From a virus: DNA of 34,354 bases. Shown piece by piece: positions 1 to 34,354 of the stretch. Location of the stretch: the IMG/VR virus record IMGVR_UViG_3300032242_000977, positions 1-34,354 of that record; one strand, given 5' to 3'. The notes below the pieces were generated by a model. The model worked only from the letters and a program-made list of their open reading frames with translations. It had not been told where the DNA came from and made no database searches. How positions within the stretch are numbered: position 1 is the first letter of the stretch; each line of letters opens with the position of its first letter. Made by a program: the position numbers and the translations under genes.

Positions 1-123
1 ACAAAAATTGGCTTTTGTTTCTAGTATTATCGCTCAGTAGTTAGCCGGATATAGCTCAAAAAACGGTTTTTTTGAGCTATAAATTGGCAATATGTTTCTA
101 AAAGTGCATTTTTTGATGTGCAT
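1..123. repeat. Terminal direct repeat, left copy
   Basis: These 123 bases are identical to 34232-34354. The simplest reading is that the contig is the linear form of a circular or terminally redundant molecule of 34231 unique bases, with an assembly overlap at the ends. The repeat contains two hairpins: ACAAAA/TTTTGT (1-6 with 13-18) and a 13-bp perfect stem at 51-80. Confidence 0.95.
51..80. repeat. Perfect 13-bp inverted repeat with 4-base loop
   Basis: ATAGCTCAAAAAA (51-63) is the exact reverse complement of TTTTTTGAGCTAT (68-80), with loop CGGT. The same hairpin is at 34282-34311 in the repeated end. The stem holds A6/T6 tracts, so it could act as a terminator of the terminase transcript or as a protein-binding cruciform. 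It is not followed by a separate T-run on the minus strand. Confidence 0.8.
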
Positions 124-373
124 TTTTGGAAAAATTCATGCAAATTGGAATTATAAATCTAAAATCTTGCAGTGCCTAAATTATAATAACGTGTCATAAA
201 AGTTACAATTCTATATGTTTTTGTAACATATAAGGGATATTAAATGTTACAAAGTGAAGGTAAAACTTGACAAAACTTGTCATAAAGTAAGGGTATTGCT
301 TTACGGATTGTCCCGTTTTTAATATAAAAAACTAGACAAAAATAGGCGCACTAAAATATAAATGGGCGCAAAG

Positions 374-392
374 TCAGTAGTAATACTACTGA
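374..392. repeat. 19-bp palindrome, operator-like
   Basis: TCAGTAGTA-A-TACTACTGA: 9-base arms around a single central base. Perfect symmetry of this length in a non-coding stretch suggests a dimeric regulator site. It resembles but does not match the AGTA-N10-TACT sites elsewhere, because its half-sites are spaced by 7 rather than 10. Confidence 0.6.
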
Positions 393-411
393 AAGTTTTC
401 TAATAGTAAAC

Positions 412-464
412 TGTTCACCTATATGAATTGTTCACAGCCGGTGAACGTTCACGTTTTCGTGAAC
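412..464. repeat. Cluster of GTTCAC/GTGAAC half-sites
   Basis: Five copies in 53 bases: TGTTCAC at 412-418 and 429-435, the 12-bp palindrome GTGAACGTTCAC at 441-452, and GTGAAC at 459-464. Bases 447-464 form GTTCACG-TTTT-CGTGAAC, a perfect 7-bp stem with a T4 loop. Arrays like this bind an initiator, a terminase small subunit or a repressor; the sequence alone does not say which. Confidence 0.7.
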
Positions 465-525
465 ATCGTATGCATTTGCGTATAATATCGAATAAATACG
501 GCTATTTATATTTAATTGCGTATAA

Positions 526-1713
526 CTATAAAATGGCATAATGTCCACTCATGCCGGCTGAGTCCCTATACTTATGCCATGCCAATGCCAAAGCACAAAC
601 ACAGTCATCATGCAATCCTGCCGGTGCTGAATACTTAACTCCTGTCCTGGTGAACTCAAACTCAAAGTTTTCAAGCTCATCCTTGATATTGCCTTCAGGA
701 AATGTAATCTTCCTTTGTTGGATAGCTGCTGCCAATCCCTCCATTATTTGTTGCTTAGAGTTTTGAGTGAACTTAAACAGCTCTACATCTCTAACCCTTG
801 CTACATCCTCACCAATAGGATCACCAACACCTGTGGAGTCAATGGCTATTTGTACTCTTGGTAAATCAAGTATTTCCTGAGTTGTCTGCTTCCAATCCTT
901 CTGAAATCTCCTGAAGTCACAAACTGAACCATTTCTATCTAGTCCAATGATGCAGGTATAGTCAGATGACTTCGCTAAGTCGATACCATAACATACGGCA
1001 GGAGCTGTTGAAATTGGATATGTACATTGGTTAATGTATGCGATGCCGAATGGGTTACTGCCATCTTCGGAAGGCTCAGCAAGATATAACTCCTTGAATA
1101 CTGATTCCGGCAGGTCTCGCTTTGCCTGTTCGATTTCTTCCAATGATAGCAGACCTTCGGCTGCTGCATCATACGCTGTGATCTTAAAATATTCAAAGTT
1201 TTGCTCATTCTGCTTTGCTCTTTGTGCTAATCTATAACCCCAATTCTTTTTTCCTTTTACGTTACCGATAAACTTACAATCCCCATTGGTAGCTGTTAGG
1301 GTAGAACGAAGTGCATACCAGGCTTCTTCCCTTGCTCTTGTGAACTCATCAAATACTGCTGCATAAACATCATCACCATACAAGTTGTCAGGCTTCTCAG
1401 CAGACTTAAACTGAATAATGCCTCCTGTTGGTAGCGTGAGCTTTAACTTGGTCTCATTTGCCTTAAAAAAGCCCTTATCACTTACCTGTGACTTCATACG
1501 ATTAAAAGCTATCTCAGCCTGAGCATATACAGGAGCTACCCACCAAACAGCCTGATTTTCTTTTAGTGCTAATGCTTGTTCAAATAACCAAATAATATGA
1601 CTTGCTGTCTTACCAACTTTGGTTGATGCTTCAGTAACGGTGAAACGAGCTGTACTATCTAAAATTTGTTTTTGATAGTTATAGATAAATGGTCTAGTGT
1701 AGTCTATTGTCAT
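526..1713 (-). CDS. terL: Terminase large subunit (packaging ATPase/nuclease)
   Basis: The motor that pumps phage DNA into proheads and cuts it. The N-terminal ATPase has a Walker A-like EASTKVGKT (about residues 28-36) and Walker B AAVFDE (about 118-123). The C-terminal RNase H-like nuclease shows the expected acidic positions: GIDLA (about 241), AIDSTG (about 288) and HDD (about 370). At 395 residues it is compact for the family. I chose ATG at 1713 because it follows the stop of a small upstream gene by one base; an in-frame ATG at 1734 would overlap that gene. The small subunit lies just upstream. The fold is certain; the packaging type (cos or pac) is not determined. Confidence 0.93.
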   Translation of the reverse strand: MTIDYTRPFIYNYQKQILDSTARFTVTEASTKVGKTASHIIWLFEQALALKENQAVWWVAPVYAQAEIAFNRMKSQVSDKGFFKANETKLKLTLPTGGIIQFKSAEKPDNLYGDDVYAAVFDEFTRAREEAWYALRSTLTATNGDCKFIGNVKGKKNWGYRLAQRAKQNEQNFEYFKITAYDAAAEGLLSLEEIEQAKRDLPESVFKELYLAEPSEDGSNPFGIAYINQCTYPISTAPAVCYGIDLAKSSDYTCIIGLDRNGSVCDFRRFQKDWKQTTQEILDLPRVQIAIDSTGVGDPIGEDVARVRDVELFKFTQNSKQQIMEGLAAAIQQRKITFPEGNIKDELENFEFEFTRTGVKYSAPAGLHDDCVCALALAWHKYRDSAGMSGHYAIL

Positions 1714-1714
1714 A

Positions 1715-1831
1715 TTAATCCATCCATTTACCATGTTTTCTTAAATGCCAAAACCTATGAGATAATACTGCGACTATTATACCCCAAAATGTTTCAGCTT
1801 CGTATGATCCTTCTTTTACTAATAGTTTCAT
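1715..1831 (-). CDS. Small hypothetical protein between terminase genes (38 aa)
   Basis: ATG at 1831 lies 3 bases after the small-terminase stop, and the TAA stop at 1715-1717 is one base before the chosen large-terminase ATG. The protein starts MKLLVKEGSY and has a hydrophobic middle (FWGIIVAVLS) and a basic, Trp/His-rich end. The tight fit between neighbours is the main evidence that it is translated. No function is recognised. Confidence 0.45.
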   Translation of the reverse strand: MKLLVKEGSYEAETFWGIIVAVLSHRFWHLRKHGKWMD

Positions 1832-1834
1832 AGT

Positions 1835-2203
1835 TTATTTTAAGTTTAAGGTTATCTTATATTCATTTGAGATATTAGCATCAACAGTTTCCTTCGGTTT
1901 ACCATAAACTCTTGTAAGCAATGTATCAAGGCTATAAAGGCTGCCATTTTTCATTGACTTAACCATTGCAGCAGCAACAGTCTTTTCTAGGATAGTAGCT
2001 CTTTTATCTGCATTAACCTTAGCCAATTCATCAGCAGTCATAGCCATTAGGTTTTGAATAGCATCATTAACTTCTGATAATTTATATCCATGATCTTTCA
2101 ACAGACTCACATACTTTCTAGGTCTGCCATTCGGATTCATGGTCTCACCCTTTGCAGGTCTCATCAAAGCTCCACCATGTTTTTGTATCTCTTTTTTTGC
2201 CAT
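1835..2203 (-). CDS. terS: Putative terminase small subunit
   Basis: A 122-residue, largely helical, basic protein directly upstream of the large terminase. After a short basic start it has the NPNGRPRKY motif seen in small-terminase-like phage proteins, then helices covering about residues 35-85 and a KNGSLYSLDTLLTRVYGKP segment. Small terminase subunits recognise the packaging site and pass DNA to the large subunit. The assignment rests on position, size and the GRPRKY motif. The recognition site may be in the repeat-rich region downstream at 4-525. Confidence 0.7.
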   Translation of the reverse strand: MAKKEIQKHGGALMRPAKGETMNPNGRPRKYVSLLKDHGYKLSEVNDAIQNLMAMTADELAKVNADKRATILEKTVAAAMVKSMKNGSLYSLDTLLTRVYGKPKETVDANISNEYKITLNLK

Positions 2204-2227
2204 AATATTCCGATGTAATTCCGATGT

Positions 2228-2578
2228 TTAATCAAGTTTGCTTTTAAAATGCTCACATATCTTCTCCATCTTTGCCAAATAATAAGTTGCAAAATCTTTG
2301 TATCCTTCGCTTGCCTGCTGATAGTTTATATAAAGGATGCCTCTTAAACGCTGTGAGGGGCTTTTTTGCCCTTCCATTTCAGTTTTGAGGTTATCTATCG
2401 TTTCAACTTCTTCAGCCTGAAATATCTCCTCTTTTATGGCTATATAGCAGAATTTCTGATTAAGATGGAATAAGGAAGCAAAGTTACTAGGTGATAGCTC
2501 CTGAGTTCCAAATGTCACCCTAACTGTTTTATCCTTCCTGGAGGCTAACCCTTCTATTTGTGCCGGCAGTAAAATCAT
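2228..2578 (-). CDS. Hypothetical phage protein upstream of terminase (116 aa)
   Basis: No family recognised. The N-terminal half looks like a small beta domain (VRVTFGTQELSPSNFASLF). The C-terminal half is helical, with QRLRGILYINYQQ and a final amphipathic helix. ATG at 2578 overlaps the stop of a 23-residue gene (ATGA), suggesting translational coupling. Position next to the terminase genes suggests a packaging or late role, but nothing in the sequence proves it. Confidence 0.75.
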   Translation of the reverse strand: MILLPAQIEGLASRKDKTVRVTFGTQELSPSNFASLFHLNQKFCYIAIKEEIFQAEEVETIDNLKTEMEGQKSPSQRLRGILYINYQQASEGYKDFATYYLAKMEKICEHFKSKLD

Positions 2579-2646
2579 TTATTTAAAAGTTTATAAAAAC
2601 CCCATTTAAGTAATTCCCAAAAAACGATAGTAAAAATTATTGTCAT
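2575..2646 (-). CDS. Tiny putative membrane peptide (23 aa)
   Basis: Starts at ATG 2646, right after the methyltransferase stop (2648), and its TGA overlaps the next ATG at 2578. The peptide is almost one hydrophobic helix, MTIIFTIVFWELLKWGFY, with a basic tail (KLLNK). It fills an otherwise empty gap exactly and has overlapping junctions, which favours real translation. A chance reading frame remains possible. Confidence 0.4.
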   Translation of the reverse strand: MTIIFTIVFWELLKWGFYKLLNK

Positions 2647-2647
2647 A

Positions 2648-3178
2648 TTATTTTAGTTTAAATAGTTTAGTCCATAAAGTAGGCGCACCAAACACATTTG
2701 CTAATGCATACCCTAACTTGTCAAAATAAGCTATCCATTCATCCTGACTCTTAATGTTAATATGCCCCCATTGCTCATCAAAATCAGTTTTATCAGATGT
2801 TGAACTAAATAGGATATATTTAGGTTTTATCTGCTTAAATAAATCATTTAACTCTTTGTCAGTCATGTGTTCTGCTACTTCAATAAATGCCATTAAATCA
2901 GTAGTAACAGGTTTATCAATAATTTTAATGTGTGGCACTTTCTCCTTCATATAGTTTCTATGTGCTTCAAATATCTCAAATGCCACTACTTCAAAACCGG
3001 CTTTATAAAATCCATCTGAGTAAACACCAACACCTGCACCATAATCTAATACTGTTTTAATATTTAAATCTTTGACTTGGTCAGCTGTAACGATGCCTAA
3101 TTGTTTAAATCCTTCGTTATCATAGCTGATGCCGTTTTCTATCTCTATTTTTAAAAATTCCTTATCTGTTAGTTTCAT
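2648..3178 (-). CDS. SAM-dependent class I methyltransferase
   Basis: A 176-residue Rossmann-fold methyltransferase. Motif I is VLDYGAGVGVYS (about residues 43-54), the acidic end of beta 2 is VVAFEIFEAHRNYM, and DLMAFIEVAEHM (about residues 95-106) matches the small-molecule or sugar methyltransferase pattern rather than the DPPY/NPPY of amino-DNA methylases. It is separated from the glycosyltransferase at 3682-4689 only by two small genes, so a glycan O-methylation role is plausible but inferred. It probably does not methylate DNA, as no target-recognition domain is present. Confidence 0.85.
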   Translation of the reverse strand: MKLTDKEFLKIEIENGISYDNEGFKQLGIVTADQVKDLNIKTVLDYGAGVGVYSDGFYKAGFEVVAFEIFEAHRNYMKEKVPHIKIIDKPVTTDLMAFIEVAEHMTDKELNDLFKQIKPKYILFSSTSDKTDFDEQWGHINIKSQDEWIAYFDKLGYALANVFGAPTLWTKLFKLK

Positions 3179-3181
3179 AGT

Positions 3182-3436
3182 TTATGCGTATTGTAATCTA
3201 GTTTTATGTATTTCTTTTAAGTATTCTAAAAACTGCTTTTTGTCACCCAAGTCTAAATGACATTTTCTGCACAATGCCATTAGGTTATCTATTCTGTCCT
3301 TCTCTTTCGTGCCACCCATACCCCTGCAATCAATATGGTGAATGTCCACAGCTTTGTTGCCACAGACTTCACATGGGATAAACTCATCAATAGTATAGTC
3401 AAAATGATTAAGATAGATTTTTGTGTGCTTTTGCAT
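3182..3436 (-). CDS. HNH endonuclease
   Basis: A compact HNH protein of 84 residues. It has zinc-binding CEVC (22-25) and CRKCH (56-60), the catalytic HHID (33-36) and an Asn at 51. Small HNH proteins near terminase genes often help the terminase cut or package DNA (the HK97 gp74 type), which fits this position a few genes before both terminase subunits. ATG at 3436 follows the purine-rich AAGAGAGCAA. A longer frame back to 3505 would overlap the upstream gene by 98 bases and adds no conserved sequence. A homing role is possible but less likely. Confidence 0.88.
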   Translation of the reverse strand: MQKHTKIYLNHFDYTIDEFIPCEVCGNKAVDIHHIDCRGMGGTKEKDRIDNLMALCRKCHLDLGDKKQFLEYLKEIHKTRLQYA

Positions 3437-3695
3437 TTGCTCTCTTAGGCTTTTCAATAGGGGTAGGATTTGATGCTTTCCAAACATCGTATTGATGAAA
3501 TACATATTTGACCATAGCTGCTACATCTGCTGAGCAATGCATACAACATAAATAACCAGGTGAAAACTCCTCTCTAGTAATCCTAAGCAATTCCTGCCTA
3601 GTCTCATTGGTTAGGTTTTGAATAAATCCGGCATTGACTAGGGTAGTGTATATTCCTCTATTCTCATCTAGGAACTTTGCATTATTTGCTTTCAT
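3408..3695 (-). CDS. Hypothetical Cys-rich phage protein (95 aa)
   Basis: A small soluble protein with a helical start, the segment PGYLCCMHCSADVAAMVKYV (about residues 46-65) and a basic Lys/Ala/Pro tail. The CCMHC cluster could bind metal, but too few ligands are visible to call a zinc finger. It overlaps the glycosyltransferase stop by 14 bases and the HNH start by 29, so the genes are co-transcribed. No function recognised. Confidence 0.75.
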   Translation of the reverse strand: MKANNAKFLDENRGIYTTLVNAGFIQNLTNETRQELLRITREEFSPGYLCCMHCSADVAAMVKYVFHQYDVWKASNPTPIEKPKRANAKAHKNLS

Positions 3696-4689
3696 ATAAT
3701 TCCTTTCTTTTTTTATTGATCTCTTTAAAATTGTAGTGCTTGTGGCAGTATTCCATCAAGTTTTTACCAACCATGTGTCTGAAGTAGTCTACATCTGCCA
3801 GGCTTTTGATATATCTGTACCAATCAGTTTGATTTTCTACATAAAGCAATACTTCTTCAGGGAATCCCAAATAGGGATGTACCTTAGAAACTACCACAGG
3901 ACAGCCGGCATAAGCAGCTTCTAATACTTTAAGATTGCTCTTAAATGAATTGAATCTATTTTCAACCAATGGAATAAGACAGATGTCAGCATTGTTGTAA
4001 ATCTGATAGTATTCTGTCGGCTTAGTACCTGGAAAGATTAAAGGATTTAACTTAAGCCCATTAGTAAAAGCTCCAAGCATTGCATCTGAATCAGTAAGGT
4101 TTCTTACATGACCTCCGAATACCATTTGAAGTTTATTCTTTAGGCTGCTATCACTATAAACCTTTTTGATTGGGTTTCTTAATATCTCCATGTCAGCCCT
4201 GTGGGTGATTGATCCTTGCCACATTACTCTCACCTTATCACTTGGCTGCTTATTTACCAAAAACTGCTCGAATCCTCCAGGTATTGCATTAGGTAGTATA
4301 TGAATATTATTATTGTAAACACTTGCATACTCAGCTAGTCTATCATGAGTAACTGTTACTAAATCTGCTTTAATTAAATTTTGAACTATAAGATTTGGGA
4401 TATTATTAAACTGCCAATTGTCATGTAGTATATGACCTGAGTTAAGCTCCCAATAATCATCTATATCAATTACTAACATAAATCCATATTTATCTCTCCA
4501 TTCAAAAATCTCTTTAGCTTCATTATAAAAAGCAAAACGATTTATAACAAGTACATCACATCCTTTTTCTAATTGCTCCTCAGTCAGCTTATTAGTGATA
4601 TGTACATCTCCTAACATATTCATTAAGGGAGTGTATACTCTGTGATAACAGCTACCTGAAGTTTGATTTACAATACCTATTATTCTCAT
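3682..4689 (-). CDS. Glycosyltransferase, GT-B fold (group 1 / GT4-like)
   Basis: A 335-residue glycosyltransferase that would move a sugar from a nucleotide-sugar donor. The C-terminal donor-binding half has the expected pattern: VRVMWQGS (start of the second Rossmann domain), YYQIYNNADICLIPL, then FKSNLKVLEAAYAGCPVVVS, where the E of the EAAYAGCPVV motif binds the donor. The N-terminal half contains LVIDIDDYWEL. ATG overlaps the upstream stop by 4 bases. The target could be host surface glycan (changing receptors after infection), phage virion protein or phage DNA. The neighbouring methyltransferase and lack of a DNA-base hydroxylase favour a glycan or protein target. This last point is inference. 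Confidence 0.9.
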   Translation of the reverse strand: MRIIGIVNQTSGSCYHRVYTPLMNMLGDVHITNKLTEEQLEKGCDVLVINRFAFYNEAKEIFEWRDKYGFMLVIDIDDYWELNSGHILHDNWQFNNIPNLIVQNLIKADLVTVTHDRLAEYASVYNNNIHILPNAIPGGFEQFLVNKQPSDKVRVMWQGSITHRADMEILRNPIKKVYSDSSLKNKLQMVFGGHVRNLTDSDAMLGAFTNGLKLNPLIFPGTKPTEYYQIYNNADICLIPLVENRFNSFKSNLKVLEAAYAGCPVVVSKVHPYLGFPEEVLLYVENQTDWYRYIKSLADVDYFRHMVGKNLMEYCHKHYNFKEINKKRKELYESK

Positions 4690-4916
4690 AATACTTCTAA
4701 TTCTTTTTTAACTTGTTCCCAATAAGTATCTTTTAATTCTACTTTGTAATTTTTTAATAATTGATTTTGATAATCTAATATTTTATCAACTGCTATTAAT
4801 GCTGATGCTCTACTTATTCCTTTAACCTTTGTCATGTTTAACTCATGACCTATCTCGCTTAGTATAGCAAGAGAGAATGATGCTATAAGTTTATCTGCTT
4901 GTTCTTTTGGTGTCAT
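4686..4916 (-). CDS. Small conserved phage protein (76 aa)
   Basis: An all-helical protein opening with MTPKEQADKLI and containing SRASALIAVDKILDYQNQLL. This layout is common in small accessory proteins of Bacteroidota phages, but no function is known to me. Its TGA overlaps the glycosyltransferase ATG (ATGA), so the two are probably translated together. Confidence 0.75.
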   Translation of the reverse strand: MTPKEQADKLIASFSLAILSEIGHELNMTKVKGISRASALIAVDKILDYQNQLLKNYKVELKDTYWEQVKKELEVL

Positions 4917-4922
4917 TGGTTA

Positions 4923-5171
4923 CTATTTAAATATGTTCCACCACTTTTTGTTTTTCAATTTCTTTAACTCATGTTCACACTCAGCGCATTGCTTTTCTAA
5001 CTTTTCGTATGAATTAACTAAATCAATATTTTCAGATACAATAGATTTTCTTATCTCTACTGAATCGGTAAATCGTTTCTTGTAGTAACTGCTCATTCTT
5101 TTGTAGTGATCTAATTCTTCCTTTGCATTTAGAAATTTCTTTTCTGATTTCTTTTTGGTTAAAGTGTTCAT
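4923..5171 (-). CDS. Coiled-coil protein (82 aa)
   Basis: A highly charged, Lys/Glu-rich coiled coil through most of its length, ending in KKWWNIFK, an aromatic amphipathic tail that could touch a membrane. No family recognised. It lies 6 bases from the next gene, in the same operon. Confidence 0.7.
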   Translation of the reverse strand: MNTLTKKKSEKKFLNAKEELDHYKRMSSYYKKRFTDSVEIRKSIVSENIDLVNSYEKLEKQCAECEHELKKLKNKKWWNIFK

Positions 5172-5183
5172 AGTTTATAAGGG

Positions 5184-5444
5184 TTAAAGTTTTCTAATTA
5201 GACCTGATAGTAATATTTGACTAACCATTGCAATACTCATCAAAGCAAATATTTCAAATATGTTGTGGTAATCAATGGTATCAATAAAAGTAAATCCAAG
5301 CATAAACCATCCTGATAAACACACAGCACAATTGAATGGCTTAAAGTTTAACTTCCTGTGAAATCTGTAAGGCATCTGAAGTATCTCTACCCAAACAAAT
5401 GCCATTGCAACTGATCCTAATATTTCAAATATTATCATTTCCAT
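5184..5444 (-). CDS. Small integral membrane protein (86 aa)
   Basis: Three hydrophobic segments are visible, at about residues 4-22, 44-57 and 63-80. Between the first two is the motif FNCAVCLSGW (about 38-47), a Cys-x-x-Cys-x-x-x-Trp pattern found in small phage membrane proteins of unknown role. It would sit in the host inner membrane. It starts inside the end of the sigma-like gene (10-base overlap). A superinfection-exclusion role is possible but not shown. Confidence 0.75.
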   Translation of the reverse strand: MEMIIFEILGSVAMAFVWVEILQMPYRFHRKLNFKPFNCAVCLSGWFMLGFTFIDTIDYHNIFEIFALMSIAMVSQILLSGLIRKL

Positions 5445-5923
5445 AAGTTGCTTTTAATTTCTATTTTAGCTTTCTTTACAGCATTATGAATAGACTTTAC
5501 AGGTATGTTTGTATGCTCACTAACTGCTCTATAAGTTCCATGCTCTGCATATAGCTCCAGGAGTTCCTTGTTATACCAATAAAGTTTGCTTACTTCCTTT
5601 TCACACTTTTCAATTAACTCATGGTTATTATCCTCATCAACTACATCCTCAAACACATCACAATGAACTTCTTTTGGTTTTTTATGTATTTGATAGAATC
5701 CACTTCTAACAGCAAAAACAGAATTAGTGATAAGTTTTACTAAATAAAATCTTAGCTTCTTTTCTTTGTGTAGGGTAATAATCATTTTATCTTTGCTCTC
5801 GCATAATATCTGAAATACATATTGCCTTAAATCATCTCTTAAATCCGATGGTTGTATCTTTAGGATAAGTTCTTCAACTTCCTTACTTTGATACAACTCT
5901 GTGATGATTTCATTTTTAGTCAT
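5435..5923 (-). CDS. Sigma-70-like RNA polymerase sigma factor
   Basis: A 162-residue protein laid out as a minimal two-region sigma factor. Residues about 22-75 resemble region 2 (DLRDDLRQYVFQILC, then YLVKLITNSVFAV). Residues about 115-160 resemble the region 4 helix-turn-helix (LLELYAEHGTYRAVSEHTN, then IPVKSIHNAVKKAKIEI). It would redirect host RNA polymerase to phage promoters. It sits late in the early region, where an activator of late transcription would be expected, and the repeated motif before four virion genes is a candidate target. The sigma-like fold is fairly clear; its promoter set is inference. Confidence 0.72.
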   Translation of the reverse strand: MTKNEIITELYQSKEVEELILKIQPSDLRDDLRQYVFQILCESKDKMIITLHKEKKLRFYLVKLITNSVFAVRSGFYQIHKKPKEVHCDVFEDVVDEDNNHELIEKCEKEVSKLYWYNKELLELYAEHGTYRAVSEHTNIPVKSIHNAVKKAKIEIKSNLWK

Positions 5924-6230
5924 TTTGCCACTCGCTTATTTTAACTTGTCCATTATCATCACTCGCTATTAAGCAATGACATCCTGATTGTTTTGCCTTG
6001 ATCATAAAATTTACCTGGTGTTCACTCATCTTATCATTTTTAGTCTTTACTTCACAATAAACTGCTATTGCTGTAAACTTGTGAAATCCAATAATATCAG
6101 GAATACCTTTTAAACCAATGAATGTTCTACCTCTAACAGCTAGGTTGTTATTTCGCCAAACAAAGCAGTTCCTTTCCTCCAGGATTCTTGTTGCTTCTTT
6201 GGTGATTTGACTAGCTGTTAACTCTTTCAT
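5916..6230 (-). CDS. VRR-NUC domain nuclease
   Basis: A stand-alone VRR-NUC endonuclease of 104 residues, the PD-(D/E)xK-like fold of phage Holliday-junction or flap nucleases. The core is GLKGIPDIIGF (39-49, Asp45 catalytic) followed by YCEVKTKNDKMSEHQ (58-72: the E-x-K at 60-62 and Gln72). Length is normal for the phage family. It probably resolves branched DNA during recombination or before packaging. A copy of the 18-bp AGTA-N10-TACT element is at 6259-6276, just upstream, so the gene may be repressible. Confidence 0.88.
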   Translation of the reverse strand: MKELTASQITKEATRILEERNCFVWRNNNLAVRGRTFIGLKGIPDIIGFHKFTAIAVYCEVKTKNDKMSEHQVNFMIKAKQSGCHCLIASDDNGQVKISEWQND

Positions 6231-6258
6231 TTACGCTAATATGTTTACTTATTTTTAA

Positions 6259-6276
6259 AGTACAAAATGTTTTACT
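6259..6276. promoter_or_regulatory. 18-bp operator-like element, copy B
   Basis: AGTACAAAATGTTTTACT, identical to 13191-13208. It matches its own reverse complement at 14 of 18 positions. It lies in the 48-base gap before the VRR-NUC gene. No clear TAnnTTTG box is visible beside this copy. Confidence 0.6.
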
Positions 6277-6278
6277 AT

Positions 6279-6908
6279 TTATTTTAAACTATTTTTGGTT
6301 GCTCCTATACTACCTGAAAATTTATCAAGTGCAGTCCTTAGTTGATCCTCTGCTGTTGTCCTGGTTTGATCACCCATTCCTTTGCGAGATAAATCAAACT
6401 CCTCTTTGATTCTTACAAATTCTTTATGCCTCATCTCCCTGTAATTTTCAAGCATCTCAAAGAAAGTAGGTATGTCCATACGGTCATAGACCTTTCCATA
6501 TTTGTATTTTACCATTCCATCTAAAAAAAGCATGATGTCCTCAAAAGCTAGATTATCCTCCTCAGCCGATTCTATCAGCATTAAAGACAGCTCAACAATT
6601 TGGTCACTATTCATACCAACTCTCAAATTAAAGTTTGCCATTGTCTTTGTAATGGCTATTGAGAGGACTGTAACCATCTTATCCATCCCATAAGTTTTAG
6701 CAAGACCAGGTAAACGATCACTTACAGGAATATGTTTGATAACCTCATAAGGAAGGGCTTCTCCTTTTTCCTTATACCTGCACATTTGATTGTACACTAC
6801 TCCTGTTTGATTCTTGATTAAACCGTTTAGTAAGGCTTTCGTGTAGCTGTTCGCTTGTGACTTTGTTGCTAGTTCTTGCTTGGTATGTTTTTGTATTTCC
6901 ATTCTCAT
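6279..6908 (-). CDS. Conserved Bacteroidota phage protein, DUF6633-like (209 aa)
   Basis: An all-helical protein. Its central block, about residues 75-160 (ending DIPTFFEMLENYREMRHKEF), resembles a domain common in Bacteroidota phages and conjugative elements that I recall as DUF6633; the name is from memory. Function unknown. It follows the initiator-like gene, so a replication-associated role is plausible. The start at 6908 overlaps the previous gene by 137 bases; an ATG at 6785 would reduce that to 14. I keep 6908 because the stretch before it (AATTAAAAAACA) is the A-rich leader usual in this phylum. Confidence 0.75.
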   Translation of the reverse strand: MRMEIQKHTKQELATKSQANSYTKALLNGLIKNQTGVVYNQMCRYKEKGEALPYEVIKHIPVSDRLPGLAKTYGMDKMVTVLSIAITKTMANFNLRVGMNSDQIVELSLMLIESAEEDNLAFEDIMLFLDGMVKYKYGKVYDRMDIPTFFEMLENYREMRHKEFVRIKEEFDLSRKGMGDQTRTTAEDQLRTALDKFSGSIGATKNSLK

Positions 6909-7590
6909 TGTTTTTTAATTCAAAAAATCCCTTCCATCCATTTGCCATTGATTGCTGCATAATTTGTATTGCTACCATTTCATCTCCTTTGCTGATCTTG
7001 GCTAATTCCATCAGGCTAGCTTGTTCAGATTGTGGAGTTTTATAGCTGAACTTATGTTCTAGCTTTTTGTAAGCCTTCCATAAAATCCAATGTGATTTGA
7101 ATTGCTCGGTTTGATAGGGGTAAATAATTTCAATTTTTTGCTTCTTATCCTGTTCCTTATCCTTATCCATTTCCTTATCCATTACCATATCCTTATCCTT
7201 ATCCATATCCATAGCCCCACTTTTAGGGGCATTTGAGGGGCTAGTCAGGGGCTTAAATTGATGTTTGTATTTATCTAAAATTTTTATAATACCAACATGA
7301 GCATTGTTTTTTTCGCTTAATCCACCTGGATATTGGAACTCGATAAAAGAGGGTATAAACCACTTTGTGCCGTTATCAATTGGAATGATTTTTTCGCCAA
7401 AATTTTTGATGGCTTCCTGCTCTGTTATTTGCTCACCAATTCTAATTTGAGCAACTTCGATGTCTACCTGCCAAATTCCGGCATGATCGCAGTCATCACA
7501 GATATATAACCATAGCAGTTTGTAAGGAGCTTTTAAAGCCCTTATAAAAGGCTTTTTCCATTTGTCTGTGTCAGTAAATCTTTTACCCAT
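6772..7590 (-). CDS. Replication-initiator-like protein (DnaD/replisome-organiser type)
   Basis: A 272-residue protein with an N-terminal winged-helix region (about residues 1-80: WKKPFIRALKAPYKLLWLYI, then AGIWQVDIEVAQIRIG), a low-complexity charged linker of repeated Asp-Lys and Met-Asp-Lys units (127-150), and a C-terminal helical domain with MANGWKGFFELK, the DnaD-like ending typical of phage replisome organisers. Such proteins bind the origin and load the host helicase. The gene itself carries three 11-bp repeats and hexamer repeats (7141-7252), as in phages whose origin lies inside the initiator gene. No phage helicase or polymerase is seen nearby. Confidence 0.75.
   Translation of the reverse strand: MGKRFTDTDKWKKPFIRALKAPYKLLWLYICDDCDHAGIWQVDIEVAQIRIGEQITEQEAIKNFGEKIIPIDNGTKWFIPSFIEFQYPGGLSEKNNAHVGIIKILDKYKHQFKPLTSPSNAPKSGAMDMDKDKDMVMDKEMDKDKEQDKKQKIEIIYPYQTEQFKSHWILWKAYKKLEHKFSYKTPQSEQASLMELAKISKGDEMVAIQIMQQSMANGWKGFFELKNNENGNTKTYQARTSNKVTSEQLHESLTKRFNQESNRSSVQSNVQV
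7141..7252. repeat. Iteron-like and hexamer repeats inside the initiator gene (candidate origin)
   Basis: AGGGGC occurs at 7225-7230, 7236-7241 and 7247-7252, exactly 11 bases apart, with an inverted GCCCC at 7214-7218. Next to it, 7141-7212 is a run of CCTTAT/CCATAT/CCATTT-type hexamers encoding the Asp/Lys/Met linker. Regular helical-turn spacing inside an initiator gene is the arrangement of lambda-type origins. Codon bias in a charged linker could explain the hexamers, but less easily the 11-bp array. Confidence 0.5.
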
Positions 7591-7897
7591 AAACTAATAC
7601 CCTTTGCTCACCGGCATTTGGATTAAACACTTTTGTAGTCTCGTTTATTTTCCAAAAGCTGACAGTCCTTCCTGTCTCAAAATCTTTACCCCTAAAGGCT
7701 CGTATTATTTTGCCGGTATCGTATAATTCACCCCTTCTTGGAGTTACTCGATTGATAGCCCATCCTAAGAAATCGGCTATTTGATGGTCAGAACAAACAC
7801 CAAGTTTTTTAATGGTGTTAAATACAATTTTTTGTTTGTCGTTGATGTTTTCTTTTGCAACCTGGTAAGCAGGTAGGCTTGTTTCAAAGTCGTACAT
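7583..7897 (-). CDS. Winged-helix DNA-binding protein (104 aa)
   Basis: Residues about 18-75 read as a winged helix-turn-helix: KIVFNTIKKLGVCSDHQIAD, then FLGWAINRVTPRRGELYDTG and a beta hairpin (KIIRAFRGK). Proteins of this type are common next to phage replication genes and may regulate them or help the initiator. It overlaps the initiator-like gene by 8 bases. Role inferred from fold and position. Confidence 0.75.
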   Translation of the reverse strand: MYDFETSLPAYQVAKENINDKQKIVFNTIKKLGVCSDHQIADFLGWAINRVTPRRGELYDTGKIIRAFRGKDFETGRTVSFWKINETTKVFNPNAGEQRVLVYG

Positions 7898-7901
7898 GGG
7901 G

Positions 7902-8093
7902 TTAGATTTGTGGTGAATAAATTAATTCATATTGATCTCCTTCTTTTTTTAATAACTCTGACATCCATATTTTTGTCATCCTTTTTCGGTCATGTGTATT
8001 TTGATAAGAATATTCTCTGATATACCGGCTATTTTTCACTAAATACATTTTACCTCTATTGTCATACCATCGTTTCTCTCTTTTCATTGGCAT
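7902..8093 (-). CDS. Small basic hypothetical protein (63 aa)
   Basis: A basic protein (MPMKREKRWYDNRGKMYLVK...) with many Arg, Lys and Tyr, possibly nucleic-acid binding. No family recognised. The frame can start at 8108, but that ATG lies in the loop of a hairpin (8099-8120), so I prefer ATG 8093 just after the hairpin. Confidence 0.65.
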   Translation of the reverse strand: MPMKREKRWYDNRGKMYLVKNSRYIREYSYQNTHDRKRMTKIWMSELLKKEGDQYELIYSPQI

Positions 8094-8098
8094 AAGTA

Positions 8099-8120
8099 AG
8101 CCCCCCAATAATGAGGGGCT
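8099..8120. promoter_or_regulatory. Hairpin before the 8093 start
   Basis: AGCCCC (8099-8104) pairs with GGGGCT (8115-8120) across a 10-base loop. It lies between the SSB-like gene and the next start codon. On the minus strand no T-run follows, so it looks more like an mRNA stability or translation-control stem than a terminator for these genes. Confidence 0.5.
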
Positions 8121-8128
8121 GTTTGTTT

Positions 8129-8413
8129 TTAGAATGGTAAATCATCTTCTACTTCTGATGATGAGTTTACAACAATAGTTGCATCATCATTTGATTGAGG
8201 GTACTTAAGATTGCCAATATACTTTTTAGGTTCTTTAGCTTCTCTTTCTTCCTTAGATTGGTTTACCTGGATGCTTGCATGATTGCCATAGCTATCAGCA
8301 TCATCATTTAACCATACATTGATACTTAGGTATTGCTTACCTGATTTTGCTTTCCAAATTTTTTCTTTTGGAATGTCTGTGAGGCATATAGCCCCTGTGA
8401 GTAGTTTACTCAT
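8129..8413 (-). CDS. SSB-like protein with acidic DDLPF tail (94 aa)
   Basis: A short beta-rich protein (KIWKAKSGKQYLSINVWLND, about residues 18-37, reads like the opening strands of an OB fold) followed by a disordered acidic stretch ending DDLPF. That ending matches the C-terminal tip by which SSB proteins recruit partner enzymes. At 94 residues it is much shorter than cellular SSB and may be a reduced phage single-strand binder. It follows the annealing-protein gene, consistent with a recombination/replication module. OB-fold call moderate; the tail is directly visible. Confidence 0.65.
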   Translation of the reverse strand: MSKLLTGAICLTDIPKEKIWKAKSGKQYLSINVWLNDDADSYGNHASIQVNQSKEEREAKEPKKYIGNLKYPQSNDDATIVVNSSSEVEDDLPF

Positions 8414-8414
8414 A

Positions 8415-8855
8415 CTATTTAGGGATTTGAATTTTAAATGTTACTGATGCAGATTTTACAGGTAGATCACCTCTATGGAATTTTTTCTCATGCTCCTCAA
8501 TCTCTTTTCGCTTTTCAGTAAGTTCTGCTATTTGAGCATCTAACTCACTCCATCCAGGTAGGTGAGAGTAATCGTACTTTGTAGATGTAAACTCTGTAAC
8601 AGTTACTCCATTGATTTCAGCTTTTGCTTTAGGATGCTTATAAAGTTCAAGCAATACTTCATCAGAGATTTTCTCTTTAGTAAGTTTTATAAATTGCTCC
8701 ATAGCATTTAACTTAATAGCTGCTTCTAATGCATTTACATGACCTTCTGTAACCTGCTCTGCTATTGAGTCTGCCATTAATTCAATTCCAAATTTGGTAG
8801 GTGATACTTGACCAACAGTTATGTCATCAAGGTTATGCAGTTTCTCTAATTTCAT
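8415..8855 (-). CDS. Hypothetical recombination-module protein (146 aa)
   Basis: Helical N-terminal half (about residues 1-70), a small beta segment (EINGVTVTEFTSTKYDYSHL) and a charged helix, LDAQIAELTEKRKEIEEHEK (about 104-123). It starts within the end of the annealing-protein gene (23-base overlap) and ends one base before the SSB-like gene. Placement suggests a partner in DNA repair or annealing. No motif supports a specific enzyme. Confidence 0.75.
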   Translation of the reverse strand: MKLEKLHNLDDITVGQVSPTKFGIELMADSIAEQVTEGHVNALEAAIKLNAMEQFIKLTKEKISDEVLLELYKHPKAKAEINGVTVTEFTSTKYDYSHLPGWSELDAQIAELTEKRKEIEEHEKKFHRGDLPVKSASVTFKIQIPK

Positions 8856-9552
8856 TTTTCTTAGTTGTAAAGTGTGAACGAATATTGTTATCTTCTACTA
8901 GCTTGCTATTTACATGGTATAGGGTATTTAATTGCCCTATGGTTTCACATGAATCAAGTACAGCTAGCAAATCTTTTAATTCATCGTATTGCTTTTTAAC
9001 TAAAGTTTCAAGCTCATCAACTTCCTCAGCGTGAACTTCTTCAACTTTAATTTCTTCCAATACAACCGGCTTGGCATTAGGAATAGATTCAACCTCAGTT
9101 TCATCTAATACACCAAGTCCTAAGAGATCAAGTGTTGCCCTGCGTTTGGCTTTGGTTTCTGCTTTCATTATCGCATTGGCATAAGCATCACCTTTTAAAT
9201 TGGTAATGTTTACAGCTCCAATGGATTCTGTACATCTGCCATCGGCTAGGCAAGCCTTTGAAGTAACCTGGTAAACACCGGCAGCTTCAATTAACTCCCT
9301 AGATGTAATGTGGTGTGATACGTTGTGCAGTTTATTAAGCTGCTGTGTGCCTGACCTTGTGCAGTACAGCACTTCCTTACCATTTAGTCTAAGCAACTCA
9401 AATGGCTTAGTAAAAGGATCAAGTCCTAGTCTTTCACAATACCCATTATAGTAATGGGTTTTTTGTGTTGGTGTGAGCTTGCTCAAATCACCATTGAGGA
9501 TTATGGCAGATACTACCTGCTCATCCTTCTGTGTTTTCAAATCTTGTTTCAT
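8833..9552 (-). CDS. Putative single-strand DNA-annealing recombinase (RecT/Rad52-like)
   Basis: A 239-residue protein with the pattern of phage annealing proteins: an opening helix, then GYCERLGLDPFTKPFELLRL (about residues 33-52), a beta segment with GKEVLYCTRSGTQQL, and further on MKAETKAKRRATLDLLGLG (about 129-147), the conserved basic helix at the end of the annealing core. The remaining third is acidic and coiled (VEEVHAEEVDELETL). It would pair homologous single strands during phage recombination, with the SSB-like protein two genes downstream. Exact family (RecT, ERF or Rad52-like) is uncertain. Confidence 0.68.
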   Translation of the reverse strand: MKQDLKTQKDEQVVSAIILNGDLSKLTPTQKTHYYNGYCERLGLDPFTKPFELLRLNGKEVLYCTRSGTQQLNKLHNVSHHITSRELIEAAGVYQVTSKACLADGRCTESIGAVNITNLKGDAYANAIMKAETKAKRRATLDLLGLGVLDETEVESIPNAKPVVLEEIKVEEVHAEEVDELETLVKKQYDELKDLLAVLDSCETIGQLNTLYHVNSKLVEDNNIRSHFTTKKNEIRETA

Positions 9553-9745
9553 GTTCGTGCGAATTTTCGGTTATTAAAATTTTGTTCTTTACTAATCCTT
9601 GTTGTCTGAATTTTTTTAAAAGGTTTTGAACTTCATCAACTGCTCTGCCTTCATATATCATAGCATCAATTAGTTCACCCAAAAGTTTGTGCCTTTCAAA
9701 AGGAACTAACTCACACCATGTAGGCAGTTGTCGATTGTTTTGCAT
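9521..9745 (-). CDS. Small hypothetical protein (74 aa)
   Basis: A short helical protein (LLGELIDAMIYEGRAVDEVQ, then LLKKFRQQGLVKNK). It overlaps the gene before by 40 bases and the annealing-protein gene after by 32, so it is embedded in one early operon. No function recognised. Confidence 0.65.
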   Translation of the reverse strand: MQNNRQLPTWCELVPFERHKLLGELIDAMIYEGRAVDEVQNLLKKFRQQGLVKNKILITENSHEHETRFENTEG

Positions 9746-10056
9746 TGGGATTGAATTTGTTTTAATGTTTTAGTTAAGTTTTCAAATGGATTTACGAAAT
9801 GAATCACTATAAAATCGTAAATGTCAACCGAGATAAATCTTGCACCCATATCCCAATACTGAGATAATGTGTACTCACCTGATTCCTGGCAATGCTCACC
9901 TGTATGATCAGACCAATCTTCAATCCATTGTAGCCTGTCGGTGCGCTTTAACCATTTCTCAAAATCTTGAAGGGGAATGTGACAAGTGTTCTTGTCTGTG
10001 TAAACTGTGAGGGTATCCTCGCAGCGTTCAAATCCGTTAATGGCAAATAGTTTCAT
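9706..10056 (-). CDS. Hypothetical early protein (116 aa)
   Basis: Begins MKLFAINGFERCEDTLTVY and contains YTLSQYWDMGARFISVDIYD, a small alpha/beta protein with two Cys and many Trp. Family not recognised. I chose ATG 10056, not the upstream in-frame ATG at 10095, because the intervening bases carry a perfect promoter -7 box (10079-10086) and an operator. First gene behind that promoter, so probably among the first expressed. Confidence 0.7.
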   Translation of the reverse strand: MKLFAINGFERCEDTLTVYTDKNTCHIPLQDFEKWLKRTDRLQWIEDWSDHTGEHCQESGEYTLSQYWDMGARFISVDIYDFIVIHFVNPFENLTKTLKQIQSQCKTIDNCLHGVS

Positions 10057-10078
10057 ACTTAAAAGGTTTATTGTAAAC

Positions 10079-10109
10079 CAAAAATAGTAAAACATTTTAT
10101 ACTACCAAA
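10079..10109 (-). promoter_or_regulatory. Bacteroidota-type promoter for the early operon
   Basis: On the minus strand: TTTG (10109-10106), 19 bases, TATTTTTG (10086-10079). This is a perfect TTTG-N19-TAnnTTTG match. The 18-bp operator at 10086-10103 fills the spacer, so a bound repressor would block polymerase directly. It drives the gene starting at 10056 and the recombination/replication genes after it. Confidence 0.8.
10086..10103. promoter_or_regulatory. 18-bp operator-like element, copy C
   Basis: AGTAAAACATTTTATACT, a one-base variant of the reverse complement of the element at 6259 and 13191. It lies exactly in the spacer between the -33 and -7 boxes of the 10079-10109 promoter. Confidence 0.7.
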
Positions 10110-10147
10110 ACATTTTCTAACTTTTTTTAACTTTTTTAAGTTTTTTA

Positions 10148-10237
10148 TTAATCTTCGGATTTGCCGGCTGCTAGAAGGGATGCTACCAAAACACCAAAGC
10201 AGCAGCCTATACTAAAGGTTATTAGTGTTATTATCAT
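10148..10237 (-). CDS. Tiny membrane protein (29 aa)
   Basis: ATG at 10237 overlaps the previous gene's TGA (ATGA, 10234-10237). One hydrophobic helix, MIITLITFSIGCCFGVLVAS, then a short charged tail (AGKSED). The glycine/cysteine-rich helix with a charged end resembles small one-helix proteins common in phage early regions (DUF3789-like). Overlap and composition support translation. Confidence 0.55.
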   Translation of the reverse strand: MIITLITFSIGCCFGVLVASLLAAGKSED

Positions 10238-10551
10238 AAATTGTCATATTTATCGCCAATGGCGGTTAAAACTTGGTTTTTAAGCCTAAGAAGGCTCTCT
10301 TTTTTAATCATGATACGATTGCCTTCCCTTATCCAATCTACGTTCCTGACAAGGCTGTCATTGACATTGGTATCCGGCTCAAGCTCTTTAACCATACGAT
10401 TTTGAAGCCATGTTCTTTGCCTTTTTAGTAGGTGCATAGCCTCCTTCATAGATAAATACTCCCCCTGATCTAATGGATTTAATTGGTAACTTTTAAACCA
10501 CTCCAGGTTTTGATTCAGTTTTTTGATTTCTGTCATTAGTTCATTGCTCAT
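10234..10551 (-). CDS. Helix-turn-helix protein, excisionase/MerR-like (105 aa)
   Basis: An N-terminal coiled region (ELMTEIKKLNQNLEWFK) is followed by YLSMKEAMHLLKRQRTWLQN (about residues 34-53), the helix-turn-helix of excisionase-type winged helices, and a basic wing ending RIMIKKESLLRLK. It is transcribed divergently from the repressor gene, from the promoter at 10627-10657, the position of a Cro- or excisionase-like switch protein. Start set at ATG 10551; the frame extends to a TTG at 10566. Whether it is a directionality factor or only a regulator is not shown. Confidence 0.68.
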   Translation of the reverse strand: MSNELMTEIKKLNQNLEWFKSYQLNPLDQGEYLSMKEAMHLLKRQRTWLQNRMVKELEPDTNVNDSLVRNVDWIREGNRIMIKKESLLRLKNQVLTAIGDKYDNL

Positions 10552-10596
10552 AAATAATTGGTTCAAATAGTTGAAAAAAGATTAATTTTGTTATAC

Positions 10597-10667
10597 CTTG
10601 CTTAAACAAGTATTGTCATTTGTTAACAAAAATAAACTTTGTTTGCAATTAACCAAACTTTGTTCAA
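10597..10667. promoter_or_regulatory. Operator region of the lysogeny switch
   Basis: Between the two divergent regulators lie an imperfect palindrome CTTGCTTAAACAAG (10597-10610), a perfect 12-bp palindrome TTTGTTAACAAA (10619-10630), and a direct repeat AAACTTTGTT at 10634-10643 and 10655-10664, spaced 21 bases or two helical turns. They overlap the leftward promoter, so a protein bound here would control it. The plus-strand HTH protein is the obvious candidate binder. Confidence 0.65.
10627..10657 (-). promoter_or_regulatory. Bacteroidota-type leftward promoter
   Basis: Minus strand: TTTG (10657-10654), 19 bases, TATTTTTG (10634-10627). A perfect match to the phylum's housekeeping consensus. 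It reads toward the HTH gene starting at 10551, leaving a leader of about 70 bases. The -7 box overlaps the palindrome at 10619-10630. Confidence 0.8.
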
Positions 10668-10676
10668 GGTTTTTTT

Positions 10677-11105
10677 ATGCATAAAAACGAATTATTATAT
10701 AAAGCTGTACAGTCTCTCTATGGAAGTGGAGTGATTACTAAAGACAAGGATATAGCAGACAAATTGGGATATACGAAGGCTACCGTAAGCAGTTATCTTA
10801 GCGGCAAGACAAAAGCCTCCAATCATTTTGAAAGGCTATTTGAAAAATCATTTGATGTTAAATTATCTGACTTTGAACCTGGAGGCAAACACGAGGCTGT
10901 TATTGTGCCTGATTCTTTACAATTAATAACTGAGTCTATTCTTCAAATGAAGGCTGAGATTCAAACGAACCGGCAGCTAATGGTGGAAGTTCTTGCTCAG
11001 GTTTCTGATCGTTCTGTTTCTGAGGTAAATCTAATGGCTGAGTCTCTTTTGAAGCATAATCTAGCAAAGATTGCAAGCGAATTAAAACAGGAAAAACTTT
11101 CATAA
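10677..11105 (+). CDS. XRE-type HTH repressor (candidate lysogeny regulator)
   Basis: The only convincing plus-strand gene. Residues about 8-60 form an XRE/Cro-CI helix-turn-helix (VITKDKDIADKLGYTKATVS, then SYLSGKTKASNHFERLFEKS). The C-terminal 80 residues are helical and probably dimerise (ILQMKAEIQTNRQLMVEVLA). It lacks the Ser/Lys peptidase domain of LexA-like CI proteins, so induction would not be by RecA-stimulated self-cleavage. Divergent to the excisionase-like gene and convergent with the integrase, as expected for a prophage repressor. Confidence 0.8.
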   Translation: MHKNELLYKAVQSLYGSGVITKDKDIADKLGYTKATVSSYLSGKTKASNHFERLFEKSFDVKLSDFEPGGKHEAVIVPDSLQLITESILQMKAEIQTNRQLMVEVLAQVSDRSVSEVNLMAESLLKHNLAKIASELKQEKLS

Positions 11106-11160
11106 GGTTGGGTTCGAGGAGGCAAATTAATAACCAACCGTTAACAAAACAATTTTTTAT

Positions 11161-12240
11161 TTATAAATATTTTAATGCCTCAGCTTGCTGCTTAATATTA
11201 TCACCACTCAAATGATAATAAACCTTTACAGTTTTAGCAGAAACCCCTAAAAGTGCGGCTGTGGTTGACTCTGCAAGCCCATTGGATGCGCACATATAGC
11301 CAAATGTATGTCTGCCAACATGAGATGATAAAGTTTTATTAATATTAGCTAATACCTGGATAATCTTTAAAGCATCATTTGATTTTTGTAAGCTATATGC
11401 TTTAGGTAAGTCCTTTATATGTTCAAGTATTTTTGTTAATGTTTTGCCAATTGGAAGCACTACATGACTATTGTTTTTTAATGCCCTAAGTTTTATATAC
11501 CCATCCTCAATATTCTTTTGATCAAACCTTTGCCAATCGGATTGCCTTAGTCCTGTATAAGATCCTAGTAAAAAATAGCATAGCGTTATATAAACTGATT
11601 TATGCATGGGCTTATCCAATAAATCAATCAGTCTTTTAATCTCATCCTCCACCAGGTAAATTCTATCAGTCTGAACAAACTTTGGTTTATTAAATTCGTC
11701 AAATGGATTCTCTTTAATCAGTTTTTCTTTCTTAGCCTGATTCATAATCCTTGAAAAGTATTTAAAGGACTGATTGATGGTATTTTGAGACATACCTCTA
11801 TTCCTTTCATGTGTCTCATATTTTCGTAAAAATGTGACATCAATATCACTCAACATAAGACCATCTCCGGCATAGTTTTTAAGCCTTTCTATCTCAGTAT
11901 GGTGATACCTTACCTCCTTAGCAAAAGTAAAATAGTTTAGACTTTTGTCTTTTTTCTCCAGGATTGAATATTTAGTAATCTTTTGACCTTGTAAATTTTG
12001 GCTAATAAGCCTTTTCTCTATGTCAGCTATTTGCCTCCTTATGGTCACATTTATGCCATTTGCATTTTCATGCTTTATAACTAGCTTTTTTATATCATTC
12101 CATTGGCTTTTGTGAACCTTATAGCCTGTTAGTATATAGGTAACTTTTCGGTTAATGGTGACCGCAATCTTGATAGGATATGTCTCGGAAGCGTTTTTTT
12201 GATAGTTCCAATAGACAACTTTAATGGTAAAGTTCTGCAT
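11161..12240 (-). CDS. int: Tyrosine recombinase / integrase
   Basis: A 359-residue site-specific recombinase that would insert the phage into the host chromosome. It has an N-terminal arm-binding domain (about 1-95), a SAM-like core-binding domain (about 100-185) and a catalytic domain with Arg232 (GLRQSDW), Lys255, His307-x-x-Arg310 (HVGRH) and nucleophile Tyr341 (VKVYYH). The second histidine of the usual LGH motif is Val here (LGVSAKT). This is the Bacteroidota phage type. Start ATG 12240; the repeats just upstream (12275-12329) are candidate binding sites for it or an excisionase. Confidence 0.95.
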   Translation of the reverse strand: MQNFTIKVVYWNYQKNASETYPIKIAVTINRKVTYILTGYKVHKSQWNDIKKLVIKHENANGINVTIRRQIADIEKRLISQNLQGQKITKYSILEKKDKSLNYFTFAKEVRYHHTEIERLKNYAGDGLMLSDIDVTFLRKYETHERNRGMSQNTINQSFKYFSRIMNQAKKEKLIKENPFDEFNKPKFVQTDRIYLVEDEIKRLIDLLDKPMHKSVYITLCYFLLGSYTGLRQSDWQRFDQKNIEDGYIKLRALKNNSHVVLPIGKTLTKILEHIKDLPKAYSLQKSNDALKIIQVLANINKTLSSHVGRHTFGYMCASNGLAESTTAALLGVSAKTVKVYYHLSGDNIKQQAEALKYL

Positions 12241-12395
12241 TAGGTAAGGGGTGTTGAATACGAATATACTAAAATATTAAAACAATACTTAAAACAATAT
12301 TAAAACAAATTGGGTTAAAAGTGTTTTAATATGCTAAAAATAGCTAAATCGTTTTAACATTGAAAATCGGCTGAAACGTAGTAGGGGCAAAGAAA
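12241..12395. promoter_or_regulatory. Integrase upstream region with tandem repeats (attP candidate)
   Basis: Non-coding and AT-rich. It holds three tandem copies of TATTAAAACAA / TACTTAAAACAA (12275-12285, 12286-12297, 12298-12308), an inverted repeat TTAAAA-GTG-TTTTAA (12315-12329) and a further GTTTTAAC (12351-12358). Arrays like this beside an integrase gene are typical arm-type sites. A core crossover sequence cannot be identified without the host junction. Confidence 0.55.
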
Positions 12396-12425
12396 AAGCC
12401 TCATTTTCAGAGGCTTATCTTTTTT
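12391..12425. terminator. Bidirectional rho-independent terminator
   Basis: AAGCCTC (12396-12402), 7-base loop, GAGGCTT (12410-12416), with an A-run on the left (12393-12397) and a T-run on the right (12420-12425), so it can act on both strands. On the minus strand it closes the operon ending at 12497 and insulates the integrase. Confidence 0.85.
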
Positions 12426-12496
12426 GCTTTAGTGATCCGGATTGGATTAGAAAGTGCTTTGATTGTCAAATAGTTAGGAGTATGGTTAAAACTATT

Positions 12497-12694
12497 TTAA
12501 AACTTTACATCCTGTAAATGCTGTCCTAACTTAGCAGCAGCTTTTTTCATTTTTTGCTTCTCATCCTCAGTAAAGTCAATAGGCTTTTTATTTCCATCAA
12601 ATCCTCTTAGCTTATGATAATAATTGGGAATAGGGCAGTATTTAGTAAAAAATTGTCTTGCAGGTACTAGCTTAAAAAATTCATCTTTTGTCAT
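12497..12694 (-). CDS. Small hypothetical protein (65 aa)
   Basis: A basic, aromatic-rich protein (FFKLVPARQFFTKYCPIPNY) ending in a charged helix (EDEKQKMKKAAAKLGQHLQD). ATG overlaps the previous stop (ATGA), so it is coupled to the 88-residue protein. Last gene before the terminator at 12391-12425. No function recognised. Confidence 0.65.
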   Translation of the reverse strand: MTKDEFFKLVPARQFFTKYCPIPNYYHKLRGFDGNKKPIDFTEDEKQKMKKAAAKLGQHLQDVKF

Positions 12695-12957
12695 ATTGAA
12701 AAGGTTCGGTAATTGTCTACATCAAAGATATGCTCTTTGGGAATTTGTTTCGGTTTTCGGTAGTTTTTTTTAGGTTCTATGTAATTATTTTTATCACAAT
12801 ATACAGCTACATCCAGGTAGGAGATTTGTAGTATGTCAGCCATCCTTGACCTTTGCTCATACTTCCAATTGTCATCAATATACATTCTCTCATACTTGGA
12901 TAAGGTCTTAAATGACTTACCCTTTGGCATAGCTGCCAATCTAATAAATTCAGCCAT
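12691..12957 (-). CDS. Putative small HTH-like protein (88 aa)
   Basis: Contains YEQRSRMADILQISYLDVAV (about residues 33-52), which reads like a helix-turn-helix of a homeodomain-like or sigma-region-4 type, between basic segments. I place the start at ATG 12957, preceded by an A-rich leader; the frame extends to a GTG at 13014 without added conserved sequence. It is behind the operator-bearing promoter at 13165-13198. A regulator role is possible, not proven. Confidence 0.6.
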   Translation of the reverse strand: MAEFIRLAAMPKGKSFKTLSKYERMYIDDNWKYEQRSRMADILQISYLDVAVYCDKNNYIEPKKNYRKPKQIPKEHIFDVDNYRTFSI

Positions 12958-13055
12958 CTTTAATGTTTTGAAGTTTAAAATAGCCCTACACCCATCTTGA
13001 AGAACAACGAACACCCCTGTTTATTAATTATAAAAAATGATGTAGGGCAATGAGG

Positions 13056-13142
13056 TTATTTGAAGAATTGATCCTGTAATTGTCCGGCTATAAATAAGCA
13101 AATAACTAGGATTATGATTGCTTGAAGGTTCTCTTTTTTCAT
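13056..13142 (-). CDS. Tiny membrane peptide (28 aa)
   Basis: Begins MKKENLQAIIILVICLFIAG and ends QLQDQFFK: a short charged start, one transmembrane helix and a polar tail. It is the first frame behind the promoter at 13165-13198. Too short for reliable coding statistics, but the layout is that of real small phage membrane proteins. Confidence 0.45.
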   Translation of the reverse strand: MKKENLQAIIILVICLFIAGQLQDQFFK

Positions 13143-13164
13143 ATTGTATTGGTTGATTTCATCA

Positions 13165-13198
13165 CAAATATAGTAAACAATATTATACTAAGTACAAA
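13165..13198 (-). promoter_or_regulatory. Candidate promoter of the 13142-12497 operon
   Basis: Minus strand: a perfect -7 box TATATTTG (13172-13165) with TTTG 22 bases upstream (13198-13195), slightly longer than the usual 19-21. Two 18-bp operator-like elements cover 13172-13208, so the promoter is probably repressible. Confidence 0.6.
13172..13189. promoter_or_regulatory. 18-bp operator-like element, copy A2
   Basis: AGTAAACAATATTATACT: the same outer AGTA...TACT with a 10-base A/T centre. It starts at the -7 box of the promoter and lies 19 bases from copy A1. Confidence 0.6.
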
Positions 13199-13208
13199 AT
13201 GTTTTACT
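13191..13208. promoter_or_regulatory. 18-bp operator-like element, copy A1
   Basis: AGTACAAAATGTTTTACT, identical to 6259-6276, about 6.9 kb away. It overlaps the -33 region of the promoter at 13165-13198. Confidence 0.65.
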
Positions 13209-13218
13209 TTTTTTGGAA

Positions 13219-13494
13219 TTATTTTGAACCATCTTGCAGGGGAGTATCATCTTTATCCAGGATAAGCCGGTATCCTTCTTTCCATAGTATTTTAGTAAGT
13301 GCAACGCTTTTTTTGATTATATTTTCCTCATCATCTTCAGGATTTAGCACATGAAGGCACTCATGGAGCAGGATTTCCATTAGCTTTCTAGGTTTCTGCC
13401 TAAGCCTTTCTTCTATCCATACCTCACCATCACTATGCGCTATGCCATAGGCTTGCTCTCTACCTAATTTTTTATAGATGATCTTTATTTTCAT
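13219..13494 (-). CDS. Small zincin-type metalloprotein with HECLH motif (91 aa)
   Basis: Residues 44-48 are HECLH, the HExxH zinc site of metalloproteases, in the helix ILLHECLHVL. An acidic NPEDDEENIIKK follows, where a third ligand could lie. The N-terminal strands (KIKIIYKKLG, AHSDGEVWIEERL) match the small-zincin layout seen in ImmA/SprT-like phage proteins. It may cleave a repressor or host protein, or be a structural remnant. The motif is certain, the substrate unknown. It overlaps the previous gene by 4 bases. Confidence 0.72.
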   Translation of the reverse strand: MKIKIIYKKLGREQAYGIAHSDGEVWIEERLRQKPRKLMEILLHECLHVLNPEDDEENIIKKSVALTKILWKEGYRLILDKDDTPLQDGSK

Positions 13495-13652
13495 TTCTTT
13501 AAATCTATAAGGTCAGGTCTATCATCATTCTCTAATAACTCCACCTTTGTTCCACCTCTTACCTTAGCAAGTAACCTTCTATAAGCATCAACCTGAGTGT
13601 GTAAAATGCTAATCTTATTAACAAGTAAAGTCTCTTGCTCAGCTAATGTCAT
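13491..13652 (-). CDS. Small hypothetical coiled-coil protein (53 aa)
   Basis: A short helical protein (MTLAEQETLLVNKISILHTQ) with a polar, acidic end. ATG 13652 follows the DUF3310 stop by one base; starts further upstream (13679, 13685) would lie inside that gene and are less likely. No function recognised. Confidence 0.6.
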   Translation of the reverse strand: MTLAEQETLLVNKISILHTQVDAYRRLLAKVRGGTKVELLENDDRPDLIDLKK

Positions 13653-13653
13653 T

Positions 13654-13896
13654 TTATTTAGTTTTTTTGTCGCTTTCATACTCAAACTGTATTAATAAAT
13701 CAATGTAATGTTTTGCTTTTTTTAAGTCCTCAATGCCGTTCTTATCCTTATGCCTTAGCACATACTTGATAATGTTACCCTCAATAAATGGCACATTATT
13801 GACATGAATAAATTCAGTAGGCTGTATTTTGTATTTGCTGTAATGTCCTCCACCTACCTGGATGTCAGTTGCTCTAGATACTTCAAAATCTTTCAT
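13654..13896 (-). CDS. DUF3310 family protein (80 aa)
   Basis: A classic small phage DUF3310 protein: GGGHYSKYKIQPTEFIHVN (about residues 15-33), then NIIKYVLRHKDKNGIEDLKK (about 41-60) and KAKHYIDLLIQFE. The family is often labelled a nucleotide kinase in phage genomes, but no kinase motif is visible, so the enzymatic claim should be left open. Length is typical. Confidence 0.88.
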   Translation of the reverse strand: MKDFEVSRATDIQVGGGHYSKYKIQPTEFIHVNNVPFIEGNIIKYVLRHKDKNGIEDLKKAKHYIDLLIQFEYESDKKTK

Positions 13897-13898
13897 AG

Positions 13899-14762
13899 TT
13901 ATTTTATTGGGTTACCATCATATACCACTCCATTGTAGTGGCATAATCCATTAATAATTTGATGAGTCTCTATAAAAAAGAAGATTTCTTTGTTGACAGT
14001 ATAGAAGTTAATAGTAGCAAAGCCATGCTGCCAATCAGGTATCTTGCCGGTAGGAAAATACTCAACTTCAGTTCTAACCCTGCCACATCCAATTTCCACC
14101 CACACAAAAGGATTGTTTCTATTCGTGATAGGTTTGTAGTTTAGCCTGTGTGTATGCCCTGAAGCACCACTACCCATGTATTCATAGATATTTTTTTCAC
14201 CTGCATTTTTAGCCAGGCTTAGACCATGCACTCCTGTAAATAAATCAAACCAATTAATGTAGTCTTTTTTATCCCATTCAATGCCAAACTCCTCAAATGA
14301 TAGGATTTTTTCGTACTCAGTAGATTTATACTCTTTGAATAATACAGCAAGCCTAGCCAATTGGCTTTTGCTGTTCATGTGGGGCTTTGTAATCCTCTCA
14401 TCATGGTTTCCTGGTATAAACCTTAGCTTTGCATCAGTTGATAGCCTGAGAGGCTTTAAAATCTGTTCTTTAGTGTACTCAATTTCTTTGATTTCTGAAT
14501 AGCCGGCAAGGATTCCATCATCAAACAATTTCTTTTCGTGTCTGCTAACATAAGGCAAGTCCACAAGGTCACCCAACATAGCAACCTCATCGAAGTGATT
14601 GTTTTGTAAAACTCTATTAATGCATCTTTGAACAGTTTGATCAGTAAGCCACCCATGTTCATCAGATTTTAATAGGATTTTGTAAGATTTTTTATCAGTA
14701 AGTTTCTTTAACTGCCACCAATTAAACTCGGTTTCAGTCATTCTTGGTCTTTGGTTGTTCAT
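13899..14762 (-). CDS. Calcineurin-like metallophosphoesterase
   Basis: A 287-residue two-metal phosphoesterase with all key motifs: DEH (34-36, the D-x-H), GDLVD (64-68), GNHDE (118-122), a VHG (about 184) and SGHTH (about 199). The set defines the family that includes SbcD/Mre11-type nucleases and nucleotide phosphatases. It stands alone, without an SbcC-like ATPase, so it may be a phage nuclease or a phosphatase. Its position after the endolysin is unusual for a DNA-replication gene. Confidence 0.9.
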   Translation of the reverse strand: MNNQRPRMTETEFNWWQLKKLTDKKSYKILLKSDEHGWLTDQTVQRCINRVLQNNHFDEVAMLGDLVDLPYVSRHEKKLFDDGILAGYSEIKEIEYTKEQILKPLRLSTDAKLRFIPGNHDERITKPHMNSKSQLARLAVLFKEYKSTEYEKILSFEEFGIEWDKKDYINWFDLFTGVHGLSLAKNAGEKNIYEYMGSGASGHTHRLNYKPITNRNNPFVWVEIGCGRVRTEVEYFPTGKIPDWQHGFATINFYTVNKEIFFFIETHQIINGLCHYNGVVYDGNPIK

Positions 14763-14775
14763 AGGTTAGTTTAGG

Positions 14776-15204
14776 TTAGGATACTCTTATGTATCCAAGT
14801 ATAGATTCCTTCTTTCTTATTCTTCTTGCTACTTCATAGCCCTCCCTGCTGCCATCTTCGTTTGTGTTGCCTTCAATTGTATGAATATTGTCACCATCAA
14901 CTGCCTCAACAATCCCTGTGTGACCTAATCCATGAGCAAACTCCATAACGAATACATCACCAGGCTGAGGATCATGTGTGTGTAAGGCAGTAGTATGCGC
15001 CCAAACAGATAAAACTCCTGCACTTACAAAAGGAAACTTAATTTGTGATTGTTTAAAACACCATTGTACAAAAGCCATGCACCATGAATAGCCACCTGGT
15101 AAACCAACTACTGCTAAATAGTCCTCAACAGGTTTGCCGGCATTTGATCCCTTTGGTACTTCTTGTACTCCTATCTGTGTTTTTGCTATGTCTAATGGAC
15201 TCAT
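14776..15204 (-). CDS. Endolysin, CHAP / NlpC-P60-type amidase
   Basis: Degrades host peptidoglycan at the end of infection. A 142-residue single-domain enzyme with catalytic Cys42 (GGYSWCMAFVQWCF), His95 (HGLGHTGIVE) and a polar third residue in TIEGNTNEDGS (Glu111/Asn113). There is no signal peptide or wall-binding domain, so it needs a holin to cross the membrane. ATG overlaps the spanin stop (ATGA), placing it last in the lysis cassette. Confidence 0.93.
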   Translation of the reverse strand: MSPLDIAKTQIGVQEVPKGSNAGKPVEDYLAVVGLPGGYSWCMAFVQWCFKQSQIKFPFVSAGVLSVWAHTTALHTHDPQPGDVFVMEFAHGLGHTGIVEAVDGDNIHTIEGNTNEDGSREGYEVARRIRKKESILGYIRVS

Positions 15205-15713
15205 AATCCTCTTGTTTTATATACGATAATGGCAATGTTTTCCAATGCCACTAAAGCAATCCAAAAAATTATAATTTTAGTTTTCTTAGCTGAATATTGT
15301 TTAGCTATCTCAGCAGCAGTTTGTGACCTGCTATCTGCCAACTGATAAAACTCCAGGCTATCCTTTAAAATGCCCTCATAGCGTTTATCTCTTATGTAAA
15401 CCCTTGCTGTGTCATAATGATCAACATTACGATGAACAATAATAGTATCATGAGTAGCAGGAGCATAAACAAAATCACCATGCTTGTAAAAAGTATCCGT
15501 TTTAACAATCTCATTGCTAGAATATTTAATTACAGAATCAATGATACATGGGTTAAGTTTAGCCCATTTGCCACCGATATAATTAAAAGCATTGTCATCA
15601 GTCAATACTCTTTGCTGTGCTTTTTGTAGTTTCTTTTGTTCGCTGCAAGCTGCTACCAATATGATAGCAGTTGCAACGAATAAGAAATTAAGCCTTTGGA
15701 GGAGTAACTTCAT
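15201..15713 (-). CDS. Putative unimolecular spanin (lipoprotein with C-terminal membrane anchor)
   Basis: Residues 1-23 are a lipoprotein signal peptide with lipobox LVAAC (Cys23), so the N-terminus would anchor in the outer membrane. The middle (24-142) is charged and periplasmic, with beta and coiled segments. Residues about 146-164 (IIIFWIALVALENIAIIVY) form a transmembrane helix, followed by a basic end (KTRGL). One protein anchored in both membranes is the layout of T1 gp11 u-spanins, which fuse the membranes after wall loss. It sits between the holin-like gene and the endolysin. The architecture is seen; the function is inferred. Confidence 0.78.
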   Translation of the reverse strand: MKLLLQRLNFLFVATAIILVAACSEQKKLQKAQQRVLTDDNAFNYIGGKWAKLNPCIIDSVIKYSSNEIVKTDTFYKHGDFVYAPATHDTIIVHRNVDHYDTARVYIRDKRYEGILKDSLEFYQLADSRSQTAAEIAKQYSAKKTKIIIFWIALVALENIAIIVYKTRGL

Positions 15714-15891
15714 TTTGAATTTCTTTTAAAGCATCAGTTAATCCTAAAATAAGAGCAGGAATAATAGCTGTTTTTACAGCAGTCCAATCAACTGAACCAT
15801 TAACTGCATTAGTCAATATCCCTGTTAAAATAGGAATCAATGCTCCAATAAATGTTGTTGCCCAAGCCTTCCAAATGTTCGAAATTTTCAT
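15688..15891 (-). CDS. Holin-like small membrane protein (67 aa)
   Basis: Two hydrophobic segments, about residues 9-27 (AWATTFIGALIPILTGILTN) and 39-54 (AVKTAIIPALILGLTDAL), with a charged C-terminus (KEIQNEVTPPKA). Size, topology and place directly before the spanin and endolysin fit a holin that opens the inner membrane. It overlaps the spanin start by 26 bases. Confidence 0.72.
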   Translation of the reverse strand: MKISNIWKAWATTFIGALIPILTGILTNAVNGSVDWTAVKTAIIPALILGLTDALKEIQNEVTPPKA

Positions 15892-15895
15892 GTGT

Positions 15896-16069
15896 TTAAA
15901 ATTTACGTTTTATGTATTTATGAACCTCTTTAATGGCAGTCTGTCCAATGTAAGCAGCAGCACCTGAAACAAAAGCCGTAATTACAGCCATCATTATGTT
16001 ACCTGTTAAAATGTTTGCAAATACTCCTGTTATAGTTCCAAATAGTGTGCTTCTTACTTCTTGTGCCAT
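15896..16069 (-). CDS. Second holin/antiholin-like membrane protein (57 aa)
   Basis: ATG 16069 is one base after the previous stop, and the TAA at 15896-15898 is 4 bases before the next gene. Starts MAQEVRSTLFGTITGVFANI; the hydrophobic region 8-45 is Gly/Ala rich and long enough for one or two membrane passes. It ends in a strongly basic tail (KEVHKYIKRKF). With the 67-residue protein it could form a holin/antiholin pair. Its short length makes it easy to miss in automatic annotation. Confidence 0.65.
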   Translation of the reverse strand: MAQEVRSTLFGTITGVFANILTGNIMMAVITAFVSGAAAYIGQTAIKEVHKYIKRKF

Positions 16070-16070
16070 T

Positions 16071-16328
16071 TTATTTTTCTTTTACTTTTAATTCTTTTGG
16101 TTTGTCAGCTACTAGCTTGTAGTTCATTAATGGCTGCATAATATTATCTTTGATAATTCTACCGGTAAGGGAACGGCTATCAATGTTTTCATCAATTAGT
16201 TTAATAATACCTTTAAATGTTGTGGTGTCCATTGTAATTTGTAATACTAAACTGTCTTGTTTTCTTTGTTGACTAAATCCTGCAAATGCCAATAGTGCAA
16301 ATGCCATTGTAATTGTTGTTTTTTTCAT
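16071..16328 (-). CDS. Small secreted protein with Sec signal peptide (85 aa)
   Basis: The first 20 residues (MKKTTITMAFALLAFAGFSQ) are a clear signal peptide ending in the SQ typical of Bacteroidota. The mature part is polar and helical (LKVKEK end). It is one of three adjacent secreted-protein genes between the virion and lysis modules. No family recognised; a periplasmic or surface role is inferred from the signal only. Confidence 0.7.
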   Translation of the reverse strand: MKKTTITMAFALLAFAGFSQQRKQDSLVLQITMDTTTFKGIIKLIDENIDSRSLTGRIIKDNIMQPLMNYKLVADKPKELKVKEK

Positions 16329-16337
16329 GTTGTTTTA

Positions 16338-16682
16338 TTATTCGGGTTTAATGAATACGATGCTATTTTTGTTAGCTATATAATTAAAAGGAAATTTATT
16401 GTCACCTGACCAATTGGTGTAGTCTATGCCTTTGATAAAATCATTGCTGTCGTAGTAGACTACTCCTGTACTATCCATCAATGCCCAATACAAAGTGGCT
16501 ACTGACTTTAAATCGTCCGAAATAATTCTAACCCCTAAATGGTCAACGTTTGTAGTGTCATTCCACTTTGCTTTAAATGAAACGATTTTGCACGCAGTCA
16601 TTTTTGTAAACGTAGTATCTACGATTTGGCTTTTTGCTGTGAAAGCCACTAACACTAAAAGAACAATAAATAGTTTTTTCAT
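16338..16682 (-). CDS. Small secreted protein with Sec signal peptide (114 aa)
   Basis: Starting at ATG 16682 gives a clean signal peptide (MKKLFIVLLVLVAFTAKSQ). An in-frame ATG at 16709 would add a basic stretch before it and overlap the fibre gene. The mature part is beta-rich (TACKIVSFKAKWNDTTNVDH, then VATLYWALMDSTGVVYYDSN) and may form a small beta sandwich. No family recognised. Confidence 0.72.
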   Translation of the reverse strand: MKKLFIVLLVLVAFTAKSQIVDTTFTKMTACKIVSFKAKWNDTTNVDHLGVRIISDDLKSVATLYWALMDSTGVVYYDSNDFIKGIDYTNWSGDNKFPFNYIANKNSIVFIKPE

Positions 16683-16702
16683 TTTTGTTTTTATTTTAAA
16701 TT

Positions 16703-19700
16703 TTACCATAAGTTATTCCATGTAGCTCCATTCCAACATTGTAAAAGATTTGCAGTTGTATCATATACAACCATACCTGCTGTTTTATTTAATGCGTTTT
16801 TTTGTGTTGTTGACATTCTTGGAAAAATAAATCCTGCGGTTGTTGTTGACATTCTTATACCACCTTGAATAGTTACTTCATCCCAAGTATTACCACTATT
16901 GATAATTTGCACATCATAAGAACTTCCGGTATAGCCTTTGTAAATATGACCATATCCATACGCCTGAGTAGTTACTCCGCCAAAAGTTGTACCTGATACT
17001 ATTAAATTCCCTGATGCATAAATATCACCATTAACGTTTAACCTTTCTGTTCCTGACGTTCCGGCTAAATTACCTGAACCATCAGCAATTTTTAATATAC
17101 CCGTTGCAGTAAATTGTCCTCTTTGTACCATTGCATTTGAAACTGCACCTTGTGTTTTATTCCAAAATTGAATTTGTGCGCCGTAGTTATCATCAACTGC
17201 TAATATTGCGGCTTGTGCGGGATTTGAATTTGCTTGCGATACTGAATGATAAGGTCTAAAATATAGCCCTGTATTTCCTCCACCTCCTGCATAAGATTCT
17301 AAAGTTAATATTGCCGGATTGTTTCCATCTCCTCCGTAAATATTTAATCCTACTGTTCCTACCGGTTGCGTAGTACCTATACCTACTGCCCCACTTGAAG
17401 TAATACGCATTACTTCACTTGCAGTTGTTGAACTATTTGATGGAGCAGTTCCAAAAGTTAAATAGCTTGTCCCATTTGTACCTGCGCCATAAGATTGAAT
17501 ATATGCTTGAGATGTCCCACTAAAGTTATTTGCAGTTTCAAAATATATCCCTGTATATCCTCCATATGCTTGTTTTCTAATTCGCATATAAGTATCAGAT
17601 GTGCTATTTACATCCAATGGATAAGAAGCTGTATAATTATTACCAATATTTACATTTCCGCCTGATATTGATAATTTATCATTAGGTGTAATTGTATTAA
17701 TTCCAACATTACCTCCATTAAGAATAATATTTCTTGAAGCGTCTGAAGCAAGTGTAATATTGCCATCTCCCGTTGAACCAATAATACCCATACGAGTACC
17801 AGCATTATCAGCAAATGACATATAGTTTTGTGCAGTAGAAGCACTTCTTCCTCCATCTTGTAATTGCAATAATCCCGCAGCATTTATAAGTGTTCCTGAA
17901 ATTTTAGAACCAGTGTTTGCCGATATTGAGGAACTAAAAGAAGCAGCACCCGTTGCCGCAATGGATAAATATTTACCCCAACCTAAACTAGCTGCATCAT
18001 AAGTCCAAAAATCTAAACTTCCCGTTGCGCCTAATTGAAGATTTGCGGAATAAACTGTTCCCGAAGCACTACTTAATTGATAACCTGACTGTACACTACT
18101 TGAACCATTTCTTTGTACATTAAAACTTGAATAATTAGTTGCAGTAGTTTGCATGGTTATACCACCTGACGCAGCAATCCTCATTCTTTCAGCCGCAATA
18201 CCTCCGCTAGTTGCAATAGAACCAAATACAATGTCTTTTGTTGATTGTGGTCTAATAGCTAAATCTCCTGCATTTGTTCCTTGAATATGATAATTACCAG
18301 CTCCCGCTTGTCCGATTAAAGCATTATAATTTATTCCTGACGCACTATTCCCTAATGAAAAAGTTGGATTTGAAGTATTAATTGAAATTAACCCACTAGC
18401 ATTGGCAGTTCCTCCAATTTGTACAATTCCTCCCGAAGTAATATTTAAAAAATTATTATTACCTGCAGTATTAAAAAATGAATATCCATTATCACTAAAA
18501 AAATCCATAGGATATGGGTTTCCCGTTCTTGTTGCACTACTAAAAACTATTGATTGCCCACCCGTTTCTGATGAATATCCCGTAAAGAAATATCCTCCCG
18601 CAGTTCCTCCAATAGTTGCGCCCGATGCCATATTACCTCCCGATAATGGCAAATAAGCTGTTGAAGTATAAGCATTTGTTCCTAATCCTAACCATGTTGA
18701 AATGGACGTAGTATTGCCCGGTCTATAATTAGACCCATCAAAAACCATTACATTGGTTGCCGCAGTACCTAAAACCGAACTTGAATAAGTAGCACCATTC
18801 CATTGCATACTATTTGCCGCCGTTCCGGTTGTGGTTAAATATGTGCTATTATCATAACTTATTGTTGTTCCGCTTGCTTTTACAAAACCGGTTCCGTTTA
18901 ATTGCGGTTGTCCTCCTAATCCGGCTAAAGTATAATTAGGAACATTTAAAGTGTTTGTTACAAATGTAGCCGCGCCACTTGACCCGGTTGTAGTTAATGT
19001 AATAGCCGATTGTTTGCCATTAAAAGTTCCCCAATCAGTCGAACTTAAATATCCATCATGTGTCGCGTCTGATTTTGTTATTGTTATTGTTCCCGTTGTA
19101 TTTACTAATGGGGCAGAAAAAGTCAAAGCCCCTTGTTTGCCGTTAAAAGTTGTCCAATCCGTAGAACTTAAATAACCGTTTGTCGTTGCATTTGCTTGGT
19201 TTATTGAAATAGCCGGCGTAGTTCCTCCCGAAGATACAATAGGGCTTGTTCCGGTTACGCTTGTTACTTGGGCATTATTAGTGACATTGCTTAATCCAAC
19301 CGCTGTTTTATCAAGCGTTTGCCATGTTTTATCGCCCCTCCAATATTGAGATGTAGTTCCTGTTGCTATTGTTGGCTCTTTAGTAGCTAATAAAGCATTT
19401 GCAGCAGTTTTATTATAATAAGCTGATAGCATTGTGGCAGTATCAGTATAATTTACTTTACCACTTATTGCTGAGCTTGTAATATATCCTGAAGGGTTAG
19501 ATTGTAAGTAATAAGTAGAAGCTGCATTTGTTTGCGTTAAATATGTTGCTGATGCATTTGCACTTCTTAAATACGGACTTAACATTGAAGCCGTATCTGT
19601 ATAGTTTACCTTTCCACTAATAGCAGAAGATGTAATGTATCCACTTGGGTTTGAGTTTCTATAATATCCACTTAGAATAGAAGAAGTATCACTATATTTT

Positions 19701-20953
19701 ACAGCATTATAACTTCGTTGATATGGAGATAACATCAAAGCTGTATCTGTATATTGAACTAATCCTGTTGTTGATGGAATAGATTGAGTGCTTAAATTAC
19801 CACTAGCATCAGCAGTTACCATTCTTGTTCCTGTACCGGCTAATGAAGAAGCAGCTAATGCACCTGTGCTACCTGTTACTGATAGCGCATTACCATATAT
19901 ATATTTAATGTATGTATTACCATCATTTGCAGACATAGCAATATGAGTTGAACCTCCATTCCTAGCTGATTGTAAATTGGTATTATATGAAACGTTATCA
20001 AAAATTAACCCCCCATAAGGACTGCCTTTATATAATAATTGCAAACCAAACGCAGTTCCGTTTGTATCCGTATTAATGTTTAAATAAGTATTTCTTTGCG
20101 TTCCATCTCCAACTGAGAAATTTCCTTTAGTAGTTTTAGTTCCTGAAATAATCTCTGTGCCGGCTAAATGCACCACATTATAATCTTTTGAATATGGTGT
20201 TAGCATTGCAGCCGTATCAACATATTTTACATAAGAAGATGGTGAAGGAATATTAGCAGTCCTGGCATAAGGACTCAACATGGAAGCTGTGTCACTATAA
20301 TTTACCTTATTTGCAATGGCAGAAGCATTTATATATCCTGAAGGATTTGATGCTCTATAATAGCCTGAAAGCATCGATGATGTATCGCTATATTTTACAA
20401 CAGTTGTTGATGATGGGATATTATTAGTCCTAACATAACCACTCAACATATTTGCAGTATCTGAAATATTAACTTTTAAGTTAACCTTTGAATCCGTAGC
20501 TGTTTTATTATAATATGCTGAAAGCATACTTGAAGTATCACTATATTTCACTACTCCTGATAAAGAAGGCACATTTATAGACTTAGCATAAGGGCTAAGC
20601 ATACTAGATGTATCAGTATATTTTACATAAGGAGCTAAAGATGGAAGGTTTGAAGTTCTAACATAAGGACTTAGCATTGCTGCTGAGTCTGCATACTTCA
20701 TGTAAGGAGTAAGTGAAGGAATAGCACTTGTTTTAGCATAAGGGGCTAACATTGCAGCCGTATCTGATGCAGATAAAAACTTATAAGCTCTATTTACCAC
20801 AACTCCATTAGGTAAAACTATAATACTATCAATTTTTAATCTCTTATACTGCCAACCATAGTCAACACTTTTGAAATATTTAGTAGTATCATTGGTTTGT
20901 CCGAAAACTCCAACAAATGCAAAAAGAAACGCTATCAATAAGTATTTTCTCAT
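16703..20953 (-). CDS. Giant repeat-rich fibre-like protein with N-terminal signal peptide (1416 aa)
   Basis: The largest gene. Residues 1-19 look like a Sec signal peptide (MRKYLLIAFLFAFVGVFGQ). Twelve copies of a D-T-x-x-M-L-S-x-Y unit follow: eight at residues 64-255 with a spacing of about 25 residues, and four at 403-515. Next are THDGYLSSTDWGTFNGKQ-type repeats (about 590-680) and long Gly/Thr/Ser/Asn-rich beta regions, ending in the phylum's typical surface tail (FIFPRMSTTQKNALN, then VVYDTTANLLQCWNG). The repeats resemble fibrous tail or adhesin shafts. It starts in the stop of the tail-completion gene (ATGA), so it is co-expressed with virion genes. Tail fibres normally lack signal peptides, so it is either a fibre with a misleading start or a secreted surface protein. 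No self-cleaving chaperone domain is seen. Confidence 0.85.
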   Translation of the reverse strand: MRKYLLIAFLFAFVGVFGQTNDTTKYFKSVDYGWQYKRLKIDSIIVLPNGVVVNRAYKFLSASDTAAMLAPYAKTSAIPSLTPYMKYADSAAMLSPYVRTSNLPSLAPYVKYTDTSSMLSPYAKSINVPSLSGVVKYSDTSSMLSAYYNKTATDSKVNLKVNISDTANMLSGYVRTNNIPSSTTVVKYSDTSSMLSGYYRASNPSGYINASAIANKVNYSDTASMLSPYARTANIPSPSSYVKYVDTAAMLTPYSKDYNVVHLAGTEIISGTKTTKGNFSVGDGTQRNTYLNINTDTNGTAFGLQLLYKGSPYGGLIFDNVSYNTNLQSARNGGSTHIAMSANDGNTYIKYIYGNALSVTGSTGALAASSLAGTGTRMVTADASGNLSTQSIPSTTGLVQYTDTALMLSPYQRSYNAVKYSDTSSILSGYYRNSNPSGYITSSAISGKVNYTDTASMLSPYLRSANASATYLTQTNAASTYYLQSNPSGYITSSAISGKVNYTDTATMLSAYYNKTAANALLATKEPTIATGTTSQYWRGDKTWQTLDKTAVGLSNVTNNAQVTSVTGTSPIVSSGGTTPAISINQANATTNGYLSSTDWTTFNGKQGALTFSAPLVNTTGTITITKSDATHDGYLSSTDWGTFNGKQSAITLTTTGSSGAATFVTNTLNVPNYTLAGLGGQPQLNGTGFVKASGTTISYDNSTYLTTTGTAANSMQWNGATYSSSVLGTAATNVMVFDGSNYRPGNTTSISTWLGLGTNAYTSTAYLPLSGGNMASGATIGGTAGGYFFTGYSSETGGQSIVFSSATRTGNPYPMDFFSDNGYSFFNTAGNNNFLNITSGGIVQIGGTANASGLISINTSNPTFSLGNSASGINYNALIGQAGAGNYHIQGTNAGDLAIRPQSTKDIVFGSIATSGGIAAERMRIAASGGITMQTTATNYSSFNVQRNGSSSVQSGYQLSSASGTVYSANLQLGATGSLDFWTYDAASLGWGKYLSIAATGAASFSSSISANTGSKISGTLINAAGLLQLQDGGRSASTAQNYMSFADNAGTRMGIIGSTGDGNITLASDASRNIILNGGNVGINTITPNDKLSISGGNVNIGNNYTASYPLDVNSTSDTYMRIRKQAYGGYTGIYFETANNFSGTSQAYIQSYGAGTNGTSYLTFGTAPSNSSTTASEVMRITSSGAVGIGTTQPVGTVGLNIYGGDGNNPAILTLESYAGGGGNTGLYFRPYHSVSQANSNPAQAAILAVDDNYGAQIQFWNKTQGAVSNAMVQRGQFTATGILKIADGSGNLAGTSGTERLNVNGDIYASGNLIVSGTTFGGVTTQAYGYGHIYKGYTGSSYDVQIINSGNTWDEVTIQGGIRMSTTTAGFIFPRMSTTQKNALNKTAGMVVYDTTANLLQCWNGATWNNLW
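19409..19756 (-). repeat. Second block of the D-T-x-x-M-L-S-x-Y repeat
   Basis: Covers about residues 400-515 of the fibre-like protein, with four more copies of the unit at Asp403, 422, 453 and 504. Two of them are followed by a nearly identical NPSGYITSSAISGKVNYTDT segment, a sign of recent duplication inside the gene. Confidence 0.7.
20189..20776 (-). repeat. Tandem repeats of about 75 bp in the fibre-like gene
   Basis: Eight coding repeats spaced 25, 25, 25, 26, 25, 31 and 25 residues (Asp64, 89, 114, 139, 165, 190, 221, 246). Each is built as (S/T)DT-xx-MLS-x-Y followed by a variable Arg/Lys-Thr-Asn-Ile-Pro-Ser spacer. The nearly constant period points to a repeated structural unit. Confidence 0.85.
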
Positions 20954-21681
20954 CGGTATATAAATTGTAATATTTGTCCTTGTTCAAAATCTTCTCCAAA
21001 AGTGAATAGTCCTGTTGCCTTATTGAAAGCGTATTGGTCTACATTAGGAGTATTTGCAATAGGTTCTAATAGTTTATCTCCTTTGTATAATAAAAGGATT
21101 GTTTTGCCAACTAATGATCCTATTGTAATGCTACTTCCTTCATTTCCACCTGCCTCATATAAGTAGTTATATACAATACCATTCAATAATTGAATTGATG
21201 GGCTGTCAGTAGGGGCAGGAGCAAAAGAAACACCTGTTGCCGGCACTTGGCATCTATTAGCAGTATAATCAACACCAACTGTGATGTCTAATTTTACTGC
21301 AATGGTCATGTCCTCAAACTTCTCTCTGAAATATTGCAGAGCATAGTCTGTATTGATAGTAAAATAATCCTGGTAGTCAACAAAGTTTAGCATGGCTGAA
21401 TAATCCTCTGCAATAGCAGTTAAATCACTCATCACATCAACCTCATTTGACCTTGTTGCTGTGTCAACATTCACCAGGTCTAAAAACCAAATAGACAAAT
21501 TGTATTTAGTCTGATGATCCGTTTTGCTTATAGAGCTGTTATTAATCTCTACAAAGCAACAAGGATACTTCAGGTCACCATTAGCCAACCACTCAACTAA
21601 ATCACCAAAAAAGAAGTGATTTATTTGCTTATGGCTTAGGGCTAGGCTTTCTAACTTTTGTATTACTTGGTTTAATGTCAT
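20950..21681 (-). CDS. Putative tail-completion/terminator protein with C-terminal extension (243 aa)
   Basis: Residues about 1-155 follow the alpha/beta plan of phage tail-terminator proteins: an opening helix (TLNQVIQKLESLAL), YPCCFVEINNSS, and a strand pattern IAVKLDITVG. The rest is a beta-rich extension (YLYEAGGNEGSSITIGSLVG, KTILLLYKGDKLL) resembling small Ig-like modules. It lies after the portal and connector genes, where a tail terminator belongs. Identification is by layout; no catalytic motif is expected. Confidence 0.6.
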   Translation of the reverse strand: MTLNQVIQKLESLALSHKQINHFFFGDLVEWLANGDLKYPCCFVEINNSSISKTDHQTKYNLSIWFLDLVNVDTATRSNEVDVMSDLTAIAEDYSAMLNFVDYQDYFTINTDYALQYFREKFEDMTIAVKLDITVGVDYTANRCQVPATGVSFAPAPTDSPSIQLLNGIVYNYLYEAGGNEGSSITIGSLVGKTILLLYKGDKLLEPIANTPNVDQYAFNKATGLFTFGEDFEQGQILQFIYR

Positions 21682-21745
21682 TTTTCTTTTTTTGTAAGAA
21701 CAGTTTTAGTTTCTGTTCATTTACCTTGTTTATGTTTTTGCTCAT
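21629..21745 (-). CDS. Possible tiny basic protein overlapping the tail-completion gene (38 aa)
   Basis: ATG 21745 is 3 bases after the connector stop. The frame is very Lys-rich (LFLQKKKNDIKPSNTKVRKP) and runs 53 bases into the next gene in another phase. It fills the 67-base gap between two genes. Low confidence, because lysine-rich frames arise easily in AT-rich DNA. Confidence 0.25.
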   Translation of the reverse strand: MSKNINKVNEQKLKLFLQKKKNDIKPSNTKVRKPSPKP

Positions 21746-21748
21746 AAA

Positions 21749-22333
21749 TTAGCATCTTGGTAAGTTGCTTTGGTATCTTTGTTCGTAGGTTTTATATTCA
21801 GTTGCATAAGGGCTTACATCACCTAAATAAATAGGATTTGAGAAGCCTTGTCTTTCAGGGATAACAGTATCAACTCCACTACCAGGTGTGATGTATTCAG
21901 GGAATTTAGTAGGAGCATTTTGTCTCATGTAAAGTCTTGCTCTTTGAGCATACTCCTCAGCTCTGTTCTTATATTTCTTAGCTACATCAAAAAGCTCACT
22001 CATTGAAGGAGTATTGCTATTATCAGTAGTCTTTGCAGCTACTCCTTTATTCCAAAATTGATAAGTCAATCCTAATGGGAGTTCGCTAATAACGTAATTG
22101 CAAAGTGTGTCAATAAGATACAAATCAACCAAATCTTTGTAGTCACCGGCAAGTGTTCCTCCATCTATATCTGATATTATTCTATTAAAAAGTGCTGTTC
22201 CTAATAATGGTAAAATGTACAAATCTTGTACTGCCTTTATTTCAGGGTAAATTAGTTTCTCATCAATATTATCATGAATCGCTGTGCGCTGTTTTAGCAT
22301 ATTCACGCTTATCATTAATACATTCTTACTCAT
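21749..22333 (-). CDS. Head-tail connector-like protein (DUF6712-type)
   Basis: A helical 194-residue protein with EIKAVQDLYILPLLGTALFN (about 30-49), a helix bundle (DLVDLYLIDTLCNYVISELP) and a helical tail (KNRAEEYAQRARLYMRQNAP). The layout is that of gp6-like adaptor proteins that bind under the portal, and it follows the portal gene by 3 bases. I recall the Bacteroidota family as DUF6712; name from memory. Confidence 0.65.
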   Translation of the reverse strand: MSKNVLMISVNMLKQRTAIHDNIDEKLIYPEIKAVQDLYILPLLGTALFNRIISDIDGGTLAGDYKDLVDLYLIDTLCNYVISELPLGLTYQFWNKGVAAKTTDNSNTPSMSELFDVAKKYKNRAEEYAQRARLYMRQNAPTKFPEYITPGSGVDTVIPERQGFSNPIYLGDVSPYATEYKTYEQRYQSNLPRC

Positions 22334-22336
22334 CTC

Positions 22337-24307
22337 TTACTTTTTTATTAATACTTGACTAACCCATTGATGTCTGCAATGAGCAGAAACTCCTTTACCT
22401 TTTCCTTGATTCCAAAATCCACCTTCTCTATCCCAAACACTATATCCAACTCTTTGGCTTATTTGCTCAATTTGTGATCTTGACCATACTTTAGTCTGAC
22501 TCAACTCAACCATCTTTCTACAAAATGGTCTGCTAGTAGCTTTTAAAGAAGCTCCTAAGCCTGGTCTAACTCTATATGAGTATCTGATAAATATTTCAGG
22601 AAGTTTAGCCTTGATTTCACCAACCATTTGAGGCAAGCTCTTAGTCAGTTTTTTAATAGCTACTTTCTCACCATTCTCAACCACATAATCATATTGCACC
22701 AATCCTCTTTCATGCAAATCATTCATCAACTGAGAAGCATAGCTCTCATCAATACCTAATGCTTGAGCAACCTGAGCAGGACTTATTCTTTTATCCTTTT
22801 CTATTTGCTTTAATACTTGAGTCTCTATATCAGAAATAGTTTTCAAAGTAGAAAACATCTCCTTTTGATAGAAGTTAAGTTCATGCGCTGCTAATTCAGC
22901 ATCACTTTTAAAGTCAACCTCTCTTGTAAATACAGTATGGAATTGTTTTGTATCATCACCAACCTCACCGAACATCATTGCCACTTCTTCCTCTTTAAAT
23001 TCTTTGCTTAATTTATTAGGAGCAGCAACAGCCGGCACATCACCTGGAGGAGTAGGAGGCTGAGGAGGCATAGTCTTATCTCCCACAGGAGGATCGCTAT
23101 ACTTAGTTGTATCAATACCCATTTTTTCAAGCAACCATGATCTTGGAGCTGCTTGTAGTAAGGTTACATCCGTAAATTCAACTCCAACAGGATCAACTGA
23201 ACGGATATACATCTCATTCTTAATGCCCTTAAACTTAGCTATGTAATTAAACACCTTTTCAAGTGTTCTTTGCTTAACGCTTACATAAGTATTATTGAAT
23301 ATCTCATAAGACATTCTTAATTCATTTCTTCCACCAAGTTTACCAGGCTCTTGAATACCAAATAACATCGGAGATGTAATCTGATGTCCGGCAAATATGT
23401 TAGAAGCAATTAAGTTGTCTACCTTCTCAAAATCTTCTTTAGTTAAATCACTAGCACCTAAATCAAGGATAGTAGGAGCTTTGGAAGGATCATTATTAAA
23501 TGTCACAACCATCTTAGAACCATCTGCACCTGTAAATTTCTTCTCTAAACGCTTATAGATGTCTCTTTGCATCTCAGGAGCAGGCTCACCATTAAAGAAG
23601 TTAACCATTTTACTAGCTGAGAATCCTGTCTTAGCATTAGTAAGAGTATGTTTACTAACTTCCATGTCAGCCTCTATATAGTTTATAGAACCTATATAGT
23701 TAGGTAAAGGATAAGTCCTTAATCCTGGTCTGTATTCTTTGAATTGGAATATAGTAGCCTTATCCAACTTATTAGGATTAAAAGCAGCATACTCTTTTGG
23801 TTTTTCCTTGTTATTGCTCCAATCGTTTTTATAGAAAAATTGGCTGCCATCTTCATTTGCTCTTACTCTATTGAAATCCAAATGATATATTTCAGCTATT
23901 TCAGTACCTATTTTGTTAGGTATTAGGTTTAAATAAAATCCACCAAATATTTCAATGTCAATAGCACACTTTTTAGATATGTCATTAAGGCTTTCACCGG
24001 CACTATTAACTTTAAAAATGAATTTGTCTGCTAATGGATCATTAACATTTGTATAAAAGCCTTCACCATAGATGTAATTAACCTTACCATTGATAATTGC
24101 GTTATGTTTAGCTGACTTATTGTATAATTTCACCAAATAGTCAGGGTATAAGTTATCCTCACCGAAGTAAACAAACTGCTTACCTTTTACCTCTTTAAAT
24201 TCAGGTATTTTACTATCATCAAATTTGACAGTTATTGTATTGTCAGCCATACTTTTAGCTGTTACTTCGTTATCCACCATACTGCTTGTAATTTGTAGCT
24301 GTGTCAT
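22337..24307 (-). CDS. Portal protein with winged-helix and Mu F-like C-terminal extension (656 aa)
   Basis: The first 420 residues are a phage portal: FVYFGEDNLYPDYLVKLYNK, then the long core with FAGHQITSPMLFGIQEPGKL and a NELRMSYEIFNNTYVSVKQR helix. A Pro-rich linker (MPPQPPTPPGDVPAV) leads to a winged helix at about residues 490-550 (ISPAQVAQALGIDESYASQL, then MNDLHERGLVQYDYV). The end, with RSQIEQISQRVGYSVWDREG and CRHQW, resembles the C-terminus of Mu F-like head morphogenesis proteins. The portal forms the DNA gate of the capsid. Several in-frame starts exist (TTG 24322; ATG 24307, 24280, 24250); I use 24307, but 24250 would remove overlap with the previous gene. A DNA-binding domain in a portal is unusual. 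Confidence 0.82.
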   Translation of the reverse strand: MTQLQITSSMVDNEVTAKSMADNTITVKFDDSKIPEFKEVKGKQFVYFGEDNLYPDYLVKLYNKSAKHNAIINGKVNYIYGEGFYTNVNDPLADKFIFKVNSAGESLNDISKKCAIDIEIFGGFYLNLIPNKIGTEIAEIYHLDFNRVRANEDGSQFFYKNDWSNNKEKPKEYAAFNPNKLDKATIFQFKEYRPGLRTYPLPNYIGSINYIEADMEVSKHTLTNAKTGFSASKMVNFFNGEPAPEMQRDIYKRLEKKFTGADGSKMVVTFNNDPSKAPTILDLGASDLTKEDFEKVDNLIASNIFAGHQITSPMLFGIQEPGKLGGRNELRMSYEIFNNTYVSVKQRTLEKVFNYIAKFKGIKNEMYIRSVDPVGVEFTDVTLLQAAPRSWLLEKMGIDTTKYSDPPVGDKTMPPQPPTPPGDVPAVAAPNKLSKEFKEEEVAMMFGEVGDDTKQFHTVFTREVDFKSDAELAAHELNFYQKEMFSTLKTISDIETQVLKQIEKDKRISPAQVAQALGIDESYASQLMNDLHERGLVQYDYVVENGEKVAIKKLTKSLPQMVGEIKAKLPEIFIRYSYRVRPGLGASLKATSRPFCRKMVELSQTKVWSRSQIEQISQRVGYSVWDREGGFWNQGKGKGVSAHCRHQWVSQVLIKK

Positions 24308-24650
24308 AGTGCTTAAAAGCAAATGAAGTAGCTGTGTTTAAATCCATTTTACCTGTCTCAACCTTACTTGTAGTAAGTTTTATATCTGTATTAGTAGAAC
24401 TTGCTTGCTCATAAATATCATAGATATATTTACCTGGTGATGCAATAGCAAATAGGGCAGAGCTGAAAGTAAATTCATTGAATCTATTAGGGTATCCACT
24501 TAAATCATCAGCAGATGACTTAACAAATGATACAACCTCTTTTGTGGTCTCATGAGTAAATACAAAAAGATAAAATGGATTAGTTAACGTTGTCTTTTCA
24601 GTCAGCGTTAGCACCACATCAGCATTTAACCCTTGTATTAATTGTATCAT
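24270..24650 (-). CDS. Hypothetical virion protein (126 aa)
   Basis: Beta-rich: DVVLTLTEKTTLTNPFYLFV, FTFSSALFAIASPGKYIYDI, ending KHYDTATNYKQYGG. This fits a small Ig-like or collar/decoration protein between the tail-tube candidate and the portal. The start is preceded by the late-gene motif GTTATTTAT (24657-24665) behind a terminator, so it is probably the first gene of its transcript. Function inferred from place only. Confidence 0.65.
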   Translation of the reverse strand: MIQLIQGLNADVVLTLTEKTTLTNPFYLFVFTHETTKEVVSFVKSSADDLSGYPNRFNEFTFSSALFAIASPGKYIYDIYEQASSTNTDIKLTTSKVETGKMDLNTATSFAFKHYDTATNYKQYGG

Positions 24651-24655
24651 CTACT

Positions 24656-24670
24656 TATAAATAACAAAAA
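24656..24670 (-). promoter_or_regulatory. Late-gene upstream motif, copy 2
   Basis: Minus strand TTTTTGTTATTTATA, a 15-base match to 34238-34224. It lies 6 bases before the ATG at 24650 and right behind the terminator at 24688-24715, with CAAAATA a few bases further upstream. Position suggests a restart point for transcription or translation. Confidence 0.5.
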
Positions 24671-24687
24671 GTATATTTTGTGCCAAT

Positions 24688-24715
24688 AAAAAACCCCAAC
24701 CATTGCTGATTGGGG
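24688..24715 (-). terminator. Rho-independent terminator after the tail-tube candidate
   Basis: Minus strand: CCCCAA (24715-24710), 10-base loop, TTGGGG (24699-24694), then T6 (24693-24688). A GC-rich stem plus T-run, 24 bases past the stop of the 173-residue gene. Confidence 0.85.
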
Positions 24716-24738
24716 CTAACCTTTACAATATGCACGAA

Positions 24739-25260
24739 CTATGAACCTGGAGTAGTTAGAGCTGATACGATTGCAGAAGATACTTCCTGTGCCATGAACG
24801 GCTCAGAACCATCAAACTCAATAACGTATCCGTTACGATCACCCATCTTAGTACCTGACTCACCTTTAGCAGTCTTAGCTACTAAGCCATTTGTAGCACC
24901 TAATAAAAAGGCTTTACCATTTCTATCAACTGCAACTGCTACAAGCAAGTTTTTAGCTAATAATTGAATTTCATTTCTAGTGTTGGCTTGCATTTTATTC
25001 AAAACAATACTTAGCTTTTGAGCTGAGTAGTTAGTACCGTTTTCTTCGTTACCTGTGTAAGTATCATCAAACATTGAAGTTTGCTTTACTAATTGGTATT
25101 TATAGAAACGTTTACCTGCTGCTTTTGTTAATGCCGTTACCACACCACTTGCTTCTGTAAAAGAAGATAAGTTGCCAAGCTCCATGAAGTAGACTTCTTT
25201 CAAGCCACCCACCGAGTCTCTGCAATCTAAATTATAATCCTGTGTTAATGCACAAGCCAT
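24739..25260 (-). CDS. Putative major tail-tube protein (173 aa)
   Basis: A compact beta-rich protein: DSVGGLKEVYFMELGNLSSF (about residues 15-34), YKYQLVKQTSMFDDTYTGNE, a helix (LSIVLNKMQANTRNEIQLLA) and RNGYVIEFDGSEPFMAQEVS near the end. The strand-helix-strand layout with a long loop matches tail-tube folds. It is flanked by its own upstream (25281) and downstream (24688) terminators, consistent with a protein needed in many copies. Head decoration protein is the main alternative. Confidence 0.6.
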   Translation of the reverse strand: MACALTQDYNLDCRDSVGGLKEVYFMELGNLSSFTEASGVVTALTKAAGKRFYKYQLVKQTSMFDDTYTGNEENGTNYSAQKLSIVLNKMQANTRNEIQLLAKNLLVAVAVDRNGKAFLLGATNGLVAKTAKGESGTKMGDRNGYVIEFDGSEPFMAQEVSSAIVSALTTPGS

Positions 25261-25280
25261 GATGTTGAATTTAATATGTT

Positions 25281-25307
25281 AAAAAAAGGGAGAGTTACGG
25301 CTCTCCC
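25281..25307 (-). terminator. Rho-independent terminator after the major capsid gene
   Basis: Minus strand: GGGAGAG (25307-25301), 6-base loop, CTCTCCC (25294-25288), then T7 (25287-25281). A perfect 7-bp stem with T-run 12 bases after the capsid stop. Partial termination here would raise capsid mRNA over downstream virion genes. Confidence 0.9.
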
Positions 25308-25318
25308 ATCAGTTATGT

Positions 25319-26269
25319 TTAAGCTAAAGTGAACTGAACTACTTCATTAGGGAACGCTACGTTCACACCTAATTTCCACTCAGATACAAAACGAACTTCC
25401 ATTGCTTCTTTAGCATAGAAGATTTCCCACTTATCTTCTTCGCCTAAGATGTCACAACCCATGTATAAGTTGCTATCTCTGATTGCGAATAAACGGTTAG
25501 TACCATCTAAACCATGAACAGCAGTTACTTTATAAGCTGTACCTGGAATTGTGAACTCTCCATCTTGGTAAGCTAATTGAGAAGCACCATAGTTGAAGTA
25601 GTTTGCGTTAACAAAACCATCAACTAATGCATCAAAAGCATCCCATCCACACCAAATACGAACATCTTTTTTACCCTTCACTCTTGCAGGGATAGCGTTC
25701 TTGATATTCTTGATGATAGTTAAAGCGTTAGCAGCAGTAATACCTGTTGCAACTGTGATACCTGTTGTATTACCTGCGATAGCAACACCTGAAGCATCAA
25801 TCAACTTATTTAAACCATCAAATTTGTTTTTGTTTACATCAGCAGATGAAGTATCACCTTGCCATAAAGCAGTCTCTAATTGCTCAGCAATGATACCTGC
25901 TTTTAAGTCTGTGTATTGCTTCTCAAATGGCATAGCTTCGTAGATTGAACCTGCTGCTAATGCTAATTGAGTATATTTTGCTTCCAAAGTCTTAGGACAT
26001 AATGACTCATGTACTTTGAATTTACCAACAGTCACAGTTCTTTGTGTGAAAGCAGTAGAACCTGAGCTATTGAATCCACAAGTACCACCTGTTTGGAATA
26101 CAGCATCAGAAGTTAATACGTTAATAGTTTCTGCGCTTTTTACACCTGCCATTACGTTACCGGCAGATTGAATTACGCTTTGTGTCTTTGCATCAAACAA
26201 AGACTTAGTAACTAACAATTTCTCGTTTTGAATTGTATAGTTGGTTAGAGCTGAAACATCAAATCCCAT
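25319..26269 (-). CDS. Major capsid protein
   Basis: A 316-residue HK97-type or related capsid protein, recognised by place (protease, scaffold, capsid) and layout: an N-terminal arm and extended loop (VFQTGGTCGFNSSGSTAFTQ, about residues 57-76), a spine-helix region (FEKQYTDLKAGIIAEQLETA), a central GITAANALTIIKNIKNAIPA helix, then VRIWCGWDAFDALVDGFVNA and a beta-rich A domain ending VRFVSEWKLGVNVAFPNEVV. Followed by a strong terminator. Some details, such as which residues are cut by the protease, cannot be seen. Confidence 0.85.
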   Translation of the reverse strand: MGFDVSALTNYTIQNEKLLVTKSLFDAKTQSVIQSAGNVMAGVKSAETINVLTSDAVFQTGGTCGFNSSGSTAFTQRTVTVGKFKVHESLCPKTLEAKYTQLALAAGSIYEAMPFEKQYTDLKAGIIAEQLETALWQGDTSSADVNKNKFDGLNKLIDASGVAIAGNTTGITVATGITAANALTIIKNIKNAIPARVKGKKDVRIWCGWDAFDALVDGFVNANYFNYGASQLAYQDGEFTIPGTAYKVTAVHGLDGTNRLFAIRDSNLYMGCDILGEEDKWEIFYAKEAMEVRFVSEWKLGVNVAFPNEVVQFTLA

Positions 26270-26291
26270 GTTTATTAATTTTTAATTGTTA

Positions 26292-26870
26292 TTATTTTTT
26301 TATTTCCTTTAAAGCTGAAAGGATTGCGCTAAATCTTTCCTCTTTTGCTTCGTTTTTTTGTGCTGTGAATGCATTTTGTGCAGGAGCAGCCGGCTCAGAA
26401 ACAGGAGTAGAAGCTAATTTCTCAACCACTTCTAACAATTGTCCGATAGCTTGCTGTTGCTTACCGATTGTTTCCTCTGCTGATTTAAAACGGCTTTCAT
26501 AAGCTGCAAATTTTTCTTCATAAGAAGCAAACTTGCCATTGATTTCAGTAAACTGAGATTCAAACTTGCTCATGTCTGTATTAACATCAGCTCCTTGATC
26601 ATCAGATACTTCACCTGGAGCTTGAATTTCAACGATTTTACCATCTTTAGTTTCTAAGATAGTGCCATCTTGTAATTTGTGTTCTCCATCAGGTGCAGGG
26701 TTACCATTGATAGTAACTGCGCCACCTACTTCACACTTGTCTACGCTAATTTTAGTGCCATCTTCTAATACATAATCTGCCATACCTGCCATATCAGGAT
26801 TAGCATCTGTTGCATCAGGAGCAGCAGCTAGCAATTGTTTCATTTTTGCTATTGTCTCTTTTATGTCCAT
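26292..26870 (-). CDS. Putative scaffold protein (192 aa)
   Basis: The N-terminus (about 1-95) is acidic and beta-rich (KISVDKCEVGGAVTINGNPA). The centre (about 98-155) is a coiled coil (KFESQFTEINGKFASYEEKF, then KSAEETIGKQQQAIGQLLEV). A Pro/Ala-linked basic end follows (ERFSAILSALKEIKK). Acidic body, coiled coil and basic capsid-binding tail between protease and capsid genes is the classic scaffold layout. It guides capsid assembly and is then removed. Confidence 0.75.
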   Translation of the reverse strand: MDIKETIAKMKQLLAAAPDATDANPDMAGMADYVLEDGTKISVDKCEVGGAVTINGNPAPDGEHKLQDGTILETKDGKIVEIQAPGEVSDDQGADVNTDMSKFESQFTEINGKFASYEEKFAAYESRFKSAEETIGKQQQAIGQLLEVVEKLASTPVSEPAAPAQNAFTAQKNEAKEERFSAILSALKEIKK

Positions 26871-26885
26871 TATTAGTATTTATTA

Positions 26886-26919
26886 ATAAATAACTTATAT
26901 ATTATATTTTGCCACTTAT
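26886..26919 (-). promoter_or_regulatory. Late-gene upstream motif, copy 3
   Basis: Minus strand: GGCAAAATA (26913-26905), 10 bases, GTTATTTAT (26894-26886), then 15 bases to the scaffold ATG. The 15-base TATTTTGCCACTTAT (plus strand, 26905-26919) is identical to 27530-27544 and includes the preceding stop codon in both places. Confidence 0.5.
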
Positions 26920-27506
26920 AACTCAACCTGTTCTAATAGAGCTTTAATTTCAGCATATACTTGCTCAGCAGTTAAAGGTTTTTTCTTGTATTCAAACACA
27001 CCTTCAACGCTAAATCCTTTTACTTCACCTGCTTTAACTTTAGCCCATACTTCAGGATTATTTACTTTAACTCCTAAGAACCATGAACCATCCTGTGCAT
27101 CCTCAAATCCTCTAGGAGCAGGTCTGCCTTGTTCAGAATCAACTATATATGACTGAAACACAAAAACTCCTTCACATTTCTGATTGGAGTCATGCATTAA
27201 ATTGAAATTTTGTTGGAATCCTTTCTCAAAGAATTTCTGAGCAATGCAGTAAATAGTTTCCTTATCGAAAACTACATTGTATTCGCCTAATTGATTATCT
27301 CTACGATAAATAGGCACATTTGCAAGCATAGCAGCACCAAAAAGCTCCTGTTTTTCTGCATCAACAGCAAACTTTAACTCTTTACCAAAAGCCAAAAAGT
27401 TTTTTTCAATAGCAGGGGAATCAACAAGGGCTACATAGTCCACTTGTAAATCGCTGCTTAATTCATCATCTATAATAAGTTGATAGGTAGGTATCTTTTT
27501 ATCCAT
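26916..27506 (-). CDS. XkdF-like prohead serine protease (196 aa)
   Basis: Matches the XkdF type of phage prohead protease: VDYVALVDSPAIEKNFLAFG (about residues 23-42), YCIAQKFFEKGFQQNFNLMH (about 87-106, with the likely catalytic His), EGVFVFQSYIVDSEQG, and KVKAGEVKGFSVEGVFEYKK (about 156-175), where the Ser in GFSVEG is the expected nucleophile. It cuts the scaffold and capsid arm during maturation. It directly precedes the scaffold and capsid genes, as usual. Late-gene motif copy 4 precedes the start. Confidence 0.85.
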   Translation of the reverse strand: MDKKIPTYQLIIDDELSSDLQVDYVALVDSPAIEKNFLAFGKELKFAVDAEKQELFGAAMLANVPIYRRDNQLGEYNVVFDKETIYCIAQKFFEKGFQQNFNLMHDSNQKCEGVFVFQSYIVDSEQGRPAPRGFEDAQDGSWFLGVKVNNPEVWAKVKAGEVKGFSVEGVFEYKKKPLTAEQVYAEIKALLEQVEL

Positions 27507-27510
27507 ATTG

Positions 27511-27544
27511 ATAAATAACGATTCCTACCTATTTTGCCACTTAT
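27511..27544 (-). promoter_or_regulatory. Late-gene upstream motif, copy 4
   Basis: Minus strand: GGCAAAATA (27538-27530), 10 bases, GTTATTTAT (27519-27511), then 4 bases to the protease ATG. It shares a 15-base block with copy 3. Confidence 0.5.
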
Positions 27545-29565
27545 GCTATTCTCGCTGCTCTATTGATACGGCTGATTCTTTGTTGGTTATTAGTTACATC
27601 AGATTCAACCACATAGGCTCTTGTCGCTGATGCATTGATTTGATTTAAAGAATCTGCGCTAATTACTGCACTTGGTGATTCAATGCCTCTTGGTTTTAAA
27701 GGAGATGGTATGCTCATGCTTGGTGCTGAACCTGCACTTCCACCACTAGCACCAGGAACAGGAGTTGATACAATCTTTTCAACTGATGCTAAACCTGCTG
27801 CAATCACACCGGCTGCTGCAATTGCTCCATAAATACCTCCCTGAGCAAGTGCCTTTGTAGCACCTGTATAAGTATTGATAGTTGCCTCAGCAATGGATAG
27901 AGCTTTGCCGGCTGCTGTATTTTGACCTACTAACTGACCTAAGCCTTGTAATGCTTGTCCTACTGTTGTAAGGTTGGCAATCTTTGCTTCTTTCTCTTTT
28001 TCATCAAGTGCCATTCTACCATTAGCAGTCTCCTGGTCAAATGCTTGTAATTGAGCAGCATCAGCCTCTTGATCAACTAATATTTGTCTTTCAAGGTCTC
28101 TCTTTCTGTTATAAGCATCAATCTCCATTTGAAAGGTTAATTGATGTTTAGTTCTTTCTAGGTTTAATTCACTTTCTATAAGTTTAATTTGCTCCTGTCT
28201 ATCTTTATTTCTTTGAGCAACTTGCTTAAGTCTTATCTTTTCTAAATCAGCAGCTAACTTATCTTCAAACTCTCTTACTTTCTTAGCATACTCCTCTGAT
28301 TTCTTTTGCTCATCGGCAGCTTGCTTTTTATCAATGTCTGCAATTTTTATAGCAGTCAATTTTCTATACTCAACTTCCAGGTCAGCATATTGCTGCTTAG
28401 TAATTTTCTTTTGCTCTAAGTCTAATTTAGCAGCTCTTAAATCATCTTGTAATTTAATTTCAAGTTGAGCTTTTTCTTTTTTATAAGTATCATCAATTGT
28501 AGCTAAATGTTCTTCTTCTTTTAGCTTATCAATCTTATATTGATAGTCTCTGATATTATCAAGTCTTTCCTTTTCTGCTTTCTTTGCTTCTTCTGCCTCA
28601 GCTTTAGCCTCAGCGTTCATTTGCTTATTTAAAGTCCTGCCTTGTCTTTGAATTTGAATAGTCTTTCTAGCAGTTTCTTCTTCTTTATTGGCAATATCTA
28701 TCTGTAACTCTGCTAATTCTTGTGCATGTTTTTTAAGACCTTCTTTAGTTTGCCCCCAAATAGTTGTCTGAAGTTTTAATTTTTCTTTTGCTCTTGCAAC
28801 ATCTTCCTCACCAATTTTCTTTTCAAAATCACCAACTTCTTTAAGTGCTTTTTGTCTATCTCTAATAGATGCGTTCTCATCATTAAGTAATTCCTTGCTT
28901 TTTACGATTGCAGCATTTTGTTGCGCCCTTGCAACACTTGCCTCTCTTTCAGCTTTGTGTAATTTTTGCAATTCCTCAGTAGCTTTGCTAACCTCATCAT
29001 AAGCCTTGCCAACAGCATCACCAATGCCGGTAAATGCAGCCTTCATATCTTTAGCTGCACCTGCCCAATCTCCTGAAAAGAATTTAATTACTGCCTGCCC
29101 TGCACTCATCAATCTATCAATAATAACATCCAATCCTGCTTTTAAGCCGGCAAATACTTGCTCCATCTTTTTAGCACCGGCAACAGAGTAAGTAAATGCC
29201 TCATATAATAAACCTAATGCTGCTACAATACCTGCAATAAGCAATACAATAGGGTTAGCCATCAAAGCCTTCAAAGATGCGCCAAATGATGTCACTCCTG
29301 ATTCTGCTGCTTGTAATCCAGGCACAGTACCCATAATCTTCTCCTTCAACACACCAAATGCATCAGCACTTCCACCTTGCGCCTTTGTAAGTTGATCGGT
29401 TGCTTCCTTTACTCTTTTCTGCGCTTCAGTATATTCATCTGAACCAATCTTGGCATCATTCAAATCCTTTTTAGCTGCCTTTAGATTAGACTGTAATTGG
29501 TTTATGGATGCTGCTGCCTGACTACTATCTGCTGTCAGTTTTAAACCTACTTCTGTTGTTGCCAT
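27541..29565 (-). CDS. Tail tape-measure protein (674 aa)
   Basis: Sets tail length. N-terminal VGLKLTADSSQAAASINQLQ is the usual tape-measure opening. A membrane-like helix (about residues 104-124, PIVLLIAGIVAALGLLYEAF) is followed by a very long charged coiled coil (about 190-530, rich in KEAEEAKKAEKERL-type stretches) and a second hydrophobic stretch (ALAQGGIYGAIAAAGVIAAG). At 674 residues the tail would be siphovirus-like and roughly 100 nm long, using the rule of about 1.5 angstroms per residue. Unusually, it comes before the capsid genes in the direction of transcription. Confidence 0.85.
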   Translation of the reverse strand: MATTEVGLKLTADSSQAAASINQLQSNLKAAKKDLNDAKIGSDEYTEAQKRVKEATDQLTKAQGGSADAFGVLKEKIMGTVPGLQAAESGVTSFGASLKALMANPIVLLIAGIVAALGLLYEAFTYSVAGAKKMEQVFAGLKAGLDVIIDRLMSAGQAVIKFFSGDWAGAAKDMKAAFTGIGDAVGKAYDEVSKATEELQKLHKAEREASVARAQQNAAIVKSKELLNDENASIRDRQKALKEVGDFEKKIGEEDVARAKEKLKLQTTIWGQTKEGLKKHAQELAELQIDIANKEEETARKTIQIQRQGRTLNKQMNAEAKAEAEEAKKAEKERLDNIRDYQYKIDKLKEEEHLATIDDTYKKEKAQLEIKLQDDLRAAKLDLEQKKITKQQYADLEVEYRKLTAIKIADIDKKQAADEQKKSEEYAKKVREFEDKLAADLEKIRLKQVAQRNKDRQEQIKLIESELNLERTKHQLTFQMEIDAYNRKRDLERQILVDQEADAAQLQAFDQETANGRMALDEKEKEAKIANLTTVGQALQGLGQLVGQNTAAGKALSIAEATINTYTGATKALAQGGIYGAIAAAGVIAAGLASVEKIVSTPVPGASGGSAGSAPSMSIPSPLKPRGIESPSAVISADSLNQINASATRAYVVESDVTNNQQRISRINRAARIA

Positions 29566-29569
29566 CTAT

Positions 29570-31711
29570 CTAATATTTTGTATTTATAACTTTTAATAAT
29601 TCCACTTTACACACATCTCTAGTCGCTGCATTGTAATCCACTATTCGGTTCAGTCTAAATAATGATCCATCAACATATATCAATTTAGAAAAATCTAAAA
29701 GGTTTATGTCTTGCTCATTCAATCTAAATGTGGCAGTTAATAACCTACTATCCTGGTCTATTATCTCATACATATATGGAAGCCAATAAACATTGAATTG
29801 ATTTACGTTAAATGCTCCACTTGTGATAGTAAAAAATAATTCTTTAGGGATGCTAAAATTCAAATCATTAGCCGGAGCATCAGGATCATCAAAGTGACCG
29901 GCATAAGGATAGTTAGTATATGTGCCTAATACATTGCCATTAGACTCAATGATATTCCAACTTGCTACACCTGTCACTTTTTTAGCAATAAGTATTCTGA
30001 TATTACTATCAATTTTTTCCTCAACCTTTCCTGTCACAAAAGCACCCCCATCAGTAGCATGAGAGATATTTGAATCCGTTCTCTTGTAAATAGTGCTGTA
30101 AACCTTATCCTCATTTAAGTAACCTACCAATGGAGTAGGGCTGAATATCAACTCAACTGTATTGCTCGCATTAGCAAACTCAAACTGAGTATCAAATAGG
30201 TAACTGCCATAAGGTAAATTGTATCTCTTTTTATATAAGTCATTCCAATAGTCAGTATCCTCTTTGAATTTAAATTCATAATACCTGGATGTAAGCTCAC
30301 TCATTGGCTTAATGCTAATAGGTTTGCTTCTATCCAATTTATAAGTCCAATCAATAGCGTTTAATGGGTTTGCATCAAAGAAATCAACATAAGGAGAAAT
30401 GTTCAATACATTCTGATTAAACTTATCTTCAAAGATGTATAAGTTGAACATCTTTATCATGCTTGCAATAAAATCCTTTTGTAAAATATTGGAAGGCAGG
30501 TTGGAGTTCATATTCAATGTATCTCCATAGTTTGCCGGAGCAAGTACATTTGAAGAAGCTATTAAAGTAAGATATGTATTATTAAATGCTGTAACATTGC
30601 TATTGTAGTAAGTACCATTAGATGATGGTATAACAATATGCACCTCTACACTTAACTCATCATTTGTTGCAAAAGAAACATCTCCTGTATAAGTATATCT
30701 ATAAGGAAGTGATATGTCCTTATATCCACCATAAGAATAAGTCTTTCTGTCAATTATAGTAGTGTTTTTATATATGGTAACTATTATTGAATAGTTATGT
30801 GTCGTTCCTGTATTGAAGTGAAGATTTGCATATCCATAAATACTAAAATTTAAAGTAGCAGTTATAGGGTTTGCACCTGTATAAGTAAATACACCGGCTG
30901 CCTGAGTAAAATTGCCTAATGTCAATGTGTTAAAAGTGACATTCTCTCTATCAGTATCATTTAAGTTTATAAGCGTATAATCAGCCGTATTATTAGCATT
31001 GATTAAAAAGCTAGTAGACTTAAATAAAGTCTTTTTGTTTTGAGGAATGATAAGGCTTTTAAATCTGCTTGTATTAAATAAAGCACAGTTATAAGAATAT
31101 CCTGCCTTAGCAAATATCTTATCTATATATTCCTTAGCAAATAATGCCGGCTTAAACGTTCCATACTGCCAATCATGCTTATCATCAGAATATGTTCCGT
31201 AGTCTATCAATGGGTAGTAATATCCTTGTCCGGCACTTGCATTTTCCCAACTGCCTACAATATTTGCAATACTCCAATTGTGATCATAAGCACTAAAATC
31301 TAAATCCTCTAATTTTAATGCTCCCATTTTAGAGATAAATCCACCAAGCTCACCAAATACTGCACAATCATATTCAATAGACTCATTGTCTAAAATGATT
31401 TCCATGATTCTGATAACACCTTTAAATATTTGTATGTTACCCTGAAATATTATACAACTTGCAGACTTAGCAACATTGTAATTGAAGTTTACATTTGCTT
31501 GTGTTGAATCGTACTGACCTGATTGAATAATATCAAACACATTACCAAATACAGCGTTATTTCTTGCCGTACCTGGTAAGGTAATTGTCTTACTGAATGA
31601 TGTGTTCCTGCTTGCAAAGTCCTTTACATCATCAATGGCAAAGGTTAGCAATGCATCTAAATCAGCACTAACATCTAGTTTATAGTTTTCTATGTATATT
31701 TCAGTTATCAT
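29570..31711 (-). CDS. Tail/baseplate protein (713 aa)
   Basis: A large beta-rich protein beginning ITEIYIENYKLDVSADLDAL; next comes DFASRNTSFSKTITLPGTAR (about residues 32-51), a start I associate with tail-tip proteins of Bacteroidota phages. The middle is rich in Tyr/Asn/Thr beta strands. It lies between the tape measure and a smaller tail gene and overlaps the upstream stop (ATGA), fitting a distal-tail or tail-associated baseplate role. No enzymatic domain is visible. Confidence 0.68.
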   Translation of the reverse strand: MITEIYIENYKLDVSADLDALLTFAIDDVKDFASRNTSFSKTITLPGTARNNAVFGNVFDIIQSGQYDSTQANVNFNYNVAKSASCIIFQGNIQIFKGVIRIMEIILDNESIEYDCAVFGELGGFISKMGALKLEDLDFSAYDHNWSIANIVGSWENASAGQGYYYPLIDYGTYSDDKHDWQYGTFKPALFAKEYIDKIFAKAGYSYNCALFNTSRFKSLIIPQNKKTLFKSTSFLINANNTADYTLINLNDTDRENVTFNTLTLGNFTQAAGVFTYTGANPITATLNFSIYGYANLHFNTGTTHNYSIIVTIYKNTTIIDRKTYSYGGYKDISLPYRYTYTGDVSFATNDELSVEVHIVIPSSNGTYYNSNVTAFNNTYLTLIASSNVLAPANYGDTLNMNSNLPSNILQKDFIASMIKMFNLYIFEDKFNQNVLNISPYVDFFDANPLNAIDWTYKLDRSKPISIKPMSELTSRYYEFKFKEDTDYWNDLYKKRYNLPYGSYLFDTQFEFANASNTVELIFSPTPLVGYLNEDKVYSTIYKRTDSNISHATDGGAFVTGKVEEKIDSNIRILIAKKVTGVASWNIIESNGNVLGTYTNYPYAGHFDDPDAPANDLNFSIPKELFFTITSGAFNVNQFNVYWLPYMYEIIDQDSRLLTATFRLNEQDINLLDFSKLIYVDGSLFRLNRIVDYNAATRDVCKVELLKVINTKY

Positions 31712-32874
31712 CTATATTGTACATTTTGATCATCACCAAATTGGATATTAAGAGTCAAATTGAATAATCTATCAACTGCTCTTGTTTTATATTCGTATTT
31801 AGTATCAGTAATCACAACAGGAATATAGTAGCCGGATTGCTCTAAGTATATTTGTGGGCTTCTTAATAGCTCACTTAACCAGGTATAAGTATCTTCTGTG
31901 ATGTAATCAGTATTCAAAATCTTTGACTCAACTGAATCACCATAGTAGACAATCTTATTATCATTTAATACCGTTCCATTATAATAAGTCATTGAACCAT
32001 CAGCGTTAATGATATATCCTAATTGAGTGAAATCCTTTTTAGTGATGTCAATAGATTTCTTAGATGATTTAGGAAAATCAAAGCTGTCATATCCACCCAA
32101 TTGATTTAGGAAATGAATAGTGAAAGGATTAAATCTAGGCTCACAATAAATATTAAACTTATAAGTCTTAGTTCCATTGGTTACAGTATAATAAGTTGTA
32201 TTTGCCGGTATTGCTCCTGATGCTATTGAATTGATAGCAATAGGAGATACATTTAGCTGTTGCAGATAATTTGCACCACTTGGTGTGATGGTAATATTGT
32301 TAGAAGCAAGCTGAGTTCCATTGGAGTCATAGCTTTTTACATTTAAAGTGATTGCATTTGTGGTAGTAGGGAAGTAAGGAATAAATACTTGCCCACCATT
32401 TAACTGAACATTAGTTGCACCTGGTCTATTTGATGCAAAAGTATCTGTGTAATTAGGTAGGATAGTGTATCCACCAACTAATCTTCCATTGTAATGATTG
32501 AAATAGTTTCTAGCACTATCAGTAGTTAAATTAGTATAAAGTGTGCCGGCATACTCCTCACCAAATTTACATTGAACTGAAGCAAAGTAAGCAGTTAGCT
32601 CCTGCGCTTTTACTACATTGTTTGTAGGATTGAATAAAGCATTTACATAGTTACGAACTATCATTCCTATGTTGAATATTCCTCTTTTGTTTACAGGGTT
32701 GGGGAAGGCTTTCAACCTTACTACCATTGTGCCTGCTATATACACATCACACACATACTTATAATTAGGGTATGTGGTAGCATCATTTGCTTTTGTAGCC
32801 TCATATACCGTATATACCAGGTCTCCATGAGCTGATGAGTAGTCCTGTGGTGTGTTATTAATTACTATTGCCAT
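31708..32874 (-). CDS. Tail/baseplate protein (388 aa)
   Basis: A beta-rich virion protein: DLVYTVYEATKANDATTYPN near the start, and RFNPFTIHFLNQLGGYDSFD (about residues 256-275), a segment I associate with tail genes of this phage group. It overlaps its neighbours at both ends and is co-transcribed with the 713-residue protein. Receptor-binding or distal tail roles are both possible. Confidence 0.62.
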   Translation of the reverse strand: MAIVINNTPQDYSSAHGDLVYTVYEATKANDATTYPNYKYVCDVYIAGTMVVRLKAFPNPVNKRGIFNIGMIVRNYVNALFNPTNNVVKAQELTAYFASVQCKFGEEYAGTLYTNLTTDSARNYFNHYNGRLVGGYTILPNYTDTFASNRPGATNVQLNGGQVFIPYFPTTTNAITLNVKSYDSNGTQLASNNITITPSGANYLQQLNVSPIAINSIASGAIPANTTYYTVTNGTKTYKFNIYCEPRFNPFTIHFLNQLGGYDSFDFPKSSKKSIDITKKDFTQLGYIINADGSMTYYNGTVLNDNKIVYYGDSVESKILNTDYITEDTYTWLSELLRSPQIYLEQSGYYIPVVITDTKYEYKTRAVDRLFNLTLNIQFGDDQNVQYR

Positions 32875-33529
32875 TTGTCAAACTATTTATTACATCTATT
32901 TTTAATGCTGTTTCAAATTCTCCTGCTATATATTGTTCTAAGTCCTTTACTGAATCAGTCCAAAAGTTTGTCTTTTTTAAACCTTTTCTTTTGATCATCA
33001 TAGTTGTAAATATGGCTGCTGATGTGGATGCATCAGTTATTTTATTTCTTCTTACTTCTCTTTGTGTAATAGGTCTCTTTCTCTCTGCTGCTCCTGTTGC
33101 TTTAGCTGCTTCAGTTGTCAGCCATTGCTTGATAGCTGCCACCATCTTTGAGTTCTTAGGTGCTGTGCCTTTTTTACCTGGAGCTTTAAACCCATAAGGT
33201 GAGTTAACGCTTGAGTCCTTCCAACCTTTTACCCCTTGATCTACAAACTTGTAGTAATCATTTACGTTAATATTAACTGTCATTACCTTACCCATGATAA
33301 TAACATCAGTAGGTTTGATGCTATCAACCAATGCGCCACCTGCAATCCTATCAGCTTTCTCAAGATTATCTCCTGCCTTTTGCATAAAGTGAACTGCTGA
33401 ATTATAGAGAGCAGTAGCAATGGCATCACCTGTAAATGGCTTCAATCTACTTAGGTCATCATTGTTTAAATCAAGGAATCCACTTTCAATGAGCTGCTGC
33501 TGTCTTTTTGCCTGACTAATGGATTGCAT
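32858..33529 (-). CDS. Putative tail component, gp10-like (223 aa)
   Basis: Helical start with FLDLNNDDLSRLKPFTGDAI, then a small alpha/beta core, VDSIKPTDVIIMGKVMTVNI and NVNDYYKFVDQGVKGWKDSS (about residues 68-107). The YYKFVDQGVKG segment is like the E/D-x-G strand of HK97 gp10-type neck or tail-completion proteins. The C-terminal half is basic (ERKRPITQREVRRNK). The call is tentative. Confidence 0.5.
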   Translation of the reverse strand: MQSISQAKRQQQLIESGFLDLNNDDLSRLKPFTGDAIATALYNSAVHFMQKAGDNLEKADRIAGGALVDSIKPTDVIIMGKVMTVNINVNDYYKFVDQGVKGWKDSSVNSPYGFKAPGKKGTAPKNSKMVAAIKQWLTTEAAKATGAAERKRPITQREVRRNKITDASTSAAIFTTMMIKRKGLKKTNFWTDSVKDLEQYIAGEFETALKIDVINSLTNGNSN

Positions 33530-34220
33530 TTTTCTGTCTTTTAGCTAGTTCTTCCTCATATTGAGATAATGCCTTTAAATAAGCCAAGTCATTAAAGGAT
33601 TGTATTACAGGTAGGTCAAACGCTTTCTCTAATGTGATGCCTTCAAATTCAGCCACTTTCTTAGCTGAGTATATCCATCCATATCTATTGTTGAAATCAT
33701 CATTGTCCGGCTTCTCTTGTTCACCTTCTTCACTTACACCAAATAAACCTTGATATTTATTATTAAACTCTTTGAATTGCTCCAGGAACTTTCCTACGCT
33801 GTGTAGGATAGGGATAAATGGGAGCTTAAGTATTTGCTCACCTCTAGTAATATGATCAAGATTTCTTTTAGTGCATATTGATGCAGCTATTAGGTGCAGG
33901 TTTTCGATATGCCCACCTTTTAAAAAGTGTTGCACCTCGATATATTGCCCTAATGTAATCTTCTTAAAATCGTATTGAAATTTAAACCCTTTGTAGTTAT
34001 TGTAAGGTCTGCCTTTTACGTTCTTAAATCTTTCCCTTACTTGTTTCTCTAACTTTTGATATGTCTTTAAGCTGATAAGATTTATTTGCTCCTCAGTTTT
34101 GCCGGTTAAAAAGGTGATAGTGTAAAGCAGCTTATCAATCTCAGACATATCTGAGTTACCAATCTCATGAATGTATTGGTATTTTTCAACTGATATATTG
34201 CGCCAACTAGGTATCCTCAT
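33516..34220 (-). CDS. Putative tail assembly protein (234 aa)
   Basis: First gene of the virion operon. Largely helical: VEKYQYIHEIGNSDMSEIDK and LLYTITFLTGKTEEQINLIS (about residues 9-50), later WIYSAKKVAEFEGITLEKAF and LPVIQSFNDLAYLKALSQYE. This resembles helical tail-assembly chaperones, but no frameshift product is evident and it is far from the tape measure. ATG 34220 is preferred over an in-frame TTG at 34235. Late-gene motif copy 1 lies 4 bases upstream. Confidence 0.55.
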   Translation of the reverse strand: MRIPSWRNISVEKYQYIHEIGNSDMSEIDKLLYTITFLTGKTEEQINLISLKTYQKLEKQVRERFKNVKGRPYNNYKGFKFQYDFKKITLGQYIEVQHFLKGGHIENLHLIAASICTKRNLDHITRGEQILKLPFIPILHSVGKFLEQFKEFNNKYQGLFGVSEEGEQEKPDNDDFNNRYGWIYSAKKVAEFEGITLEKAFDLPVIQSFNDLAYLKALSQYEEELAKRQKNAIH

Positions 34221-34223
34221 ACC

Positions 34224-34238
34224 TATAAATAACAAAAA
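34224..34238 (-). promoter_or_regulatory. Late-gene upstream motif, copy 1
   Basis: Minus strand TTTTTGTTATTTATA, identical to copy 2 at 24670-24656. GTTATTTAT ends 4 bases before the ATG at 34220. Part of it lies in the terminal repeat, so the same bases also begin the window. Confidence 0.5.
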
Positions 34239-34354
34239 TTGGCTTTTGTTTCTAGTATTATCGCTCAGTAGTTAGCCGGATATAGCTCAAAAAACGGTTT
34301 TTTTGAGCTATAAATTGGCAATATGTTTCTAAAAGTGCATTTTTTGATGTGCAT
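34232..34354. repeat. Terminal direct repeat, right copy
   Basis: Exact copy of bases 1-123. It lies immediately upstream of the minus-strand gene starting at 34220, so that gene's 5' region continues into position 1 and onward when the circle is closed. Confidence 0.95.

Follow-up and report, generated by a model that had tools for sequence, protein, structure and literature searches.

Here we describe a two-box element that stands before four virion genes of a temperate, Bacteroidota-type phage and that is probably a bipartite late promoter, read by an ECF-like sigma factor of the phage itself and launching its virion operons. In the mechanism we favour, the nonamer GTTATTTAT would be the -10-like half of this promoter. 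Late in the lytic cycle, the predicted phage sigma factor (5435-5923) would join the host core RNA polymerase and direct it to four sites that the host primary sigma factor, with its TTTG / TAnnTTTG specificity, would not recognise. Transcription would then start at or near the ATG of the genes beginning at 34220, 27506 and 24650, giving mostly leaderless virion mRNA. We infer which sigma factor reads these sites, the late timing and the transcript starts.

The DNA analysed, called the window throughout, is the whole 34,354-nt stretch of IMG/VR record IMGVR_UViG_3300032242_000977. A 123-bp terminal direct repeat closes the record to a circle of ~34.2 kb, so the window is a complete circular phage genome. 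It encodes an integrase, a repressor-like HTH gene, a Rad52-like gene, a CHAP endopeptidase, a large terminase, a portal, a head protease and a tape measure protein. No match to the capsid protein was found among 50,697 phage records, and the portal had only distant ones (Nonlabens and Bacteroides phages); Rfam and tRNA scans returned no matches. Prophages carrying relatives of the capsid gene occur in Mucilaginibacter and Chitinophagaceae, and the host is therefore most likely a Bacteroidota bacterium.

The original prediction was that GTTATTTAT recurs directly before four virion genes. This observation is confirmed and proved to be larger than first stated. On recount, the coordinates and the gaps of 4, 6, 15 and 4 nt between GTTATTTAT and the starts at 34220, 24650, 26870 and 27506 were all correct, as were the two 15-base identities, one between copies 1 and 2 and the other between copies 3 and 4. 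Copy 2 does sit right behind a terminator (24717-24692), and the additional GTTATTTAT that had been seen inside a coding sequence is a fifth copy, at 3548, which lacks an upstream box. An upstream GGCAAAATA had been assigned to copies 3 and 4; it is present there, but copies 1 and 2 have an upstream box as well, equally spaced in all four. In the order 34220, 24650, 26870, 27506 these boxes read GAAACAAAA, GGCACAAAA, GGCAAAATA and GGCAAAATA. The full element is thus G(R/A)(C/A)A, exactly 15 nt, and then GTTATTTAT as the downstream half, with the 15 nt between the first four letters of the upstream box and GTTATTTAT kept in 4/4 copies. Written as promoter hexamers, it is a -35/-10 pair of the form TTGGCA-N17-TATTTA, the upstream hexamer being TTGGCA-like (Table 1).

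Table 1. Putative promoters, terminators and associated genes in the window
Feature	Coordinates	Strand	Description	Support
Putative late promoter 1	34226..34254	-	-35-like TAGAAA (34254-34249), N17, -10-like TATTTA (34231-34226); hexamer 5 nt before ATG of gene 33516-34220	PSSM 21.7 bits; also at orthologs
Putative late promoter 2	24658..24686	-	-35-like TTGGCA (24686-24681), N17, -10-like TATTTA (24663-24658); hexamer 7 nt before ATG of gene 24270-24650	PSSM 33.3 bits
Putative late promoter 3	26887..26915	-	GTGGCA (26915-26910), N17, TATTTA (26892-26887); 16 nt from hexamer to ATG of gene 26292-26870	PSSM 11.8 bits
Putative late promoter 4	27512..27540	-	GTGGCA (27540-27535), N17, TATTTA (27517-27512); hexamer 5 nt before ATG of gene 26916-27506	PSSM 10.9 bits
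First gene of virion block	33516..34220	-	Downstream of promoter 1	Orthologs found in relatives
Head maturation protease	26916..27506	-	PF14550 Peptidase_S78_2	Pfam family match
Protein of unknown function	26292..26870	-	Between protease and capsid-like gene (scaffold position)	
Probable major capsid protein	25319..26269	-	Without its own promoter	Gene position; weak PHROG virion-structural match
Small protein	24270..24650	-	Heads operon leading into portal gene (22337-24331)	
Intrinsic terminator	25288..25307	-	After capsid-like gene 25319-26269	
Intrinsic terminator	24692..24717	-	Directly upstream of promoter 2; T tail extends into -35 box	
Predicted phage sigma factor	5435..5923	-	162 aa, ECF-like layout (sigma2 + sigma4)	AlphaFold model; Foldseek/VIA top matches are sigma factors

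Taken alone, the nonamer is neither special nor decisive. Five exact copies of GTTATTTAT occur in the window against 0.95 expected, a number reached in 0/100 shuffles, and four of the five are followed within 25 nt by a gene on the same strand (chance about 5e-7); copies with one mismatch are at chance level (28 vs 28.8 expected). We regard the element as real because its upstream box keeps a constant 15-nt spacing and because it is conserved. A 36-column matrix, trained on 36 sites from IMG/VR relatives with the window left out, found exactly four window sites at or above 9 bits, all of them the reported ones (scores in Table 1). The next best site scored 3.3, and reversed controls gave zero sites at or above 9 bits. 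Across 200 first-order Markov randomisations no score rose above 17.8, but 9 was reached at least once in 48 of them, so that the two weaker sites owe their significance to position, shared sequence and conservation and not to score alone. Furthermore, when three unrelated upstream regions within one genome were compared (in the window and in relative G003), 14 of 15 box positions agreed, compared with 7-8 for control genes and means of 7-8 after shuffling. This within-genome test is weak for several distant clades, with mis-set start codons or diverged boxes, and these were inspected directly instead.

Relatives were retrieved through the capsid-like gene, a search that recovered 35 viral contigs. 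The motif search in related phages by which the prediction could be checked showed the element to be kept at the same genes, in about 25 close relatives, with few matches elsewhere. In the close clade, orthologs of these genes carry TGACACA...TGATATTTAT with identical spacing, and across the close relatives the exact 15-nt spacing from GRCA to the GWTATTTAT box holds at nearly all sites found. Among orthologs of 24650 the element is present in 23/23 (window included), with the ATG always 6-7 nt past the hexamer; among those of 26870 it is present in 18/20, at 13-25 nt to the ATG, the remaining two having truncated upstream sequence. Orthologs of 27506 have it in 11/15, at 5-6 nt to the ATG. 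The other 4/15 are off the promoter pattern, one of them (L004) having a copy with a spacer one base shorter. Matrix matches in relatives G001-G005 and G010 all fall at orthologs of the same four genes, apart from two weak ones (9.3 and 14.7 bits, in G003 and G004). A scan of 2.9 million IMG/VR contigs for the exact pattern TTGRCACAAA-N10-TGWTATTTAT found it in 18, all in this phage group and all already retrieved through the capsid gene. Chance, or plain inheritance of AT-rich intergenic sequence, might be argued from the chance-level count of single-mismatch nonamers and from the randomised genomes that sometimes score like the two weaker sites. Its probability is negligible, however: it is excluded by an element common to four upstream regions of one genome, kept at the same genes by close and distant relatives, and confined in its exact form to one group among 2.9 million contigs.

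In relatives whose capsid proteins are about 60% identical, among them named prophages of Mucilaginibacter and Chitinophaga, the same genes have elements of related but differing, clade-specific sequence. One large clade has TTTTGCAAACAAT...TTTATATTTATAGTTGTG; another has GCAACAAA...GCTATATA or GATAAA...CTATTTA. In the prophage of Mucilaginibacter pedocola, TATACTTA occurs only three times in 21 kb, in each case 13 nt before the ATG of the homolog of 34220, 27506 or 24650, respectively. In that of Chitinophaga polysaccharea, a stretch of ~37 nt containing ACAGAACGTCGATTTCTGATATATACAGTTGATGATA is repeated before two genes, and in L027 four late genes each have a GGCA 32-33 nt ahead of the ATG. 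Several lineages thus have a two-box element of their own before the same operon-head genes, spaced as expected if transcripts began at the start codon or next to it.

The element behaves as a promoter would, because the spacing between its boxes is fixed while the distance from box to ATG varies from 5 to 25 nt, and because the elements head operons, one behind a terminator and another (promoter 4) with its GTGGCA abutting the stop codon of the preceding gene, 27541-29565. We therefore take it to be a promoter and not a ribosome-binding element. The original prediction had allowed for a translation-initiation element, in which the AT-rich box would recruit ribosomes in a phylum that does without Shine-Dalgarno sites. 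Three of the four GTTATTTAT copies do lie 4-6 nt before the ATG, and upstream A-rich sequence is known to tune initiation in Bacteroidota (PMC6847099). Such an element is nevertheless very unlikely here: it would not need the upstream box that is conserved at fixed spacing, the boxes stay intact at up to 25 nt from the ATG in 26870 orthologs, and the reported Bacteroidota signal, A at -3 and -6, is unlike GTTATTTAT. Moreover, only the operon-head genes bear the element, the neighbouring capsid, portal and tail genes being without it. Nor do we think it at all likely that a repressor or activator binds here, at a site overlapping an ordinary promoter. The two boxes are about two helical turns apart and could be half-sites, but they are neither palindromic nor direct repeats of each other, their orientation is constant, their distance from the start codon is that of a promoter, and a host-type -7 box is absent from the vicinity. 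The other proposal, a phage-specific late expression signal unlike TAnnTTTG that gives near-leaderless mRNA, is the best-supported reading.

The type of promoter was considered separately. The primary promoter of Bacteroidota, read by sigma ABfr, has TTTG at -33 and TAnnTTTG at -7, with a spacer described as variable (PMC7366714). The phage element resembles it in its two-box, sigma-70-family architecture and in phylum, but neither of its boxes matches and its spacing is fixed where that of the host is variable. A host primary promoter was accordingly rejected, the boxes not fitting -33 TTTG / -7 TAnnTTTG, and TAnnTTTG is absent from the same strand just before the four genes. Host-type TAnnTTTG sites are present at 13.2 kb and within the regulatory region (10.0-10.7 kb), which suggests that host-type promoters would act early and phage-type promoters late. 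Sigma-54 promoters have a GG and a GC box (-24/-12) separated by 10 nt; this type was rejected: some copies have GG, but the GC box is absent from the aligned sites. Late promoters of phage T4 depend on the sliding clamp and consist of a lone TATAAATA -10 box, with no -35 box. A promoter of that type was rejected as well, given the conserved upstream box at fixed spacing and a box that reads TATTTAT, not TATAAATA. A scan with the generic sigma-70 consensus was uninformative, with 67 matches vs 80.6 expected.

Because the lower box, if it is a -10 element, stands so near the ATG, transcripts of 34220, 27506 and 24650 are predicted to start at the start codon or within about 3 nt of it, yielding leaderless or near-leaderless mRNAs. 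The -10 hexamer can be placed only to within about 2 nt, and the predicted leader is hence 0-3 nt and not exactly 0. Gene 26870 is predicted to have a leader of about 10 nt. In leaderless genes, the start codon follows a -10-like box at about 10-12 bp (PMC3160421). At 34220, 27506 and 24650 the first T of TATTTA lies 11-13 nt before the ATG, as in TA-led leaderless genes, and the distance is similar in 24650 orthologs and most 27506 orthologs. Some orthologs of 34220 have their sole in-frame ATG inside the extended -10, so that a transcript starting downstream of the box would lack that ATG; in these, translation may be supplied by read-through from the terminase gene. Leaderless mRNA makes up 5.5% in Flavobacterium psychrophilum (PMC9723704), and 87% of F. 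johnsoniae transcripts have leaders of more than 10 nt (PMC6847099). Leaderless virion mRNAs would therefore be unusual, most flavobacterial mRNAs having leaders. As in TA-led leaderless genes, the -10-like box is spaced so that RNA start and start codon would coincide. The transcript of lambda cI from pRM is a known leaderless example. Here, however, the trait would be common to several virion operons and would occur in a phylum whose leaderless mRNAs are a minority.

The sigma-like protein encoded at 5435-5923 had been suspected of a part in reading these sites, and its predicted fold and its co-occurrence with the element strengthen that suspicion. The AlphaFold model (pLDDT 76, pTM 0.41) lays out its helices as sigma2, linker and sigma4; a pTM of about 0.4 makes the relative placement of the domains unreliable, and a second run with 30 sequences did not raise it. 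The best Foldseek matches in the PDB are the ECF sigma factors AlgU, SigL and sigmaE. Residues 1-162 align structurally to sigmaE, sigma28, AlgU and WhiG, region 4 alone superimposes on that of sigmaE with Z 9.8 and 1.7 A over 65 residues, and the viral structure matches include annotated phage sigma-70 proteins. Sigma2 and sigma4 without sigma1.1 and sigma3, the layout of ECF factors, is therefore what the model displays, with low-confidence domain placement. By sequence, the protein falls short of the Pfam gathering thresholds for sigma-70 regions: region 4 was matched at 15.1 bits vs 25.7, region 2 not at all. Searches of its sequence against PHROGs, phage records and the PDB gave nothing significant, matches coming from fold comparison alone. 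The profile of its family does find a textbook host ECF sigma factor in the Chitinophaga genome (E 0.002). In sum, like the ECF (group IV) factors it has a predicted sigma2 + sigma4 layout, and these are its best structural matches; unlike them it has very low sequence similarity, below the Pfam cut-off, and no recognised anti-sigma gene adjoining its own.

The sigma-like family is encoded in at least 341 viral stretches. The gene is present in all seven near-complete or long close relatives tested and in 17/20 additional records that have the capsid gene; the three without it are contigs of 20-23 kb. Among Bacteroidota genomes it was found in 1/395, the known prophage carrier, and in two family-level samples of about 300 genomes it was found in four and one. 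The ECF-sigma fold match, the presence in full-length relatives and the near-absence from prophage-free Bacteroidota make this protein the likely reader of the four sites. The pairing of sigma factor and promoter rests on co-occurrence, which is confounded by shared ancestry, and is to be taken as a strong association, not as proof. Alternatively, the boxes might be a promoter used by host polymerase with an alternative (ECF) sigma factor of the host, or with the help of an activator from the phage, the sigma-like protein serving elsewhere. Host genomes do encode many ECF sigma factors (PMC9723704), the canonical one in the Chitinophaga genome among them. We nevertheless consider this improbable: all full-length relatives examined carry both the element and the sigma-like gene, the letters of the element change by phage clade as expected of a phage-borne reader, and the sigma-like family is absent from ordinary Bacteroidota genomes.

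Phage sigma factors for late promoters, such as T4 gp55 and SPO1 gp28, are small proteins that re-target host polymerase to virion genes. The predicted protein here would likewise give host polymerase a new specificity for virion genes. The system differs from that of T4 in that the phage is temperate, the predicted protein is ECF-like with two domains, the boxes number two and keep a fixed spacing, and the starts, as predicted, are mostly leaderless. Phage sigma factors with late promoters are thus of a known kind, and what would be new here is their occurrence in temperate phages of Bacteroidota, the ECF-like factor and the mostly leaderless starts; in the open-access literature searched, neither a late promoter nor a cognate sigma factor was found to be described for such phages.

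More broadly, we lean towards the view that a large family of Bacteroidota temperate phages possesses its own sigma factor, a private promoter code that has co-diverged with it in each clade, and mostly leaderless virion mRNAs beyond the reach of the host's primary polymerase, such that the late switch of the lytic cycle would change both the promoter code and the mode of translation start. If so, the protein and its promoter would form a pair for host-sigma-independent control of expression in Bacteroidota, and the sequence signature could serve to annotate virion operons in hundreds of uncultured phages. The family would also offer a natural series of co-diverging sigma-promoter pairs, as well as a means of testing the efficiency with which ribosomes of Bacteroidota, independent of Shine-Dalgarno sites, initiate on leaderless mRNA.

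The window represents a complete genome of ~34.2 kb, circular or circularly permuted, because a 123-bp direct repeat is present at both of its ends (1-123 = 34232-34354). When these ends are joined (1-525 with 34236-34354), a non-coding stretch of ~400 nt is seen to separate the terminase from gene 34220, the first gene of the virion block, whereas in the relatives compared the late promoter adjoins the terminase stop codon. This gap, which contains a host-type promoter box and a palindrome (see table), is possibly a small RNA; no Rfam match to the region was found.

Features in the terminase/34220 gap and near the sigma-like gene
Feature	Window position	Strand	Location
Host-type box TATTTTTG	344	-	terminase/34220 non-coding gap
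Palindrome AGCTCAAAAAAACCGTTTTTTGAGCT			terminase/34220 non-coding gap
Glycosyltransferase gene	3682-4689		

The prophage of Mucilaginibacter pedocola likewise has a glycosyltransferase-like ORF close to its sigma-like gene. In the close viral relative G003, the sigma-like gene is present once more at the other contig end, as a copy or fragment with slight differences (ends 33124-33609 and 2-268), reflecting either a duplication or a strain mixture. The portal protein (22337-24331) has a winged helix-turn-helix at its C-terminal end (residues 499-546; PF13412, above cut-off), an uncommon feature in portal proteins.

In the Chitinophaga polysaccharea prophage, an identical stretch of ~37 nt, which takes in the start codon region, was found upstream of two different genes, at 3714 and 11615. 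The 34220 orthologs of four further relatives (L012, L015, L017 and L023) have no ATG downstream of the -10 box; instead, the in-frame ATG is located within the extended -10 (ATGATATTTATTAATAG), and thus start codon and promoter overlap.
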